Of a stretch of 64,000 bases of DNA, positions 1-64,000 are shown in pieces. Numbering within the stretch: position 1 is the stretch's first letter; each line of letters starts with the position of its first letter. The notes under the pieces were generated by a model. The model was not told where the DNA came from. It worked only from the letters and a program-made list of their open reading frames with translations, and made no database searches. Source of the DNA: Tuberibacillus calidus DSM 17572 (GTDB lineage: Bacteria > Bacillota > Bacilli > Bacillales > Sporolactobacillaceae); the NCBI RefSeq assembly GCF_000430685.1, contig NZ_AUMM01000018.1:1-64000 (forward strand). The letters are read 5' to 3'. The translations under genes and the position numbers were made by a program.

Positions 1-1
1 G

Positions 2-127
2 ATCCGGGGCATGAAAAAAATGAAGGTGCGCTGCGGGCTGGCTCTTTGCGTCATGCTGGCGATGGCGATCGGCCGGGTCAAAGAAAAGCAGGGAGATCAC
101 CTCCGAAGCCTCGTAAAGGCGGCGTAA
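2..127 (+). pseudogene. C-terminal tail of a transposase (5' part outside the window or lost)
   Basis: An open frame enters from the left edge and stops at a TAA at 125-127. It encodes about 41 residues with the pattern RGMKKMKVR, then a hydrophobic stretch ending AMAIGRVKEKQ, then RSLVKAA. This resembles my memory of the extreme C-terminus of DDE transposases in Geobacillus-type insertion sequences, which end with a hydrophobic helix followed by a basic tail. The catalytic part would lie to the left, so it cannot be said whether the element is intact. The stop lies only a few bases before the DnaA-box cluster of sda, so the element would abut the sda control region. A short unrelated ORF tail is the alternative. 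Confidence 0.45.
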
Positions 128-131
128 ACCA

Positions 132-191
132 ATATCCACAAGTGGATAAGTCGGGAAGGAGAAAAAATCCACAAATGCGAATTGTGGATAA
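132..191. promoter_or_regulatory. Cluster of four DnaA-box-like sites upstream of sda
   Basis: Four 9-mers related to the DnaA box TTATCCACA are packed into 60 bases. They are ATATCCACA at 132-140 (+), the complement of TTATCCACT at 141-149 (-), AAATCCACA at 165-173 (+), and a perfect TTATCCACA on the minus strand at 183-191. They form two back-to-back inverted pairs. In B. subtilis, sda transcription is activated by DnaA through boxes upstream of its promoter, so this is the expected control region. The first site begins 5 bases after the transposase-tail stop codon. Confidence 0.7.
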
Positions 192-351
192 CGGGTGGCG
201 TATGCCCTTTTTTGGGAAGCTGGAGAAACATGTTGGATTTAGGATCCGATCAAAAGGGACTCTTTGCGGAAAATCCGTATATCAAGCAAAAAAATTTGGC
301 GACGTAGACCCCAAAATCGCTACATCGCAAAAAGCTCGGATAAAAGAACGG

Positions 352-380
352 TTGTTCTTATACGAAAAACGTGATACCTT
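352..380 (+). promoter_or_regulatory. Candidate sigma-A promoter of sda
   Basis: A TTGTTC -35 box (352-357) is followed after 17 bases by TACCTT (375-380), with an upstream TG at 372-373 as in extended -10 promoters. It lies between the DnaA boxes and sda. The -10 match is imperfect and no alternative was clearly better. Confidence 0.35.
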
Positions 381-436
381 ATTCTTAACTAATTGACTTT
401 ACCCTTAAGGAGGTGTAGCCCGAACCGGGGCAGGCG

Positions 437-574
437 ATGGATAAGCTCTCAGATGAATTATTGATTGAGTCTTATTATAAGGCAAAAGAACTCCAACTCA
501 GCACCGATTTTATAAATCTCATTGAACAAGAAATCCGCAGACGCTCGCTGGAATGTCTGTTGCAATTGAATTAA
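437..574 (+). CDS. sda: Sda, checkpoint inhibitor of sporulation kinases
   Basis: Encodes 45 residues that match the Sda family closely: it opens [12 protein letters not shown] and contains [14 protein letters not shown], the second half of the helical hairpin. Sda binds the dimerisation/phosphotransfer domain of KinA and blocks entry into sporulation while replication is unfinished or damaged. The ATG at 437 is the only start available, because an in-frame TAG lies at 416-418. A strong Shine-Dalgarno (AAGGAGGTG, 407-415) lies about 21 bases upstream, too far for normal use, so GGGG near 427-430 may serve instead. DnaA boxes lie upstream and a terminator follows directly. Identification is secure despite the small size. 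Confidence 0.93.
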
Positions 575-586
575 AATCTCTTACAT

Positions 587-617
587 ATGAGCGGTGACTC
601 GCTCATTTTTTATTTTT
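587..617 (+). terminator. Rho-independent terminator of sda
   Basis: A 7-bp stem (ATGAGCG, 587-593, with CGCTCAT, 600-606) and a six-base loop are followed by a T-rich run. It lies 12 bases after the sda stop codon. Confidence 0.85.
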
Positions 618-658
618 CCGTTACAATATGGGTAATAAGTACCAAGGGGGGCTTTGAT

Positions 659-1096
659 TTGAAAAATGTCGTTGTCAGTAAAATCGTTCAATACGTTTTT
701 ACCGAAGACCAGCTTCGCGGCAAATGGCGGGAACATAACAAAAAGCGATACTTTGAAGATCTTTCGAATCAGGAATTAATGGCTTTGGCTAAAAGAATAT
801 TGGAAGCGGCTTCACACAGCGAATTGGAGGAATTTACCGTTGGCTCTCCATGGCGAACAAAAGCCGATGCCGAAGGAAAAATGATCGCTGAAGACGATAG
901 CGACCCGACGATGCACATTGAAGTCATAGACACTGAAAAAATCGCGGAAGAACCGAAAGTGATCGCTATCGACCGTCTATACCGCCTGCGATGCATGGCA
1001 TGCAGTTTGGTTTTCTTTCTAGAAAATTCTGATATAGATATCACGACGTTAAAATGTCCCGCATGCGGCGGTCATGTACATGCTAAACGAGATTAA
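659..1096 (+). CDS. Unknown protein with a C-terminal zinc ribbon
   Basis: Encodes 145 residues from a TTG start at 659 that has a good ribosome site (AAGGGGGG, 644-651) seven bases upstream. The frame opens further upstream, but that part runs through the sda terminator. The N-terminal 90 residues are hydrophilic and predicted helical, with no motif I recognise. The C-terminus has two cysteine pairs, CMAC and CPAC, spaced as in a single rubredoxin-like zinc ribbon. The transporter gene begins 21 bases downstream, so the two are probably co-transcribed. A metal-binding regulatory or adaptor role is possible but is only a guess. Confidence 0.8.
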   Translation: MKNVVVSKIVQYVFTEDQLRGKWREHNKKRYFEDLSNQELMALAKRILEAASHSELEEFTVGSPWRTKADAEGKMIAEDDSDPTMHIEVIDTEKIAEEPKVIAIDRLYRLRCMACSLVFFLENSDIDITTLKCPACGGHVHAKRD

Positions 1097-1117
1097 AAAA
1101 GAAGGAGTGACCGGCAC

Positions 1118-2419
1118 ATGTCCTTTTATATCGCCATCGCAATCTTTCTCATTACATACGCCATCATCATTTCTGAAAAAATCAACCGCGCCGTCATCGC
1201 ACTGGCTGGCGCAGCTGTTGCCATTCTAGCGGGAATCGTCGATTTCGATGACGCTTTTTCACACTATATTGATTGGGGAACGATCTCTCTTCTTATCGGA
1301 ATGATGATTTTGGTCGGCATTACAAACAAAACAGGGGTCTTTCAGTATGCGGCGATCAAGTCCGCTCGTCTTGTTAAAGGGCAACCTGCCCGCATCCTTG
1401 TCATCCTGTCCATATTGACAGGGGTGGGTTCGGCTTTTTTAGATAATGTGACGACGGTTTTACTCATCGTCCCCGTTACCTTTTCGATTACGCGCATCCT
1501 TGGCGTTAAACCATTTCCTTTTTTAATTTCCGAAGTCCTTTTTTCCAATATCGGCGGAACGGCCACCCTAATCGGTGACCCGCCAAATATCATGATCGGT
1601 CAAGCCAACAAGCATTTAACGTTTAATGCCTTTTTACTTCATTTAACACCGGTTATTATTGTGATCGGGGCTGTAACTGTTTTTCTTTTATATCTCATGT
1701 TTCGCAAGGAGTTAAACGTTTCCGAAGAAAAACGCCAAGCACTGATGAAGTTAGATGAGAAGGAGTTCATTAAAGACCCGAAGTTAATGAAAAAATCGCT
1801 CATCGTTCTTGCTCTGACCATTTTAGGTTTTCTGCTGCATCCGGTCATCCATGTTGAAGCGTCAGTCATTGCTATATGTGGGGCTATCGTCCTCATGTTA
1901 ATTGGCGTGAAACATAATGAAGTGGATGAAACGCTGTCAGGGATCGAATGGGAAACGATTTTCTTTTTTGCGGGATTGTTCACCTTGATTGGTGCCCTGG
2001 AAGCCGTCGGCGTCATTAAGGATCTTGCCAAGCTCGCCCTTGAACTGACCAATGGCAACATCACATTAACCGCACTTTTAATTTTATGGGTTTCCGGCTT
2101 TGCCTCAGCGACCATCGACAATATCCCCTATGTCGCTACCTTAATTCCCCTCATCCAAAACATGGCCGAGGGGATGGGTTATGCAGTTGATTCACCGCAT
2201 ATTAATGCGCTCTGGTGGGCCTTATCGCTTGGTGCTTGTTTAGGTGGTAACGGCACGCTCATCGGTGCCAGTGCAAATGTCGTCGTCGCTGGCCTCGCTG
2301 CCAGAGAAGGGCACGGCTTCTCCTACATGGATTTTCTAAAAATCGATGCGCCGCTGACACTTGTGGCACTCATCATTTCAACGGTTTACATATATTTTAG
2401 GTATTTAGTTTTTCTTTAA
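1118..2419 (+). CDS. ArsB/NhaD-type ion transporter (SLC13/P-protein superfamily)
   Basis: Encodes a 433-residue membrane protein with about 11-12 hydrophobic segments. The family signatures are visible as two inverted halves: SAFLDNVTTVLLIVP with GGTATLIGDPPNIMIG in the first half, and SATIDNIPYVATLIPL with LGACLGGNGTLIGASANVV in the second. These twin D-N-x-x motifs and helical-hairpin loops are characteristic of ArsB/NhaD/CitT carriers. The substrate could be Na+/H+, arsenite or a carboxylate; no arsR or arsC lies nearby, so the substrate is left open. The ribosome site GAAGGAGTG precedes the ATG. It probably shares a transcript with the zinc-ribbon gene upstream. Confidence 0.88.
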   Translation: MSFYIAIAIFLITYAIIISEKINRAVIALAGAAVAILAGIVDFDDAFSHYIDWGTISLLIGMMILVGITNKTGVFQYAAIKSARLVKGQPARILVILSILTGVGSAFLDNVTTVLLIVPVTFSITRILGVKPFPFLISEVLFSNIGGTATLIGDPPNIMIGQANKHLTFNAFLLHLTPVIIVIGAVTVFLLYLMFRKELNVSEEKRQALMKLDEKEFIKDPKLMKKSLIVLALTILGFLLHPVIHVEASVIAICGAIVLMLIGVKHNEVDETLSGIEWETIFFFAGLFTLIGALEAVGVIKDLAKLALELTNGNITLTALLILWVSGFASATIDNIPYVATLIPLIQNMAEGMGYAVDSPHINALWWALSLGACLGGNGTLIGASANVVVAGLAAREGHGFSYMDFLKIDAPLTLVALIISTVYIYFRYLVFL

Positions 2420-2537
2420 AAGGGAGAAGGACTTTCGCCAATCGAACCCGTATCTATAACTATGCTTGTGACTTACAGCGCAACGAAGGACTTGATGTGG
2501 ACAGTTTTTTATCCTTTCTTACCAGAACAAAAAAAGT

Positions 2538-2616
2538 AAAAGGCCGCGATGAGCCTTTTAAATCTTAATTTATGACTAAGGAAGGCCGCCAATGACGACC
2601 TTCCTTTTCTATTTTT
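2538..2616. terminator. Pair of terminator hairpins between convergent genes
   Basis: AAAAGGC (2538-2544) pairs with GCCTTTT (2553-2559). On the minus strand it is followed by a T-rich run and can end the YjcZ-like gene. GGAAGG (2580-2585) pairs with CCTTCC (2599-2604), followed on the plus strand by TTTTCTATTTTT, and can end the transporter transcript. Together they insulate the two convergent units. Confidence 0.7.
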
Positions 2617-2618
2617 GA

Positions 2619-2711
2619 CTACCAGACGTAAGCGGCACCTACAATGATCAAGAGAATAAACAACACAACGATTAAGGCAAAGCCTGCCCCAAATCCGCCG
2701 GCGTAACTCAT
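2619..2711 (-). CDS. YjcZ-family small sporulation membrane protein
   Basis: A 30-codon gene that opens MSYAGGFGAGFALIVVLFIL and ends AAYVW. The short Gly/Ala-rich N-terminus followed by a single hydrophobic helix is the hallmark of the YjcZ family, which includes the spore-assembly factor SscA and other spore-associated miniproteins. A clear AGGAG ribosome site lies upstream of the ATG (revcomp near 2717-2724). It stands alone on the minus strand between two plus-strand transporter genes, with its own terminator. Expression in the mother cell during sporulation is expected from the family, but I could not identify a sigma-E or sigma-K promoter with confidence. Confidence 0.85.
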   Translation of the reverse strand: MSYAGGFGAGFALIVVLFILLIIVGAAYVW

Positions 2712-2927
2712 GAAATCACTCCTATCTCCTAAAGGTTTGAACTTTCATTGACACTATATGATACTTTCTGCCCCGACGTCAGGGCAGGTGCGGAGATTCC
2801 GTAAAAAAGTAGGCCGTTATGAGAAACATGGACAGGCTTTCCGTTCTTCTGGCCTAACTGTGAATGAGTCACATATTTTTAAGACCCACATCCAAAACTA
2901 AGAAAAACTGCTAAAGCGGGTGACAGT

Positions 2928-5249
2928 ATGACTCCTTCATGGCTATCACTTATACCTTTTCTCATCGTTATTCCAGTTTCCATTATCACAAAGCAAGTGC
3001 AGCCAGGGTTATTCGTGGCTTTGCTCGTTGGCAGCTACCTTGTTGAGCCAAGTCTTCTCGGCGGCATAAAAAAGTTCTTGGACTATATTGTACACACGAC
3101 GATTGTGTCGAATAATATACGAATTATTATTTTCCTTTATGGTTTCGCTGGGCTGATTAACATTATTAAAATGGCCGGCGGGATTAAAGGATTTGTGGAC
3201 CTTGTCAGCAAAAAGGTGAAAACGAAAAGAAGTGCCATGGCCCTGACATGGCTTTCCACGATCGGGACCTTCAGCGATCCGGATTTCCGCATTGTTACCA
3301 TTGCGCCAATCATGAAAGCGCTGAAAGATCGCTTAAAAATGTCGGCGCGCCGCATCGGCATCGTCATCGAAGTAACTTCTAATCCCGTTGTCGCGCTTGT
3401 ACCGATCGCGACAGGGTTTGTCGGTTACATGGTGAGCATCATTAACACAGCGCTCAAGCAGGCCGGCATTCACCGAGCGCCTTACCTGACTTATGTTGAA
3501 AGCATCCCGTTTAACTTTTTTTCCTTTGCGATTCTTGGAGTCGGGATTTATTACACTTTCTTTATGCATCGGAAACATGAAAAAAAATATCATTTTACCG
3601 AAAATGAAAAAGCTGAAGCATTAAACAATGCCCGAAAATCGAGCGAGACGATCCCTCAGCTGGTTACACCGCCTCCGCAGCCGTCCTATGCCATGCTAAA
3701 TGAAATGGCCCAAGAGCCGATGCCATTCCAATCCATCACAACAAATGCCGCCCCGCCGTTTAGTCCCGTCCAAAGCGGGGAATTATCCAATCTCGCTGAC
3801 ATCTCACTGAACGGTACAGGAGCCAAGCCGATTGTGGGCGGCGCATCTGATCGATTGCCAAAAAATAATGACCAACCAGTTTTAGGGCAAATGGGTGCGA
3901 ATACTGCTAACCCCACAGGATCTAACGGCAACGCCCTTTCACTAAACGGGGGGCTGCCGTCGAACCCAAACGGCATGGCGGGACAGCCCAACGTCAACAC
4001 TCTTCCGCAGAATGGGCTGCAACAGCCCCAACCAAACGCCATGTCGCCTCAGCCGGTCGGTAACACGCCTAACGGGGTGCAACTATCAAACGCAAACGGC
4101 ATGGCGGGACAACCCAACGTCAACACTCTTCCGCCGAATGGGCCGCAACTGTCCCAACCAAACGCCATGTCGCCTCAGCCGGCCGGTAACACGCCTAGCG
4201 GGGTGCAACTTTCAAACGCAAACGGCATGGCGGGACAACCCAACGTCAACACTCTTCCGCCGAATGGGCCGCAATCATCCTTTTCAAGCGAGCTATCGGA
4301 ACAACCTGTTGGTAACGCAAACCCACCGGCTGAACCATCGATGACAAATCCAAATCATGTGCCTTTACCTGACACATCGAATGCGTCCCTGTCCGCTACC
4401 ACTATGTCAGCCGTTACGACAGCGCACGACCATGTTTTTAATGAAGAGTATGCCCGTAACTTAGATGCCTCTTTATTGAACAGCGGACATGTTGAAAAAA
4501 TGAACAACCCGAATGAAAAACAAGGTGAGGAAGATCTACAGCAACCGAATAAAGATTATGACGAAAAAACCCCATCACGGCCGTGGAATTTGATTTTGCC
4601 GTTAGGAACCGTTTTGCTCCTCACCCTCTTTTTGAGTTGGTGGGACGGCCACTTTAAGGCAAACACTTTCTTTGGTGCTTTTATAAAGGTGGATGCCCTT
4701 GGGGTGATGCTTGAAGCCTTACTCATTACCTTGATTTTGACCATCATCTTTTTTATGGTACAAAAATTTCCGGTGGCCAAAATTGTCACCCACTTCATAA
4801 ATGGTGGCAATCAGTTGATGTCCGTCATTGTGCTTTTGGCACTCATATGGGGGGTTTCAGCCGTATCCGAAGACCTTGGTTTTTCAAAATACATTACCAT
4901 GCATGTCGAAAACTGGATCCCGCCTAGTCTTGTCGCACCGGTTTTATTCCTGCTTGGTGCTGTCATATCGTATTTTATTGGGTCTTCGTGGGGGACGTGG
5001 GGACTTCTCATGCCTCTAGGCATCATGCTCGCCCATCACGCCAATGCGAACATTTTTCTCGTCATCGGCGCCGTCTTTGCCAGCGGAACTTTCGGGGCCT
5101 TTGCTTCCCCATTAAGCGATAACACCGTAACACTGTGTACCATACTGGATTTGCCCGTCATTGAGTATGCTAAATCAAAACTCGTTCCGGCGCTCATTGC
5201 TGCTGGCATCGCCTGTGTATTATTTATCGGCTTCTCATTTATCCTTTAA
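2928..5249 (+). CDS. NhaC-family Na+/H+ antiporter with a long central repeat-rich insert
   Basis: Encodes 773 residues, far longer than I would expect for an NhaC antiporter (about 450-520). Residues 1-215 and from about 550 onward are two hydrophobic blocks typical of the family, with STIGTFSDPDFR in the first half and SSWGTWGLLMPLGIMLAHH and ASPLSDNTV in the second. Between them, about residues 215-545 are hydrophilic and rich in Asn, Pro, Gln and Gly, containing near-perfect 42-residue repeats. The insert sits at the loop joining the two halves. The reading frame is continuous across it, so this is not a broken gene. The ATG follows a GCGGGTG ribosome site. It is monocistronic as far as can be seen. 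Confidence 0.85.
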   Translation: MTPSWLSLIPFLIVIPVSIITKQVQPGLFVALLVGSYLVEPSLLGGIKKFLDYIVHTTIVSNNIRIIIFLYGFAGLINIIKMAGGIKGFVDLVSKKVKTKRSAMALTWLSTIGTFSDPDFRIVTIAPIMKALKDRLKMSARRIGIVIEVTSNPVVALVPIATGFVGYMVSIINTALKQAGIHRAPYLTYVESIPFNFFSFAILGVGIYYTFFMHRKHEKKYHFTENEKAEALNNARKSSETIPQLVTPPPQPSYAMLNEMAQEPMPFQSITTNAAPPFSPVQSGELSNLADISLNGTGAKPIVGGASDRLPKNNDQPVLGQMGANTANPTGSNGNALSLNGGLPSNPNGMAGQPNVNTLPQNGLQQPQPNAMSPQPVGNTPNGVQLSNANGMAGQPNVNTLPPNGPQLSQPNAMSPQPAGNTPSGVQLSNANGMAGQPNVNTLPPNGPQSSFSSELSEQPVGNANPPAEPSMTNPNHVPLPDTSNASLSATTMSAVTTAHDHVFNEEYARNLDASLLNSGHVEKMNNPNEKQGEEDLQQPNKDYDEKTPSRPWNLILPLGTVLLLTLFLSWWDGHFKANTFFGAFIKVDALGVMLEALLITLILTIIFFMVQKFPVAKIVTHFINGGNQLMSVIVLLALIWGVSAVSEDLGFSKYITMHVENWIPPSLVAPVLFLLGAVISYFIGSSWGTWGLLMPLGIMLAHHANANIFLVIGAVFASGTFGAFASPLSDNTVTLCTILDLPVIEYAKSKLVPALIAAGIACVLFIGFSFIL
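3969..4290 (+). repeat. 126-bp in-frame tandem repeat, about 2.5 copies
   Basis: Units begin at 3969, 4095 and 4221, exactly 126 bases apart, each opening with aacggcatggcgggaca. They encode 42-residue repeats starting NGMAGQPNVNTLP and containing QPNAMSPQP. The third copy diverges after about 60 bases. Because the unit length is a multiple of three, copy-number change would keep the antiporter in frame. Confidence 0.95.
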
Positions 5250-5637
5250 GCTGTTGGAATGAGACATAAAGGAGGCCAACAGACACGAACGATCTACAAT
5301 TTTGGGGAATTTTCGAGCCAGTATTAGTTGTAAAAACGCGCATCACACCATTTAGAGTAGCTTCACATCCCCAAATCGATTTTTATACAAATAGAAACTA
5401 AAAACAGGTCGTTTTCTCTCCACGCATGTCGGTAATCGACCCTTCCAAAACATTTATTGTCTTCAACTTTAAAAAATTAGGCTCCGTCTAGCTTTTTGGT
5501 GAAGGCGGAGCCAAAATTAGATGCATGATGACCTGCTAAATTAATATTTCTTATTGGTACTTGCCCTATAGACGCAATCAGCGCTTTTATTGCCCAAATG
5601 CTGGCTGGAAATAAGATTGACAGTCTTACCCATTATG
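5250..5637. other. Non-coding stretch after the antiporter gene, with a hairpin
   Basis: No credible gene is visible. An inverted repeat CTGTTGG...CCAACAG lies directly after the antiporter stop codon. A second hairpin, GGCTCCG (5480-5486) with CGGAGCC (5506-5512), lies further on. Neither has a strong T-run. The strong bidirectional terminator comes immediately after this stretch. Confidence 0.5.
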
Positions 5638-5666
5638 AAAAAGACCGCCTGCAGGCGGTCTTTTTC
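5638..5666. terminator. Strong bidirectional terminator
   Basis: AAAAAGACCGCC, a TGCA loop, and GGCGGTCTTTTT form a 12-bp symmetric hairpin with A and T runs on either side. It can end transcripts from both directions. The last bases overlap the stop codon of the minus-strand sda-like gene. Confidence 0.88.
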
Positions 5667-5811
5667 ATTGCTTAACACTCAGTTTTTCCCCTAGTGAACG
5701 CTTTTCGATCTCCTTTTTCAATAACGAGATAAAATCGGGGCTGAGTTCTAGTTTGACAGCTTCAGCATAACATTGTAGCAATGTCTCATCCGACAACAAT
5801 TTGAGAGACAT
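5665..5811 (-). CDS. Second Sda-like sporulation kinase inhibitor
   Basis: Encodes 48 residues with LLSDETLLQCY near the N-terminus and DFISLLKKEIEKRSLG, the same two-helix signature as the Sda encoded at 437-574: LSDE-LL--Y followed by DFI-L---EI-RRSL. The family is defined by this short hairpin that docks on the histidine-kinase dimerisation domain. A ribosome site (AGGGGG on the minus strand) precedes the ATG. No DnaA boxes are visible upstream, unlike the first copy. It may inhibit a different sporulation kinase or act under a different signal; that is inference. Sequence divergence from the first copy is considerable outside the core positions. Confidence 0.82.
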   Translation of the reverse strand: MSLKLLSDETLLQCYAEAVKLELSPDFISLLKKEIEKRSLGEKLSVKQ

Positions 5812-5898
5812 TTTCTCAATCCCCCTATTTAATCCCAAAAAATTATTTTTCTATATCTAATATAACAGAGATAATTCTTATTTCCTAGTCTTTTTTGA

Positions 5899-6402
5899 CT
5901 ATTGCAATTGGTTTTTGAACATGTATTGATAATAAAAAATATCATGCCATCTCCCAAATTTCCACCCAACTTCGCGCAAGTGGCCGACGCAGGAAAATCC
6001 GAATTTCTCATGTAGTTTAACACTTGCCGTATTCCCTTCGGCGATGATGCTGATCAGCGAATGAAAATGTAACTGTTCTGCTCTTTGTAGGATGTCCCTC
6101 ATAAGAGCTGTGCCAATGCCATTGCCCCGATGGTTTGACGAAATATAAACCGAGAGTTCGGCTGTGTTTTCATAAGCGGGTTTTGGGTTAAAAGGACTCA
6201 AGCAGCAATAACCCGCCACTTCGCCGTTTAACTCTGCGACAATTAATGGATAACGGCCACCATGAGCCTCAAACCATTGTTGACGTTCCTCCAATGTTTT
6301 TTCTTCCAAATCAAACGTCGCGTTCAAATTCCGGATCGCCTCATTGTAAATGGCAAGCATCCCAGGAAGGTCATCATAAACCGCATCGCGTATCGTGAGC
6401 AC
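5899..6402 (-). CDS. GNAT N-acetyltransferase, phosphinothricin-acetyltransferase-like
   Basis: Encodes 167 residues that open with IRDAVYDDLPGMLAIYNEAI and carry the acetyl-CoA binding motif NHRGNGIGTALM (R-x-x-G-x-G). The middle (VAELNGEVAGYCCLSPF) and the end (GFSCVGHLREVGWKFGRWHD) match the Pat/YwnH branch, which acetylates phosphinothricin, methionine sulfoximine or related small amines. The true substrate cannot be told from sequence. The start is a GTG preceded by AAGGAGG. It lies alone between sda-like and zinc-finger genes. The family assignment is firm; the specificity is not. Confidence 0.88.
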   Translation of the reverse strand: MLTIRDAVYDDLPGMLAIYNEAIRNLNATFDLEEKTLEERQQWFEAHGGRYPLIVAELNGEVAGYCCLSPFNPKPAYENTAELSVYISSNHRGNGIGTALMRDILQRAEQLHFHSLISIIAEGNTASVKLHEKFGFSCVGHLREVGWKFGRWHDIFYYQYMFKNQLQ

Positions 6403-6560
6403 AGCGATTCCTCCTTATATTCCTTAACGCCCATATTATAACGAATAAACGTCCAGGAGGCACCGGGCTTTTTTGCGTTTTTTAAAGAAACGTGCGGCTT
6501 GGTCATATTGCTATTGATAAAACTTAAGCTTGATTTCGTTCACACGTTACCCATAAAGTA

Positions 6561-6613
6561 AAAAAACTGCCCAAAAACCGCAGGCAATGGCGAAAGTTTT
6601 GCGATTTGGGCAG
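6561..6613 (-). terminator. Terminator of the zinc-finger gene
   Basis: Read on the minus strand, CTGCCCAAA (6605-6613) pairs with TTTGGGCAG (6567-6575), followed by a run of seven T residues. A smaller CGCA/TGCG pair lies inside the loop. Confidence 0.8.
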
Positions 6614-6671
6614 ATATGGATGATCTCCATTGGGGTTCGAAATATCGGACGGTTTTAGCCGTCAAGCTTAT

Positions 6672-6959
6672 TTAGTCAAAAATATCCTCGAATATATCAA
6701 AGAAAGACTTTTTCTTCTTGTGCTTATGGCCATAGTGTTTGTGATAATCATGATGGCTACCTTTGATGTAAGTATCATGCGGGGCATAACCCTCATACCA
6801 TTGGTTGAATGGCTCGCGGAACGCCCGCGCCTCTTGCAAGAGTTTATCAAGTTCCCCTCGGTCCAGCCAGACGCCTTTACAGCTTGGACAAATGTCTATG
6901 AGGACTCCTTCTTTTTCCACTTCTTTCATCCGAACCTCATCACAGACTGGGCAAAACAT
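6672..6959 (-). CDS. Small zf-TFIIB-type zinc-finger protein
   Basis: Encodes 95 residues. The N-terminus MFCPVCDEVRM, followed by DICPSCKGVWLDRGELDKLL, is the zf-TFIIB domain: two CxxC pairs plus the W-L-D-x-G-E-L motif. The C-terminus is rich in His and Lys (HHDYHKHYGHKHKKKK) and ends in an acidic aromatic segment. The frame opens upstream, but the ATG at 6959 has a perfect AAGGAGG site and begins exactly at the domain. The role of these proteins is not established; a metal- or nucleic-acid-binding function is likely. It has its own terminator downstream. Confidence 0.85.
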   Translation of the reverse strand: MFCPVCDEVRMKEVEKEGVLIDICPSCKGVWLDRGELDKLLQEARAFREPFNQWYEGYAPHDTYIKGSHHDYHKHYGHKHKKKKSFFDIFEDIFD

Positions 6960-7181
6960 GAAACAACCTCCTTTATTCATATTTCTTAATACGACCATTT
7001 TCCGAGGCTGGTTTCATTTTAACGCATTCTTCCAAAGTACTCGTGCGGCTGCACCCCTTTCCCTTGTGTTCCTATTTTCCCTCTTTGAAAACTGTAACAA
7101 CCTGCGGACAGGCACCGGACGGGCGTTTGCCTCATATGTTACATATAAGGCTTTAAAGTCCAGTTTAACGGAGGTGGGACC

Positions 7182-7892
7182 GTGTTTTCGCTAATCGGGA
7201 GCCTCACATACTTGATTAAGGAGTTCTGGCTTTTTGTCTCTTACGTCAAAAACAACGCCTTCCCGCAACCGCTTCCGGAAGACGAAGAACGCGAATGCCT
7301 TGAACGGATGGCTGCGGGCGATAAAGCCGCCCGGGATAAACTGATTGAACATAACTTAAGGCTAGTGGCCCACATTGTCAAGAAGTTCGAGAACACGAAA
7401 GAAGACAGCGAAGATTTAATCTCCATCGGCACAATCGGTTTGATCAAGGCGATCGAAAGCTATGCACCAGGCAAGGGAACGAAACTGGCGACTTATGCGG
7501 CGCGCTGTATAGAAAACGAAATTCTCATGCATCTGAGAAGTTTGAAAAAAACTCGGAAAGACATATCCCTGAATGACCCGATTGGTCAAGATAAGGAAGG
7601 GAACGAAATTTCACTCATCGATGTTCTGAAATCCAAAAATAAGGATATCGTCGATGAGATCTCCTTAAAAATGGAGAAAAAGAAAATATATGAGTACTTA
7701 CACATTCTTGATGACCGGGAAAAAGAGGTCGTTATTGCCCGCTTCGGGTTGGATAACCACAAAGAATTGACGCAGCGAGAAATTGCGAAAATGCTCAACA
7801 TCTCTCGCAGTTACGTCTCACGGATTGAAAAGCGCGCCTTGATGAAGCTATTTAATGAATTTTACCGGCAGCCAAATCGAAAAAGTCGATAA
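7182..7892 (+). CDS. sigK: Pro-sigma-K, late mother-cell sporulation sigma factor
   Basis: Encodes 236 residues. Residues 1-20 form the hydrophobic pro-sequence ending FVS, and the mature protein should begin at Tyr21 in [11 protein letters not shown], as in B. subtilis, where SpoIVFB cuts. Region 2 ([42 protein letters not shown]) and region 4 ([38 protein letters not shown]) are complete. The gene is continuous; the skin element that splits it in B. subtilis 168 is absent. The GTG start follows GGAGGTG. It directs late coat and mother-cell lysis genes. I expect sigma-E control but found no convincing promoter. Confidence 0.97.
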
Positions 7893-7894
7893 TA

Positions 7895-7925
7895 AAGGGG
7901 ATTGCCTTAAACAGGTAGTCCCCTT
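7895..7925 (+). terminator. Weak terminator-like hairpin after sigK
   Basis: AAGGGGA (7895-7901) pairs with TCCCCTT (7919-7925), directly after the sigK stop codon. The loop is 17 bases and there is no real T-run, so termination efficiency is doubtful. Confidence 0.5.
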
Positions 7926-8353
7926 CCACCAATTTAATCACTAATATTAAACACCTATAACAGACATAATATTTGGATGCCGCTCTGTAAAAAATCGCTA
8001 AAATTCAGCAGCTTCCAGACAGCCCCGTTACAAGGAAGACCGCTGTCCTCGGCTTTTTTTCAAAACCACATAAGCCATTTATTCCTTCATTTTCTTCCAT
8101 TCTCTCATTTCATTAATCTTTTTAAAAGTACAAGTCTCACTACAACCCATATTCCTCGTGTTCAACACAAGACCTATTTTGATACACACACGGAGTTTGT
8201 CTGACGAAAAAAATGGCCATGTTTTTGTAACAAAAGCACAACCACCAATGGCAAAAAATGCAGAGAATACCCACTTTCTGTTAAACATTGTTTAAAAATA
8301 TTACAAAACCCGTCGATTTTTGAAATATAACTTAAATAATTAGTAAAATAAAT
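7926..8353. other. Non-coding stretch between sigK and the wall hydrolase gene
   Basis: No gene is supported; the short open frames here lack ribosome sites and family features. The DNA is AT-rich. A small GC element ending in cggcttttttt near 8040-8060 looks like a weak terminator. I searched for the WalR direct repeat expected upstream of cwlO-type genes and did not see one. Confidence 0.5.
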
Positions 8354-8365
8354 CCGACCAAAGGC

Positions 8366-8375
8366 CTGCTATAAT
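8366..8375 (+). promoter_or_regulatory. Extended -10 promoter of the wall hydrolase gene
   Basis: A perfect TATAAT at 8370-8375 is preceded by TGC, giving an extended -10. No clear -35 box lies at the right distance. The coding start follows 57 bases downstream. Confidence 0.6.
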
Positions 8376-8432
8376 AGGAATAAATAAAAGATTAGCGTTT
8401 TCATAGAAACCCATTTGTTAGGGGGAGGACCG

Positions 8433-9554
8433 ATGGGGAACAAATTGACGACGACTGTTGCCGGCCTTTGCGCCTGCGGAATGTTGCTGGTTGCGCCATT
8501 AAGTGCCTCGGCAGATACATACTCATCTTTGGTAAAACAAAAAAATTCCGTTACCAAGCAAAAACAAGCTGTTAAAAGCGATTTGGAAAAGCTAAAAAGC
8601 CAAATTGAAACATTGACCGGAAACATTTCCAAAACCCAAATCGAAATTGGCAAAATCCAAGCCGAAGTGACGAAGCTGAATCAATCCATTGCGGAGACGC
8701 AAAAACGCATTGATGAACGGCAAAAGCTGTTGAAAGATCGCATGGTCGCTTCTTATAAAAACGGCGGGTCTTCTGTCAACATTTTAGAAGTGCTCATGGG
8801 TGCTGACAGCTTCGGTGATTTTATCAACCGGGCAGTAGCCATCTACAATATTACCGACCATGATAAAGATATGATCCAGAAACAAATGGCTGACCAAAAG
8901 CTGTTAAAGGATCAAAAGGCAAAAGTCAAAAAGGACTTGGCCAAAACGGAACAAAAACTACAAGAACTCAATCAACTCGTCGCCAAAATTAAAGCCATTC
9001 AAAGCGAAAAGCAAACGACGCTTAATGATTTAAATAGTAAGGAAAATAAACTTCTTGCACAAATTCAAAAGGAAAACGCAAGAAAAACGGCATTAGTTAC
9101 GAGACCAAACAGCGGGCAAACGGTAGATGCCAACACCATCGTGCAAATGGCCTATATTCCGCAAAGTGCAGCCAATGGCGATATCGGTGACCTCGTCAGT
9201 GCCGCCCGTCGGTATATCGGTCACTCATCCTATGGGTTCGGGGCCATGGATCCCGTACACGGCGTCTTTGACTGCTCGGGATTTGTCAACTGGGCCTATC
9301 AGCAAATTGGCATCAATCTTGGTACGCGTTCGACATCCGGACTGCAGTATGTCGGTTCTCAAGTCTCCCGAAGCGAACTGCGTCCCGGCGACTTGGTTTT
9401 CTTCAATACATACAAGAATAACGGTCATGTCGGCATTTACATTGGTGGCGGTCAATTCATCGGTTCTCAAAATGGAACAGGCGTTGCGATTGTCAGCCTG
9501 AGCCACCCCTATTGGAACAGCCGCTACAGCACAGCGCGCCGTGTGCTTCATTAA
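8433..9554 (+). CDS. Secreted coiled-coil NlpC/P60 peptidoglycan endopeptidase, CwlO-like
   Basis: Encodes 373 residues. A signal peptide occupies about residues 1-27 and ends SASA-D. Residues 30-225 form a long coiled coil rich in Lys, Gln and Glu. The C-terminal 130 residues are an NlpC/P60 domain with catalytic Cys281 in DCSGFVNWAY and His332 in GHVGIYIGGG. This domain order is that of CwlO, the D,L-endopeptidase that cuts wall stem peptides during cell elongation and is activated by FtsEX through its coiled coil. The ATG at 8433 follows GGGGGAGG; the frame opens slightly earlier but without a ribosome site. A strong terminator follows. Exact orthology to cwlO is likely but not proven. Confidence 0.9.
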   Translation: MGNKLTTTVAGLCACGMLLVAPLSASADTYSSLVKQKNSVTKQKQAVKSDLEKLKSQIETLTGNISKTQIEIGKIQAEVTKLNQSIAETQKRIDERQKLLKDRMVASYKNGGSSVNILEVLMGADSFGDFINRAVAIYNITDHDKDMIQKQMADQKLLKDQKAKVKKDLAKTEQKLQELNQLVAKIKAIQSEKQTTLNDLNSKENKLLAQIQKENARKTALVTRPNSGQTVDANTIVQMAYIPQSAANGDIGDLVSAARRYIGHSSYGFGAMDPVHGVFDCSGFVNWAYQQIGINLGTRSTSGLQYVGSQVSRSELRPGDLVFFNTYKNNGHVGIYIGGGQFIGSQNGTGVAIVSLSHPYWNSRYSTARRVLH

Positions 9555-9568
9555 GGAATGAAAAAACG

Positions 9569-9618
9569 AGGCTGTCTCTCATGTTCTGATCAGGACATTG
9601 GAGACAGCCTTTACTTTT
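9569..9618 (+). terminator. Terminator of the wall hydrolase gene
   Basis: A 10-bp stem AGGCTGTCTC (9569-9578) with GAGACAGCCT (9601-9610) is followed by a T-rich tail. The loop contains a second palindrome centred on CTGATCAG. Confidence 0.88.
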
Positions 9619-9806
9619 TCTTTCGCTCATGTCTATCATTTGCCCCTCTAAAACTTGCCTTCTGTCCTTTTCTCCCTTTAAATACTTCCTGCTGCAATTT
9701 CCTTCTAAGGACTAAAATTTCTATTTTACTATTCAACAGGTTTTCCATTTTTCTATACAAGTCATTTGCCAAAGTCACATATGTATGAATATGGGGGTGT
9801 CGAAAC

Positions 9807-11336
9807 ATGAATTTAACGGTCATGATTGTCGGGGCGATTGCTATTTTCTTTCTGATCGGCCTTGCTGCACACTTTCAAGTAACCCGCTCCTTAACCAAGT
9901 GGCTGGACGAAGTGCAGAATCTTGCTTTCGATCGCACAAGCCGAAACCCACCATCGCCTTGGCTCGGCGTAGTCATTGAAGAGTATCGCAACCATCGCGT
10001 AAACCAAATCCCTGTCAATACCCAAGCATTGATTGAGAAACATTTGATGCAACAACGGGTGGTGCTTGCTGGAATTTTTCCCGCTCCAATTGGTAATGTC
10101 GCAAAAATGATCGGCTTTATTCCATCTTTTACGATCATTCTTGGTGTCCTCGGCACCTTTATTGGCCTCACGCAATCGCTGTTTGCAATGCAGCATACCC
10201 TGCTTTCTCTTGGGAACGGACAGGAAAACGGCCCCTTGTCCTTTGATGCCGTTTTAGCCGCGATCTCCTCTCCCTTCCAAGGGATGAGCACAGCTTTTAT
10301 TACAAGCATCGCCGGAATCGGCACCGCTTTTCTGCTCAATTTCCTCCAATCAGGTTTTCTGTCCGGCGGCCGTTCCGTCTCCTATTTGACGAATAAACTT
10401 TTTAGCGAATGTGAGACATTGCTTGAGCACGTTTATGAAGCCAAAATAGCCCTTGAACAACCGAATGATACATACGAGCGCATCCTAGAGCGGCTGGCCA
10501 ATAGAATCCGTGACAGTTTCCAAGAAACGATCGGAGATTTCAGTCAAAATATGATCCATTTCACCGAAAAGCTGGACGAAACCGTCGCAAAAGTTCACAC
10601 ATTGATCGGTCAATTGCAAACCCATGCCGAAGCCTTTTCGCAATCGGCGGAAAAGCTGAAATTGGTGAGTGTGTCTTTCGACAAAACAGCCATGCGATTT
10701 GCTGAAGCAAACAAAAGCAGCGAAAACCAGGTCCAAGCCTTAAAAGCAGCGGTCGAACGCGCTTTCCAACGGGCGGAATCTCACGAACAACGGTTAGAAC
10801 AAGCGGCTAAACAAACGCTAAGCTTTATCGAAAGAAGCGACAAAAAGTCCGAGGAGCTCAGCCGCCAATTCTTGCGCGCAATGGAAGCGCAAATGGAAGG
10901 TTTCCACGAAAAATATGATCTAGCCGCAAACCACCTGCAGCGCCAACAAGAAGACTTTATTTATAAACAACAGGAAATGACCAATCAATACGCCCAGACA
11001 GCAGAGGCGTTTTCGGAGTCAATCGATCAACTCGAACGCTCGCTATATCAAATGTTCGAGAAGACGAAGCGCGATATTCTTGATCATATAAAATATCAAA
11101 ACGACCGAAAAGCGCAATGGTTGAACCAAGATGACCGCCGCCAAGAGCTGCGCGATTTGTCAAGGAGCTTCGAAACCCTCTCGCACAACATGGAACGGCA
11201 GTGGGCGGACAATCAACGATATATCCAAGATTTTTACCAATTATTGAACCGAATCTCTTACCTCATCGAACAACAAACCGCCTACCAGCAACAGAAGATG
11301 TCCCGCCCATTACCAACACGGGTGATTGACACATGA
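9807..11336 (+). CDS. ZorA-like MotA/TolQ/ExbB-family channel protein with long cytoplasmic tail
   Basis: Encodes 509 residues. There is an N-terminal membrane helix (about 5-23) and two further helices at about 103-127 and 160-185. These carry GVLGTFIGL (113-121) and MSTAFITSIAG (160-170), the conserved pore segments of the MotA/ExbB superfamily. Residues 190-509 are a continuous hydrophilic, heptad-rich tail, as in ZorA of the Zorya anti-phage system, and unlike flagellar MotA or MotP. The ATG follows GGGGGTG. It overlaps the MotB/ZorB-like gene by 4 bases (ATGA), so the two subunits are translationally coupled. No flagellar genes are nearby. It most likely forms a proton- or sodium-driven stator with its partner; its biological use is unknown. 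Confidence 0.85.
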   Translation: MNLTVMIVGAIAIFFLIGLAAHFQVTRSLTKWLDEVQNLAFDRTSRNPPSPWLGVVIEEYRNHRVNQIPVNTQALIEKHLMQQRVVLAGIFPAPIGNVAKMIGFIPSFTIILGVLGTFIGLTQSLFAMQHTLLSLGNGQENGPLSFDAVLAAISSPFQGMSTAFITSIAGIGTAFLLNFLQSGFLSGGRSVSYLTNKLFSECETLLEHVYEAKIALEQPNDTYERILERLANRIRDSFQETIGDFSQNMIHFTEKLDETVAKVHTLIGQLQTHAEAFSQSAEKLKLVSVSFDKTAMRFAEANKSSENQVQALKAAVERAFQRAESHEQRLEQAAKQTLSFIERSDKKSEELSRQFLRAMEAQMEGFHEKYDLAANHLQRQQEDFIYKQQEMTNQYAQTAEAFSESIDQLERSLYQMFEKTKRDILDHIKYQNDRKAQWLNQDDRRQELRDLSRSFETLSHNMERQWADNQRYIQDFYQLLNRISYLIEQQTAYQQQKMSRPLPTRVIDT

Positions 11337-12022
11337 AGTCGAGGAAACCATGGATCTCCGAACGGGTCGAAGAACAATACTGGCCCTCATTCACCGATAT
11401 GATGGCGATGGTCGTCCTCGTTTTTTTATTTATCAGCCTCATCGCTTTCGTGCAAAGCATCTATCATTCCTATGAACAAACACAAATCCGTCGTGAACTC
11501 GCTAAAGCCGCAAATATAAAAAAGCATATTTCCGATTTGATTAATAAAAAAATGGCTGACCAAGTTGGGCGTGATAAAATCATTCGCGGGCCGAATAATA
11601 CGATATCCATTCAAGGGGATGTCCTCTTTGATTCTGCGAGCGCGAGACTTAATGAGAAAGGTAAAAAAGTTTTGGACAATGTCGCCGATGCCCTCGTCGA
11701 TATTATCAACGACAAGGCATTAAGCCAATATATTTACATCATCTTGATTGAAGGGCATACGGATTCGGTACCGTATGATAATTGGCATTTATCGTCCGAC
11801 CGCGCCTTAGCCGTCTTAAAATACATGCAAAAGGCAAACCCGAAACTCAGTGAAGATCGCTATGCCAAATTTCTTGCGGTCACGGGCTACTCAAAATATA
11901 AGCCAGCCGTCCAAGGCGATTCACCGGAAGCCAGGCAAAAAAACCGTCGCATCTCTTTTCAAATCATCCTTGACGACAACAAATGGCAAACCAAAATCAA
12001 AGACATTATGGTCGGAAAATAA
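11333..12022 (+). CDS. ZorB-like MotB/OmpA-domain stator subunit
   Basis: Encodes 229 residues. One membrane helix (about 22-43) is preceded by PSFTDMMAM; Asp22 sits where MotB and ZorB keep the ion-carrying aspartate. A linker follows, then an OmpA-type peptidoglycan-binding domain with EGHTDSVP (140-147), LSSDRA (153-158) and a C-terminal NRRISF arginine pair. The protein would plug the ZorA-like pore and anchor it to the cell wall. The start codon overlaps the stop of the upstream gene, and a strong terminator follows, so the operon has only two genes. No ZorC, ZorD, ZorE or other effector gene lies next to it. Confidence 0.87.
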   Translation: MKSRKPWISERVEEQYWPSFTDMMAMVVLVFLFISLIAFVQSIYHSYEQTQIRRELAKAANIKKHISDLINKKMADQVGRDKIIRGPNNTISIQGDVLFDSASARLNEKGKKVLDNVADALVDIINDKALSQYIYIILIEGHTDSVPYDNWHLSSDRALAVLKYMQKANPKLSEDRYAKFLAVTGYSKYKPAVQGDSPEARQKNRRISFQIILDDNKWQTKIKDIMVGK

Positions 12023-12075
12023 CGGTAGACGTTTAAAACGCTATCCACCGATTTTTATACTTTCTCGCAAAAAAA

Positions 12076-12116
12076 AAGTGCGAAAGCCTTCCGCGGCTTT
12101 CGCACTTTTGTTTTTT
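12076..12116. terminator. Strong bidirectional terminator between the motor pair and odhB
   Basis: AAGTGCGAAAGCC (12076-12088) pairs perfectly over 13 bp with GGCTTTCGCACTT (12095-12107). A T-run follows on the plus strand and an A-run precedes it, so it serves both convergent units. Confidence 0.93.
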
Positions 12117-12120
12117 GACA

Positions 12121-13368
12121 TTAACCTTCGAGCAATAAGGATTCTGGATCTTCCAGGAGTTCCTTGACTTTTACGAGGAAGCTGACGGCTTCCTTGCCAT
12201 CGACGATCCGGTGGTCGTAAGACAGAGCCAAATACATCATCGGGCGGATTTCCATCGTTTCTTTATCGATCGCGACTGGGCGATATTGGATTTTGTGCAT
12301 GCCCAAAATACCAACTTGTGGGGCATTTAAGATCGGTGTCGAAATCAGGGAACCGAATGTCCCGCCGTTTGTAATCGTAAAGGTGCCGCCTTGTAAGTCA
12401 GCGAGAGTGAGTTTACCGGATCGGGCTTTTACGGCGAGGTCGGCAATATCCCTTTCGATTTCCGCAAACGTTTTCCGGTCAGCATCGCGAACGACCGGAA
12501 CAACAAGTCCTTCATCGGTTGAAACAGCGATGCCAATATCGTAAAACTTCTTAATCAACAAATCCGTTCCTTGAATTTCCGCATTGAGAAGAGGGAATTC
12601 TTTCAAGGCGCCGACAACGGCTTTTGTAAAGAAGCTCATAAAGCCAAGTTTCACATCATGTTTTTTCATAAAGGCGTCTTTACGGCGGGCCCGGACATCC
12701 ATGATGGCCGTCATGTCGACTTCATTAAATGTTGTCAGCATCGCTGCCGTGTGTTGAGCTTCCACGAGTCGAGTCGCAATCGTTTGACGACGGCGCGTCA
12801 TGCGAACACGCTCAACGGGTTTTGCCGGGTTTTCGGTGGCTTTCGGCGCCGTTGCGCTAGCAGCCGGTTGAGCTTGTGATGCCGCCGGTTTTGTTGCTTC
12901 GCGTTTCACATCTTCAGGGCGAATGCGGCCGAGCGGATCACTTGCTGCAACGGTTTTCAAATCGATGCCAAGTTCACGGGCGAGCTTGCGGGCAGCCGGC
13001 GTTGCCACCAAGCGTTCATGGCTTTCAGCTGCTTCAGCTGCAGCCGGTGCTTCTGCTTTCGGGGCTTGAGCTTCCGGCTGTGCTTCTTCTTTTTTCGCCT
13101 CTGGTGCTGCTTTCGGTGCTTCTCCCGGAGCAGCATTCGGATCTAACACCGCAATGACTTCACCGACTTCAACGGTATCGCCTTCACCTTTCTTAATTTC
13201 TGTTAAAACCCCTTCGTCTTCAGCGGCGATTTGAACATTGACTTTATCGGTTTCCAATTCGACGATGTCATCGCCTTTATTCACCTTTTCACCGACATTT
13301 TTTAACCATTTGGCAATGGTACCTTCTGTGATGGATTCCGCCAGTTCCGGAACTTTTACTTCAACCAC
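12121..13368 (-). CDS. odhB: Dihydrolipoamide succinyltransferase, E2 of 2-oxoglutarate dehydrogenase
   Basis: Encodes 415 residues. The lipoyl domain (1-77) has the lipoylated Lys in [11 protein letters not shown]. An Ala/Pro/Glu-rich linker (80-110) leads to a peripheral subunit-binding domain (about 117-153, [16 protein letters not shown]). The catalytic acyltransferase domain ends with [13 protein letters not shown], which holds the active-site His and Asp. The enzyme transfers succinyl groups from E1 to CoA in the TCA cycle. It follows odhA after 28 bases with a GGAGGAAAC-type ribosome site. The E3 subunit gene is not here, as is usual in Bacilli, where the pyruvate dehydrogenase E3 is shared. 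Confidence 0.97.
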
Positions 13369-13396
13369 AATGTTTCCTCCTCAATGATCGGACACG

Positions 13397-16240
13397 TTAT
13401 TGGATTTTCAATGCTTCCTTGAAATATAGGGCTTCTTTTAAAATGTTTTCTTGTTCTTGTTTATGAACATCCGGTTCACCAACGGCCGGGCTGGACCGAT
13501 CGGGGCGACCGACATAGCCAATCGACCATTTGCCGCCTGAGAGGGCAACGAGCCGCGGATAAACAAACGACCATGCGCCCATATTTTTCGGTTCTTCTTG
13601 CACCCAAACGATTTCTTTTAAGTTGGTAAAGCGTTTGGCGATTTCAGCAATTTCTACGGCCGGGAACGGATAAAGCTGTTCCACACGGACGATGTGGATG
13701 TTATCCGGTACTTCTCCTTTTTGCAATTCGCTTGCCAAATCGACGGCGATTTTCCCGCTCGCGACGATCAAACGGGTAACCTTTTCCGTCTCTGTGCCTG
13801 TTCCTTCCTGCTCTATGATAGCTTGGAAGCGTCCAGCCGTCAAAGCTGGGCCATTTACCGTAGCAAGCGGATGGCGTAAGAGGCTCTTCGGTGTAACGAT
13901 CACTAGCGGACGCACCGCTTCACTTTGCAACAGGGCCGCTTGGCGTCTAATAATATGGAAATATTGACCTGCTGTTGATAGATTAGCGACGATCCAGTTG
14001 TTTTCGGCAGCCAACTGTAAAAATCTTTCCAAACGGGCACTGGAATGTTCAGGGCCTTGACCTTCAAAGCCATGCGGCAAGAGCATGACGAGCCCAGATT
14101 TTTGCCCCCATTTTGCACGGCTGGCCGAAATGAATTGATCAAACATGACTTGCGCCGTATTGGCAAAGTCGCCAAATTGCGCTTCCCAAAGCACAAGTGT
14201 TTCAGGTGCAAAAACATTATAGCCATATTCAAATCCGACCACAGCCGTTTCAGTCAGCGGGCTGTTGTGAATGGCAAACGATGCCCGCGCATCTTTTAGC
14301 TGATGGAGCGGGGAAAATGTCTTCCCAGTTTTCGGATCGTGTAAAACCAAGTGCCTGTGGGCGAATGTGCCGCGCTCGGTATCTTGGCCCGTGATGCGAA
14401 TCGGTGTGCCGTCTTTTAAAATCGAGGCAAACGCAAGTGCTTCTGCATGTCCCCAATCGATTTTACCTTCCGGCGAAATCGCCTCTGCGCGACGGCGCAA
14501 AATGCGCTCAAGCTTCGGATAAACCGAAAAGCCTTCCGGCCATTCCAAAAGGTCGGCATTCAAGCGCTTAAGCTCGTCTTCAGGAACCGCAGTATCCATT
14601 TCCGGCAGCGGATTTGTCACCGCTTCAGGCGGAGCTGTTTCTTCTGATTTGCCATTGGTATTTGCTTTGACTTCTTCAAAGACGTTTTGCAAATGTTGTT
14701 GCAAATCTTCATCAAGCTTGACGACATCGCTTTCAGTGACAACGCCTGCTTTGATCAATTTTTCAGCATAAACGAGCCGCACCGTTGGATGAGCCGTCAC
14801 TTTTTCATAAAATAACGGCTGGGTGACAAACGGATCGTCCATTTCGTTATGACCAAAGCGGCGATAGCCAACGAGGTCAATAAGAATATCCTTCTTAAAC
14901 CGTTGACGATAGTCGTAGGCGAATAGAATGACCGCAAGACAAGCTTCCGGATCATCGGCATTGACGTGAATGACCGGAATTTCAAAGCCCTTAGCGAGAT
15001 CGCTCGCATACCGAGTAGAGCGGTCATCATCGCTTTCCGTTGTAAAACCAATAAGGTTATTAGCAATAATGTGGATCGTGCCTCCGGTTTGATAACCTTT
15101 AAGGCGGCTCATGTTTAGCGTTTCCGGGACGACCCCTTCACCGGAAAACGCCGCATCACCATGCACCATGATGGCAAACGCTTTCGTCACATCTTGCTCA
15201 GGATAACCGGGCTTCGTGCGATCGTCTTGAGCCGCACGCGCATAGCCTTCGATGACAGGGTCAACGACTTCCAAATGGCTCGGGTTGTTGGCGAGCGTAA
15301 TTCTCGCTTTTACTTCCCCGTTATCTTTAATGTAACGGTCGCCGCCCAAGTGATATTTCACATCACCCGTCCAGCCGCCTGTGACCGGAACAAATTCTTC
15401 CGACGGATAATCTTTATTCGGCGAATGATTGAATTCCGCGATCATGCTGTGATACGGTTTATTTAACACATGGGTCAATACATTCAATCGCCCTCTGTGA
15501 GCCATGCCGATGAGAAAGTTTTTCGTTCCATCTTTTAAACCTCGACGAACGAGAGCATTCAACATCGGAACGAGCATGTCAACGCCTTCAATGGAAAACC
15601 GCTTTTGACCAACAAATGTCTTGTGAAGGAACTTTTCAAAACCTTCGACTTTTGTCAGTTCTTTCAAGAGATCCAAACGCTCTTCATTTGTCAGTTCGAC
15701 CTTCACGCCGCTTTTTTCCACTCGCTCGATCAGCCAAGACAATTCCTCTTCATCGTGAATATGGCTGAATTCAAACGCAATGGTTTCTGTATAAATCTTT
15801 TTCAGGCGCTCAATGGCGTCAAAGCCCGTATGAACGTCGGCCGGAGCGTTTTTCCAAATCAAACGGGCTGGTATTGCCCGCAAGTCGCTGTCTGTCAGCC
15901 CATAATGTTCCGGCTCAAGCATGCGGGTATCTGGCTCTTTTCCGTTGATCGGATAGATGTCAGCGGCCAAATGGCCATAGGTGCGTATATTATCGGCGAG
16001 CTTGACAGCCGCCACGATTTTTTCCATATCGGCTTCGGCAAAACCGCCTACTGCACCGCGTGAATGGACTTCGGTAAAACCAGCTGGTGGCGCTCCCCAG
16101 CGTTCAAAAAGTTCCCTAAGATCCGCTTCCACCGATTGCGGATCATTTAAATACAACTCATATTGGTCTTGGATATAGCCTAAGTTTGGTCCGTAATATT
16201 GTTCCCAAGGCGATCCAACACCGCTTCTCTCCGCTGCCAT
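13397..16240 (-). CDS. odhA: 2-oxoglutarate dehydrogenase E1 component
   Basis: Encodes 947 residues, the usual size for OdhA/SucA. The N-terminal region ([25 protein letters not shown]) matches E1o proteins. The thiamine-diphosphate core shows [35 protein letters not shown] (the Mg/ThDP motif) and the transketolase-like C-terminal half with [18 protein letters not shown] and [23 protein letters not shown]. It decarboxylates 2-oxoglutarate and reductively succinylates OdhB. The ATG follows an AGGAGTG site. It is the first gene of odhAB, with a sigma-A-type promoter about 170 bases upstream. Confidence 0.97.
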
Positions 16241-16753
16241 GAATGGACACTCCTAACTTTGAATGAAATAACAGCAAACTAAGAAGACTGATGAAATAAA
16301 ACATGACGAGTCACTCAGTTAGGGACTGTGTGCTCGATTTTCCGTCGACCGTGCTGACACCGGACCCCTCTCCCTTTTCCGTTCAATATTTATCTACGTA
16401 GCCATTTTAGTACAATAAATCGACAGGATTCAAGTCACAGGGTGCATTTCTTGTGCTTTATTAAAAAATTTCCATGCACCAGTAACAGGAGTCATTCTAT
16501 TTATAGCATAATGAAACGCACCCGCCAAGAGTGAGCCCTTCTCACCTGAAGTATTTCTTTTTTTATGGTACAGAAAAAGAAAACCTAACTCCCCCCGCTT
16601 TTTTCACTACAAGCTTGCGGTGTTTCTTCCCGCAAAAGTCATTACTTCACATATACAAAACTTGGCTCCTGCCAACCTTTTAAACGAGGCTAGAGCGGTA
16701 GTGACCCTAAGGCTGGATTGAAAAATGATAGGCTTTCTTACCTAGCATAAGAA
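16241..16753. other. Intergenic region upstream of odhA and downstream of yrhC
   Basis: Besides the odhA promoter (16404-16433) and the yrhC terminator at the far end, no coding sequence is supported. It is AT-rich with several short imperfect palindromes. No recognisable riboswitch or tRNA is present. Confidence 0.5.
16404..16433 (-). promoter_or_regulatory. Sigma-A promoter of odhAB
   Basis: On the minus strand TTGAAT (16428-16433) and TAAAAT (16404-16409) are separated by 18 bases. The predicted start of transcription lies about 155 bases before the odhA ATG, leaving a long leader. Confidence 0.55.
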
Positions 16754-16781
16754 AAAACGATAGCCGAAAAGACTATCGTTT
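16750..16781 (-). terminator. Terminator of the yrrT-yrhC operon
   Basis: On the minus strand AACGATAG (16773-16780) pairs with CTATCGTT (16756-16763), followed by TTTTTTCTT. It lies just after yrhC. Confidence 0.88.
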
Positions 16782-16791
16782 GGCATTTATC

Positions 16792-17031
16792 CTATAAATT
16801 TTCTTCATAGCGCTTCTTGGCCACTTGAAGCCGCCAATAAAAAACAAATGCTACCAGAAGAAAAACTAAACCAGCGATCATAAGGCCTTCGGCTCTCCCC
16901 GCTGTTTTTCCATCCATGGGCAGGGCAGAACCAATATATAAAAAGGCGCTGATGAATAAAAAGATAAAACTAAAACGTTTGTAGTCGGTGATTTTATGTT
17001 TGAGCTGTTTCATTTCCCGATCTTTTTCCAT
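16792..17031 (-). CDS. yrhC: YrhC-family small membrane protein
   Basis: Encodes 79 residues with a basic N-terminus (KQLKHKITDYKRF) and two membrane helices (about 22-39 and 48-66) joined by a short loop. YrhC proteins occur at the end of the mccAB operon in Bacilli and have no known biochemical role. Position and topology fit. A GGGAGGGAG ribosome site precedes the ATG. It lies 62 bases after mccB and is followed by the operon terminator. Confidence 0.85.
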   Translation of the reverse strand: MEKDREMKQLKHKITDYKRFSFIFLFISAFLYIGSALPMDGKTAGRAEGLMIAGLVFLLVAFVFYWRLQVAKKRYEENL

Positions 17032-17093
17032 TGTTCTCCCTCCCTTTTCCTACTGTAACATGGAAAAAGGGCAGGATGAACCGGTAAATGCTG

Positions 17094-18230
17094 TTAATCG
17101 CCTAAAGCTTGCTTCAGATCCTCGATGAGGTCGTCGATATCTTCCACGCCGACGGAAAGGCGAATGAGTCCATCCGTAATGCCAAGTTCATCGCGGCGGT
17201 CTTTCGGAATGGAGGCGTGCGTCATTTTTGCCGGCACCGAAATTAAACTTTCGACGGCCCCAAGGCTTTCGGCAATAGTAAACCATTTGATCTTCCGCAA
17301 CACTTGCTCCGATAACGCTTCGCTTCCGACGTCAAAGGAAATCATTCCGCCGAAGCCTGCAGCTTGGGCTTTCGCGATGCTGTGGCCGGGATGGTTTTCT
17401 AAACCGGGATAATACACTTTCTTTACCTTCGGATGTTGGGATAAGAAGTCAGCCAATTCCCAGGCGTTCTTCTCATGCGCTTCCATTCTTAATGCCAGCG
17501 TGCGTATTCCGCGGATGAGAAGGAATGAATCCTGCGGTCCAAGAATCCCGCCGGTTGAATTTTGGATAAAATGAAGGCGTTCGGCTAATTCTTCGGTTTT
17601 TACGACCACTAAGCCGCCCACGACATCACTATGGCCGCTTAAATATTTGGTCGCGCTATGCAGGACGATATCTGCCCCTAATTCCAGCGGGCGTTGAAGA
17701 TAGGGGGTGTTAAACGTATTATCGACGATTAAAAGGAGCCCCTTTTCGTGCGCCAGTCGGCTCACAGCCCGGAGATCCGTAATTTTAAGGAGCGGATTCG
17801 TCGGGGTTTCAATATAAATGGCTTTCGTTTTTTCCGTTAAAGCTCCGGCAAGGGCCTCAAAATCACTCGTATCAACAAACGTAACGTCGATGCCGAAGCG
17901 GTTTAATACCTTCGTCATCACCCGGAACGTACCGCCATACACATCATCTGTCATGACAATATGGTCGCCTTTGTCAAAAAGCATCATGACGGCCGTAATC
18001 GCCGCCATACCAGATGAGAAGGCAAAGCCTGCATGACCGTTTTCTAATTCTTTGATTAATTCTTCCAGGGCATAGCGCGTTGGGTTTTTCGTCCGCGAAT
18101 ACTCATACCCTCTGTGTTGGCCAGGGCCGTCTTGTTCGTACGTGCTCGTTTGGTAGATCGGTACCGTCACTGCTCCTGTGACTTTATCTCCGGTGATGCC
18201 GGCGTGAATCATTTTCGTTTTTAATTTCAT
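17094..18230 (-). CDS. mccB: Cystathionine gamma-lyase / homocysteine gamma-lyase
   Basis: Encodes a 378-residue PLP enzyme of the Cys/Met metabolism family. PLP-Lys lies in LHSATKYLSGHSDVVGG, and the family motifs YEYSRTKNPTRYALE, IVDNTFNTPYLQ and the C-terminal RLSVGVED are present. It splits cystathionine to cysteine, 2-oxobutyrate and ammonia, finishing the conversion of homocysteine to cysteine. Its start lies 3 bases after the mccA stop codon and has a GGAGG site, indicating tight coupling. Some members act as cystathionine gamma-synthase; the partner MccA upstream makes the lyase assignment the better one. Confidence 0.93.
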   Translation of the reverse strand: MKLKTKMIHAGITGDKVTGAVTVPIYQTSTYEQDGPGQHRGYEYSRTKNPTRYALEELIKELENGHAGFAFSSGMAAITAVMMLFDKGDHIVMTDDVYGGTFRVMTKVLNRFGIDVTFVDTSDFEALAGALTEKTKAIYIETPTNPLLKITDLRAVSRLAHEKGLLLIVDNTFNTPYLQRPLELGADIVLHSATKYLSGHSDVVGGLVVVKTEELAERLHFIQNSTGGILGPQDSFLLIRGIRTLALRMEAHEKNAWELADFLSQHPKVKKVYYPGLENHPGHSIAKAQAAGFGGMISFDVGSEALSEQVLRKIKWFTIAESLGAVESLISVPAKMTHASIPKDRRDELGITDGLIRLSVGVEDIDDLIEDLKQALGD

Positions 18231-18232
18231 GA

Positions 18233-19156
18233 CTACAGGCCTCCCTCATAAATCTTCTTGCTCAAGTAGCGATCGCTTGAATCCGGGAAAATCGTGACGA
18301 TCACTGTGCCTTTTTTGGCCTTTTTGGCTTCCGCCATCGCTGCCACAAATGCGGCACCAGAAGAACTTCCGACGAGAAGCCCCTCTTTCCGAGCCAGCTC
18401 TTTAACCGCTTGGAAGGCGTCATCATCCGGCACCGTATGAAAGGCATCGAAATAGCTTGTGTCCATAAAAGGCGGCAGAAATTCCATCCCGATGCCTTCG
18501 GTTTTATGCGGACCGGGTTCACCTCCACCTAAAATAGAGCCTTCGGGTTCAACGATGACCGTCTTTATATTCGGATTTTGTTCCTTCAGGTAACGCGCGC
18601 AACCCATGAAAGTGCCGCCGCTTCCCGCTCCAGCAACAAAAATATCCACATGGCCATCGGTATCTCGCCAAATTTCCGGGCCGAGCGTGTGATAATAGGT
18701 GTCAGGGTTAGCTGGATTAGAAAACTGTGAAGGGGAATAGGAATTCGGAATCTCTTTTAATAGTTCTTCCGCTTTTTTAATCGCGCCCTTCATCCCCTCT
18801 TCAGTCGGCGTATGGATGATTTCTGCGCCGAGCGCTTTCATAATCGCCTGTTTTTCCACACTGAATTTTTCCGGAACACAAAAGATGACGCGCAAATTTT
18901 TCCCAATGGCGGAAAGTGCGAGACCAATACCAGTATTCCCTGCTGTCGGTTCAATGATCGTTCCGCCTTCTTGCAACTTTCCGCTCTCCAAAGCATCTTG
19001 GATCAAGGCTTGACCGAGCCGGTCCTTGATGCTGCCGCCGGGATTAAAGCTTTCAAGTTTCGCCAAAAGGCGCACGCCGTCAGGGAGCGGAAAAGCGGTG
19101 ATTTCAACCAAGGGGGTATTTCCAATAAGTTCTTTGACGTTACGATACATATTCAT
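18233..19156 (-). CDS. mccA: O-acetylserine-dependent cystathionine beta-synthase
   Basis: Encodes a 307-residue fold-type II PLP enzyme. PLP-Lys lies in GGSIKDRLG, and there is a PTAGNTGIGLALSA substrate loop and a GAGSGGTFMGCARYL phosphate-binding loop. It resembles cysteine synthase, but its place directly before mccB identifies it as MccA, which condenses O-acetylserine with homocysteine. Two ATG codons (19156 and 19150) are possible starts because the GAGG site suits either. It follows luxS by 6 bases. B. subtilis MccA is controlled by CymR, whose gene is also in this window. Confidence 0.93.
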   Translation of the reverse strand: MNMYRNVKELIGNTPLVEITAFPLPDGVRLLAKLESFNPGGSIKDRLGQALIQDALESGKLQEGGTIIEPTAGNTGIGLALSAIGKNLRVIFCVPEKFSVEKQAIMKALGAEIIHTPTEEGMKGAIKKAEELLKEIPNSYSPSQFSNPANPDTYYHTLGPEIWRDTDGHVDIFVAGAGSGGTFMGCARYLKEQNPNIKTVIVEPEGSILGGGEPGPHKTEGIGMEFLPPFMDTSYFDAFHTVPDDDAFQAVKELARKEGLLVGSSSGAAFVAAMAEAKKAKKGTVIVTIFPDSSDRYLSKKIYEGGL

Positions 19157-19162
19157 GGCGCC

Positions 19163-19630
19163 TCATTCCGCAAAAACTTGACGCCATTCGGATTTTCCAG
19201 CGAGCATTTTTCGGGCTATGGCTTGCGCCCCTTCTAGGCTGTGATTCGCCGCCCAACCGCATTGGACAGGATTACATGCCGGCACCTCTGTCGCATTGAT
19301 GACATCGTTTAAGGTTTTTTCAATGGCAAGAAGCACTTCGTCATAGCTTTCATTATTTAAAATCGACAGGTAAAAACCGGTTTGGCATCCCATTGGACTG
19401 AGATCAATCACATGATCGATGTGGTTGCGAATGTTTTCCGCCATGAGATGTTCAAGGGAATGAAGCCCTGGCATGTCCATGTGTTCTTTATTCGGTTGGC
19501 AAAAGCGGATGTCGTATTTATAAATTTTGTCCCCATGATCGCCTTCTATGACTCCAACGAGTCTGACGTATGGCGCTTTGACCTTGGTATGGTCCAAATT
19601 AAAGCTTTCGACATTCATCTTTTTAGCCAT
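19163..19630 (-). CDS. luxS: S-ribosylhomocysteine lyase (autoinducer-2 synthase)
   Basis: Encodes 155 residues. The metal-binding HSLEH motif and a later [12 protein letters not shown] supply the His, His, Cys triad; IRFCQPNK and [12 protein letters not shown] are LuxS signatures, the latter with the catalytic Cys. It splits S-ribosylhomocysteine to homocysteine and DPD, the precursor of AI-2. It overlaps the end of mtnN by 8 bases and lies directly before mccA. Thus the operon encodes consecutive steps: MtnN makes its substrate and MccA uses its product. In B. subtilis luxS is elsewhere on the chromosome. Confidence 0.96.
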
Positions 19631-20330
19631 GGTTTTTCAACTCCTTCAACATATATAAAATGCATTCCGCCGAATGTTTCGCCGCTGTTTTTAAAAACTG
19701 ATCAAAAGAAATGTTAGCATCTTTTCCGGCAATATCAGATAATGCGCGAATGATGACAAACGGCACACCGAATTGGTGACACACTTGGGCAATGGCAGCT
19801 GCTTCCATTTCCCCGGCTTTTAATTCCGGAAATTTCTGCTTGATAAAAGCCACGCGGTCAGGATCTGAAAGAAACGCATCACCGGTTGCGATTAAGCCTT
19901 TTGTCACGCGGGCGGAACCGAACTCCGCTTGACAAGCTTTCTCCGCAATCCCGACGAGGAATGGGTCAGCTGTAAAAGCCGCCGGAAGCTGAGGAACTTG
20001 CCCATAGTCATAGCCAAAAGCGGTAACATCCACGTCATGATGGCGAATTTCCGTCGAGATTACGACATCGCCAACGTCCAGGTTTTTGTCGAAACCGCCG
20101 GCTGAACCAGTGTTGATGACATAATCAGGTTGAAAACGATCGATTAAAAGCGTGGCTCCCATTGCGGCGTTCACCTTGCCGATGCCGGATTGAAGCAAAA
20201 CGACATCCAAGCCTTCTAATTGTCCTTCGTAAAAGCGCAAGCCTGCCCATTCTTGTTCACGAAGCCGGCTGATATTTTGCTTTAATAGTGCTACCTCTTC
20301 TGCCATCGCGCCGATCATTCCGATGCGCAA
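19623..20330 (-). CDS. mtnN: 5'-methylthioadenosine/S-adenosylhomocysteine nucleosidase
   Basis: Encodes 235 residues from a TTG start: [12 protein letters not shown] is the standard N-terminus of the family, and the TTG is 8 bases after an AGGAG site, whereas an upstream GTG overlaps that site. Motifs [20 protein letters not shown] and RALSDIAG form the purine and ribosyl sites, including the catalytic Asp and Glu. It removes adenine from MTA and SAH and hands S-ribosylhomocysteine to LuxS, encoded next. It lies 18 bases after yrrT. Confidence 0.95.
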
Positions 20331-20348
20331 AGCGTCCACTCCTATCTG

Positions 20349-20984
20349 TTATCTTTTGGTCGCATCCATTAACCAGACATATCGGTTTAAAGGTTCAAAG
20401 GACACGTCAAACCCGTTTTTCTCAAACAAAACTGCCATGGTTTCCTTCAATGGATAGTACTCAGTTTCCAAATCATGGGCCAGGTGTTGATAACCTTTTT
20501 GTAAGGCTTCTTCAACCATAGCCTTTTTCTCGAACAGATTTTTAAACATTGTATCTGCGAAAACGATTTTACCATTTTTCTTTAATAATTGCCCATATAA
20601 ACGCAAGGCCTGATCTTTTTCATCATCGGTTAAATGATGGAAGGCGTACGAGCTGACAACGGAATTTACCTCCGGGAAGTGGGGAAAATGGAGAAAATCC
20701 CCATCATACAAATCTAAATCTGGAAATTTTTCTTTCGCTTTCGTCCGCATTCCCGCACTCGGTTCAATGCCGTGAACGAGGTAACCTTTAGCGAGCAATT
20801 TCTCCGTTAAGTTGCCGGTTCCGACGCCAAATTCCAACACATGACCATAGCTGCGCTCGGCCACCGCCTCAAGAATGCGCTCATAATCTTGAAAAACCTC
20901 TTTATATTCCTCGTCACCGCCCATGACGGTACTGTCATAAGTGTCGGCCCAATCATTAAAAAGATCAACAAATTCCAACCCCAT
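20349..20984 (-). CDS. yrrT: YrrT, SAM-dependent methyltransferase of the mccAB operon
   Basis: Encodes 211 residues. It starts MGLEFVDLFNDWADTYD, typical of YrrT, from the ATG at 20984 preceded by AGGTGA. A class I methyltransferase fold is evident: LEFGVGTGNLTEKL (motif I), VHGIEPSAGM (motif II) and SSYAFHHLTDDEK (post-II). The substrate is unknown in any species; it would use SAM and feed SAH to MtnN. First gene of the yrrT-mtnN-luxS-mccA-mccB-yrhC operon. A sigma-A promoter lies about 70 bases upstream. Confidence 0.92.
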   Translation of the reverse strand: MGLEFVDLFNDWADTYDSTVMGGDEEYKEVFQDYERILEAVAERSYGHVLEFGVGTGNLTEKLLAKGYLVHGIEPSAGMRTKAKEKFPDLDLYDGDFLHFPHFPEVNSVVSSYAFHHLTDDEKDQALRLYGQLLKKNGKIVFADTMFKNLFEKKAMVEEALQKGYQHLAHDLETEYYPLKETMAVLFEKNGFDVSFEPLNRYVWLMDATKR

Positions 20985-21051
20985 CACATTCACCTACCCT
21001 TATTTCCGAGTAACTTTATAGGTTTAATCAATTTTATAAGTTAAAAGTATC

Positions 21052-21080
21052 ATATTACGGATCATAAAGCAAAAAACCAA
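21052..21080 (-). promoter_or_regulatory. Promoter of the yrrT operon, probable CymR control
   Basis: On the minus strand TTGGTT (21075-21080) and TAATAT (21052-21057) are 17 bases apart. The AT-rich stretch between the -10 and the yrrT start contains imperfect dyads where CymR would bind by analogy with B. subtilis. I could not match a full CymR box. Confidence 0.55.
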
Positions 21081-21164
21081 TCTTATAGCTCAAAACTTAT
21101 CGATGTTTTTTGGGGCGTGAAAATTTGGCGAAACAAGAAAATTTGTCGCACTTTCTTAACTATA

Positions 21165-21198
21165 TAAAAAAGCCCCAGGGCATGATGCCTCTGAGACT
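21165..21198 (-). terminator. Terminator of yrrS
   Basis: On the minus strand AGTCTCAGAGGC pairs with GCCCTGGGGCT across a five-base loop, with one bulged A and a few G-T pairs, followed by six T residues. It lies just after yrrS. Confidence 0.85.
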
Positions 21199-21210
21199 TT
21201 TGACTGTATT

Positions 21211-21855
21211 TTACTTCACACTGATGGGCTGCCAACCTTTGTTGGTCACCCACTGTAAAACGACTTCATAAACTTTTCCGGGGTTTTGTTTATCAGACAC
21301 TTTTCCGTAAGATTTATCAGGACCGCCGCCATTGCCAAGCCAGAGGATCGTCATCTGATCTTCTGGTATTCCCGTGGCGTATGACAAAGCTTTAACTTTT
21401 TCTTCCCAATCTACCGTTCCTTTATCATAGCTCGTGACATGCGGTTCTGACTGCTTTGTCCCAATAGGATGCCACGGCCCCTGAGGTCCTCCGCCTGTCG
21501 TATCATAAGACATAGATGCATCGGATGGATTGTTGTTTTGATCAGGTTCGGAAGTATTGGCATTATCCGTCGTATCTTCAGCTGATTGGCTTTGATCGGC
21601 ATTTTCATCCTTTGTTTGATCTTTTGTATTTTTTTCTTTAGACGTTTGTTTTGTGGTTTTCGGTTTTTGTTGGGCCGCATGATGCGAACTATTTGTCGTT
21701 GTTTCCGGCGTATGAAAAATGGACACTAACAAAAACCCGCCGACAAACAGAATGCAGACGATGACAATCCCAATCGCCCAGTTTAGAAAGCGATCGAAGC
21801 GTTGTTCTTTTTTCCGCGAAGATCGGGACAACCGAAAATCATCATTTTTTGGCAT
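21211..21855 (-). CDS. yrrS: YrrS, DUF1510 membrane-anchored protein
   Basis: Encodes 214 residues: a basic N-terminus (RSSRKKEQRFDRFLN), one membrane helix (about 27-47), a low-complexity Gln/Asn/Asp/Thr linker (50-125), and a C-terminal globular domain (about 127-214) ending with WVTNKGWQPISVK. This is the layout of YrrS/DUF1510, found next to the class B PBP gene in Bacilli. Function unknown; an extracytoplasmic domain on a flexible stalk near the wall is implied. The gap of about 190 bases more than usual to pbpI argues for its own promoter. Confidence 0.88.
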   Translation of the reverse strand: MPKNDDFRLSRSSRKKEQRFDRFLNWAIGIVIVCILFVGGFLLVSIFHTPETTTNSSHHAAQQKPKTTKQTSKEKNTKDQTKDENADQSQSAEDTTDNANTSEPDQNNNPSDASMSYDTTGGGPQGPWHPIGTKQSEPHVTSYDKGTVDWEEKVKALSYATGIPEDQMTILWLGNGGGPDKSYGKVSDKQNPGKVYEVVLQWVTNKGWQPISVK

Positions 21856-22295
21856 AGTGACCCTCCTTCACTGTCTCTATAAAATCATAGCATCATTACA
21901 GTCCTTTTGCGCAGAAAAAGTCCTGTGCACATCCAACGATCTCTGAAATCTCTTTTATTTTCTCGTTGGCATAAGGTTTTACACGGGTTCAGCCATTTGT
22001 ACTTTGTAATGCATTCCCTTTTAAGTTTTTCGTAAAGAGTAACAGATTTAGGGCGTCGTCGCCCCCACAGCCATTGCCCATTTGCCTCGTAAAGTGTATG
22101 GACCTGTCCAATTTTTAAGGGGAGCAAATGTTGCTTAAATCATTCGCTACGGGAGACGGAACATCCTCTTTTTGACGCGTTTTTCTCCAAACATGTGTAT
22201 GCGGTTGTCCGGAAGATTATGCTATCACCTGCTTCTTCTAATGCGCAAAAGGTGCAGCCAACCCATTGTCCTTTTATTAAAGTAAAAAAGAAGGA
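21856..22295. other. Intergenic region between pbpI and yrrS
   Basis: 440 bases without a supportable gene. On the minus strand TATGAT preceded by TGC near 21885-21892 could be the -10 of a yrrS promoter. One minus-strand open frame of 80 codons has no family resemblance or good ribosome site and is not called. Confidence 0.45.
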
Positions 22296-24044
22296 TCAAG
22301 GTTTCGTATGATCCTTCTCATAAAGACGATTCACGAGTTCTTTGTAGACGTTATAGACAGCATTTCCGTGCTGATGTCTAAGATCAACCACAACCATTAC
22401 GTATTTGGGATCATCAGCGGGAAAATAGCCTGCAAACCATTGATTCGTATACCCATGCCCCGTTTCGGCGGTCCCGGATTTTCCCGCCACCGGATATTTG
22501 GCATCATTGAGGGAATGAGCGGTGCCATCGGGATTTTTCACGACGCCTCTAAGAAGTTGTTCAAGCTTCATCGCCGTATACCTGTCAATGGTTTGTCCCG
22601 GTAACTTCTGTTGGGGAAAGGTTGTGAGCGTGACACCAGGTAGCTTATTGTAATCAATTTCGGTTGCGACGCGCACGCTTCGTTTCTCCCCGCCGCGGGC
22701 AATGGTGGCCATCATATTGGCCACAGAAAGCGGCGTTAATTTCACATTGCGCTGCCCAATCGCCGTTTGGGCAATCGCCTTATGGTCACGGCGATCTGCT
22801 TCATCCTCCCAGATAATATTCTGTCCTTCATCACGAATCTGCCTGAAGTCCTCAAAATGAAACACTTTTCCCGACCATCCCGACTTTTGCATGAGCCCAA
22901 GCATAGCTGCAAATTTATCGAGCACTTTAGGGTCGGTTTCCATCAAGCGGTTGGCCAGTGACCCAAACGTATAGTTGCAGCTTTGGTAAAAGCTTTCGGC
23001 AAAATCCAATTGACCAAGTCGGCGGTCAGCAGGCCCGTCCCCGTATGGGTTCTGATTGCAATTGAACGTTTCTTCAGGTGAAAGAATATTTTTTTGAATC
23101 GCTGCTGCAGCCGTTACGATTTTAAAGACGGATCCGGGATACTGTGGCGTAAGCATATAATTGGGATGAAGAAACGGGCGCTCGGGATCAATGGCCGGAC
23201 GGCTTGCCATCGCCAAGAGATTACTCGTTTCCGCATCTAAAAGAACAACCCCACCATATTCAATGCCGCTCTGATCTAGTGAGCTCTCCACCATTTCTTG
23301 CAGCGATTTATCCAATGTAGAGACGACTTTTAACGGATAATAATCCGATTCGCTTTCCGCTGACAGTTTGACTTCTTCACCAAACAGCGGTTCACCCGTC
23401 GCGGTTGTGTGATATAAAAGTTTTTGTTCATGGTGCGACAACAAGAAAGGATCGAAGGCTTCCTCCATGCCGATGACCCCGACCGGTGTTGTTTCTGTCA
23501 CTACCCCTGCTTTCAATAGTTCCGGATAACGTGAATGGACGAGACTGGCATTTTCTCCAACCGCCCCAACAATATAGGAGGCTTGATCCGGACGCATGTA
23601 ACGGATGGTCACCACCTCGCAACCGGGAATGCCTAAAGCGTTGACGGCCTTTTTTTGTTCATCCGTCAGTGTCAACGTCTTCAAATCGTAGGCAAAAGGT
23701 TTTTTGGCGTGATCCACCGCATATTTCAGAGCCCCCGGGGAGACGCCGATGATTTCTGCCACTTTCTCAACCGGCCAGTCAGTGTTCTTTAAAAACGGAA
23801 ACAACACGAGCGCATTTTTTTCATCGGCGTTAAGCGCCTGACCGTTTCGATCGACGATGAGGCCGCGGCCATTGTTGATCACAAAGCCAGTCGTTCGTTG
23901 CTCAATGCTTTTTTGTATTAAGTTAATGTTTTGCTCAGAAAATGATTCGGTCGAAAAAAGCTGGATGTCCGCAAGCCGCAAGATGAGTGCACAAAAACCG
24001 CAAAGAAATAAGATGCCCATAAGGATGAGTCGTTTTCTTATCAT
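22296..24044 (-). CDS. pbpI: Class B penicillin-binding protein (transpeptidase), PbpI-like
   Basis: Encodes 582 residues from the ATG at 24044, which follows an AGGAG site; two earlier in-frame ATG codons lack one. A membrane anchor (about 4-24) precedes the N-terminal dimerisation/pedestal region. The transpeptidase domain has the three motifs S-x-x-K (PGSVFKIV), S-x-N (YQSCNYTFG) and K-S-G (AGKSGTAETG). It cross-links peptidoglycan. Gene order (yrrS beside it, greA on the other side) matches B. subtilis pbpI (yrrR). The exact cellular stage at which it acts is not known from sequence. Confidence 0.92.
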   Translation of the reverse strand: MIRKRLILMGILFLCGFCALILRLADIQLFSTESFSEQNINLIQKSIEQRTTGFVINNGRGLIVDRNGQALNADEKNALVLFPFLKNTDWPVEKVAEIIGVSPGALKYAVDHAKKPFAYDLKTLTLTDEQKKAVNALGIPGCEVVTIRYMRPDQASYIVGAVGENASLVHSRYPELLKAGVVTETTPVGVIGMEEAFDPFLLSHHEQKLLYHTTATGEPLFGEEVKLSAESESDYYPLKVVSTLDKSLQEMVESSLDQSGIEYGGVVLLDAETSNLLAMASRPAIDPERPFLHPNYMLTPQYPGSVFKIVTAAAAIQKNILSPEETFNCNQNPYGDGPADRRLGQLDFAESFYQSCNYTFGSLANRLMETDPKVLDKFAAMLGLMQKSGWSGKVFHFEDFRQIRDEGQNIIWEDEADRRDHKAIAQTAIGQRNVKLTPLSVANMMATIARGGEKRSVRVATEIDYNKLPGVTLTTFPQQKLPGQTIDRYTAMKLEQLLRGVVKNPDGTAHSLNDAKYPVAGKSGTAETGHGYTNQWFAGYFPADDPKYVMVVVDLRHQHGNAVYNVYKELVNRLYEKDHTKP

Positions 24045-24103
24045 CCAACCACTCCTCATCCCCATTTTTGACATCTATAAAAGCGCTTAATCCCGGAAAT
24101 GAA

Positions 24104-24137
24104 ACAAAGGCCGATGCTTTTTTGGCATCAGCCTTTC
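24104..24137. other. Strong hairpin upstream of pbpI
   Basis: AAAGGCCGATGC and GGCATCAGCCTTT form a long stem with one mismatch around a T6 loop. It lies between greA and pbpI. It may end transcripts reading through from greA, but the T-run is in the loop rather than after the stem. Confidence 0.5.
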
Positions 24138-24190
24138 CTGTGCTGGCTAGGAAATATAAATGTTTTTTGGTCCAGCAGAAGTAGAACGAA

Positions 24191-24225
24191 GGCTCCGCCT
24201 GCACCTTTAAGGGTTTGGCGGAGCC
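24191..24225 (-). terminator. Hairpin after greA
   Basis: GGCTCCGCC (24191-24199) pairs with GGCGGAGCC (24217-24225), a perfect 9-bp stem. The tract following on the minus strand is only moderately T-rich. A similar GGCTCCG/CGGAGCC hairpin occurs at 5480-5512. Confidence 0.5.
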
Positions 24226-24288
24226 AAGTTTCTTCAGAAGAGGTTTGTTTCATTCCAACGGTCGCTTTTTACCAAAGGCATTTCCCGT

Positions 24289-24765
24289 TTATTTTACCGT
24301 AACGATTTTCACGCGCAATTCCCCGCCGGGTGTCGGAACGGTGACCTCATCGCCGACCTTTTTGCCAATCAGGCTGCGGCCCATTGGCGAATCGTTGGAA
24401 ATTTTCCCTTCAAAAGGATCGGATTCGGCACTGCCGACGATCGTGTACGATTCTTCTTCACCATCAGGGAGTTCGATGAACGTTACCGATTTACCAATAT
24501 TGACAACATCCGGATTATCGGCATCGTCTTCAACGACAACCGAATTGCGGATGATTTGTTCCAATTGTTGAATGCGTGCTTCCACGAATGCTTGCTCGTC
24601 TTTTGCAGCATCATATTCCGAGTTTTCAGAGAGGTCTCCGAAGCTGCGGGCCACTTTAATGCGTTCCACCACTTGTTTGCGGCGTTCTGTTTTCAAATAT
24701 TCCAATTCTTGTTCAAGTTTGCGCTTGCCTTCTGCGGTCATATAATGTTTTTTTTCTTCGGACAT
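24289..24765 (-). CDS. greA: Transcription elongation factor GreA
   Basis: Encodes 158 residues, the standard length. The N-terminal coiled coil (about 8-80) has [14 protein letters not shown] and the acidic tip sequence [20 protein letters not shown]; the C-terminal FKBP-like domain ends with [23 protein letters not shown]. GreA enters the RNA polymerase secondary channel and stimulates transcript cleavage in backtracked complexes. The udk gene is upstream, but a terminator-like hairpin lies between them, so a separate promoter is likely. Confidence 0.96.
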
Positions 24766-24794
24766 ACCCTAACACACTCCTTCTTTTGTCTCAC

Positions 24795-24833
24795 TAAAAT
24801 AAAGAAAAATGGCTCGACGAATTTTTTGGAGCC
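24795..24833 (-). terminator. Terminator between udk and greA
   Basis: On the minus strand GGCTC and GAGCC flank a 13-base loop (24811-24833), followed by ATTTTTCTTTATTTT. It suggests that greA is at least partly separated from the mltG-trmR-udk transcript. Confidence 0.65.
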
Positions 24834-24951
24834 TTCATTGCCCTGATATGGGTACTGGCCAGAATGCTTTCTTACCAGTATAAAATAATGAACGGTCAAA
24901 AACCGTTTCTTTTCAACACCATGCGCATTTTCGAAATCTGTTTCGTTTGAA

Positions 24952-25614
24952 TTATGACCTGTCCAAAACGGCGTTTTCACTAAGCGATGAGGCTTGATTC
25001 AAAATGGATCGTATCTTGGTGACCATAAGATCAATGGCAACGGCATTTTGGCCGCCTTCCGGAATAATGATGTCCGCATACCGTTTCGTCGGCTCGACGA
25101 ATTGGTTATGCATCGGCCGGACGACTGAGAGATATTGCTCAATGACAGAGTTTACGGATCGCCCACGCTCATATGTATCGCGCAGCAATCGACGAATAAC
25201 GCGGAGATCCGAATCAGTGTCCACAAAAACTTTAATGTCCATTAAGTTCCGGAGGCGCTCATCTTCCAAAATAAGAATGCCCTCCAAAATAATGACATCT
25301 TTCGGTTCTATTGGGATAATTTTATCACTTCTCGTGTGAACTGTATAGTCATAAACTGGTTTTTCGATCGGTTCAAAGCGTAGTAATTTTTCAAGATGTT
25401 CAATTAAAAGATCATTATCAAAGGCGAGCGGATGATCGTAATTCGTTTTTAACCGTTCTTCCATTGACTTATGATCTTGCGCTTTATAATATGCATCTTG
25501 CTCGATGACGGCGATGGATTGATCAGGAAAATTGCGGTATATTTCGTTGGCCACCGTCGTTTTACCCGAGCCGGATCCTCCTGCTACACCAATTATAATC
25601 GGTTTTTTTGACAT
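24952..25614 (-). CDS. udk: Uridine kinase
   Basis: Encodes 220 residues. Walker [15 protein letters not shown] lies at the N-terminus; [12 protein letters not shown] and [10 protein letters not shown] are uridine/cytidine kinase signatures, and [14 protein letters not shown] forms the lid. It phosphorylates uridine and cytidine for pyrimidine salvage. It lies 13 bases after trmR (yrrM). In B. subtilis two U32 peptidase-type genes, yrrN and yrrO, lie between yrrM and udk; here they are missing. Confidence 0.95.
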
Positions 25615-25627
25615 ACAACTAACCCTT

Positions 25628-26275
25628 TCACTCGTTCTTTCGTATACTGACGCTCAAACCGTCACCGATCGGCACGAAAATCGTATCGAATGCCTCGTTT
25701 TGGCTGAGCCAACGATTAAAGTCGTGCATCTTGTGCGAGAGCTTTCGCCACCGCTTCGGCGCTTCATCCGGTTCGAGCACAAAACCTCTCAAGAAGACAT
25801 TATCACAGATGATGACGCCGGTGGCCTCTATTAATGGTGCCACCAAGGTAAAGTACGCCTGATAGTGGGCTTTGCCTGCATCAATCAAGATAAAATCATA
25901 TGGCGCTCGCTCCGAAAGCGCGTCATGCATAGTGAGAACGTCGCCAGAAAGCACATCTATTTGCGACTCTAAACCAAAGGAGCGGATGTTTTTTAACGCT
26001 TCCTCGACCATTTGCGGATCGCGTTCCACCGTCGTAATCCGGCTTTCAGGACCCGCTGCCAGTGCCATTTTCAGTGCTGACCATCCTATGGCCGTGCCTA
26101 TTTCTAGAATTCGTTTTGGCTGCTTAAGGCGCAAAAATTGTTCCACAAGCGCCATCGCCTCAAGCCGCATGATGGGTATGCGGTTTGCCGTGGCGTGTAA
26201 TGTGAGAGTTCGCACGGCTTCCGATTCCCGATCATTAAGACGGTTCGCATATTCCCGCCAATCAACAGATACCAT
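25628..26275 (-). CDS. trmR: TrmR (YrrM), tRNA 5-hydroxyuridine methyltransferase
   Basis: Encodes a 215-residue class I SAM methyltransferase of the O-methyltransferase 3 family: [15 protein letters not shown] (motif I), [29 protein letters not shown], and [23 protein letters not shown] with the metal-binding Asp-Asn. In B. subtilis YrrM is TrmR, which converts ho5U34 of tRNA to mo5U. The gene order mltG-yrrM-udk supports orthology. The enzymes that make ho5U by the prephenate route (TrhP1/TrhP2) are not adjacent as they are in B. subtilis, so the substrate must come from genes elsewhere. Confidence 0.88.
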
Positions 26276-26328
26276 TATGACACCCCGTTTTTATAAACAC
26301 AAGTAGAGAGAAGAGGAGCACCAAGCGG

Positions 26329-27462
26329 TTACTCCCCTTTCACATGGCTCCATTCACTCCGGTATTTTCTCACATTCGCGTTGTGCTCGTCCAGCGTTTC
26401 CGCATAAAGCACTTTTCCATTTGGGCGAGCATAAAAGTATAGGTTTTTGCTAGGAATCGGATTTAAGACCGCGATAATCGATATTTCGCTTGGGTTATTA
26501 ATTGGACCAGCGGGAAGCCCCTTCACTTTATAAGTGTTATACGGCGAATCGACGTTTAAATCCTTTTCCGTATAAGTCACTATATGCCGCTGTTCAGCGT
26601 ATGAAATCGTCGGATCGGTTTGCAGAAGCATGTTTCGCTTCAACCGATTGTAAAAGACACCGGCGATCTTCCGGCGGTCGGTCTCATTATTGGCCTCACC
26701 TTCAACAAGGGAAGCCATGGTTAATACCTTATGCAAAGAGCCGAGTGAACTCTTCTGAATGTCATCTTGATATTTATTGGCAATCTTACTCGTTTTATCC
26801 AACATGGCTTTAATCATCACATCAAGGCTTGGGTTCTTCTTTGTAAATTGATAAGTCGCCGGGAATAAATATCCTTCCAAAGGATATTTTATATTTTTAT
26901 CCGAAATGGGTGCTTTTAAAAATGGATAATCCTTCAAGTAGTGGGTTTTTATATAATTGCGATCCGCCATTTTCTTTAAAATATCATTTTCGTCTAAATT
27001 CGTCTTCTGAGCAATCCGCTTGGCGATATCTTTCACCCAATAGCCTTCAGGTATGGTTAACGTCAGACCATTGGTATACGTTTTCCCCGATTCCATGATG
27101 CTGATCACTTCATCAATCGTCATAGAAGGCGATAATTGGTAAACACCGGCCATAAAATCGTTTTCATTTTTATATTTGCAGTAGTAATGAAAAACAGTGC
27201 CGTTGCGTATGACCTTTTTTTTCTCGAGAATTTCCCCTATTTCTCCAACCGAAGCACCGTTTGGAATCGTCACGACCACTTTTTTAGCACTATTGGGATC
27301 TAAAGGTTTTAAGGCGCGGTTTATATAGAAATAAACCGATCCGACGCCTGCTAAAATAACGACGATAATGGCCGACAATGCGATGACGACAATGCGTCGT
27401 ACTAACCGATTCTCCTCGGCGCGTTCCAACAACTTTTTATTTTTATCTTCGAAATTAGACAA
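26329..27462 (-). CDS. mltG: Endolytic murein transglycosylase MltG
   Basis: Encodes 377 residues from a TTG start with an AAAGGGG site. A cytoplasmic N-terminus (1-22), one membrane helix (about 23-47), a LysM-like subdomain (VVVTIPNGASVGEIGEIL) and the YceG catalytic domain follow. The catalytic Glu is in LVEGEAN, with LLQTDPTISYA and GLPAGPINNPS conserved. It cuts nascent glycan strands and so limits their length. It probably heads the mltG-trmR-udk group. Confidence 0.94.
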   Translation of the reverse strand: MSNFEDKNKKLLERAEENRLVRRIVVIALSAIIVVILAGVGSVYFYINRALKPLDPNSAKKVVVTIPNGASVGEIGEILEKKKVIRNGTVFHYYCKYKNENDFMAGVYQLSPSMTIDEVISIMESGKTYTNGLTLTIPEGYWVKDIAKRIAQKTNLDENDILKKMADRNYIKTHYLKDYPFLKAPISDKNIKYPLEGYLFPATYQFTKKNPSLDVMIKAMLDKTSKIANKYQDDIQKSSLGSLHKVLTMASLVEGEANNETDRRKIAGVFYNRLKRNMLLQTDPTISYAEQRHIVTYTEKDLNVDSPYNTYKVKGLPAGPINNPSEISIIAVLNPIPSKNLYFYARPNGKVLYAETLDEHNANVRKYRSEWSHVKGE

Positions 27463-27691
27463 TCACGACGCCCCTTTCAAACGTTCACGACAATTATACT
27501 ATAAGTTCGTCACTTGTCGAGATAGGGGCGAAATCTGTAAGGGAAATTTAAAGAAATTTTGCCAAATGAGCGCTATCCACCGCTCTCGCAGTCTATTTAT
27601 CAAATGAAACATTATGACGATCTTACCCATTCAAGATTTTTTACCGTAACCAAGACCTTGGTTGCCCTTATACTAAACTGAAAAATAATGT

Positions 27692-27723
27692 AAAAAAAGC
27701 GGTCTTACAGAGTAAGCCGCTTT
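27692..27723 (-). terminator. Terminator of the ireB-ruvX-yrzB operon
   Basis: On the minus strand AGCGG-CTTAC pairs with GTAAG-CCGCT (one unpaired base), followed by TTTTTTT. The hairpin overlaps the yrzB stop codon. Confidence 0.85.
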
Positions 27724-28022
27724 TAGATTTCTTCTTCTGAGAACGTATTGATCATTTCTTCGACCATGTCCCATTCTTCATCGGTTTCGATCGGGTAGAG
27801 GTTAAAGTCGTCCCCGTTTTCTTCATACCGAAAACCAAATACTTCTTCATAATCGTCATCGTCGGTGTCTTCAGGGGCTTCGACCGGTTTGACGACCATA
27901 TACGATTTTCCGGTCTCCTCGACATCAAAGGTAAAAAGGACGTCAAATAGATGTTCCTCGCCGTTTTCATCGGGAATAATAATGCGGTCTTCTTCATCAT
28001 GTTCATGAATATGGTTTGTCAT
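27723..28022 (-). CDS. yrzB: YrzB, DUF1292 family protein
   Basis: Encodes 99 acidic residues from the ATG at 28022, which follows GGAGG; an earlier in-frame ATG lacks such a site. The sequence [28 protein letters not shown] is the DUF1292 core, followed by [29 protein letters not shown]. Its function is unknown, but it is very often encoded with ruvX and ireB, as here. It overlaps the 3' end of ruvX by 20 bases. Confidence 0.9.
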
Positions 28023-28452
28023 GATCCGTTCCTCCATTTCGCGTCCGATCCAAATAATTTTGTAAAATTAGGACGGCCGCCATTTTATCAATCACTTTTT
28101 TCCGTTTACCCCGGCTCACGTCAGCTTCAATCAGCCGGCGTTCTGCTTCCATCGTTGATAACCGTTCATCGGACATCACAACAGGTATGTCAAACCGCTT
28201 TCTAAGTTGGCAAGCAAAGGCGAGGCAGTCTTCGCCGCGCTCGCCGACCGTCCCATTCATGTTTTTCGGCAGGCCGACGACTAATCGATCCACTTCATAG
28301 GCCTCGATTAACGCGGCAAGGCGTTGGAATAATTCATGTCTTTTATGTTGCGCATAATGGATGGTTTCAATACCTTGCGCTGTCAGTCCAAGCGCATCGC
28401 TGATCGCTACCCCGACCGTTTTCGTTCCGTAATCTAAGCCCATGATTCGCAT
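28003..28452 (-). CDS. ruvX: RuvX/YqgF, Holliday-junction resolvase-like nuclease
   Basis: Encodes 149 residues with the RNase H-like fold: [16 protein letters not shown] holds the first catalytic Asp, [15 protein letters not shown] is the second motif, and [13 protein letters not shown] and [16 protein letters not shown] supply the remaining acids. Proposed roles are 16S rRNA 5'-end processing and recombination. I take the ATG at 28452 as start because AAGGTG lies six bases upstream; a GTG three codons earlier lacks a spaced site. It overlaps yrzB and follows ireB closely. Confidence 0.92.
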
Positions 28453-28462
28453 AAACGGCACC

Positions 28463-28717
28463 TTAATCCCGATATTTTTCCAAATAGGAGGTCACAAGCT
28501 CTTCAATAATCTCATCACGCTCCACTTTTCGGATGAGATTGCGTGCGTCTTGGTGCCGCGGGATATAGGCGGGGTCTCCCGATAACAGATACCCAACTAT
28601 CTGATTGATCGGATTATACCCTTTGTCTTGCAAGGCTTGATAAACCTTGAACAAGACGTCTTTTATGTCTTGTTTATCCGGATCGTCGTGGAAACTAAAT
28701 TTCATCGTCTTGTCCAC
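28463..28717 (-). CDS. ireB: IreB (YrzL), small regulatory phosphoprotein
   Basis: Encodes 84 residues with the conserved [44 protein letters not shown] segment (split here: [18 protein letters not shown], then [11 protein letters not shown]). IreB is phosphorylated by the PASTA kinase IreK/PrkC in Enterococcus and affects cephalosporin tolerance. The likely start is the GTG at 28717, with AGGGGGAG upstream. It heads ireB-ruvX-yrzB, the order usual in Firmicutes, downstream of alaS. Confidence 0.94.
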
Positions 28718-28929
28718 AATCGGTCTCCCCCTTATCGCTAAATAACTATTACACTCGCTGAACAGGGTTGATGCTTCAGAACTCCGCTTTAGTTATATGA
28801 AACGGCTCTTAAGGTGAGCGGACGCTTTAAAAAGTCCGTCGCAAACTTTGGTCAACCTTGTCCGGCGCGCTAATCAACGTTGGTTCAGTCATACCCGCTG
28901 CATTCACGGTTCTTACGCTAAATAGGCAC

Positions 28930-31575
28930 TTATTTTCGGCTTAATACACCTTCAATCCATTCTGGCACAAAGGCGAGCGCTTTGTCGAGTTCGGCGACAT
29001 TTTTGCCCCCGGCTTGCGCCATGTCTGGCCGTCCTCCGCCTCCGCCGCCGCAACGTTGGGCGACTTCCTTGACGAGTTTTCCGGCATGGAAGCCCTTTTC
29101 AATCCAATCTTTCGTCACGCCGCAAACGATGTTCACCTTACCATCGTGAGCAGCTGCTAATACCATAATACCCGATTTGACAGTATTTTTTAACTGGTCG
29201 ACGGTCGTTCTCAGCCCATTCATATCCAAACCATCGATTCGATGAACAAGAACCGGAACGCCTCCGATCGTTCTGACGTGATTGACCAGCTCACCGACTT
29301 GTTGTTGACTTAATTTCGCTATGAGTGAGGCTTTTTCCTTTTCCAGCGTCGATATTTGTTCACGCAGGCCATTAATTCTTTCAGGAATGCCATCTAAATT
29401 AGTTTTCAATTCTGATGCTATAGCTTGCATATCTTTTAGGCGTTTATTTAACAAATCAAAGGCGTATTTTCCGGTGACGGCTTCAATGCGCCTTGTACCT
29501 GCGCCTATCCCAGCTTCGGATACGATTTTAAACAGGCCGATTTCCGCTGAATTTCGCACGTGGCAGCCACCGCACAATTCCAAACTGTAATCGCCGATTT
29601 TTACGACGCGGACAATGTCCCCGTATTTTTCTCCGAATAACGCCATCGCCCCCATGGCTTTGGCTTCCTGCAAGCCTTTTTCCATCGTCTCCACAGGTAG
29701 GGATGCCCATATTTTTTCATTAACAATGGCTTCAATCTGCGCCAACTCTTCTTCCGTGATTTTTCCAAAATGGGAAAAATCGAAGCGCAATCGATCCGGG
29801 GCAACGAGTGATCCGGCTTGGTTAACATGAGAACCAAGGACATCTTTTAATGCTTGATGCAAAAGATGGGTCGCCGAATGGTTGCGTTCCGCATGCCGGC
29901 GGCGTTCACTGTCGATTTTTGCGACAAACTGGTCGCCGACAGTCACCTCTCCTTTTTCTACTACAACAGTATGCAAGTTCTGACCGTTTGGCGCTTTTTG
30001 AACGTCCTTAACAATAAGTTTTGCCTGCTCGTTTTCGATGACACCGATATCTGCAACTTGTCCACCGCTTTCGGCATAAAACGGGGTCTGATCAAGCATC
30101 ACGAGCACTTCTTCGCCGGCTTGGGCTTTCGTGATGCGTTCATTGTTTTTAATCATAACGGTCAAAACGGCTGAAGCCTTTTGTTCACCATAGCCGATAA
30201 AACGGCTTTCTTCTGTAATTTCCCGCAATGTCGTGTTTTGCACGTGCATGGAATCAACATCTTGGCGGGCATTTCGAGCTCTTTCTCTTTGTGCGCTTAA
30301 CGCCTTTTCAAAACCTTCAAGGTCGACCTTTAAGCCTTCTTTTTGGGCATATTCTTCGGTTAATTCAACCGGAAAACCGAATGTATCATAAAGTTTAAAT
30401 GCCTCTTCCCCTGATAGGACGGTTTCGCCCCGCTCTTTCGCCGTTTTGATTAACCCTGAGAGAATCGCCACACCTTCATGCAAGGTTTCATGGAAGCGCT
30501 CCTCTTCGGAACGGATGACTTTTTGCACATAAGGAATGTTGGCGCGCAAATTGTCATAGAAATCACCCATGATGTCGGCGACAACCGGCACGAGTTCATA
30601 CATAAACGGTTTTTCAAGACCGAGGTCCATCGCAAAGCGGACAGCCCGACGGATTAGACGGCGTAAAACATAACCACGGCCCTCATTGGAAGGCAGTGCC
30701 CCATCTGAGATGGCAAACGTAACGGTCCGAATGTGATCGCTGATGACCTTAAACGCTGTGTCACCCTCTTTGGATGCGCCGTATTGTTTTCCGGAGATGC
30801 GTTCGATTTGCTGAATGATCGGCAGGAACAGATCCGTATCAAAGTTGGTCTTCCCGTCTTGAATAACCGAAACCATGCGCTCAAGGCCCATCCCTGTATC
30901 AATGTTTTTCTTTGGTAGCGGTGTATATGAACCGTCAGGATTATGGTTAAATTGCGAAAAGACGAGGTTCCAAACTTCTAGATAACGCTCGTTTTCGCCT
31001 CCCGGATACAATTCCGGGTCATTCGGGTCATCACCGTATTCCGGCCCGCGGTCATAAAAAATTTCAGAGTTCGGTCCACAAGGGCCTTCGCCGATATCCC
31101 AGAAGTTTTCTTTCAGGCGAATAATCCGCTCTTCCGGAAGCCCTATTTCTTTATTCCAGATTTCAAAGGCTTCATCATCTTCGGGATGAATGGTGACCGA
31201 AAGCCGATCCGGCTCAAAACCAATCCAGTTTTGATCCGTTAAGAATTCCCACGCCCAATGAATGGCTTCCCTTTTAAAATAATCACCAACCGAGAAATTG
31301 CCGAGCATTTCAAAAAATGTATGGTGGCGGGCGGTGATGCCGACATTTTCAATATCATTTGTGCGGATCGCTTTTTGGGCATTGCAAATGCGCGGATTAT
31401 CCGGAACGACACGTCCATCGAAATATTTTTTTAACGTGGCAACCCCACTGTTGATCCAGAGCAGTGACGGATCATCAACGGGAATGAGTGAAGCGCTTGG
31501 CTCCACCTTATGCCCTTTTTCTTTGAAAAAATCGAGGAACATTTGACGGACTTCCTTTGACGTTAAACGTTTCAT
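28930..31575 (-). CDS. alaS: Alanyl-tRNA synthetase
   Basis: Encodes 881 residues from the ATG at 31575 ([17 protein letters not shown]), which has a GGAGGT site; the open frame continues upstream into the T-box leader but is not translated. The class II catalytic core includes [22 protein letters not shown] and the [11 protein letters not shown] region. The editing domain has [11 protein letters not shown] and CGGCHV zinc-binding residues, and the C-terminal DHHA1 domain ends with [15 protein letters not shown]. Expression is controlled by a T-box leader responding to uncharged tRNA-Ala. Confidence 0.98.
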
Positions 31576-31589
31576 GACAACGACCTCCA

Positions 31590-31853
31590 TTTTTCTTGTA
31601 AAAATAATAAAAACCCCCATCCACACAGGGACGAGAGTTGTGCTCACGCGGTACCACCCTGGTTACAAGGCGTAAAGACGCACTTGTCACCTCCACTGAT
31701 GTTAACGGGTCAACCGGCAGGGATTAGCTGCACTCCGGAGTGGCATCCGTCCGACTCCCCTATGGATTTTCTTTCAGCCGTGGAAAATCCTCTCTGGTTA
31801 GGCCGTCGTACGGTTCGCTCCATCAACGCATTTCACGTATAAAAACGGATTAT
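31590..31853 (-). promoter_or_regulatory. T-box leader of alaS
   Basis: On the minus strand the leader contains the antiterminator sequence AGGGTGGTACCGCG (31647-31660). A GC hairpin and T-run (ending near 31600) follow as the terminator. In Stem I a GCC triplet (31742-31744) precedes ACTCCGGAGTG. Aligned with the hisS leader, it occupies the same place as a CAC triplet there, so GCC is a plausible Ala specifier. Uncharged tRNA-Ala would stabilise the antiterminator. Confidence 0.92.
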
Positions 31854-31859
31854 GCCGTC

Positions 31860-31889
31860 ATTATAGATGAGAATCTTCTTCGTTGTCAA
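31860..31889 (-). promoter_or_regulatory. Consensus sigma-A promoter of alaS
   Basis: A perfect TTGACA (31884-31889) and a perfect TATAAT (31860-31865) lie 18 bases apart on the minus strand. The promoter lies over the last codons and stop of the upstream permease gene; the -10 overlaps its TAA. Confidence 0.9.
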
Positions 31890-32952
31890 TTTTTTTTGCG
31901 TAGTAATGCCAAAAATGGCGGATGAAGACGCGCAAAGTGATAAAAATCGGCACCGCCACAAGCATGCCGAGCACCCCACCCATATCGCCGCCGACAACAA
32001 GTGACAGCATGATAAAAATCGGATGAATGTTGACGCTTTTTCCGACAATCAATGGGCTGAGGATGTTGCCCTCCAAAAAATGAAGAACCAGAATGAACGC
32101 TGTGACAAAAATCGCTTTTTTTACAGATAGCGTCACAGCAATAAGAATCGCTGGCACAGCGCCGATTGCTGGTCCGAAATAGGGGATGATATCGGTGATC
32201 CCAATAAAAATACCTAAAATCACTGAGTAAGGCATGTGGAGAAGCCATAGGCCGACCGTTGCGATTGCACCCAAAGCAAAGCAAACCATGAGCTGTCCGC
32301 GTATATAACTGCCAAGTGAGATGTCGATCTCATGGACAAGGCGAACCGCTTCTTTTCGCCATTTCTTTGGCGTATGCCGATACAGCCAAGATTTGATGGC
32401 TTCCAAATCCTTTAATAAATAAAATACTATAAACGGAATCAATAAAATGGTGAAAATAGACCGGAACAATTTTTGAATGCCTTCAACAATTTTGCGAACG
32501 ATGTTGTTGACACCTTGTTCCACCGAGGCAAGGAGCCGATCAAAGTGGTCATGAACCGTTTCCGGGAAGTCGGATGTCGCGTAATAGAAATGATTCACCT
32601 CATGATGATAAAGCCTGGACAATTCCGGAGCTTGTTTGGCAAAACTCCTTAATTGTTCCACAAAGATCGGCGCCCCTTTGACACCCGCATAGATGACCGT
32701 CCCAAAAAACAAGACATAGATGATAAGGATCGAAAGCGTTCTTGGTAGACCTTGTTGGTGAAGTTTTTCTATCAGTGGATGCAAAAGATAAGCAATCAAA
32801 ACTGCGATGAGAAAAGGGGCGAGAATAGCCAAGAGATAGCCAATGGCATGGCCAATGTACGGCAGCAGTTTTAGTATAATCCAGCAATTTAAAAAGATAA
32901 GCAAAAGGACGAGCAAACGCTTCAACCAAACGCCAACCGACCACTTTTTCAT
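31861..32952 (-). CDS. AI-2E family membrane permease
   Basis: Encodes 363 residues from the ATG at 32952, which follows GGAGGG; the frame opens 15 codons earlier without a site. About seven or eight membrane helices are visible: two to three at the N-terminus (LLLIFLNCWIILKLLPYIG, LLAILAPFLIAVLIAYLLHP), a hydrophilic amphipathic middle, and a C-terminal cluster with GITDIIPYFGPAIGAVPA, the family signature. Members have been linked to AI-2 export, Na+/H+ exchange and osmoprotection, so the substrate is open. B. subtilis has such a gene (yrrI) at the same place next to alaS. Its 3' end carries the alaS promoter. Confidence 0.92.
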   Translation of the reverse strand: MKKWSVGVWLKRLLVLLLIFLNCWIILKLLPYIGHAIGYLLAILAPFLIAVLIAYLLHPLIEKLHQQGLPRTLSILIIYVLFFGTVIYAGVKGAPIFVEQLRSFAKQAPELSRLYHHEVNHFYYATSDFPETVHDHFDRLLASVEQGVNNIVRKIVEGIQKLFRSIFTILLIPFIVFYLLKDLEAIKSWLYRHTPKKWRKEAVRLVHEIDISLGSYIRGQLMVCFALGAIATVGLWLLHMPYSVILGIFIGITDIIPYFGPAIGAVPAILIAVTLSVKKAIFVTAFILVLHFLEGNILSPLIVGKSVNIHPIFIMLSLVVGGDMGGVLGMLVAVPIFITLRVFIRHFWHYYAKKIDNEEDSHL

Positions 32953-33045
32953 AAAAAATCCCTCCGTTCTTATCATGCACAAACCAAGCCGGTTCAATCA
33001 TACGGAGGAATCAAGGACAGTGGCCTTCATCTAAAAGGCCATTGA

Positions 33046-33237
33046 TTATGCATTTTCAACGCGCAATTCACTTTCATCGAATAGATCATCCAATGTTGTC
33101 AAGCTGCCATCTTCTTCAACTTGGCTGAGCGACAACCGCCCCTGAATAAGCGACAATTCGATGAAACAATCCCAACAGTAAAATTGATTCGTGCCGATTT
33201 TCCCTAAATTTTTGCTTTTACAATTTGGACAATGCAT
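33046..33237 (-). CDS. YrzR-like small zinc-ribbon protein
   Basis: Encodes 63 residues from the ATG at 33237 (GAGGTGA upstream). MHCPNCKSKNLGKIGTNQFYCWDCFIELS contains two CxxC pairs 17 residues apart, forming a zinc ribbon. The acidic C-terminus includes VEEDGSLTTLDDLFDE. A short protein of this type, YrzR, occurs near alaS in B. subtilis. Its function is unknown. It lies about 90 bases upstream of the AI-2E permease gene in the same direction. Confidence 0.82.
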   Translation of the reverse strand: MHCPNCKSKNLGKIGTNQFYCWDCFIELSLIQGRLSLSQVEEDGSLTTLDDLFDESELRVENA

Positions 33238-33440
33238 CAACTTCACCTCATGCCACAGCTTTTCCATTTTTTCGGCTTTTCATACGAGCATTTTCCAATC
33301 CGGCCAAGTTTTCACAATCAACATTGGGTCAAAAGGCTTATCATGCCCTATGACATTCGAACTGTTTTTATCCAAACTTTTCGATAACCCACACAAATCG
33401 AAAAAAATGCCTTATATTATTTGAAAAGGAGGTTGGCAGA

Positions 33441-34418
33441 ATGGCAGAAATGAAGCTCATCCCTTATCGCTTGGAACAAGTGTTGGAGACGGCCGGTGAA
33501 ACCCCACAGGGTGTGGAACTGGTTCAAGCTCCGGCTGTATGGCAGGAAAGCCGAATGGGCGAAGGAGTGGTCGTTGCCGTTATCGATACCGGTGTACAAG
33601 CCGACCATCCCGACCTCAAAGGACGAATCATCGACGGACGCAATTTTACGACAGACTACAATGGTGACCCTCATCAATTTTCCGATAACAATGGGCATGG
33701 GACGCATGTCGCGGGAACGATTGCAGCCAACAACGATGAAAATGGCGTCGTCGGTGTTGCTCCGAAAGCAAAGATTTTGGCATTAAAAGTGTTAACCGCA
33801 GACGGAAGCGGTCAGTACCAGTGGATTATTGACGCTATCAACTATGCGGTCGATTGGAAAGGACCAAATGGGGAAAAAGTTGGGGTCATCTCGATGTCAC
33901 TGGGCGGGCCGGATGATGATGAAGACCTGCATAACGCGATTAAAAAAGCCGTTGCTAATGGCATTCCCGTTGTCGTCGCCGCCGGAAATGATGGAGACGA
34001 CGACGATCGCACCCCGGAATATTCTTATCCTGGGGATTACAATGAAGTGATTCAAGTAGGAGCCATTGACTTCAATCTTAAGCTTGCCCCTTTTTCCAAT
34101 ACGAATGATGAAATTGACTTGGTGGCACCGGGTGTGAATATTTTATCAACCTTCCCAACGAACCGATACGCTGTGTTATCAGGAACATCCATGGCTACCC
34201 CGCACGTTTCCGGAGCAGTTGCCCTTTTGATTAATGCCACAAAAGACTATTTCGGACGGAACTTAACCGAAGCAGAACTGTACGCCCAACTCGTAAAAAG
34301 GACATTTCCTTTAGGGTTATCGGGACAAGCGGAAGGAAATGGACTCGTTTATTTGAACCTTGTTGAAAAAATTCGTGAGTCTATTAATATTAACAATACC
34401 CCTTTAGGCCATGCCTAA
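33441..34418 (+). CDS. Intracellular subtilisin-type serine protease (IspA-like)
   Basis: Encodes 325 residues without a signal peptide. The catalytic triad is Asp49 (AVIDTGV), His86 ([10 protein letters not shown]) and Ser250 (SGTSMATPH). The N-terminal 20 residues hold the KLIPY motif, which in intracellular serine proteases lies across the active site and keeps the enzyme inactive until it is removed. The oxyanion Asn is in [10 protein letters not shown]. Intracellular subtilisins degrade cytoplasmic protein in late stationary phase and sporulation. The ATG has an AAAGGAGG site, and a strong terminator follows, so the gene is monocistronic. Confidence 0.94.
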
Positions 34419-34438
34419 AATTGGACAATCTCTCTAAA

Positions 34439-34480
34439 AAAAAGTTGATCCACGAGCATGTTCTCATGGGTCAACTTTTT
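34439..34480. terminator. Bidirectional terminator between the protease gene and recD2
   Basis: AAAAAGTTGA (34439-34448) pairs with TCAACTTTTT (34471-34480), and CCA/TGG and GAG/CTC extend the stem inward with small mismatches. It overlaps the end of recD2. Confidence 0.88.
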
Positions 34481-36810
34481 TAAATAAACACTTCCTCAAA
34501 TGGGAAGTCGTCTTCGCTATCGTTTACGCTTTTTGCAAATCGCTGTTCCAGCTTCTCTTTTAATCGCGAATGCCTGCGGTCGACATCGGTTTGGTCGATC
34601 GCATATCTTAGGGCCGCCCCTTCCCCGCACATGATTAAATAAGATTTACTGCGAGTAATTGCCGTATAGATTAAATTGCGGCGCAGCATGCGGTGATAGC
34701 CCCGTACGACGGGAAGGACGACGATCGGGAATTCACTACCTTGCGATTTATGAATCGAACAACAATACGCAAGGGTAATTTGATTTAAATCCCGCCTTAA
34801 ATATGAAACTTCAATCCCATCAAACGAAACAACGAGCATGTCTTCGTTTTCTTTCGTTTCCTTAGCCCAAAATATGGCCACGATTTCCCCAATATCACCA
34901 TTAAAGACATTCGCATCGGGATTGTTGATGAGCTGCAACACCTTATCCCCCGCCCGAAAGACACGATCACCGAATTTTAACGAGCGCTTATCTTCGCTTT
35001 CAGGGTTAAACAAATTTTGCAACGCTTCATTAAGGGCGTCGATGCCGGCATTGCCCTTGTAAATCGGCGCTAACACCTGAATGTCCCTCGCCGTGTAACC
35101 TTTTTTAATAGCGTTTTCGCATACTTGACAGACGACATCGATGATTTGCGCTTGTTGGCAGTAGAAAAAGCGGCGATCCTCTTTTGGCTGATCAAAATCA
35201 TCAGGCAAATGCCCGTTTTTAATCGCATGGGCCAGTTCAACGATCGATGAACCTTCAGCTTGCCGGTAAATATCCGTCAATTTGACTGTCGGTATGACCC
35301 CTGAGTTGATCAGATCATTTAAAACTTGTCCGGGTCCGACAGAAGGGAGCTGGTCCTCATCGCCAACAATGATCACTTGAGTGGGAAGCGCGAGTGATTT
35401 CAGCAAATGGTTAGCCAGCCAAATATCGACCATCGACATTTCATCGATAATGAGGAGGCGGACAGAGAGCGGCTCTTCTTCATCATGTTCAAATTGACCA
35501 CCGCTACCGCGCCAGCCGAGCAAGCGATGGATGGTCGATGCCGGTAGACCGGTCGATTCACTCATCCGTTTTGCCGCCCGTCCCGTCGGTGCCGCCAAAG
35601 CGATCGGAAAGGGCGTGCCGTTACCATAATCTTTAGGGTTTAGGGACAGGCCGTTTATTTCGGCAAAAATCTCAACGATGCCTTTAATCACTGTGGTTTT
35701 TCCTGTTCCGGGACCACCGGTCAGCACCATAATGGGTGAGGATAAAGCGGTGCGGATCGCTTCGCGTTGCGAGTCGGCATATTGAATGCCAATCCTTTCC
35801 TCCAATGCACCAAGCGCCTCAAAGAATTCACTTTCGGAAAAGCCACCAGCAAACTCCGTCTGTTCTGACAGCTTTTTCACAGACGTCACGAGACCTTTTT
35901 CCGCAAAATATAAAGAAGGTAGGTAAACATCCTCTTCTTCGATGACTAATTTCCCCTCTTCTTCTAGAATCTCCATCTCGTGTTTAATGGCTTGCGGATC
36001 GATGGTTTCTTCTTGACTTGATAAAAGTTTTTCCGTCCCTTTTACGGTTTCATCATACGGCATGAAAACATGGCCATCGTTCATACAACATTCGTTCAGC
36101 CAGTAAAGGATCCCGGCTTGAATGCGCTCGGGATGATGCCCGCTCAACCCCAAAAGACGGCCGATTTCATCAGCACGTTGAAACCCGATGCCCTCTACAT
36201 CTTGAATCAATCGATAGGGGTTGTTTTGGATGATCTCTAACGCCTGGTTGCCATAGGTTTGATAGATTTTCATCGACAATTGCGGGCCAAACCCGAAATC
36301 GGACAGGCCGATCATCACTTTTTCCAAACCTTGATGCTCGAGCAATGTTTCATAGATAAACGTTGCTTTGTCTTTGGATAGCTTCGGGACCTGCTGTAAA
36401 CAATCGGGATTTTCCAAAATCATCGAGATGGCTTTTTCTCCTAAAGTATCCACAATGCTCTCCGCCGTTTTCCGACCGATTCCCGGGAAAAGATCCCCTG
36501 ATAAATATTGAGCAATGCCTGCTTTGGATTGGGGCAAGAGTTTGCGAAATTGCTGAACTTCATATTGTTCGCCGTAGCGCGGATGGCGCTTGATGGTCCC
36601 GAAAAACTGATACGTTTCGTGCAAGTGAATGACGGGAAAATAACCGCAAACCGCGATGTCCTTATGACTAATGGCTTCATTCGTTTCTTCAATCTTTACC
36701 CTCATGACGGTATAGGCATTCTCTTCGCTATGGAAAATAATGTGATGCGGCGTTCCCTTAATATATTTTTTCTCCTCGGAAAAGAGATCCAATGCGGATT
36801 GTTCGTTCAT
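34480..36810 (-). CDS. recD2: RecD2 helicase (YrrC)
   Basis: Encodes 776 residues. An N-terminal OB-like and helix-hairpin-helix region (FPGIGRKTAESIVDTLG, VEGIGFQRADEIG) precedes a SF1B helicase core: Walker A LTGGPGTGKTTVIKG, Walker B LLIIDEMSMVD, motif III VIIVGDEDQLPSVGPG and motif VI YTAITRSKSYLI. This is the RecD2 arrangement found in organisms without RecBC partners; it is a 5'-3' helicase that acts in repair and at replication forks. The gene follows the TPR gene yrrB by 15 bases, as in B. subtilis. Confidence 0.95.
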   Translation of the reverse strand: MNEQSALDLFSEEKKYIKGTPHHIIFHSEENAYTVMRVKIEETNEAISHKDIAVCGYFPVIHLHETYQFFGTIKRHPRYGEQYEVQQFRKLLPQSKAGIAQYLSGDLFPGIGRKTAESIVDTLGEKAISMILENPDCLQQVPKLSKDKATFIYETLLEHQGLEKVMIGLSDFGFGPQLSMKIYQTYGNQALEIIQNNPYRLIQDVEGIGFQRADEIGRLLGLSGHHPERIQAGILYWLNECCMNDGHVFMPYDETVKGTEKLLSSQEETIDPQAIKHEMEILEEEGKLVIEEEDVYLPSLYFAEKGLVTSVKKLSEQTEFAGGFSESEFFEALGALEERIGIQYADSQREAIRTALSSPIMVLTGGPGTGKTTVIKGIVEIFAEINGLSLNPKDYGNGTPFPIALAAPTGRAAKRMSESTGLPASTIHRLLGWRGSGGQFEHDEEEPLSVRLLIIDEMSMVDIWLANHLLKSLALPTQVIIVGDEDQLPSVGPGQVLNDLINSGVIPTVKLTDIYRQAEGSSIVELAHAIKNGHLPDDFDQPKEDRRFFYCQQAQIIDVVCQVCENAIKKGYTARDIQVLAPIYKGNAGIDALNEALQNLFNPESEDKRSLKFGDRVFRAGDKVLQLINNPDANVFNGDIGEIVAIFWAKETKENEDMLVVSFDGIEVSYLRRDLNQITLAYCCSIHKSQGSEFPIVVLPVVRGYHRMLRRNLIYTAITRSKSYLIMCGEGAALRYAIDQTDVDRRHSRLKEKLEQRFAKSVNDSEDDFPFEEVFI

Positions 36811-36825
36811 CGCGCTTCGCTTCCT

Positions 36826-37506
36826 TTAGGGCATCTTTTCATGGGACCCGTTTTCCAGTCGGTCGACCTGCTTCAATCCGTTGGCGGCCAGCAGATGGTC
36901 AGGCTGGATGGCCAAAGCTTTTTCAAAACAATGGCGCGCTTTAGCGTACGCTTCTTTATAGGCATAAGCGACGCCGAGATTATAGTAGCTATCCGCATGT
37001 CGGTCGTCTTGGTCCAGGACGCACTTGAATTGCTCAATGGCTAGATCGACTTCACCGAGCGCCCCAAGACAGAGGGCATATTGAAAACGCGCCTCAAGGT
37101 CTGCTTGATTCAATTCGACTGCTCTTTGCAAATGGACGAGCGCCATTCTTTTTTGTTCGAGATGAAAATACGCCATCCCGAGCATATAATGGAGATCCCC
37201 ATCGGAGACGCCGTTTTTTTCGGCCAACTGGTAGCTCGGTATAGCTTCTTCAAACCGCTTCAGTTCGTAATAGGCATTGCCTAAACCATAATGGGCGGCA
37301 CCGCATGCTCCATCAAGCGCAATGGCTCTCTCAAAAAACGGCACCGCTTTCTCAGGGTCATGTAAGCGCAGAAGCAAATTGCCAAAATTCGTGTAACCAA
37401 TCGGATCTTTCGGATTGGCCTCAATGGCTTGGTTAAACGCTTCAGCCGCTTTTTCAAACTGTTTCTCTTTTAGATAACGCCACCCTGTCTCATTCCAATT
37501 CGTCAT
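36826..37506 (-). CDS. TPR-repeat protein (YrrB-like)
   Basis: Encodes 226 residues made almost wholly of tetratricopeptide repeats, about six: for example ETGWRYLKEKQFEKAAEAFN, NLLLRLHDPEKAVPFFERAI and NLGVAYAYKEAYAKARHCFEKAL. I chose the ATG at 37506 because it begins the first repeat and has a GGGTGAT site; the frame upstream has no repeat character. TPR arrays bind partner proteins. YrrB has been proposed to bridge the thiouridine-forming enzymes encoded nearby (MnmA and the desulfurase); that is a proposal, not a proof. Confidence 0.9.
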   Translation of the reverse strand: MTNWNETGWRYLKEKQFEKAAEAFNQAIEANPKDPIGYTNFGNLLLRLHDPEKAVPFFERAIALDGACGAAHYGLGNAYYELKRFEEAIPSYQLAEKNGVSDGDLHYMLGMAYFHLEQKRMALVHLQRAVELNQADLEARFQYALCLGALGEVDLAIEQFKCVLDQDDRHADSYYNLGVAYAYKEAYAKARHCFEKALAIQPDHLLAANGLKQVDRLENGSHEKMP

Positions 37507-37594
37507 GTTATCACCCGAACCGTTAATTCTCTCGTTAAGTATATCAAAAAAGCAAGCGAGGTTGAAAGCATCGGGTAAATTGCCGTTTGAAGGC

Positions 37595-38161
37595 TTATTG
37601 ATAAACTTCAATGTGAATGGGACCGACCCTTCTGTTTTCATCACCAAAGGATACTTTCCATATACCGCGTGAAGGAAAGTGCAGGGAGACCTTATACATA
37701 TATTTAGCCCCAACCTTTTCTCTGATTTGATTAGAAATCGGTTCCTTTGAATAGGATGGAATGCCATAAATGCTGTCGGTATATACGATTCTTTCTCCCG
37801 TGGAGGATACGGTCAAAACCTCGTCGGCATGTTGAAGTTTTTTCCATGTAAAAAGCCATGTCGTATAATAACGGTTGGCATGCACTTTTTGATCCTCAAG
37901 AAGCAAAACTTTGCCCTCAATACCATTGACAAGATGGGAAGTACCATCCACTTTCACGATTATGGTTTCTTGATGATCTTTTATCTTGTCATAAATCCCG
38001 AAGCCGAGAAAATAAAGAAAGGCAATGGAGAGAGTGATCACCGTGAGACGAAACGTTTTTTTGTTGAAGGACAAGGTAAATTGTAAATTAGGAAGATAAA
38101 TATAAACTGCAATAATCAAAACAAGCAGGATGAGAACAAAAACGCTAATATAAATAAACAT
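37595..38161 (-). CDS. Unknown membrane-anchored protein
   Basis: Encodes 188 residues from the ATG at 38161, preceded by GGGGGG; the longer open frame has no site. Two membrane helices occupy about 2-22 and 36-55 (FIYISVFVLILLVLIIAVYIY; LTVITLSIAFLYFLGFGIY). The remainder, about residues 62-188, is a soluble domain likely outside the cell, rich in beta-strand patterns (ETIIVKVDGTSHLVNGIEGK, VSLHFPSRGIWKVSFGD). I do not recognise a family. It is divergent from the adjacent oxidoreductase pseudogene and lies just upstream of yrrB on the same strand. Confidence 0.75.
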   Translation of the reverse strand: MFIYISVFVLILLVLIIAVYIYLPNLQFTLSFNKKTFRLTVITLSIAFLYFLGFGIYDKIKDHQETIIVKVDGTSHLVNGIEGKVLLLEDQKVHANRYYTTWLFTWKKLQHADEVLTVSSTGERIVYTDSIYGIPSYSKEPISNQIREKVGAKYMYKVSLHFPSRGIWKVSFGDENRRVGPIHIEVYQ

Positions 38162-38280
38162 CGAATCCCCCCTTTTTGCTAAATTATACCTCTTTTCCAC
38201 TAGTCTGAAAACTGTTGAAATTTCCCTGCATAAATTTCTTGACCGCTCTTCCCGCATACTAATCGTACGGGGTGATGCAC

Positions 38281-39199
38281 ATGTTTCAAGAGTTATTTGA
38301 AGCCGCCATTGTCGGCGGGGGACCGGCCGGATTGAGTGCTGCGCTGACGCTTGGAAGGGCTAGGAGGTCAACAGTCATCATTGATCATCATAAGCCGCGC
38401 AATAAAATGGTCCGCCACTCTCACGGTTTTCTGACACGAGACGGCTTATCGCCGCGTGAATTCCGTGAACTCGCAAAGGAAGAATTAAAAAAATACCCTT
38501 CCGTCCGATTTATCAATGACGAAATTGTTGATGTGAGGCGGAATCACAAAATTTTTCAGGTCACCACCAAAAATGGCGTTCTTGAAACAAAAAAAATGCT
38601 GTTTGCGACTGGCCTTGTCGATGTGCTGCCGGAAATTGATGGGTTCGATGCGGTATACGGAATCAGTGCCTTTATCTGCCCATACTGTGATGGCTGGGAA
38701 TTTCGCGATAAACCGATTGCGATCATCGGCCATCAATTAGCCGATTTTCATTTTGTTAAAGCGCTCTATGGTTGGAGTCACGATGTCCGCGCTTTTTACG
38801 AACGGCAAGTATAACCTCGATGATTCACTGCGGCAAGCCTTTCAGCAAAAAAACATTCCGGTTTTTGAGGAGAAGATTCACAAATTATGGCATTCGGATG
38901 GTCAATTGCAGGCCATTGAACTTGAAAGCGGTCAAACCGTTGCGAGAAGCGGCATCTTTTTCAATCCCAAAACCCAACAAAGCTCTCTGATCCCGAAAAA
39001 ACTTGGGGTTCCTATGGATCAATTGGGTCAATACAAAACAAAAGAAGATGGAAAAACCAATATCGATGGCCTCTACATCGCTGGCGACTGCCGTAACCAT
39101 CTTCATCAAATTATTCACGCCGCCTCAGACGGTGCCAAAGCAGCCGTCAGCATCAATATGGAACTGTTAAAGGAAGCTTGGGATGAAGTGGGATTGTGA
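38281..39199 (+). pseudogene. Thioredoxin-reductase-like FAD oxidoreductase, broken by a +1 frameshift
   Basis: Two overlapping frames together make one protein of about 305 residues. The first (to 38814) has the FAD motif VGGGPAGLSAALTLGRARRS, the HSHGFLTRDGLSP loop and the redox-like CPYC motif (ICPYCDGWEF). The second (in frame to 39199) has LFTNGKYNLDDSLRQAF and the C-terminal FAD motif GLYIAGDCRNHLHQIIHAA. The break lies near 38790-38800, around cgcgctttttacg: dropping one base joins DVR to LFTNGKYN. Either a genuine disruption, a sequencing error at a homopolymer-flanked site, or, less likely, programmed shifting. The family covers thioredoxin reductase relatives of unknown substrate. 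Confidence 0.85.
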
Positions 39200-39244
39200 A
39201 TACAAGACAGTATGGCATCTCTAATCGATACGGGCTTACATAAA

Positions 39245-39278
39245 CAAAATAAAACCACATGGGATGGGCCCCATGTGG
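39245..39278 (-). terminator. Terminator of mnmA
   Basis: CCACATGGG (39255-39263) and CCCATGTGG (39270-39278) form a perfect 9-bp stem. On the minus strand TTTTATTTTG follows. Confidence 0.88.
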
Positions 39279-39286
39279 CAGCTTTA

Positions 39287-40459
<1,173 letters not shown>

Positions 40460-41617
40460 TCAGCCGGAATGTTTTGGCTTCTGCCATCCGGAGACCGTTT
40501 TCGCGATGATCCGGGCGGCTGTTTCTACTTGCTCTTCCGTATTATATAGGCCAAAGCTGATGCGAAGCGAACTTTTTGCTTGGGGGGCATCACTACCAAA
40601 CATGGCGGTTAAAACATGGGAGGGTTCGACGGAGCCTGCCGTACAAGCTGAACCGCTCGACACCGCAACACCAGCGAGATCAAGAGCGGATAAAAGTGCT
40701 TCAACCCGAGTTCCAGGAAAATATAGATTTAAAATATGTGCCAAGCCATTTTCTAGGTCGCCGTTGATGGCAAAGTCAATGCCTTCTTCCGTTAAACGAT
40801 CGAGCATCCTTTGACGGAGACGGTACATCATTTGCTTTTTTTCCTCACGGTTTTCACTAACCAGTTTCACCGCCTTGGCCATGCCGACGATGCCGGGGAC
40901 ATTATGCGTACCGGCGCGGCGTTTGCGCTCTTGTTCCCCGCCGTGTTGATAAGTCTCAAGTAATACGCCTTCGCGAATGTACAAAAAACCGACACCCTTA
41001 GGGCCATTAAATTTATGGGCGGTGATGGACATTAAATCGACCCCGATGTCGCGCACATTGATCGCCTCTAAGCCGAAAGCTTGGACCGCATCGGTATGAA
41101 AGAGCGCGTTTGTCCCTTTTAGGAGAGAGGCAATTTCCTTAATCGGTTGTAAGGTGCCGACTTCATTATTCCCATACATAATGGAAACGAGGATCGTGTC
41201 CGGGCGTAACGCGTTTTTAAATGCATCTAGAGAAATCCGGCCTTTCTGATCCACATCCAAATAAGTGACGTCAAAACCTTCTTTTTCAAGATGTTCACAT
41301 GTATGAAGAACGGCATGGTGCTCGATTTTCGTTGTGATAATATGGCGTCCCAATGCTTGCCGTGCATGAGCGGCACCAATCAAAGCGGCGTTGTCGGATT
41401 CTGTTCCACCGCTTGTAAAGATAATTTCCTTTGGAGTAGCCCCAATTTCGGCCGCGATCACTTCACGAGCATCCTCAATCAGTTTTCGCGCTTCTCGGCC
41501 AAAATAATGAATGCTTGACGGATTGCCAAAAATTTCACGATAGACGGGGAGCATCGCCTCAACGACAGCCGGATCTACAGGTGTTGTCGCCGCGTGATCG
41601 AGATATATATGATCCAA
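40460..41617 (-). CDS. Cysteine desulfurase (YrvO/IscS-type)
   Basis: Encodes 385 residues from a TTG start at 41617 with GAGGAAG eight bases upstream; DHIYLDHAATTPVDP is the normal N-terminus. PLP-Lys lies in SITAHKFNGPKGVG, and the catalytic Cys in VSSGSACTAGSVEPS. It is a PLP enzyme that takes sulfur from cysteine. Its position between cymR and mnmA identifies it as the YrvO type that feeds MnmA. In this window it is the only desulfurase. Confidence 0.95.
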   Translation of the reverse strand: MDHIYLDHAATTPVDPAVVEAMLPVYREIFGNPSSIHYFGREARKLIEDAREVIAAEIGATPKEIIFTSGGTESDNAALIGAAHARQALGRHIITTKIEHHAVLHTCEHLEKEGFDVTYLDVDQKGRISLDAFKNALRPDTILVSIMYGNNEVGTLQPIKEIASLLKGTNALFHTDAVQAFGLEAINVRDIGVDLMSITAHKFNGPKGVGFLYIREGVLLETYQHGGEQERKRRAGTHNVPGIVGMAKAVKLVSENREEKKQMMYRLRQRMLDRLTEEGIDFAINGDLENGLAHILNLYFPGTRVEALLSALDLAGVAVSSGSACTAGSVEPSHVLTAMFGSDAPQAKSSLRISFGLYNTEEQVETAARIIAKTVSGWQKPKHSG

Positions 41618-41642
41618 CGTATCCACTTCCTCACTGACGATC

Positions 41643-42065
41643 TTAGATATAAAACATATAAGGATCCTGAACTTGCATATTTTCGTTATAATGCACAAGG
41701 TCAGCGACCGACGTGCTTTCTAAAACATCTTTTACCGCATCGCGGATCTTTAACCATAGCTCGCGTTTTGCCGGGTCATCATCATCCATCACTTCCACCG
41801 GCTGGATTGGGCCTTCAAGCACCCGAATGATATCTGCGGCCGTAATGTCTTCAGGATTGCGGGATAATTCATACCCGCCATAAGCCCCGCGAATGCTTTT
41901 GACAAGTCCTGCATTTCGAAGCGGGGCGATCAATTGTTCAAGGTAATGCTCAGATAAATGATTTTCCGTGGCAATCGTTTTTAATGAGAGAGGTCCCTTG
42001 CCATAATTTTTACCTAGGGCCATCATAATCGTTAAGCCGTACCGCCCTTTAGTCGAGATTTTCAA
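41643..42065 (-). CDS. cymR: CymR, Rrf2-type repressor of cysteine metabolism
   Basis: Encodes 140 residues from a TTG start at 42065 with GAGGTGA six bases before it; KISTKGRYGLTIMMALG is the normal beginning, and a GTG two codons earlier is too close to the site. An Rrf2 winged helix-turn-helix domain is evident (LSLKTIATENHLSEHYLEQLI, IRGAYGGYELSRNPEDITAADIIRVLEG). No cysteine residues occur, in line with CymR sensing via CysK rather than an Fe-S cluster. Expected targets include the yrrT-mccAB operon at 16.8-21 kb. It leads the cymR-desulfurase-mnmA group. Confidence 0.95.
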   Translation of the reverse strand: MKISTKGRYGLTIMMALGKNYGKGPLSLKTIATENHLSEHYLEQLIAPLRNAGLVKSIRGAYGGYELSRNPEDITAADIIRVLEGPIQPVEVMDDDDPAKRELWLKIRDAVKDVLESTSVADLVHYNENMQVQDPYMFYI

Positions 42066-42400
42066 AATCACTCACCTCATCTTTCATTCCGATCATTTCA
42101 TGTCACTTTTTAGGTACGTCACCATTTATGCGCTCATATTTGCGGCAATAGCTTTTGAACCTTTTATTGACAGATCCCACCTACGCCGCTCAAGCAAAGT
42201 CTCATAACCTTCAAAAAAGAAAAACACTGTAGATCAAAGACGGGAATGCTTATTTTAGCGATTAAGGAATGAAGCGATCAATAATAACAATCATCATTAT
42301 AACATAAGCCGGATATCTTTCGACAATTCGTGACGGTCGCTTCTTCTTGCATTCTCTCGGCGAGTATTGTATTTTTCCAACAGAAGGAGCGTTTGTAGAA
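42066..42400. other. Divergent intergenic region between cymR and rarA
   Basis: 335 AT-rich bases with no supportable gene. It must contain both divergent promoters. I see only weak candidates, so none is assigned. Confidence 0.5.
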
Positions 42401-43738
42401 ATGGATTTATTTGATTATTCAAACTCAAAGAAAATCGCAACACCACTCGCTGACCGGATGCGTCCACGGACACTAGATGAGTTTATCGGTCAAAGTCATA
42501 TCGTTGGCGAAGGGCGGTTGCTCAGACGGGCCATTTTAGCTGACCATCTGACGCCGATGATTTTCTTTGGGCCGCCTGGAACCGGAAAAACGACGCTGGC
42601 CAAAATCATCGCCGGAACAACATCGGCATTTTTTCAACAAATTAATGCAGTAACAAGTGGCGTCCAAGATATTCGCCGCATCACGAGCGAAGCTAAAGAG
42701 CGGCTTTCGTTCGAAGAGAAGCGCACGGTCGTTTTTATCGATGAAATTCACCGTTTTAATAAGAGCCAACAAGATGCGCTTTTACCTTTCGTTGAGGATG
42801 GGACGATCATCCTCATCGGTGCAACCACGGAAAGCCCGCTCTTTGAAATCAATGCTGCGCTCTTGAGTCGTTCGCGGCTTTTTCGATTCGAGCCATTGTC
42901 AGACGATGACATTAAACACGTCTTACAACAAGCATTGCAAGATAAGGAAAGAGGATACGGGAATTATCCAATTCGTATCGAAGAGGATGCCTTGGATCAT
43001 CTCGTCAATGTGGCCAATGGCGATGCCCGTACAGCTCTATCAGCGCTTGAGTTGGCTGTATTAACAACGCCGCCGGATAAAAATGGTGATATTCACATTA
43101 CGCTTGAGGTAGCTGAAGAATCGATACAGGAACGCGTGCTCCAATACGATAAAAACGGCGATAACCATTACGACACCATTTCTGCTTTTATTAAGAGCAT
43201 GCGCGGGTCCGACCCCGATGCGACGATGTATTGGCTAGCCAAAATGATAGCCGCGGGAGAAGACCCCCGCTTCATTGCCCGGCGCATTTATGTCCATGCC
43301 GCTGAAGATGTCGGCATGGCTGACCCTAATGCGCTGCTCATCGCTCAAGCAGCCGCTTATGCGGTCGAGTATGTCGGCATGCCTGAAGCGCGCATCCCGT
43401 TGGCCGAAGCGGCCTTATACATTGCCACTGCACCAAAATCCAACAGTGTTGTCATGGCCATCGATCAAGCGCTCAAAACCGTCCGCGAAGAAAGAACGGG
43501 AGAAGTCCCCATTCACCTGAGAGATGCCCACCATAAGGGCGCCGGAAAGCGATTAGGTCACGGCGTCGATTATAAATACCCTCATGATTTTCAAGATGGC
43601 TACGTCCCTCAGGCTTACTTGCCAAAGACGTTAGAAGGCCGCAAATTTTATGCACCGTCACCTCGAGGTTACGAAAAAACGGTACAAAAACGGCTGGATT
43701 ACTGGCAGATGCGCCGGAATGAAACACCAGAAAAATAA
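42401..43738 (+). CDS. rarA: RarA/MgsA AAA+ ATPase (replication-associated recombination protein)
   Basis: Encodes 445 residues from the ATG at 42401 (AGAAGGAG upstream); the frame opens earlier without a site. Motifs are PLADRMRPRTLDEFIGQ, Walker A FFGPPGTGKTTLAKI, Walker B VVFIDEIHRFNKSQQDALL, sensor 1 ILIGATTESP and the tetramerisation C-terminus with RGSDPDATMYWLAKMIAAGEDP. The protein works at stalled forks with SSB and RecA. The tcdA (yrvM) gene usually found between rarA and aspS in B. subtilis is not present here. Confidence 0.96.
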   Translation: MDLFDYSNSKKIATPLADRMRPRTLDEFIGQSHIVGEGRLLRRAILADHLTPMIFFGPPGTGKTTLAKIIAGTTSAFFQQINAVTSGVQDIRRITSEAKERLSFEEKRTVVFIDEIHRFNKSQQDALLPFVEDGTIILIGATTESPLFEINAALLSRSRLFRFEPLSDDDIKHVLQQALQDKERGYGNYPIRIEEDALDHLVNVANGDARTALSALELAVLTTPPDKNGDIHITLEVAEESIQERVLQYDKNGDNHYDTISAFIKSMRGSDPDATMYWLAKMIAAGEDPRFIARRIYVHAAEDVGMADPNALLIAQAAAYAVEYVGMPEARIPLAEAALYIATAPKSNSVVMAIDQALKTVREERTGEVPIHLRDAHHKGAGKRLGHGVDYKYPHDFQDGYVPQAYLPKTLEGRKFYAPSPRGYEKTVQKRLDYWQMRRNETPEK

Positions 43739-43836
43739 AAGATATATAGAAAATTTTATAGTTTATGGTATAAACTGCCTGATTTTTGTCAATGATTTTG
43801 ACAAAACCTAATAAACTTCTAAGGAGAGGTCAAAAC

Positions 43837-44475
43837 ATGACAAAAGTAAGGCAAGATGCTTGGAGCCACGAGGATGATTTACTCCTAGCCGAAACGGTGT
43901 TGAGGCATATTCGCGAAGGTTCAACTCAATTGGATGCCTTTGAGGAAGTCGGTGACAAATTGAATCGCACTGGGGCAGCTTGCGGCTTTCGCTGGAATGC
44001 GATCGTTCGCAAAAAATATGAAAAGGCAATCGAATTGGCTAAAAGGCAGCGCAAACAATTAAAGCGCGCCAACCAAAGACGACCAAGAGTTTGGACCCAA
44101 GCGGCCGATGGTGCTTCTCAGCAAGCTCTCGAAATGCCCATTGCCACCGCAACTGGTGAGAAAACCATCACGCTTTCCGATGTCATCGTTTTTCTACAAA
44201 ACTTACAAACTCATGATCATCAAAGCGATCGCCTCGCTAAGGAAAATGAGGAACTGAAAGCCAGAAATAAAGAGCTGGAAGAAAAAGTTGCTCAGTTGGA
44301 AAAAGAAAACGAAAAAATCAAGAAGAACCAAAAGACAATCGAAGAAGACTATCAAGCACTCATCGGTATTATGGACCGTGCACGCCGCATGGTCATGCTG
44401 CAGGACGATAATGAATCCACGGCTCCAAAATTTAAAATGGACAAAAACGGAAATCTTGAAAAACTGGCAAAATAA
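43837..44475 (+). CDS. RsfA-family prespore transcription regulator
   Basis: Encodes 212 residues from the ATG at 43837 (AAGGAGAGG site). The N-terminal Myb/SANT-like domain ([45 protein letters not shown]) is the DNA-binding part. Residues about 135-195 form a coiled coil ([21 protein letters not shown]). This is the RsfA/YlbO family; in B. subtilis RsfA tunes sigma-F-dependent gene expression in the prespore. Several paralogues usually occur, so exact orthology is uncertain. A terminator follows immediately. Confidence 0.9.
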
Positions 44476-44502
44476 AACGACGGTTTTTGTCCGTCGTTTT
44501 TT
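44474..44502 (+). terminator. Terminator of the rsfA-like gene
   Basis: AACGACGG (44476-44483) pairs with CCGTCGTT (44491-44498), with a T-run continuing past the stem. Confidence 0.92.
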
Positions 44503-44646
44503 ATACGGTATCGTTTTTCAAGTCGGCATCAGGGAACAATGGCCCAGCCTTCGTCCAGAACACTGGGTCGAGCTGAGTTTTTTCTTTACCTTTCAAGGTA
44601 AGCGTAAAAAATGGTGAGTACGTCCGCGTGATGATGGAAAATGCTA

Positions 44647-44853
44647 AAAAACATACAGAGAGTCCCAATAGTGCCGTATTCGACTCGAGTTTTGAACCCG
44701 CCTCAGGCAGGTGGGTGCCCTGTTCTTTTCTTCATACGTCCACTCTTTGGAGGCCTGTATTCCGAAAAGAAACGTCCGGGCTCCCTTTCAAATGGTGTTC
44801 GGTCAAAACATGTAGTCTGCTACGGTCACATCAGGACTCTCTGCTTGATTTGT
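44647..44853 (-). ncRNA. ssrS: 6S RNA
   Basis: On the minus strand a transcript of about 205 bases would begin near 44853 and contains CAGAGAGTCC followed by TGATGTG, matching the 5' end of B. subtilis 6S-1 (bsrA) as I recall it. The closing stem pairs CAGAGAGTCC (44834-44843) with GGGACTCTCTG (44656-44666), then a T6 run. The middle can form a long rod with internal bulges, including a GC hairpin on the 3' side. It lies next to aspS, as bsrA does in B. subtilis. 6S RNA mimics an open promoter and sequesters sigma-A RNA polymerase. A consensus-like promoter sits at the right distance upstream. Confidence 0.88.
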
Positions 44854-44859
44854 AACTGT

Positions 44860-44888
44860 ATTTTATCATACATCTGTTTGGGCTTCAA
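44860..44888 (-). promoter_or_regulatory. Promoter of the 6S RNA gene
   Basis: TTGAAG (44883-44888) and TAAAAT (44860-44865) on the minus strand are separated by exactly 17 bases. Transcription would start about seven bases after the -10. Confidence 0.75.
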
Positions 44889-44920
44889 GGGCATCTGCCC
44901 CTGAATTACCCCGTTTTCAA

Positions 44921-46705
44921 TTAAGACTCCGCGGCGAGTTCCTTTTTGTCAGTCAATTTCAAAGCTAGTTCCTTAAGCTGCTTGGCGGAGACCGGTGCCG
45001 GGGCTTCCGTTAACAAGTCCGTCGCATTGGCCGTTTTTGGAAAAGCGATGGTATCACGGAGAGACGATCTTCCGCTTAATAACATGACGATGCGGTCAAT
45101 ACCTAAAGCAATACCGCCATGCGGTGGAGCACCATAATCAAAGGCTTCGAGGAGAAAACCGAACTGCGCCTCAGCATCGGCTAAATCGAACCCGAGCAAT
45201 TTAAACATGCGTTCTTGCATATCGCGCCGGTAAATCCGTCGCGAACCGCTGCCAAGTTCAAAGCCGTTTAACACTAGGTCATACGCCTCCGCCCGGACGA
45301 CACCAGGGTTGGTTTCCAAAAATTCCATATCCTCTTCCATCGGCATCGTAAACGGATGATGTTCCGCTACATAACGACCCTCTTCCTCATCCCATGAAAA
45401 GAGCGGGAATTCCGTCACCCATAAAAAGTTGAAACGTTTTTGATCAATGAGACCAAGTTCTTTTCCTAGTTTCAAGCGCAAAGCACCAAGGCTGTTTGCA
45501 ACAACTTGCGGTTTATCGGCAACGAACAAGAGAAGATCGCCGTCTTTTGCACTCGTAGCCGTTTTGATTTGTTGAGCCGTTTCTTCATCAATAAACTTGG
45601 CGATGGGACCCTTAAAATTCCCTTCCTCGACTTTCAACCAAGCTAAACCTTTGGCCCCATATTGGTTGACAAATTCCGTTAATTCATCGATCGTTTTTCT
45701 GGAGAAATCGCTAGCTCGTCCCTCGACATTCAAGGCTTTCACTTGTCCGCCGGAATTCACGGCATCGGCAAACACTTTAAATCCGCTATTTTCCACAGCT
45801 TTGGACACATCGAGCAATTCCATCCCGAAGCGCGTATCCGGTTTATCGCTACCATAACGCGCCATCGCTTCTTGCCACGTCAAGCGTGGAAATGGCGTTG
45901 GCAGATCCAAGCCGAGCGTGTTTTTTACAATGCTTTTCATCATGTCCTCAATCAGGGCAAAAAACGGTTCTTTTTCGAAGAAAGACACCTCAATATCAAT
46001 CTGCGTGAATTCCGGTTGGCGATCGGCCCGCAAGTCTTCATCGCGGAAACAACGGACAATTTGGTAATATTTATCCATTCCGCCGACCATGAGCAGTTGT
46101 TTAAACAGCTGTGGTGATTGAGGCAATGCAAAAAATGACCCAGGATGGACGCGGCTCGGAACGAGATAATCACGAGCCCCTTCAGGCGTACTGCGCGTCA
46201 GCATCGGCGTCTCAACTTCAAGAAAACCGCGGGAATCCAGAAAGTCTCGGATGGCTTTATTCGTTTTATGGCGAAGTTGGAATGTCTTCTGCATGACGGG
46301 ACGGCGCAAATCCAGATAGCGATATTTTAGGCGTACTTCCTCAGAAGCTTCCGTGTCATCGGTAATGGAAAAAGGCGGCGTTTTGGATTCATTAATCACG
46401 CGTATGGTGTCAACGCGCACTTCAATTTTCCCCGTTGGCATTTTTTCATTAACAGCGCCTGGATCACGGGCAACCACCGTTCCTTCGACCTCGATCACAT
46501 ATTCGCTGCGTACGGTTTCAGCGACTTCCATTGCTTCTTTTGACACTTCCGGATTGCAAACGACTTGAACGATGCCTTCACGGTCGCGCAAGTCAATAAA
46601 AATTAATCCGCCGAGGTCACGCCGGCGCGCCACCCATCCTTGTAAGCGAACATATTCACCAATATGCGTTTCGGATAATAGACCGCAATAAATCGTTCGT
46701 CCCAT
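44921..46705 (-). CDS. aspS: Aspartyl-tRNA synthetase
   Basis: Encodes 594 residues. The N-terminal OB-fold anticodon domain ([28 protein letters not shown]) precedes the class II core with motif 2 ([24 protein letters not shown]), a bacterial GAD insert, and motif 3 ([16 protein letters not shown]). It charges tRNA-Asp. It starts 5 bases after the hisS stop and is co-transcribed with hisS under the hisS T-box. The 6S RNA gene lies just downstream, so its promoter is in the space after aspS. Confidence 0.97.
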
Positions 46706-46709
46706 AGGC

Positions 46710-47981
46710 TTAATCCTCCAATTTCGTTTTCAAGTAGTCAATGATTTGATCTTCTTCCACGTCCACTTGCTCACCCGTTTCCATGTCTTTAATCGATAGC
46801 ACATGGCGGGCGATTTCATCATCACCGAGAACGGCGACAAACCTTGCCCCCAAGCGGTCGGCTTGCTTAAATTGCGCTTTGACTTTTCGGTCCATATAGT
46901 CCATGTCAGCTGAAATGCCGGCTTTCCGACAGGCATATAAAAGCTTCGTTGCAACCGCTCTAGCCTTTTCGCCAATCGGCGCAAAGAAGCAATCCAATGT
47001 CCGAGAGCCGCTGACTTCAAGGCCTTCTGCTTTCATCGCAAGAATCACGCGTTCAAAACTCAGGCCGAAGCCGATGCCGGAAACGCGAGGGCCGCCAAAT
47101 TCTTCAACAAGACCGTTGTAACGTCCGCCGCCGCAAAGCGTCGTAATCGCCCCGAAGTCGGCACCCATAATTTCAAAAGTTGTGTGATGATAATAATCGA
47201 GCCCTCGGACCAATGTCGGGTCGACTTCATAAGTGATCCCCATATCATCAAGCGCTTCTTTAACAGCATGGAAAAAGGCTTTTGAAGATTCATTTAAGTA
47301 ATCCAAAATCGATGGGGCAGATTGGATTAACGGATGCTCCCGGTCCACCTTGCAGTCCAAAATGCGGAGCGGATTGCGTTCAAGCCGATTTTGGCAATCC
47401 TCACAAAACTCCCCGATGGCAGGGGAAAAGTGACGAATGAGCGCTTCTCGATGTTTTTTTCGGCTGTCAAGGTCGCCGAGGCTATTGATGACGAGTTTTA
47501 ACTGTTTTAAACCCAACCGCTTGTAAAACTCGAGGGCAAGAGAGATCACCTCAGCATCAATATGCGGGTCATCCGAGCCGATCGCCTCTACTCCAAACTG
47601 GGTAAACTGACGTTGTCTTCCGGCTTGCGGACGCTCATAACGAAACATCGGCCCGCAATAATAAAGTTTGACAGGTTGGTTTGGGTCTCCGTACATTTTA
47701 TTTTCGACGTACGAACGGACGACGGGTGCTGTCCCTTCCGGACGTAGTGTTAAGCTTCGATTTCCTCTATCCGTAAAAGTGTACATTTCTTTTTGGACAA
47801 TGTCGGTCGTCTCGCCGACTCCTCGTTGGAACAAATCCGTTGCTTCAAACATAGGTGTGCGTATTTCTCCGTAATTGTATAATCGGCACACTTCTTCAGC
47901 GGTCTTCTCCATTCGCTTCCAAATCGACATGTCGCTTGGCAATAGATCAACAGTGCCTCTTGGAACGGTAATGATAGCCAT
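46710..47981 (-). CDS. hisS: Histidyl-tRNA synthetase
   Basis: Encodes 423 residues from the ATG at 47981, with GGAGGAGG upstream; the open frame extends into the T-box leader but that part is not coding. Class II motifs include [16 protein letters not shown], motif 2 [21 protein letters not shown], the histidine-specific [12 protein letters not shown] and motif 3 [17 protein letters not shown]-terminal anticodon domain follows ([16 protein letters not shown] at the end). First gene of the hisS-aspS operon. Confidence 0.98.
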
Positions 47982-47989
47982 ATGATTCC

Positions 47990-48284
47990 TCCTCCAAAAT
48001 AAAAATCCCTTGTTCGCGAACGGAACAAGGGACGAGTTTACCCGTGGTGCCACCCTTATTGGAATTTTGAATAAAATTCCCACTTCACCATTAACGCCGG
48101 TTGCGCGGTTTTTCCTACTCACCAAAAGGCAATCCCAGGCTTTCAGAAAAACACCTCGGAAGTGTCCTTCATCGGCCGTCAGCGCAGGAATGCTTTCAGC
48201 CACGGCATTCCCTCTCTGGGCGTGCGGTCCCCGACTACTCTCTTCGTCATCGGTGATGACTCTCCAATTTAACATTCTCGGTTT
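47990..48284 (-). promoter_or_regulatory. T-box leader of hisS-aspS
   Basis: On the minus strand the T-box sequence AAGGGTGGCACCACGGG (48041-48057) precedes a perfect 10-bp terminator stem TCCCTTGTTC/GAACAAGGGA (48006-48032) with a T-run. In Stem I a CAC triplet (48162-48164) sits before TTCCGAGGTG, the place that corresponds to GCC in the alaS leader; CAC encodes His. So tRNA-His is the likely effector for both genes. Confidence 0.92.
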
Positions 48285-48290
48285 TTTCTT

Positions 48291-48319
48291 ATCATAAAAA
48301 CTGTAACGTCATTTGTCAA
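48291..48319 (-). promoter_or_regulatory. Sigma-A promoter of hisS-aspS
   Basis: TTGACA (48314-48319) and TATGAT (48291-48296) on the minus strand are 17 bases apart, feeding directly into the T-box leader. Confidence 0.9.
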
Positions 48320-48544
48320 GAAAAACTACCGTTGGATTCGCCTTTTTAGTTCGCTGACCGATTCTCTCGCGTGAAAAATCGGCTGCCCCATGGCTTCATC
48401 TCTGAAATGCCCGGCCGAATGCGGGATTTCCACATGGTGGGAGTGAACCATTCGGTAGTACTGTTTCATTGAAACGCGCATCCGCCATCCATCCATTCAT
48501 TGCGTTTTTATTTAGGATGGACGGAGGAGGCAAAACTTAAACGG

Positions 48545-48982
48545 TTATTTTTCCACAATAATCGTCACAGGTCCATCATTGATGAGCTCAACAGCCATCA
48601 TAGCCCCAAAAACACCCGTTTCCACCGGCAATCCATTTGCCCGAAGCTTTTCATTAAAATACGTATATAACCGTTCGGCATCGTGTGGTTTGGCAGCTTC
48701 CATAAAATTCGGTCGCCGTCCCTTTGAAACGTCGCCGTAGAGCGTAAATTGGGACACCGATAGAATCTCGCCGCCAACATCTTTCACGGACAGATTCATT
48801 TTTTGATCGTCATCTTCAAAAATGCGCAACCCGCTGATTTTATCGGCAATAAAATCGGCTTCAGCTTCGGTATCACCGACTTTGATGCCCACAAGCAGCA
48901 ATAGCCCCTGGCCGATTTCTCCTGTGACTTGACCATCCACCGTGACCTTTGCTTTTTTTACTCTTTGGACGACGACTTTCAT
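48545..48982 (-). CDS. dtd: D-aminoacyl-tRNA deacylase
   Basis: Encodes 145 residues, standard for Dtd. [24 protein letters not shown] is the N-terminus, [17 protein letters not shown] carries the active-site SQF-T-L and GR-P segments, and [11 protein letters not shown] contains the cross-subunit Gly-cisPro motif. It removes D-amino acids (and Gly from tRNA-Ala) from tRNA. It lies 65 bases after relA in the same direction, the usual Bacilli order. Confidence 0.97.
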
Positions 48983-49047
48983 GAATGACTCTCCTTAACG
49001 TGCATATCTTTTATTAGAACTTCGTCACATGGCTAGGTTTTCTTTGT

Positions 49048-51225
49048 TTACGACTCCATCACCCGTTTGACCGCATAAATATCGGGAATCCGTTTGATTC
49101 TTTCTACGACGCGAATGAGGTGGTTGATATTGTGAATGGCAATGGTCATGTGAATTAAAGCCACTTTATTGCGATCGGCCTTACCAGATACAGCATTGAT
49201 CGGCGTTTTCGTTTCGGCGACCGCTTGGAGCACTTCGTTTAAAAGCCCATTTCGGTCAAAACCGGTGATTTCGATATCCACATTATATTGTTTTTGTGTA
49301 TCCGATTCGCTTTCCCATTCCACTTCGATCAGACGGTGACTCGTGCAATCTTGTTGCAGGTTGGGACAATTCACCCTGTGGATGGAAACGCCGCGACCTT
49401 TTGTGATATACCCGATAATCTCATCACCAGGAACAGGGTTGCAGCATTTAGAAAGGCGAATCAACACATTATCGATGCCCTTAACACGAACCCCGCTATC
49501 TTTCCGCCGTTTCGGCTTATACGCCTTGACATCAGGGAAGGATTTTAAAATGTTTTCCGCTTGACTTTCTTGATCTTTACGAAGTTTTTCCGTCAATCGC
49601 GTGACGACTTGTTTTGGTGTGATGCCGTTATAGCCCACCGCCGCGTATATTTCCTCGGCATTGGAAAAATTATATTTCCGTGCGACATTTTCTATATTTT
49701 CCGCAACCAATATGTCTTTCGGGTCATACCCTTGATTTTTTAATTCTTTTTCGATTAATTCCTTACCCTTGATGACATTTTCCTCACGGCGTTGTTTCTT
49801 ATACCATTGGCGAATTTTATTCTTGGCATGGGAACTTGCGGTAATCTTCAGCCAATCCTGTGAAGGCCCGTACGAATGCTTGCTCGTCATGACCTCGACG
49901 ATATCGCCTGTTTTTAACTTATAGTCCAACGGAACCATTTTTCCGTTTACCTTTGCGCCGACAGTATGGTTGCCAATTTCGGTATGCACGCGATAGGCAA
50001 AATCAATGGGCACAGACCCAGCCGGAAGCTCAATGACATCGCCTTTAGGCGTAAAGACAAAAACCATATCTGAAAACAAATCCACTTTGAGGTTTTCCAT
50101 GAACTCTTTGGCATTAGATGTTTCATTTTGCCACTCGAGTATGCGCCGAAACCATGCTAATTTGTCTTCAAACTTATCGTTCACATTAACTTTCTTGCCT
50201 TCTTTATAAGCCCAGTGAGCGGCAATCCCGTATTCAGCGACCTTATGCATTTCCTCTGTTCGAATTTGCACTTCTAACGGGTCGCCGTTCGGTCCTACGA
50301 CGGTCGTGTGCAGCGACTGGTACATATTCGCCTTGGGCATGGCAATATAATCTTTAAAGCGCCCCGGCATCGGTTTCCAGTGTGTATGAATAATGCCGAG
50401 CACAGCATAGCAATCCTTGATGCTCTTAACGATGACGCGGACCGCGAGCAGATCATAAATGTCATTAAATTGCTTGTTTTGGTGTACCATTTTATGGTAA
50501 ATGCTATAAATATGTTTTGGTCGTCCGTAAATCGTTGCTTCAATGTTGACTTCTTTTAAAAGCTTCTTGATCGTTTCGATGGCTTCCTTAATATCTTGCT
50601 CGCGCTCGTTTCGTTTCTTTTTCATCAAGTTGACAATTTTATAATATTGTTGGGGGTTTAGGAACCGTAAGGCGATATCTTCCAATTCCCATTTAATCGT
50701 TGATATCCCGAGGCGGTAGGCGAGCGGGGCAAAAATTTCCAATGTTTCTTTAGCCTTTTGGACTTGTTTATCGGCCGGCATATACTTTAACGTCCGCATG
50801 TTATGAAGGCGGTCTGCGAGTTTGATAAGCACGCAACGGATGTCTTGAGCCATGGCTACAAACATTTTCCGATGATTTTCCGCTTGCTGATCTTCCTTGG
50901 ACGTATATTCAAAACGGCGAAGTTTCGTAACCCCATCGACTAACGTCGCGACCTCTTCACCGAATTGCGTTTTTATATCTTCTAACGTTACCGATGTATC
51001 TTCCACAACGTCATGTAAAAGGCCTCCGATGATTGTCGTTTTATCCATATCTAAATCGACGAGGATTTCCGCAACTTCCACCGGATGGTTAATATAAGGC
51101 TCACCGGATCGTCGGGTTTGCCCACGATGGGCTTCTGAGGCAAACCGGTAAGCCTTCTCGATTTCTTCTATATCATTCGGGTCTAAATATTTGGATGCTT
51201 TTTCCCGCAAAGTCTCGAAAGTCAT
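49048..51225 (-). CDS. relA: RelA/SpoT bifunctional (p)ppGpp synthetase/hydrolase
   Basis: Encodes 725 residues from the ATG at 51225, which follows AAGGTGAT; a TTG eight codons earlier is less well placed. The hydrolase domain has the H-D motif LLHDVVEDT; the synthetase domain is marked by RPKHIYSIYHKM and YQSLHTTVVGP; then come TGS (VFTPKGDVIELPAGSVPIDFAY) and C-terminal RIS and ACT domains (KCCNPVPGDEIIGYITKGRG). An intact His-Asp pair indicates that it both makes and destroys the alarmone. recJ-apt-relA-dtd order is as in B. subtilis. Confidence 0.97.
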   Translation of the reverse strand: MTFETLREKASKYLDPNDIEEIEKAYRFASEAHRGQTRRSGEPYINHPVEVAEILVDLDMDKTTIIGGLLHDVVEDTSVTLEDIKTQFGEEVATLVDGVTKLRRFEYTSKEDQQAENHRKMFVAMAQDIRCVLIKLADRLHNMRTLKYMPADKQVQKAKETLEIFAPLAYRLGISTIKWELEDIALRFLNPQQYYKIVNLMKKKRNEREQDIKEAIETIKKLLKEVNIEATIYGRPKHIYSIYHKMVHQNKQFNDIYDLLAVRVIVKSIKDCYAVLGIIHTHWKPMPGRFKDYIAMPKANMYQSLHTTVVGPNGDPLEVQIRTEEMHKVAEYGIAAHWAYKEGKKVNVNDKFEDKLAWFRRILEWQNETSNAKEFMENLKVDLFSDMVFVFTPKGDVIELPAGSVPIDFAYRVHTEIGNHTVGAKVNGKMVPLDYKLKTGDIVEVMTSKHSYGPSQDWLKITASSHAKNKIRQWYKKQRREENVIKGKELIEKELKNQGYDPKDILVAENIENVARKYNFSNAEEIYAAVGYNGITPKQVVTRLTEKLRKDQESQAENILKSFPDVKAYKPKRRKDSGVRVKGIDNVLIRLSKCCNPVPGDEIIGYITKGRGVSIHRVNCPNLQQDCTSHRLIEVEWESESDTQKQYNVDIEITGFDRNGLLNEVLQAVAETKTPINAVSGKADRNKVALIHMTIAIHNINHLIRVVERIKRIPDIYAVKRVMES

Positions 51226-51397
51226 ACAACCCATCACCTTATCAGACAAGCTGAATATTGATTCTATTATCCTTAATTATCGGATTTGTGTAAAGCCATA
51301 ACATCCGTGCGTCTTTCGCAGATCAATCTGGCTCATCGGCACATCTGCCGGTTTCATCCAATACCTTCTTAAAAAAGGAAAAAACTTAAAACAATAG

Positions 51398-51515
51398 GAA
51401 AGTTGACTCATAGAGCGATATTTCAACCACCTTGATATATAGTGAGAAAATGAAAGGCGTTTCACTATATATATACGTTGCGGCGGAAACGAAGCCCCAA
51501 ATGAGTCAACCTTTC
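51398..51515. repeat. Nested inverted repeats between apt and relA
   Basis: An outer pair, GAAAGTTGACTCAT (51398-51411) and ATGAGTCAACCTTTC (51501-51515), matches except for one extra base. It encloses an exact 11-bp pair ATATATAGTGA (51435-51445) and TCACTATATAT (51462-51472). The structure ends 6 bases before the apt stop codon. There is no T-run after it. It may be an RNA structure in the apt-relA message or a small palindromic element. Confidence 0.8.
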
Positions 51516-51520
51516 ATCCA

Positions 51521-52033
51521 TTAATACTTCATCAATGTGAAAATATCATACCCTTTTAGGTTTTCTCGTCCACCGAGCTCAGTTAATTCAATCAGGAAAG
51601 CCAAGCCGCAGACGATGCCGCCTAGTTTTTCTACCAATTGAATGGTCGCATTAATCGTTCCACCAGTAGCCAGCAAATCATCGACGATAATCACCCTTTG
51701 CCCCGGTTTAATCGCATCTTTATGAATCGTGAGGGCGTCTTTTCCGTATTCCAAACCATAATCCACTTGGATGACTTCCCGCGGCAATTTTCCAGGTTTT
51801 CTCACCGGTACAAAACCTAAATCTAAAGCATAGGCAACGGGGCAACCGACGATAAAACCGCGCGCCTCCGGACCGACAACGATATCGGCATTTTTATGGC
51901 GACCGTATTCAGCAATTTCCTGAATTGCACTTTTAAAAACCTTCCCGTCTTGCATCAGCGGGGTAATATCCTTAAATACGATTCCTTCTTTCGGGAAGTT
52001 CTCGACAATTTCTATATACTCTTTATAGTCCAT
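51521..52033 (-). CDS. apt: Adenine phosphoribosyltransferase
   Basis: Encodes 170 residues. [27 protein letters not shown] is the N-terminal hood, and the PRPP loop is [17 protein letters not shown]. It converts adenine and PRPP to AMP. Its start lies inside the last codons of recJ (22-base overlap), so translation is likely coupled. It precedes relA after the inverted-repeat region. Confidence 0.96.
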
Positions 52034-54396
52034 CCTGCATGTGCCTCCTCAGGCTTATTTTGTCTATCAGCAAAACGGCTGAACCACTGTTTCAATTCTT
52101 GACGCCCGGACAACACAAAGGTTTCTTCCAATTTCACTTGCTCCCGCAGCCTTTGATATAGCTTAGAAGAAGTGATCGGCTTTTTAACCGGGTCGCGGAC
52201 AACGGTCAACTGTCCGTTCTCTATTTTAACAAACTCAAGTTCGGAAAACACGTCTAAAATAAATCGCGAAAGCCCAGCCGACCAACGAAACACGGAAGAC
52301 AATTCGCGAATGCTATCGTCCATAGTGATATTTTCTTTCCTCAATAAATAAATATATGATTTCTTAAAATGCTCTCTACTCGGTAATTGTGAAAAAAAGC
52401 GTGTTTCTTCCTGGTAGAAGACGGCATAAATCCGTTCTGGAAACGGGTGTGTCTCAAAAAGCGTCGTGATTTGCTTCTCGGTTTCCGGCAAATCTAAAAG
52501 CACCCAAAAGGGGCGACTTGACGCAAGGGCATTGTCCATATCTTCGCCAAAACAGATGGGAATGTGTAGATCCTGAATGGACAAGCGCTCCAAGGTATGT
52601 TTTCTAAAATAAATAAACAATGTTTGATTTTGAGGCAGATTTTGGAGTGATGTCCGGATTTCCTTGTAATTCCGCCAGTCAAAAAGCTGCCACGAATGCG
52701 CCTTAAAATCATCAATCATCACTTGTGGTTTCCTGCGCCCGTTCCATTCGTTAATGGTTAAAACGCCGACGACGGCTAGCTCACAATCGGAGGCAATGTG
52801 GTGGTAAAAAGACCCTTTTCCGAAAGCGACACCGTCAAGACAATCATCCTCTTTTTTAAAAAGTAATTTCAAGTGATCTTTTTGGGCACCAATTTGTCTG
52901 ATGTCACTTAAGCGTAGGTTCTCAATGATAAAGCGCGGTTTTGGATTACCAACACCGAAAGGCGCGAGTTGCTCCAAAGATTCAATGAACGAAATGGTGA
53001 CGTCTTCTAAGTGTAAGTAACCTTCCGCGTGGGTTTTGGGGACAAAGTCTTCCGGGTCGAGACGATCATCGGCGATGGCGTTGAGCCGTTCGGCTAAAAC
53101 CGGTAAGTTTTCAGCAGGAAGCGTCATGCCAGCAGCCATAGCATGGCCGCCAAAACGAAGCAATAAGTCTCGGCATTGGTTGAGAGCCTCAAAAATATTA
53201 AAACCTTCAATGCTTCGCGCAGAGCCTTTGGCCAATCCTGTATCGGGGTCAATGGAAAAAACAAGCGTCGGTCGGTAAAAGCTTTCCATTAGCCGCGAGC
53301 AAGCGATGCCAACAACCCCTTCATGCCAGTCTTCCTTGGCAATCACTAAGACATTTTTTAAATGATTAGGGACAGCCTCCGCAAGCCTCCGAGCCTCAGA
53401 AGTGATCTGATCGACGACCGCTTTTCTTTCGGTGTTATAGTATTCAAGTTGCTGGGCAAGCGGATAAGCTTCGTTCATATCGGTGGATAGCATGAGCTCA
53501 ATGGCCGGTTCAGCATGAGCCATGCGTCCCGCGGCGTTGATGCGCGGCCCGAGCAGAAAGCCAATGTCCTCTTCTGTCACAGCTTGCGGATGAATGCCGG
53601 CGATTTCCATCAACGCCTTTAGTCCCGGTCGGGTGTCGTTTGCAAGGCGTTTAAGCCCTTTGGTCACGATCAAACGGTTTTCATCGAGAAGCGGCATGAG
53701 GTCGGCCACGGTCCCAACCGCTGCAAGATCAAGAAGGTCATCTGGCGCCTCACCCATCAAAGCGTGAATGACCTTAAAAGCGATGCCGGCACCACATAAG
53801 GATTTAAACGGATAAGGGCACTCTGGCTGTTTCGGATTGATGATGACATAGGCGTCCGGCAATTCAGGCGGTGGTTCATGATGGTCGGTGACAATATAAT
53901 CAAGGCCCATAAGTCGCGCCGCCTCTGCCGCTTCATGGGCAGCGATCCCTGTGTCAACGGTCACAACAAGACTGACGCCTTCCGCCCTTGCTTTTTCCAA
54001 TGCTGGAATATTCGGACCGTATCCTTCCGTAAACCGATTAGGGACATAAAAACGAACATCCCCACCTAGATTTCTTAATCCCGAGACCATAATGGCCGTG
54101 GCCGTAACGCCATCGGCATCATAATCGCCGAAAACGAGTATTTTTTCTTTATTTTGAAGCGCCTGATGAATGCGCTCGACAGCCTGCATCATCCCACGCA
54201 TCATGTAAGGATCATAATAGGCTTTTTTATCAATGTTCAAAAAGGCGAGAGCGCTTTCCGGGTCTTGCAATCCCCGATGATGTAACAGTGCGGCGATCGG
54301 CTCGGAAACGCCGATTTCATCCGCTAATTGCCGAACCGCTTCCTCATTTTGATGTTGGATGACCCATCTCGTTCTGGGGTAAAGCAAAGAAGCCAC
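52012..54396 (-). CDS. recJ: Single-stranded-DNA exonuclease RecJ
   Basis: Encodes 794 residues. The DHH phosphoesterase core has [26 protein letters not shown] and [14 protein letters not shown]; the DHHA1 domain has [22 protein letters not shown] and [13 protein letters not shown]. The OB domain and a long C-terminal region of about 250 residues follow, as in Bacillus RecJ. It degrades single-stranded DNA 5'-3' in RecF-pathway repair and mismatch repair. It overlaps apt by 22 bases. Confidence 0.96.
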
Positions 54397-54428
54397 TCCT
54401 TCCCATCTCCGTTTTCAGCCCTCACCAG

Positions 54429-54728
54429 TTATTCGTTGCTGTCGCGTTTGTCCGAATTTCCCGTTTTCGTTTCGCCACTATGGCTTTGTCCTTGGCGTTC
54501 TCTTTCCAACCGTTTAATCTGCCTTTCAAGTTGATAAAACCGGACGGCACCGATCACGCCGATGAAAAGCGCTCCGAGGAATGCCGAGCCAAGAATAATC
54601 AGAATGAGCGGCCATTTGGCTTGACCGAAAACATAATTAAAAGTGACCGGATTCACATTGGCAACTGAAAAAATGGCGATAACGAGCGCAAGAAAAATGG
54701 CCAAAATAAATGCCCACGGTCCTTTCAT
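54429..54728 (-). CDS. LapA-domain small membrane protein (YrvD-like)
   Basis: Encodes 99 residues with two membrane helices (about 5-24 and 41-63) and a basic, then hydrophilic, C-terminus (LERQIKRLERERQGQSHSGE). NVNPVTFNYVFGQAKWPLILIILGSAFLGA is the LapA (lipopolysaccharide assembly protein A) domain pattern; in Gram-positives the role is not known. It sits between recJ and secF, as yrvD does in B. subtilis. Confidence 0.88.
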   Translation of the reverse strand: MKGPWAFILAIFLALVIAIFSVANVNPVTFNYVFGQAKWPLILIILGSAFLGALFIGVIGAVRFYQLERQIKRLERERQGQSHSGETKTGNSDKRDSNE

Positions 54729-54799
54729 GACGACACTCCTTTAAAAAATCTGGGGTCAGACCCATCCGAGCCGGACCCCTCCTTAATGAGACCATGCCT

Positions 54800-55720
54800 T
54801 TAAGATTGCACTTGAGGAAGTTTTTTGCGTTTGCGTTCTTTTTTCATATATTGAAATTTCATGACCGCCCAGAGCGGTGAGGCAATAAAAATGGATGAAT
54901 AAACGCCGCAAATTAATCCGACGAAGATCGCTACATTGAACGTCCAAATTTCGTGACTGCCAAAAATCATTAGCGCTATGACAGCAATTAACACCGTAAC
55001 GACCGTGTTAATTGAACGCACGAGCGTCTGACGAATACTAGTATTGATAATGTCTGCCAGATCCTCAAATGTTTTCGCTTTCTTCTTGCGGTTTTGCATG
55101 TTTTCACGAATCCGGTCAAAGGTAACGATCGTATCGTTAATCGAGTAGCCGACGATCGTTAATACAGCAGCAATAAAAACAATATTCACCTCGAGATGCA
55201 AGAGACTGAAAACAGATATGATGAAAAAAGCATCGTGTAAAAGGGCAATGACCGCCGCCAAGCCTTGCAAAAATTCAAAGCGAATCCATACATAGATAAT
55301 GATGAACACGGAAGAGATCAAGACGGCCCAAAACGCATTTTTGGCCAGTTCACGGCCGATTTGCGGTGAGACCTTGCTCACGTTAGGCTCAACGCCGAAT
55401 TTTTCTTTAATATCCGCTTTCACTTTCACTTCTTCTTTTTGACTAAGGACATCGCGTAAAGTGACACTCGCGATGTTATGGTTTTGCCCCGATAAAACCG
55501 GGCGCTCTGTGCGAAAGCCCATTTTCTCGAATTCCGCCGTCACCTCATTGATGGACAAGGGGTGTTTGGCTTGCAAATCAACACGCGTCCCGCTGGCAAA
55601 ATCAATGCCGAGGTTTAAGCCGAACACAAATAAGCTGATGATCCCGAGAATGGATAAGACGATCGAAAAGGTAAAGAATTTGTTCCGGTGTTTAACGAAA
55701 TCGAAGTTTTTAAAGATCAC
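54800..55720 (-). CDS. secF: Protein translocase subunit SecF, separate from SecD
   Basis: Encodes 306 residues with six membrane helices. NLGIDFASGTRVDLQ is the SecF signature after helix 1, and helices 4-6 contain TIVGYSINDTIVTFDRIREN and VRSINTVVTVLIAVIALMIFG. I choose the GTG at 55720 because AAGGG lies 8 bases upstream; a GTG at 55729 is also in frame. It overlaps the 3' end of secD by about 11 bases. With SecD it uses the proton-motive force to help export through SecYEG. In B. subtilis the two are one SecDF protein. Confidence 0.94.
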   Translation of the reverse strand: MIFKNFDFVKHRNKFFTFSIVLSILGIISLFVFGLNLGIDFASGTRVDLQAKHPLSINEVTAEFEKMGFRTERPVLSGQNHNIASVTLRDVLSQKEEVKVKADIKEKFGVEPNVSKVSPQIGRELAKNAFWAVLISSVFIIIYVWIRFEFLQGLAAVIALLHDAFFIISVFSLLHLEVNIVFIAAVLTIVGYSINDTIVTFDRIRENMQNRKKKAKTFEDLADIINTSIRQTLVRSINTVVTVLIAVIALMIFGSHEIWTFNVAIFVGLICGVYSSIFIASPLWAVMKFQYMKKERKRKKLPQVQS

Positions 55721-57005
55721 GGATATCACCCTTCTTTACACCGAAATAACCGGGTTTTTGATCCAGTGCACGGCTTGAAACCCATAGCGCAGTTAACAAA
55801 CGGGCGCCAAAAACGGCCGTGATAAAGCTGGCTAAAATGCTGATGATCAGCATGATCGCAAAACCCTTTACAGAGCTTGTCCCATAGAAAAACATGACGA
55901 TACCAGCAAGGATCGTTGTTAAGTTGGCGTCAAAAATGGTGCCGAAAGACCGATGGTTCCCGGCTTTAAACGCCGAGCGAATCGATTTTCCGGAACGAAT
56001 TTCTTCCTTAATTCGCTCAAGCGTAATGATATTCGCGTCCACCGCCATGCCGACCCCTAAAATGAGGGCGGCAATACCCGGTAACGTCAGTACCGCTTGC
56101 ATGCCGACGAAGACGGCGAGGACAAGATAAATGTATGCGACTAATGTGATATTCGCGATCAGCCCGCCAAAGCGGTAGAAGATAAGCATAAACAGGAAAA
56201 TCGCAATAATACCGACGATCCCAGCGGTGATCGCTTTATTGAGTGCGTTCACCCCAAGTTGGGCACCAACGGAGTTTGAATAAACTTCTTTCATCTTTAC
56301 TGGCAAAGCGCCGGCATTCAACAAGTCGGCAAGATTTTGCGCCTCTTCCGTTGTAAACGACCCAGTAATCATGACATTGTTCGTGTTCAATTCTTCCGTC
56401 ACACTTGGTGCCGAAATAAAAGCCGGTTTTTCTTTCTTACTTTCTTCTTTGTAGGATAGCCCTTTCTTCCAATCGAGCCAAATGACTAATTTATTGTCCG
56501 GCGCTGGTTTTTGCAAAATTTCCTTCGTCACTTTAGCAAATTTGTTTGCGTCTTTAATTTTTAAGGCGACATATGGCTGATTCAGTTCGTTATACTCCAC
56601 TCGCGCCTTTCCGGGAACGAGCTCGGAGCCGTCCATCATTAATTTGTCATTAACATCGCGAAAAGTAAGGTGCGCCGTCGTCGACAGCAATTCCCGGGCT
56701 TGGGCTTGATCTTTTACCCCAGCCAGCTGTACGCGAATCCTGTCACTACCTTCGATCGAAATTTGCGGTTCACTGACACCTAGAACATTGATGCGTTTTT
56801 GAATCGCCGAAACCGCATCGTTGAGCGTACTTTTTGACGGCTTGTGACCATCAATGGTCCGGACTTGATAAAGGACTTCAAAACCACCCTTTAAATCAAG
56901 GCCAAGATTGACTTTATGTATGAGCGGCTTAGCGGTGAATCCGATAAGGACCGCAAGCAGTACTAAGATTAAAAAAAAGGATAGGATTTTTCCTTTTTTT
57001 ACCAT
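55710..57005 (-). CDS. secD: Protein translocase subunit SecD
   Basis: Encodes 431 residues: an N-terminal membrane helix, LGLDLKGGFEVLYQV (the SecD D1 motif), an extracytoplasmic P1 region (about 45-235) and five C-terminal helices with GVGMAVDANIITLERIKEEIRSGKS and FGTIFDANLTTILAGIVMF. It ends with its own stop (RDL) rather than running into secF. The frame is clean at the junction and each gene has its own start signal, so this is a true two-gene form, not a sequencing error. Confidence 0.95.
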   Translation of the reverse strand: MVKKGKILSFFLILVLLAVLIGFTAKPLIHKVNLGLDLKGGFEVLYQVRTIDGHKPSKSTLNDAVSAIQKRINVLGVSEPQISIEGSDRIRVQLAGVKDQAQARELLSTTAHLTFRDVNDKLMMDGSELVPGKARVEYNELNQPYVALKIKDANKFAKVTKEILQKPAPDNKLVIWLDWKKGLSYKEESKKEKPAFISAPSVTEELNTNNVMITGSFTTEEAQNLADLLNAGALPVKMKEVYSNSVGAQLGVNALNKAITAGIVGIIAIFLFMLIFYRFGGLIANITLVAYIYLVLAVFVGMQAVLTLPGIAALILGVGMAVDANIITLERIKEEIRSGKSIRSAFKAGNHRSFGTIFDANLTTILAGIVMFFYGTSSVKGFAIMLIISILASFITAVFGARLLTALWVSSRALDQKPGYFGVKKGDIRDL

Positions 57006-57122
57006 GTTTTTATCCCCCTTTAGCTGCCGCCATCTCGTATACCAATAAATTTATTATAGTCAGTCAGCTTTTTCCCTGTCAATTGCAGTTCAGGTGCGCA
57101 TCCAAGCCCGTCACCCTTAGGC

Positions 57123-57153
57123 AAAAAAAAGCCGCTTCTTTTAAAAGAGCGGT
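57123..57153 (-). terminator. Terminator of comN
   Basis: On the minus strand CCGCT-CTTTT pairs with AAAAG-AGCGG (one bulge), followed by a run of eight T residues. It overlaps the end of the comN reading frame. Confidence 0.8.
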
Positions 57154-57443
57154 TCTCCATCCTTAAAAATGTCCATGTCTTTAAACATTTCCACCCTTAA
57201 TTTATTCATATAATCATTCACTGACAGCCGCATGAGCTGGCCGACAATGCGATGGCATTTCATCTCGACCTTATTTTTTTGCATGATTTCCTTCGCAAAA
57301 GCCCAAAGCTCATCGGCAGTCAACCGTTCCAACCCTAGCAAATGAAACTCTTCCAATTTACTGATCAAAAACGGTTCAATTTTCTCCCGCCATTGATCAT
57401 AGCCATGCTCATCCTTTTCCTCCAGTGGTTCCGTCAATGGCAT
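57141..57443 (-). CDS. comN: ComN-like post-transcriptional regulator
   Basis: Encodes about 100 residues. The core WREKIEPFLISKLEEFHLLGLERLTADELWAFAKE, with RLSVNDYMNKLRVEMFKD near the end, matches the ComN/YrzD family, which in B. subtilis controls comE mRNA. Gene order (secDF on one side, spoVB divergent on the other) fits comN. The start is unsettled: the ATG at 57443 touches the GGGGGTG site, while a TTG at 57437 has a better spacing of six; the frame opens further upstream without a site. Confidence 0.82.
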   Translation of the reverse strand: MPLTEPLEEKDEHGYDQWREKIEPFLISKLEEFHLLGLERLTADELWAFAKEIMQKNKVEMKCHRIVGQLMRLSVNDYMNKLRVEMFKDMDIFKDGEPLF

Positions 57444-57601
57444 CACCCCCATGCCTGTTTCTAATTTCATGATAGCTTTAGGTGCCGGCACTGTCAAACA
57501 AGCCCTAAACGCCCCTTAGAGAACTTGTCATGCTTGGCCTACCTCATGGCATATACATTTTTTAAAGAACTAGCTGACTTGTCCTTGAAAGCAGGGGTAA
57601 A

Positions 57602-59152
57602 ATGACGAAACAAACATTCCTTAAAGGTGCTTTTATTTTAATGGTTGCCGGCATGGTGACAAAGGTGCTTGGTGTGATAAACAAAATGGTGCTAGCACGC
57701 ATTATCGGTGAAGAGGGCATGGGGCTCTATATGATGGCCTATCCGACGCTGCTACTCACCGTCACCTTAACCCAGCTCGGGCTGCCGGTCGCCATTTCCA
57801 AAATGGTTGCGGAAGCGGCGGCCCTAGATGATCGCCGTAAAATTAAACGCGTCTTGACTGTGGGCTTTACGATTGTTGGGATATTGAGCATTGTATTTAC
57901 GACACTCCTCATGATCGGGGCCCCTATTTTCTCCCAATACCTTTTTACCGATGAACGCACCTTATATCCCCTAATGGCGATCGCACCGATTATCCCCATC
58001 GTCGGCATCGCATCGGTCGTCAGGGGGTATTTTCAAGGCATCCAGAACATGACTCCTTATGCTTTTTCCATGGTGATCGAGCAAATCGTCCGCATCTCGC
58101 TTGTCGCTTGGTTTGCCAATTTGTTACTGCCCCACGGCATTGCTTATGCTGCCGCCGGAGCGATGTTTTCAGGAGTGCTTGGGGAACTTGCCTCTCTTCT
58201 CTATATGTTATGGATGTTTAAAATAAAAAAGCGAATTCGGGTCCGTAAAGATTTCTGGCGTTACTTAGGAAAAGGGAAAGAAACATTCTTCCAGCTGATG
58301 AACATTGCCTTGCCGACGACCGGAAGCCGCTTAATCGGATCATTCTCTTATTTTCTTGAACCGATTGTCGTCGCCAACAGCCTCATGCTTGCCGGTGTCT
58401 CAACCGTCCTTTCCACGAAGCAATATGGCGAACTTGCGGGATTTGCCATCCCACTGTTGACGATGCCAAGCTTTATCACGCATTCGCTTCATGTCTCACT
58501 CGTTCCGACGATCAGCGAAGCAGCTGCGCGTAATCGGATGGACATCATCCATTTTCGAATTAATCAGGCGATGAAAATTGCCATGGTCGCTGGCGGATTA
58601 TCCATCGTCATCACTTACATTTTTGCGGAACCGCTGATGGATTTGATGTACCATTCGCCGCAATCCGCCATCTATGTCCGGGTGATGGCACCGTTTTTCA
58701 TTTTATTTTATTTTCAAGCACCTTTAGCCGCCGTCTTACAAGCGCTAGACCTTGCCAAAGCGGCCATGATCAATAGTTTTATCGGGGCATTCGTAAAAAT
58801 CGCCGCTATCTTTCTGCTTGCATCCCGCCCGGAGCTTGGCATCATGGGTGCCGCTCTTGGTTATTCCATCGGTGTCGTCCTTGTGACGCTCTTAAACCTG
58901 GCCACGGTCATTAAATCAGTCGGCTTCTCGCTAATTGTCACGGACTACATAAAAGGTGCGTTCAGCTGTTTGGCAACAGGGGTTTTTGCTACTTGGTGCG
59001 ACCGTCATTTATGGATGGATTTAGCTGTTTTGCCGAGAACCTTGGCATTGATTGGCCTTGCCATTGGGTTTTATCTACTTTTGATCATCATTAGCCGTTT
59101 GATCACAAAAAATGAAATGGCGCATCTGCCGGTCATTGGAAAGTGGCTCTGA
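57602..59152 (+). CDS. spoVB: Stage V sporulation protein B, MATE/MurJ-type flippase
   Basis: Encodes a 516-residue protein with about 14 membrane helices of the polysaccharide-biosynthesis/MOP superfamily. FLKGAFILMVAGMVTKVLGVINKMVLARIIGEEGMGLY is the SpoVB N-terminus, and GSRLIGSFSYFLEPIVVANSL lies in the middle. SpoVB is needed for spore cortex synthesis, probably as a lipid II flippase. It is divergent from comN and convergent with the DUF421 gene, exactly as in B. subtilis. The ATG follows CAGGGG. Confidence 0.95.
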   Translation: MTKQTFLKGAFILMVAGMVTKVLGVINKMVLARIIGEEGMGLYMMAYPTLLLTVTLTQLGLPVAISKMVAEAAALDDRRKIKRVLTVGFTIVGILSIVFTTLLMIGAPIFSQYLFTDERTLYPLMAIAPIIPIVGIASVVRGYFQGIQNMTPYAFSMVIEQIVRISLVAWFANLLLPHGIAYAAAGAMFSGVLGELASLLYMLWMFKIKKRIRVRKDFWRYLGKGKETFFQLMNIALPTTGSRLIGSFSYFLEPIVVANSLMLAGVSTVLSTKQYGELAGFAIPLLTMPSFITHSLHVSLVPTISEAAARNRMDIIHFRINQAMKIAMVAGGLSIVITYIFAEPLMDLMYHSPQSAIYVRVMAPFFILFYFQAPLAAVLQALDLAKAAMINSFIGAFVKIAAIFLLASRPELGIMGAALGYSIGVVLVTLLNLATVIKSVGFSLIVTDYIKGAFSCLATGVFATWCDRHLWMDLAVLPRTLALIGLAIGFYLLLIIISRLITKNEMAHLPVIGKWL

Positions 59153-59163
59153 AGATTTATGTT

Positions 59164-59820
59164 TTATTCTTTCATATCAACAAAAAACGTCCCATCTGAG
59201 TTCCAGACGCAGTAAGAAATCTTTTTAATGTCTTTAAACCCGAGCTTGCGAAGTTCCTGTCTCAACCAAAAGGGATTTTTTTCGATGCGCTCGACATTTT
59301 CTTCTTGAATTTTTCCATCAATGATTAAAGGAATGGGGAAATGGTTGTTCGTGTTTCCTCCGAAAGGTTCATTGGCTTTTTTGAAAACGGAGAGTTCACC
59401 GTTCGGTTCTAGAATGGCAAACTCCACATCTTGGATGCTTCGGACGTTTTTTTCACGCAGCTGCATTAACAAATCGTCGTAATTATACCGCTGTTTGCGC
59501 ATGATTTCTTCGTCAACGCGGCCGTTTTTAATAATCGTAATCGGCTTGCCATCAACCAGTTGCCGGAGGCTCTGACTTTTTAACGAAATAAAAGCTAATG
59601 TATATTGAACAGCCATTAAAATGAGAATGGGGACAATCGTCATCGTCAATGGCTTGTCAGGATCTTCTATAGAAATCACGGCGATTTCCGCGATCATGAT
59701 GGAAACGACAAAATCCACGATGCTGAGTTGACCGATTTCACGCTTACCCATGACGCGAAAAGTCACGAGAATCATGAGATATAAAAAAAGGGTTCTTAAG
59801 ACAACCGTCGTCACATGCAT
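59164..59820 (-). CDS. DUF421/YetF-type membrane protein (YrbG-like)
   Basis: Encodes about 218 residues with three membrane helices at the N-terminus (about 5-80), followed by a cytoplasmic DUF421 domain: GKPITIIKNGRVDEEIMRKQRYNYDDLLMQLREK and DVEFAILEPNGELSVFKK. YetF-like proteins assist germination-protein function in spores; YrbG itself is uncharacterised. The start may be the ATG at 59820 or a GTG at 59814, which is better spaced from AAAGGGGG. It lies convergent to spoVB, matching yrbG in B. subtilis. Confidence 0.88.
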   Translation of the reverse strand: MHVTTVVLRTLFLYLMILVTFRVMGKREIGQLSIVDFVVSIMIAEIAVISIEDPDKPLTMTIVPILILMAVQYTLAFISLKSQSLRQLVDGKPITIIKNGRVDEEIMRKQRYNYDDLLMQLREKNVRSIQDVEFAILEPNGELSVFKKANEPFGGNTNNHFPIPLIIDGKIQEENVERIEKNPFWLRQELRKLGFKDIKKISYCVWNSDGTFFVDMKE

Positions 59821-59995
59821 TCCCCCTTTCATTCCTTTTTAGTATTTGACATGGTTAAACGAATATGAAAAGGAGGCCATTCCTTTTTAAGGAAGTCTCT
59901 AAAAATTTTGTTGGACGGCTTGACTTCTATTTTGTCAATCGATGAATAAGCTGTACTAGGGGCTTGTATGCATAAGGAACGAAAGGGGGATCTCT

Positions 59996-60373
59996 GTGAC
60001 AAAAAAATGGTTAACATCGTGTAGTTATGGCATCATCACCGCACTCCTTTTAATTGTCATCGCAGCTTTTGTTTTGGCAACACTTCTAAAATGGACATCG
60101 CTTTCCGAAGCCATGCTCGGTTCTCTACCCATGCTGATTGTCTCCTTGGTTTCATTGTTTATCGGCGGCATTGTCGCCGGTGCCAAAATGAAAGAAAAAG
60201 GTCTCATCACAGGGTTAAGCACAGGGTTCATTTACTCATTATTGATTTATCTTTACTTGTTTTTAGGATTGGATCGGTCGCTTACGGGGACGCAGTTCTT
60301 TCAAATCGTTGCCAATACCGCTGTCACCGGAATGGGCGGCATCATCGGCGTGAATGTTTTTGTCAAAAAATAA
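59996..60373 (+). CDS. TIGR04086-type membrane protein (YrzE-like)
   Basis: Encodes 125 residues with four membrane helices (about 8-28, 43-62, 71-92, 103-122), starting at a GTG after GAAAGGGGG. GSLPMLIVSLVSLFIGGIVAGAKMKEKG followed by GLSTGFIYSLLIYL is the family pattern. The function is unknown. It is encoded between the DUF421 gene and yajC, as yrzE is in B. subtilis, and shares a bidirectional terminator with yajC. Confidence 0.87.
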   Translation: MTKKWLTSCSYGIITALLLIVIAAFVLATLLKWTSLSEAMLGSLPMLIVSLVSLFIGGIVAGAKMKEKGLITGLSTGFIYSLLIYLYLFLGLDRSLTGTQFFQIVANTAVTGMGGIIGVNVFVKK

Positions 60374-60403
60374 AGCGCGTGCAATATTGGCACGCGCTGT
60401 TTT
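60372..60403. terminator. Bidirectional terminator between the yrzE-like gene and yajC
   Basis: AGCGCGTGC (60374-60382) pairs with GCACGCGCT (60390-60398), followed by a T-rich run on the plus strand and an A-rich run on the other side. Confidence 0.9.
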
Positions 60404-60404
60404 C

Positions 60405-60755
60405 TTATGACTCTTTGGCTTCCTGCTTCGAAGCGTCTTGATTGGCCACTTCTTTTTTGGCCTCTTCCTTTTTATCCGCTTTTTCGTGCGGGTTAGAGCG
60501 CTTCTCGGTGATCTCGCGAATGGCGGTGCGGTCGAAAGTTAATTTCGCCGTCCCATTGCATTTTAAGACGACGCGATTATCTTCAACTTGATCGACCGTC
60601 CCATGCAAGCCGCCGATGGTGACAACCTTATCACCTTTGGCAATGCTCGCCTGCATTTGCGCCGTCTGCTTTTGCCGCTTTTGTTGCGGGCGAATGAGCA
60701 GAAAGTAAAAGACAACGAAAAACAACACCAATACAACGATCGGTTGTAATTGCAT
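60405..60755 (-). CDS. yajC: Preprotein translocase subunit YajC
   Basis: Encodes 116 residues: one N-terminal membrane helix (about 4-21), FYFLLIRPQQKRQKQ, the domain GDKVVTIGGLHGTVDQVEDN, and a highly charged C-terminal tail (KADKKEEAKKEVANQDASKQE). YajC associates with SecDF and SecYEG. It follows tgt by 39 bases and belongs to the ruvB-DUF2905-queA-tgt-yajC unit. Confidence 0.95.
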   Translation of the reverse strand: MQLQPIVVLVLFFVVFYFLLIRPQQKRQKQTAQMQASIAKGDKVVTIGGLHGTVDQVEDNRVVLKCNGTAKLTFDRTAIREITEKRSNPHEKADKKEEAKKEVANQDASKQEAKES

Positions 60756-60794
60756 CCTGTCACCTCCCCTATAGAATCAAGTTCATCCCATTCA

Positions 60795-62979
<2,185 letters not shown>

Positions 62980-62997
62980 AGATGTCCACCTCTTTAA

Positions 62998-63201
62998 TTA
63001 GCGAAAACGATTGATGATATAAAAAACGAGCGATAACACGATGCTGATGACGATGGAGGTGACAATCGGGAAATAGACCGTGGTGTTGCCTTTGCGAAAG
63101 ACGATGTCACCGGGGAGTTTCCCGATAAATTGCCAAAGCATCCCTACAAGAAAAAGGACAACCCCTAACACCATCAGGATTCGACTGAATTCCGGCATCA
63201 T
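62998..63201 (-). CDS. DUF2905 small membrane protein
   Basis: Encodes 67 residues with two membrane helices (about 8-27 and 45-63) separated by [21 protein letters not shown], the DUF2905 signature. Function unknown. It starts at an ATG overlapping the ruvB stop by four bases and precedes queA by 18, so it is part of the same transcript. It is found at this position between ruvB and queA in other Bacilli. Confidence 0.92.
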
Positions 63202-64000
63202 ACATCAGGCCTTTCCAATCCCAAGTGTTCGTATACCTTTGAGGTCACCATCCGCCCTCGAGGCGTTCGCTGCAAAAAACCGATTTGTAGAAGATACGGT
63301 TCATAGACATCTTCAATCGTTTGAGCTTCCTCGCCAATGGCGGCCGCGATCGTATCCAAACCGACCGGACCACCGGCAAATTTTTCTATAATACAAGTTA
63401 ACAACTGATGGTCAATATGATCCAAGCCGAGCGCATCGACTTGCAGACGGTCCAGTGCTTCCTGGGCCACAAGGCGGTGAATATGCATGGTCCCGGACAC
63501 CTGAGCAAAATCTCTGACCCGTCGGAGCAAGCGATTGGCAATCCTCGGCGTTCCCCGCGAACGTCCGGCGATTTCAAGCGCCGCCTCGCTGTCAATGGTC
63601 GTGCCAAGGACGCCGGCCGCCCGCTCGACAATTTGGGCGAGTTCATTGGTCGTATAGTATTCTAGACGGCTGATGACGCCAAAACGGTCGCGCAAAGGCG
63701 GGGAAAGGTAACCGGCTCTAGTTGTTGCTCCAACTAATGTAAACGGCGGCAAATCGAGGCGGACGGAATGTGCGGTTTCTCCGCTACCCAACACGATATC
63801 TAAACAAAAATCTTCCATAGCCGGATATAGGATTTCCTCAACACTTCTTGGTAACCGATGAATCTCATCAATAAACAGCACATCACCTGGCTCTAATGCC
63901 GTCAATAATGCCGCCAAATCGCCTGGTCTTTCGATGGCTGGTCCAGAAGTGGTGCGAATCTGAACGCCCATCTCCTGTGCAATGATCATGGACAGCGTCG
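63198..64000 (-). CDS. ruvB: Holliday-junction branch-migration helicase RuvB, 3' part
   Basis: The visible part encodes the last 267 or so residues; the start and Walker A lie beyond the right edge. Walker [26 protein letters not shown], sensor 1 [20 protein letters not shown], the arginine finger region [21 protein letters not shown] and the winged-helix end [20 protein letters not shown] are present. RuvB drives branch migration with RuvA. It heads the visible ruvB-DUF2905-queA-tgt-yajC unit and is partial only because of the window edge. Confidence 0.97.

Follow-up and report, generated by a model that had tools for sequence, protein, structure and literature searches.

Bacterial carriers are usually compact. 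Near the start of the window analyzed here (64,000 nucleotides of Tuberibacillus calidus DSM 17572, positions 1 to 64,000 of contig NZ_AUMM01000018.1), one transporter gene encodes two carrier halves that are separated by a long, partly repetitive segment. This raises the question of whether the segment is an insert that splits the carrier or a native part of it, and whether it has a role of its own. The features on which the argument rests are the following, in window coordinates:

2928..5249, + strand: transporter gene, a single open frame of 773 aa with an ATG start and 0 internal stops
2928..3569, + strand: N-terminal carrier half, residues 1-214, with 66-74% identity to orthologues and confident AlphaFold2 helices
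3570..4568, + strand: inter-half loop, residues 215-547 (333 residues), delimited by alignment; residues 241-545 predicted disordered, with pLDDT below 50
3963..4274, + strand: tandem array of 126 bp (42 aa) in 2.5 copies, residues 346-449, found by Tandem Repeats Finder
4437..4466, + strand: motif FNEEYARNLD, residues 504-513, conserved and lying in a low-confidence predicted helix (496-517)
4506..4535, + strand: NPNEKQGEED, the older C-terminal end of the loop, common to Geobacillus-type relatives
4569..5249, + strand: C-terminal carrier half, residues 548-773 plus stop codon, with a PF03553 match

The product of this gene is an intact secondary transporter of the PF03553/IT-superfamily kind. 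The N-terminal half aligns with the N-terminal halves of relatives, and a Pfam profile search matches residues 551-767 to PF03553 (Na_H_antiporter) with 89.4 bits, above the curated cut-off of 23. Judged by its family, the carrier is probably Na+- or H+-coupled. A sequence-only reading of this DNA had described an intact two-half carrier with a low-complexity segment of unusual length between the halves, and both observations are borne out. Among the matches listed from 397 surveyed genomes of this order, the open frame of the T. calidus gene is the longest (788 codons from stop to stop, the next being 627).

The halves are mostly modeled by AlphaFold2 at pLDDT 75-96, and VIA-align spans both of them in alignments with NaS1 (8y5u; Z 25.5 over 421 residues), ArsB (10tp; Z 23.4 over 387 residues), and MleN (Z 21.6 over 405 residues). 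These alignments identify the core as an intact IT-superfamily carrier; as modeled, the joined halves carry the IT-superfamily fold. The top Foldseek match was the MleN model 9a59, with no match reaching E 0.001, and a phmmer search against solved structures returned no match.

At the level of the family name, the earlier label NhaC proves too specific. The protein scores 18.6 bits against the NhaC equivalog TIGR00931 (TC 2.A.35), for which the cut-off is 370, and it also falls short of the equivalogs for Tet(35) (73.2 versus 750 bits) and ArcD (25.5 versus 650 bits). Its relatives likewise remain below all three cut-offs, and "PF03553-family transporter" is the most suitable name for the protein. 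Bacillus subtilis MleN (YqkI) and Bacillus firmus NhaC (TC 2.A.35) are of the same broad carrier kind, but no long loop has been described for either; the B. firmus protein has a length of 462 aa (PMC9408914). Literature searches on the NhaC cytoplasmic loop and on MleN-MetQ found no paper.

Upstream of the transporter gene, Rfam gave no nearby match to a riboswitch or other leader RNA, and promoter-like sites near the gene are no more numerous than in shuffles. Divergent from it lies a 30-codon ORF at 2619-2711 on the minus strand (MSYAGGFGAGFALIVVLFILLIIVGAAYVW), which matches PF09680 (YjcZ_2) with 47.8 bits and would encode a tiny membrane protein easily missed in gene lists. The 169-aa ORF at 587-1096 on the plus strand shows a weak zinc-ribbon match, below cut-off, and its place ahead of the CitMHS gene is conserved in both Pullulanibacillus and Scopulibacillus. 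A SigK-like sigma factor is encoded in one uninterrupted frame at 7182-7892 (plus strand), with 89% identity to the Scopulibacillus gene from the same neighborhood. Farther along the window, a 6S RNA (44658-44840, minus strand) and a T-box leader (48025-48259, minus strand) both score above the Rfam gathering scores.

The origin of the loop becomes apparent from its relatives. We compared 95 distinct proteins, taken from whole genomes and from the genomes of named species, and observe a linker at the same place in 95 of 95, ranging from 24 to 333 aa. Since at least 24 residues are always there, the net gain of the T. calidus protein over short-loop relatives is about 300 residues. Linkers of 24-33 aa characterize a large group comprising Alkalihalobacillus, Aquibacillus, Fictibacillus, and a paralogue from T. 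calidus itself, while linkers of 31-91 aa are found in Geobacillus, Anoxybacillus, Aneurinibacillus, Desulfosporosinus, and a few Bacillus. Six orthologues of the same family have linkers of 110-167 aa, and the T. calidus loop is the extreme of this graded, approximately tenfold expansion of a native linker. What had been taken for an insert splitting the core is instead such an expanded linker, as the graded series in relatives indicates.

On a tree built on the carrier core without the loop, T. calidus and the six orthologues with loops of 110-167 aa form a clade (100/100), and the loop-size classes cluster, requiring 6 changes versus 26.8 with shuffled labels. Gene order supports the orthology: the ORF at 587, the CitMHS transporter, and the transporter gene adjoin in Pullulanibacillus camelliae and Scopulibacillus darangshiensis as they do in T. 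calidus, and in S. darangshiensis SigK comes next, again matching the T. calidus order. The orthologues from these two species and from Sporolactobacillus putidus resemble the T. calidus protein in the core (up to 82% identity), the EEYAR motif, and a loop that is predicted or likely to be disordered, but their loops measure 145-167 aa, contain more charged residues, and have no tandem array. The short-loop paralogue in the same genome (G000:C6:54137-55540) and Bacillaceae proteins with loops of 27-33 aa share the carrier core, at about 50% identity per half, as well as the linker position, yet their linkers of about 30 aa have neither the EEYAR motif nor repeats. Close to the Sporolactobacillus putidus orthologue, at L057:7675-8349, we also observe a NISPFGRKYRRS-like repeat array that is open in several frames on both strands.

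The T. calidus loop is of low complexity, with P, N, S, A, Q, G, and L as abundant residues, and the AlphaFold2 model of an orthologue with a 145-aa loop resembles it, residues 224-359 being below pLDDT 50. NPNExQGEE at the old loop end, common to Geobacillus-type relatives, indicates that the loop grew in place, and a genome-wide search for a foreign source, at both the DNA and the protein level, found no second copy. The positively charged stretch HRKHEKKYH, which follows the membrane segment preceding the loop, suggests together with homologous folds that the loop is probably cytoplasmic, although across the family only about half of the proteins have a net positive loop start. A structural analogue is provided by human Oca2, an IT-type fold in which the loop joining two inverse repeats is likewise predicted to be cytoplasmic (PMC10372470). 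The long disordered region of Oca2, with its sorting motifs, is however N-terminal and not inter-repeat.

Within the loop, the 42-residue, frame-keeping repeats noted earlier are real but amount to only 2.5 units and 104 of the 333 residues, about a third, the other 229 being non-repeat. The array is the sole one reported by Tandem Repeats Finder (95% matches, score 561), and a weak period of 66 within it corresponds to two related half-units. The longest exact repeat in the loop extends over 63 bp, whereas none of 300 codon shuffles gave one above 15 bp, which places the repeats far beyond chance. Between copies 1 and 2 there are 9 mismatches in 126 positions, approximately seven of them amino acid changing and two silent by codon reading. 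Across the 60 bp compared, the partial copy 3 matches copy 2 exactly, which makes a change in copy number by slippage or unequal crossing-over plausible. Among the repeat residues we find no charged and no aromatic ones, with N and Q together making up 33% and P 19%, and the orthologues hold no 126-bp-like array, only short matches of period 7 to 12. Given this composition, the mostly amino acid-changing variation, and the absence of the array from orthologues, the repeats look like a near-neutral, inert spacer. A condensation-prone domain, as had also been proposed, is unlikely for repeats without aromatic or charged residues. We discounted two ORFs that overlap the repeat in different frames (4012-4344, plus strand; 3686-4042, minus strand) as a side effect of its scarcity of stop codons.

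The conserved motif lies outside the array. Its general form, [YF]xEEY[AS]R followed by H or N, sits 30-43 residues before the second half in 7 of 7 long-loop proteins, and EEY[AS]R occurs in 0 of 88 shorter-loop proteins. The best common 10-residue block of the long loops reaches 43/60, compared with at most 28 in 60 shuffles, although the seven proteins are fairly related and common ancestry inflates conservation, so that the shuffle test alone is no proof of selection. Outside this block the long loops share almost nothing, and it is the contrast with the diverged remainder of the same loops that points to selection and marks the motif as a putatively constrained element. A genome-wide search for its coding pattern matched the transporter gene and nothing else. 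In both AlphaFold2 models the motif falls in an isolated helix (residues 496-517 in T. calidus and 322-333 in the orthologue) with pLDDT below 50; docking is thus not predicted by the models, and such a low-confidence helix is as expected for a motif that folds on binding.

The explanation that we consider best, and to which we give about an even chance, is that a native loop grew in steps into a disordered tether that displays a docking motif, a view close to the tether idea of the sequence-only reading. The connection between the two inverted halves, probably on the cytoplasmic side, would have been extended step by step into a disordered segment, a flexible spacer displaying the EEYAR motif, and this motif may form a short helix on binding. 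Its target could be a cytoplasmic partner or the carrier's own cytoplasmic face, by which activity or location would be tuned. The 126-bp array would represent a recent extension, made by slippage or unequal crossing-over and tolerated by the spacer. In a more specific form, [YF]xEEY[AS]RHLD would serve the long-loop clade as a motif dedicated to docking, a helix whose folding is coupled to binding and which sits on a disordered tether between IT-fold inverted halves; it would recruit a cytoplasmic regulator or gate the carrier, and T. calidus would lengthen its tether by in-frame repeats. We regard this elaboration as speculative and rather unlikely in its entirety.

A close rival to the docking tether, tentative but to be taken seriously, is that the loop simply tolerates changes in length and was drawn out by slippage and drift, with no role beyond joining the halves. 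Loop length and sequence do vary freely among relatives, the differences between repeat copies are near-neutral and the orthologues have no repeats, and the relatives with loops of 24-33 aa evidently manage without a long one. Recent common ancestry could even account for the motif, present as it is in just seven fairly related proteins. Drift fits less well with one block being kept in every long-loop protein, well beyond shuffles, while the rest of the loop diverged, and with loops of 110-167 aa staying open and in frame in six genomes.

Two further readings concern the repeats alone. The array could act as a length-variable regulator (an in-frame VNTR), its unit number varying among cells or isolates and so tuning the transporter. 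The 126-bp unit preserves the frame and the identity of copies 2 and 3 is what a recent duplication would leave, but with just 2.5 copies, and no array in any orthologue, we consider this improbable. The phase variation suggested earlier is, in a strict on/off sense, ruled out by the unit length: 126 bp is divisible by 3 and the array lies inside the coding region, so that changes in unit number alter length and provide no off-switch. That the array was misbuilt during assembly appears very improbable. The genome is a draft in 81 contigs, and identical copies of at least 60 bp are a known hazard of short-read assembly; however, copies 1 and 2 differ at nine sites in an open frame, and the gene sits inside a 73-kb contig, with no other copy in the genome. 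Such an error, which had been named as a possible refutation, could make the unit number wrong but could not touch the non-repeat residues of the loop, and the open frame, the kept gene order, and the long loops of orthologues argue that the loop itself is real.

Across this family, the linker lengthens from about 30 to 333 residues around a core that remains highly similar, and the motif appears only with long loops. The family thereby supplies a ready-made gradation of loop lengths with which to ask whether transport in bacteria is regulated by disordered loops. As a case it is modest but open to testing, and not a new kind of system; the motif in it is of more interest than the repeats.

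Follow-up and report, generated by a model that had tools for sequence, protein, structure and literature searches.

Two genes on the forward strand lie at positions 9807..12022 of the window, the 64,000-nucleotide stretch of the Tuberibacillus calidus DSM 17572 genome (contig NZ_AUMM01000018.1, positions 1 to 64,000) analysed here. The first (9807..11336) encodes a ZorA-like A subunit of 509 aa, assigned from its ORF, an AlphaFold2 model and Foldseek; the second (11333..12022) encodes a ZorB-like B subunit of 229 aa, assigned from its ORF, Pfam, and fold and profile matches. The two ORFs share four bases (ATGA), in agreement with the first-pass annotation of this DNA, and a ribosome-binding site GGGGG (9794..9798, +) precedes the ATG at 9807. 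A two-way intrinsic terminator (12074..12109, both strands) is common to the pair and a convergent odhB-like gene (12121-13368), found in the ORF list and named from its sequence; the terminator and the convergent odhB had both been recognized earlier, with the length of the terminator understated as 13 bp in place of the 15 pairs that the terminator scan gives. Upstream of A, positions 8415-9554 encode a peptidoglycan hydrolase of NlpC/P60 type that also has a PcsB coiled coil (by family models); the gene is closed by a terminator-like hairpin on the forward strand (9570..9609, stem 9570-9578 / 9601-9609), which was read in the sequence and is missing from the terminator-scan list owing to a loop over the limit of the scan. 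Since this hairpin ends the NlpC/P60 gene, the AB pair is probably its own transcription unit. Elsewhere in the window, positions 2928-5249 hold a Na+/H+ antiporter gene (773 aa) with a hydrophilic insert containing three copies of a 42-aa repeat, starting at residues 350, 392 and 434; its homologue in L017 has 593 aa.

The B subunit has a long N-terminal helix (residues 20-78) and an OmpA-type peptidoglycan-binding domain (residues 98-205, Pfam E 1.8e-15). Its Asp22 sits within WPSFTDMMAMVVLVF at the start of the hydrophobic helix and is invariant in all 28 aligned rows, which bears out the membrane Asp and peptidoglycan-binding domain proposed at first pass. MotA_ExbB is absent from the Pfam matches to A at E <= 1; the family alignment reveals the conserved motor motifs GTFxGL and TSIAG. 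In the AlphaFold2 model of A, computed from an alignment of 29 sequences (mean pLDDT 70.8), three long helices of membrane character (2-41, 95-137 and 146-181) are predicted, together with an insert at 51-94 that is folded into two helices (51-65, 72-82) and a beta hairpin (strands 84-87 and 91-94). An insert of two helices plus beta structure is called unique to Zorya-type A subunits in the legend to Fig. 4 of Puente-Lelievre et al. 2025 (PMC12505986), and the predicted model of A has it. The tail of about 320 residues noted earlier is confirmed (about residue 190 to 509) and is nearly all helix in the predicted model, where the helical part runs from about residue 190 to 498, some 300 residues with pLDDT mostly 47-74; by arithmetic, not as a measured length, a straight helix of that size would be about 45 nm long. 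The hydrophobic periodicity of the tail, as a family average, has its maximum at 3.5 for residues 245-341 and near 3.6 for residues 348-438, as in helical bundles. Conservation is about 0.50-0.54 in the mid-tail (286-330) and reaches 0.67-0.71 at residues 376-420, a rise which suggests that this segment of the tail sequence is a candidate docking patch.

By Foldseek, both subunits are closest to Zorya motors. Solved type I ZorA heads the matches to A (8vvn, E 7.2e-5; 8qyd, E 7e-4), and 8vvn type I ZorB is the best match to B (E 1.3e-11, TM 0.73). The profile search with B again gives 8vvn type I ZorB as the best match (2.1e-19), followed by flagellar-type 8ucs and MotB 6ysf at 5e-16; when the PDB is searched with the A profile, coiled coils dominate the results and 8vvn_C reaches only E 0.0036. 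VIA-align 2 scores the A head against ExbB, TolQ and ZorA at a tied Z of about 11-12.5, so that it cannot tell these three apart, and against flagellar PomA at 8.9 and 8.2. Mariano et al. (PMC11890865) give 8VVN and 8VVI as type I and type II ZorAB structures and describe ZorAB as a 5:2 assembly whose tail, peptidoglycan binding and ion flow matter for defence. A ZorA-like A subunit with a long cytoplasmic helical tail (model, Foldseek and periodicity) and a ZorB-like B subunit with membrane Asp and OmpA domain are thus both present.

Against this background the pair can be set beside its known relatives. It shares with type I ZorAB (Shewanella ANA-3 8VVN; E. coli 8QYD) the A fold with the two-helix/beta insert, the membrane Asp, the OmpA domain and the long A tail, but it lacks ZorC/ZorD, its A subunit has 509 aa (696 and 729 in type I), and it consists of core chromosomal genes that form a separate clade in the B tree. 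Type II and III ZorAB (L100-L103, L107) show the same motor plan and gene order, whereas no ZorE, DUF3348 or DUF2894 gene stands beside our pair. ExbBD and TolQR have the same three-helix A core and equal VIA Z, but they differ from the pair in its OmpA domain in B and its long tail in A. A second stand-alone pair of Bacillaceae (A about 607 aa, B about 231 aa; L021, L108-L111 and L114) occurs in other genomes of the order and likewise consists of two genes with no evident effector, but it falls in a clade of its own (100/99) that is nearer to type II, NYN and EH systems; L108, the only member submitted to PADLOC, has ZorB1 as its best match (246 bits). In L112:5110-9188, L113:5734-9814 and L116:5576-9492 an NYN-domain gene directly precedes a ZorAB-like pair; L112 and L113 have two further genes in common (59% and 69% identity), upstream in the former and downstream in the latter, and PADLOC left the NYN gene of L112 and L116 unmatched. 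These NYN-linked pairs are possibly an undescribed Zorya-like defence type. On a Prevotella plasmid (L106:1-9368), a ZorAB-like pair is flanked on both sides by annotated FtsK-type translocase genes, with an exonuclease gene before them.

In the B tree, in which the type I and III rows sit on very long branches and flagellar stators are represented by two Mot rows only, the 15 sampled members form one clade (98/97) that is sister to L096 plus L115 (97/94) and stands apart from MotB and from types I, II and III. Joining the clade to type II (p-AU 4e-4) or to the second Bacillaceae group (p-AU 1e-48) is rejected, as is its union with the type I ZorB of a relative (G386; p-AU 4e-7) in a tree from which the Zymomonas row, the longest branch, was left out; the position of type III depends on very long branches only. 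The A-head tree, built without the two Mot rows and without the A subunit of the second L112 pair, whose reading frame was wrong, keeps the clade (95/95), its sister not being resolved. The sister pair in L115 (L115:7632-12008, genome G677) has an A subunit without the long tail (343 aa) and lies directly before sleB-like and ypeB genes.

The distribution of the pair is patchy above the genus and complete within two genera. A single-sequence search of genome contigs returned no matches, and a search with the B alignment found 44 loci, of which 42 belong to the clade and 2 are distant. With the A profile at 1e-10, 69 of 397 genomes of the order matched, 39 of them strongly (570 bits or more, the clade) and 30 weakly (42-65 bits); across the phylum, 4 of 398 genomes matched, namely the genome of the window and three others at 53-94 bits. 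Within the family, which includes Pullulanibacillus and Scopulibacillus, the pair occurs in 6 of 26 genomes and 5 of 10 genera. With 39/397 genomes of the order and 6/26 of the family, the pair is dispensable to the order. At E <= 1e-50, exactly one copy is present in all 18 genomes of a Fictibacillus genus (g55, including F. arsenicus and F. phosphorivorans; F. macauensis and F. solisalsi belong to a further genus) and in all 14 of a Pseudalkalibacillus genus (g29, including P. hwajinpoensis, P. spartinae and Alkalihalobacillus macyae). Among 72,556 plasmid and 50,697 phage records near copies were not found, the 82 and 8 matching records all being below 60% identity. Zorya systems are expected to be patchy and often borne on mobile elements or islands, whereas this pair is patchy only between genera.

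Out of 46 loci examined for gene layout, one (L063) was left out of the counts, its B having been lost in ORF picking; A and B overlap in 34 of the remaining 45, the overlaps in L055 and L061 stemming from mechanical start-codon choice. In 36 of 45 loci the ORF that follows downstream (counted if it has at least 150 aa or a relative in another locus) is convergent; in one it falls off the contig, and in eight it is on the same strand. A same-strand ORF follows within 150 bp in four loci; three of these are unique, and one is a 91-aa ORF common to three Fictibacillus loci. In a group to which Sporolactobacillaceae, Pseudalkalibacillus and B. taeanensis belong the pair lies near sigK, yrhC, mccB, a cysK/mccA-like gene, luxS and mtnN (SigK within the fetched stretch in 21/45 loci, MtnN in 20/45); in Fictibacillus it occupies another chromosomal place. 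For the window, family models confirm the identity of SigK and YrhC; the other neighbours are presumably what their names say, having been recognized from sequence. Several neighbours were considered as partners and set aside as not widely shared: the NlpC/P60 gene, found in the window and three relatives only (cluster 41); an Mbl-like gene, named from sequence, in the stretch of 6 Fictibacillus loci only (cluster 46); and an EzrA-like upstream gene, found in one locus. The last, in Caldalkalibacillus mannanilyticus (L060:6005-8257), immediately precedes the AB pair on the same strand, and its 750-aa product contains an EzrA (septation ring regulator) domain. As to sigK itself, the gene is intact in the window (7182-7892). 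In L014:12101-14862 (G008) about 2 kb of inserted DNA splits it in two; the sole long ORF there encodes a serine recombinase of 492 aa, which makes the insert a very small skin-like element. In L016 (G009), from 11817 on, the match to sigK stops at residue 118 within the fetched stretch and genes that read as phage-like follow, as though a larger skin-like element interrupted the gene.

The pair is inherited with its surroundings and is under strong constraint. B distances correlate with those of LuxS, MtnN, SigK, MccB and YrhC (Spearman 0.88, 0.82, 0.77, 0.87 and 0.71; 0/500 permutations each) over 16-21 loci, all at the sigK/yrhC place and thus outside Fictibacillus, and B diverges in step with these five neighbouring genes, a vertical signal. 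Across 11 Fictibacillus loci (55 pairs) the median dN/dS is 0.033 for the A head, 0.024 for the tail, 0.035 for the distal tail and 0.020 for B, and 0.052-0.135 for six hand-picked flanking gene families (7-11 loci each), all six above A and B; these ratios are rough because dS is near saturation (medians 1.2-2.2), and a number of pairs, chiefly among flanking genes, gave no score. Protein identity agrees (B 96%, A 93%, neighbours 67-90%). Purifying selection on the pair is strong, the tail included.

Three other roles have to be weighed against that of a housekeeping motor. For a third flagellar or surface-motility stator one can cite the MotB-type OmpA domain of B, shared with MotAB/MotPS, the rank of MotB and MotS next after ZorB in sequence searches, and two flagellar basal-body-rod-like genes in the fetched stretch of 6 of the 46 loci, all from one Fictibacillus subgroup (cluster 17). 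The reading is nevertheless largely refuted and very improbable: grouping with flagellar MotB is rejected (p-AU 0.0048, or 0.032 with both distant sisters added, with two Mot rows), the predicted A model lacks the MotA helix plan and is Zorya-like in helix plan and insert, and type I ZorAB tops Foldseek for both subunits. FliG was found in 21 of 22 genomes tested, including all nine without the pair, and the one genome without FliG (G077) has the pair. No flagellar or chemotaxis gene is a consistent neighbour in the survey of 46 loci. The earlier view that this is not a flagellar stator holds. The first-pass annotation had left two choices, a housekeeping envelope motor or an immune motor with a remote effector, and the latter, a minimal or split Zorya that would sense phage-induced wall damage and recruit an effector encoded elsewhere, is quite unlikely. 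It draws on the Zorya-type fold of both subunits and on PADLOC matches of the window pair to ZorB1 (E 1e-34) and ZorA (E 6e-11), but the curated NCBIfam cut-offs are not reached (ZorA 36.8 of 100 bits, ZorB 44.1 of 400). As proposed at first pass, no effector gene (ZorC/D, ZorE, ZorF/G) was found in the operon of this two-gene Zorya-type motor, either in the window or in the related loci. In the genome of the window, ZorC-type and ZorE models have no match, and the ZorD model finds general helicases only, none over the cut-off. Helicases resembling part of ZorD occur in all 42 clade genomes, none over the cut-off, but also in 11 of 14 controls, so that matches to this model say nothing by themselves. 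ZorE gave no match over the cut-off in the 42 genomes (three weak ones at 21-22 bits), and the ZorC-type EH_Signature is absent from 40 of them. In the remaining two genomes, G111 and G386, it accompanies a separate AB pair: the EH gene of G111 adjoins a further pair (L112, L138), and in G386 a row of ZorA, ZorB, ZorC (PADLOC 6e-46 on 92 residues) and ZorD (a helicase match to the ZorD model) is followed by a resolvase-like ORF (L137), with the core pair on another contig. The ZorAB of that type I Zorya scores 35 and 79 bits against the A3 and A4 profiles, and the core A 675 against profile A1; a true Zorya thus comes with a motor of its own, which is present alongside the core motor. We prefer the housekeeping reading because the pair is universal in two genera, is under strong purifying selection and carries a vertical signal, because the genome of the window has no ZorC, ZorD or ZorE over the cut-off, and because the Zorya of a relative carries its own ZorAB.

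It is also unlikely that the pair is a wall motor of sporulation or germination that depends on a sporulation sigma factor for its expression. The hosts are spore formers, as the first-pass annotation had it, but the sporulation link of the pair is not borne out. Upstream of A lies a promoter-like element, CAAGTC-N14-CATATGTAT (9758..9786, +; CATA part at 9778-9786), which is conserved in relatives. Of 35 upstream regions, which are related to one another, 28 carry CATAnnn[AT]T within 60 nt of the start codon (shuffled mean 1.9, maximum 5), as do 12 of a more diverse subset of 16 (shuffled mean 0.9); CAAG-N14-17-CATA occurs in 12 of the 35 (shuffled mean 0.3) and 7 of the 16 (shuffled mean 0.1). 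The -10-like part, which resembles sigma-E/K promoters, is present as a CATA element in 33 of 35 upstreams and speaks for sporulation control, as do sigK in the fetched stretch of 21 of 45 loci and the position of the distant sister pair L115 before sleB-ypeB. So does TTCGACA, presumably the complement of the Spo0A-box core, in 8 of 9 upstreams of the Pseudalkalibacillus group (shuffled mean 0.3 of 35); in the window TGTCGAA lies at 9798, beside the start codon and overlapping the ribosome-binding site. On the other side, the 35 upstreams have no match to the sigma-E, K, F or G two-box consensus, and searching them for consensus sites of sporulation sigma factors and of sigma-A, B, D, H and W gave no excess. 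The two-box pattern of the window has 10 matches in the genome against 4 for a reversed control, no regulon being found, and the pair occurs in only a minority of the genomes of the order.

We propose, at a probability of about 0.6, that the pair is a housekeeping 5:2 ion-driven, wall-anchored motor of Zorya type, whose tail shaft would carry wall state or torque to a putative cytoplasmic partner; sequence, predicted folds, gene layout, distribution, vertical signal and selection are its direct basis. By analogy with solved ZorAB, five A subunits would ring two B helices, and ion entry past Asp22 and the Thr/Ser ring of the A subunits would turn or switch the A ring. The periplasmic OmpA domains of B would grip the wall, and the five A tails may form a long helical shaft passing wall state or torque inward, the wall-sensing role being a guess. 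The equally conjectural cytoplasmic partner could dock on the more conserved distal tail, at about 376-420. Its patchiness above the genus, its different place in Fictibacillus, the pLDDT of the tail and the VIA-align 2 tie for the A head speak against this model. The pair would work like ZorAB but falls short of a Zorya system in operon effectors, model cut-offs and distribution.

No description of this AB pair was found in the open-licence literature searched. Model-based defence callers can label such core genes as Zorya. Some spore formers keep an effector-free Zorya-type motor as an ordinary, strictly conserved chromosomal gene pair, and this suggests that wall-to-cytoplasm motors may do without an outer membrane. 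More tentatively, the Zorya motor might be one branch of an older and wider family of Gram-positive housekeeping wall-to-cytoplasm motors, in which an ion motor anchored in peptidoglycan turns a shaft tens of nanometres long and so drives or instructs a cytoplasmic or nucleoid machine; defence systems would then have borrowed the motor and added nucleases. To our knowledge, the signal sensed by the Zorya motor and the role of its tail have been studied inside an immune system with toxic effectors. The effector-free version in environmental spore formers makes the motor, wall sensing and tail function testable apart from defence.
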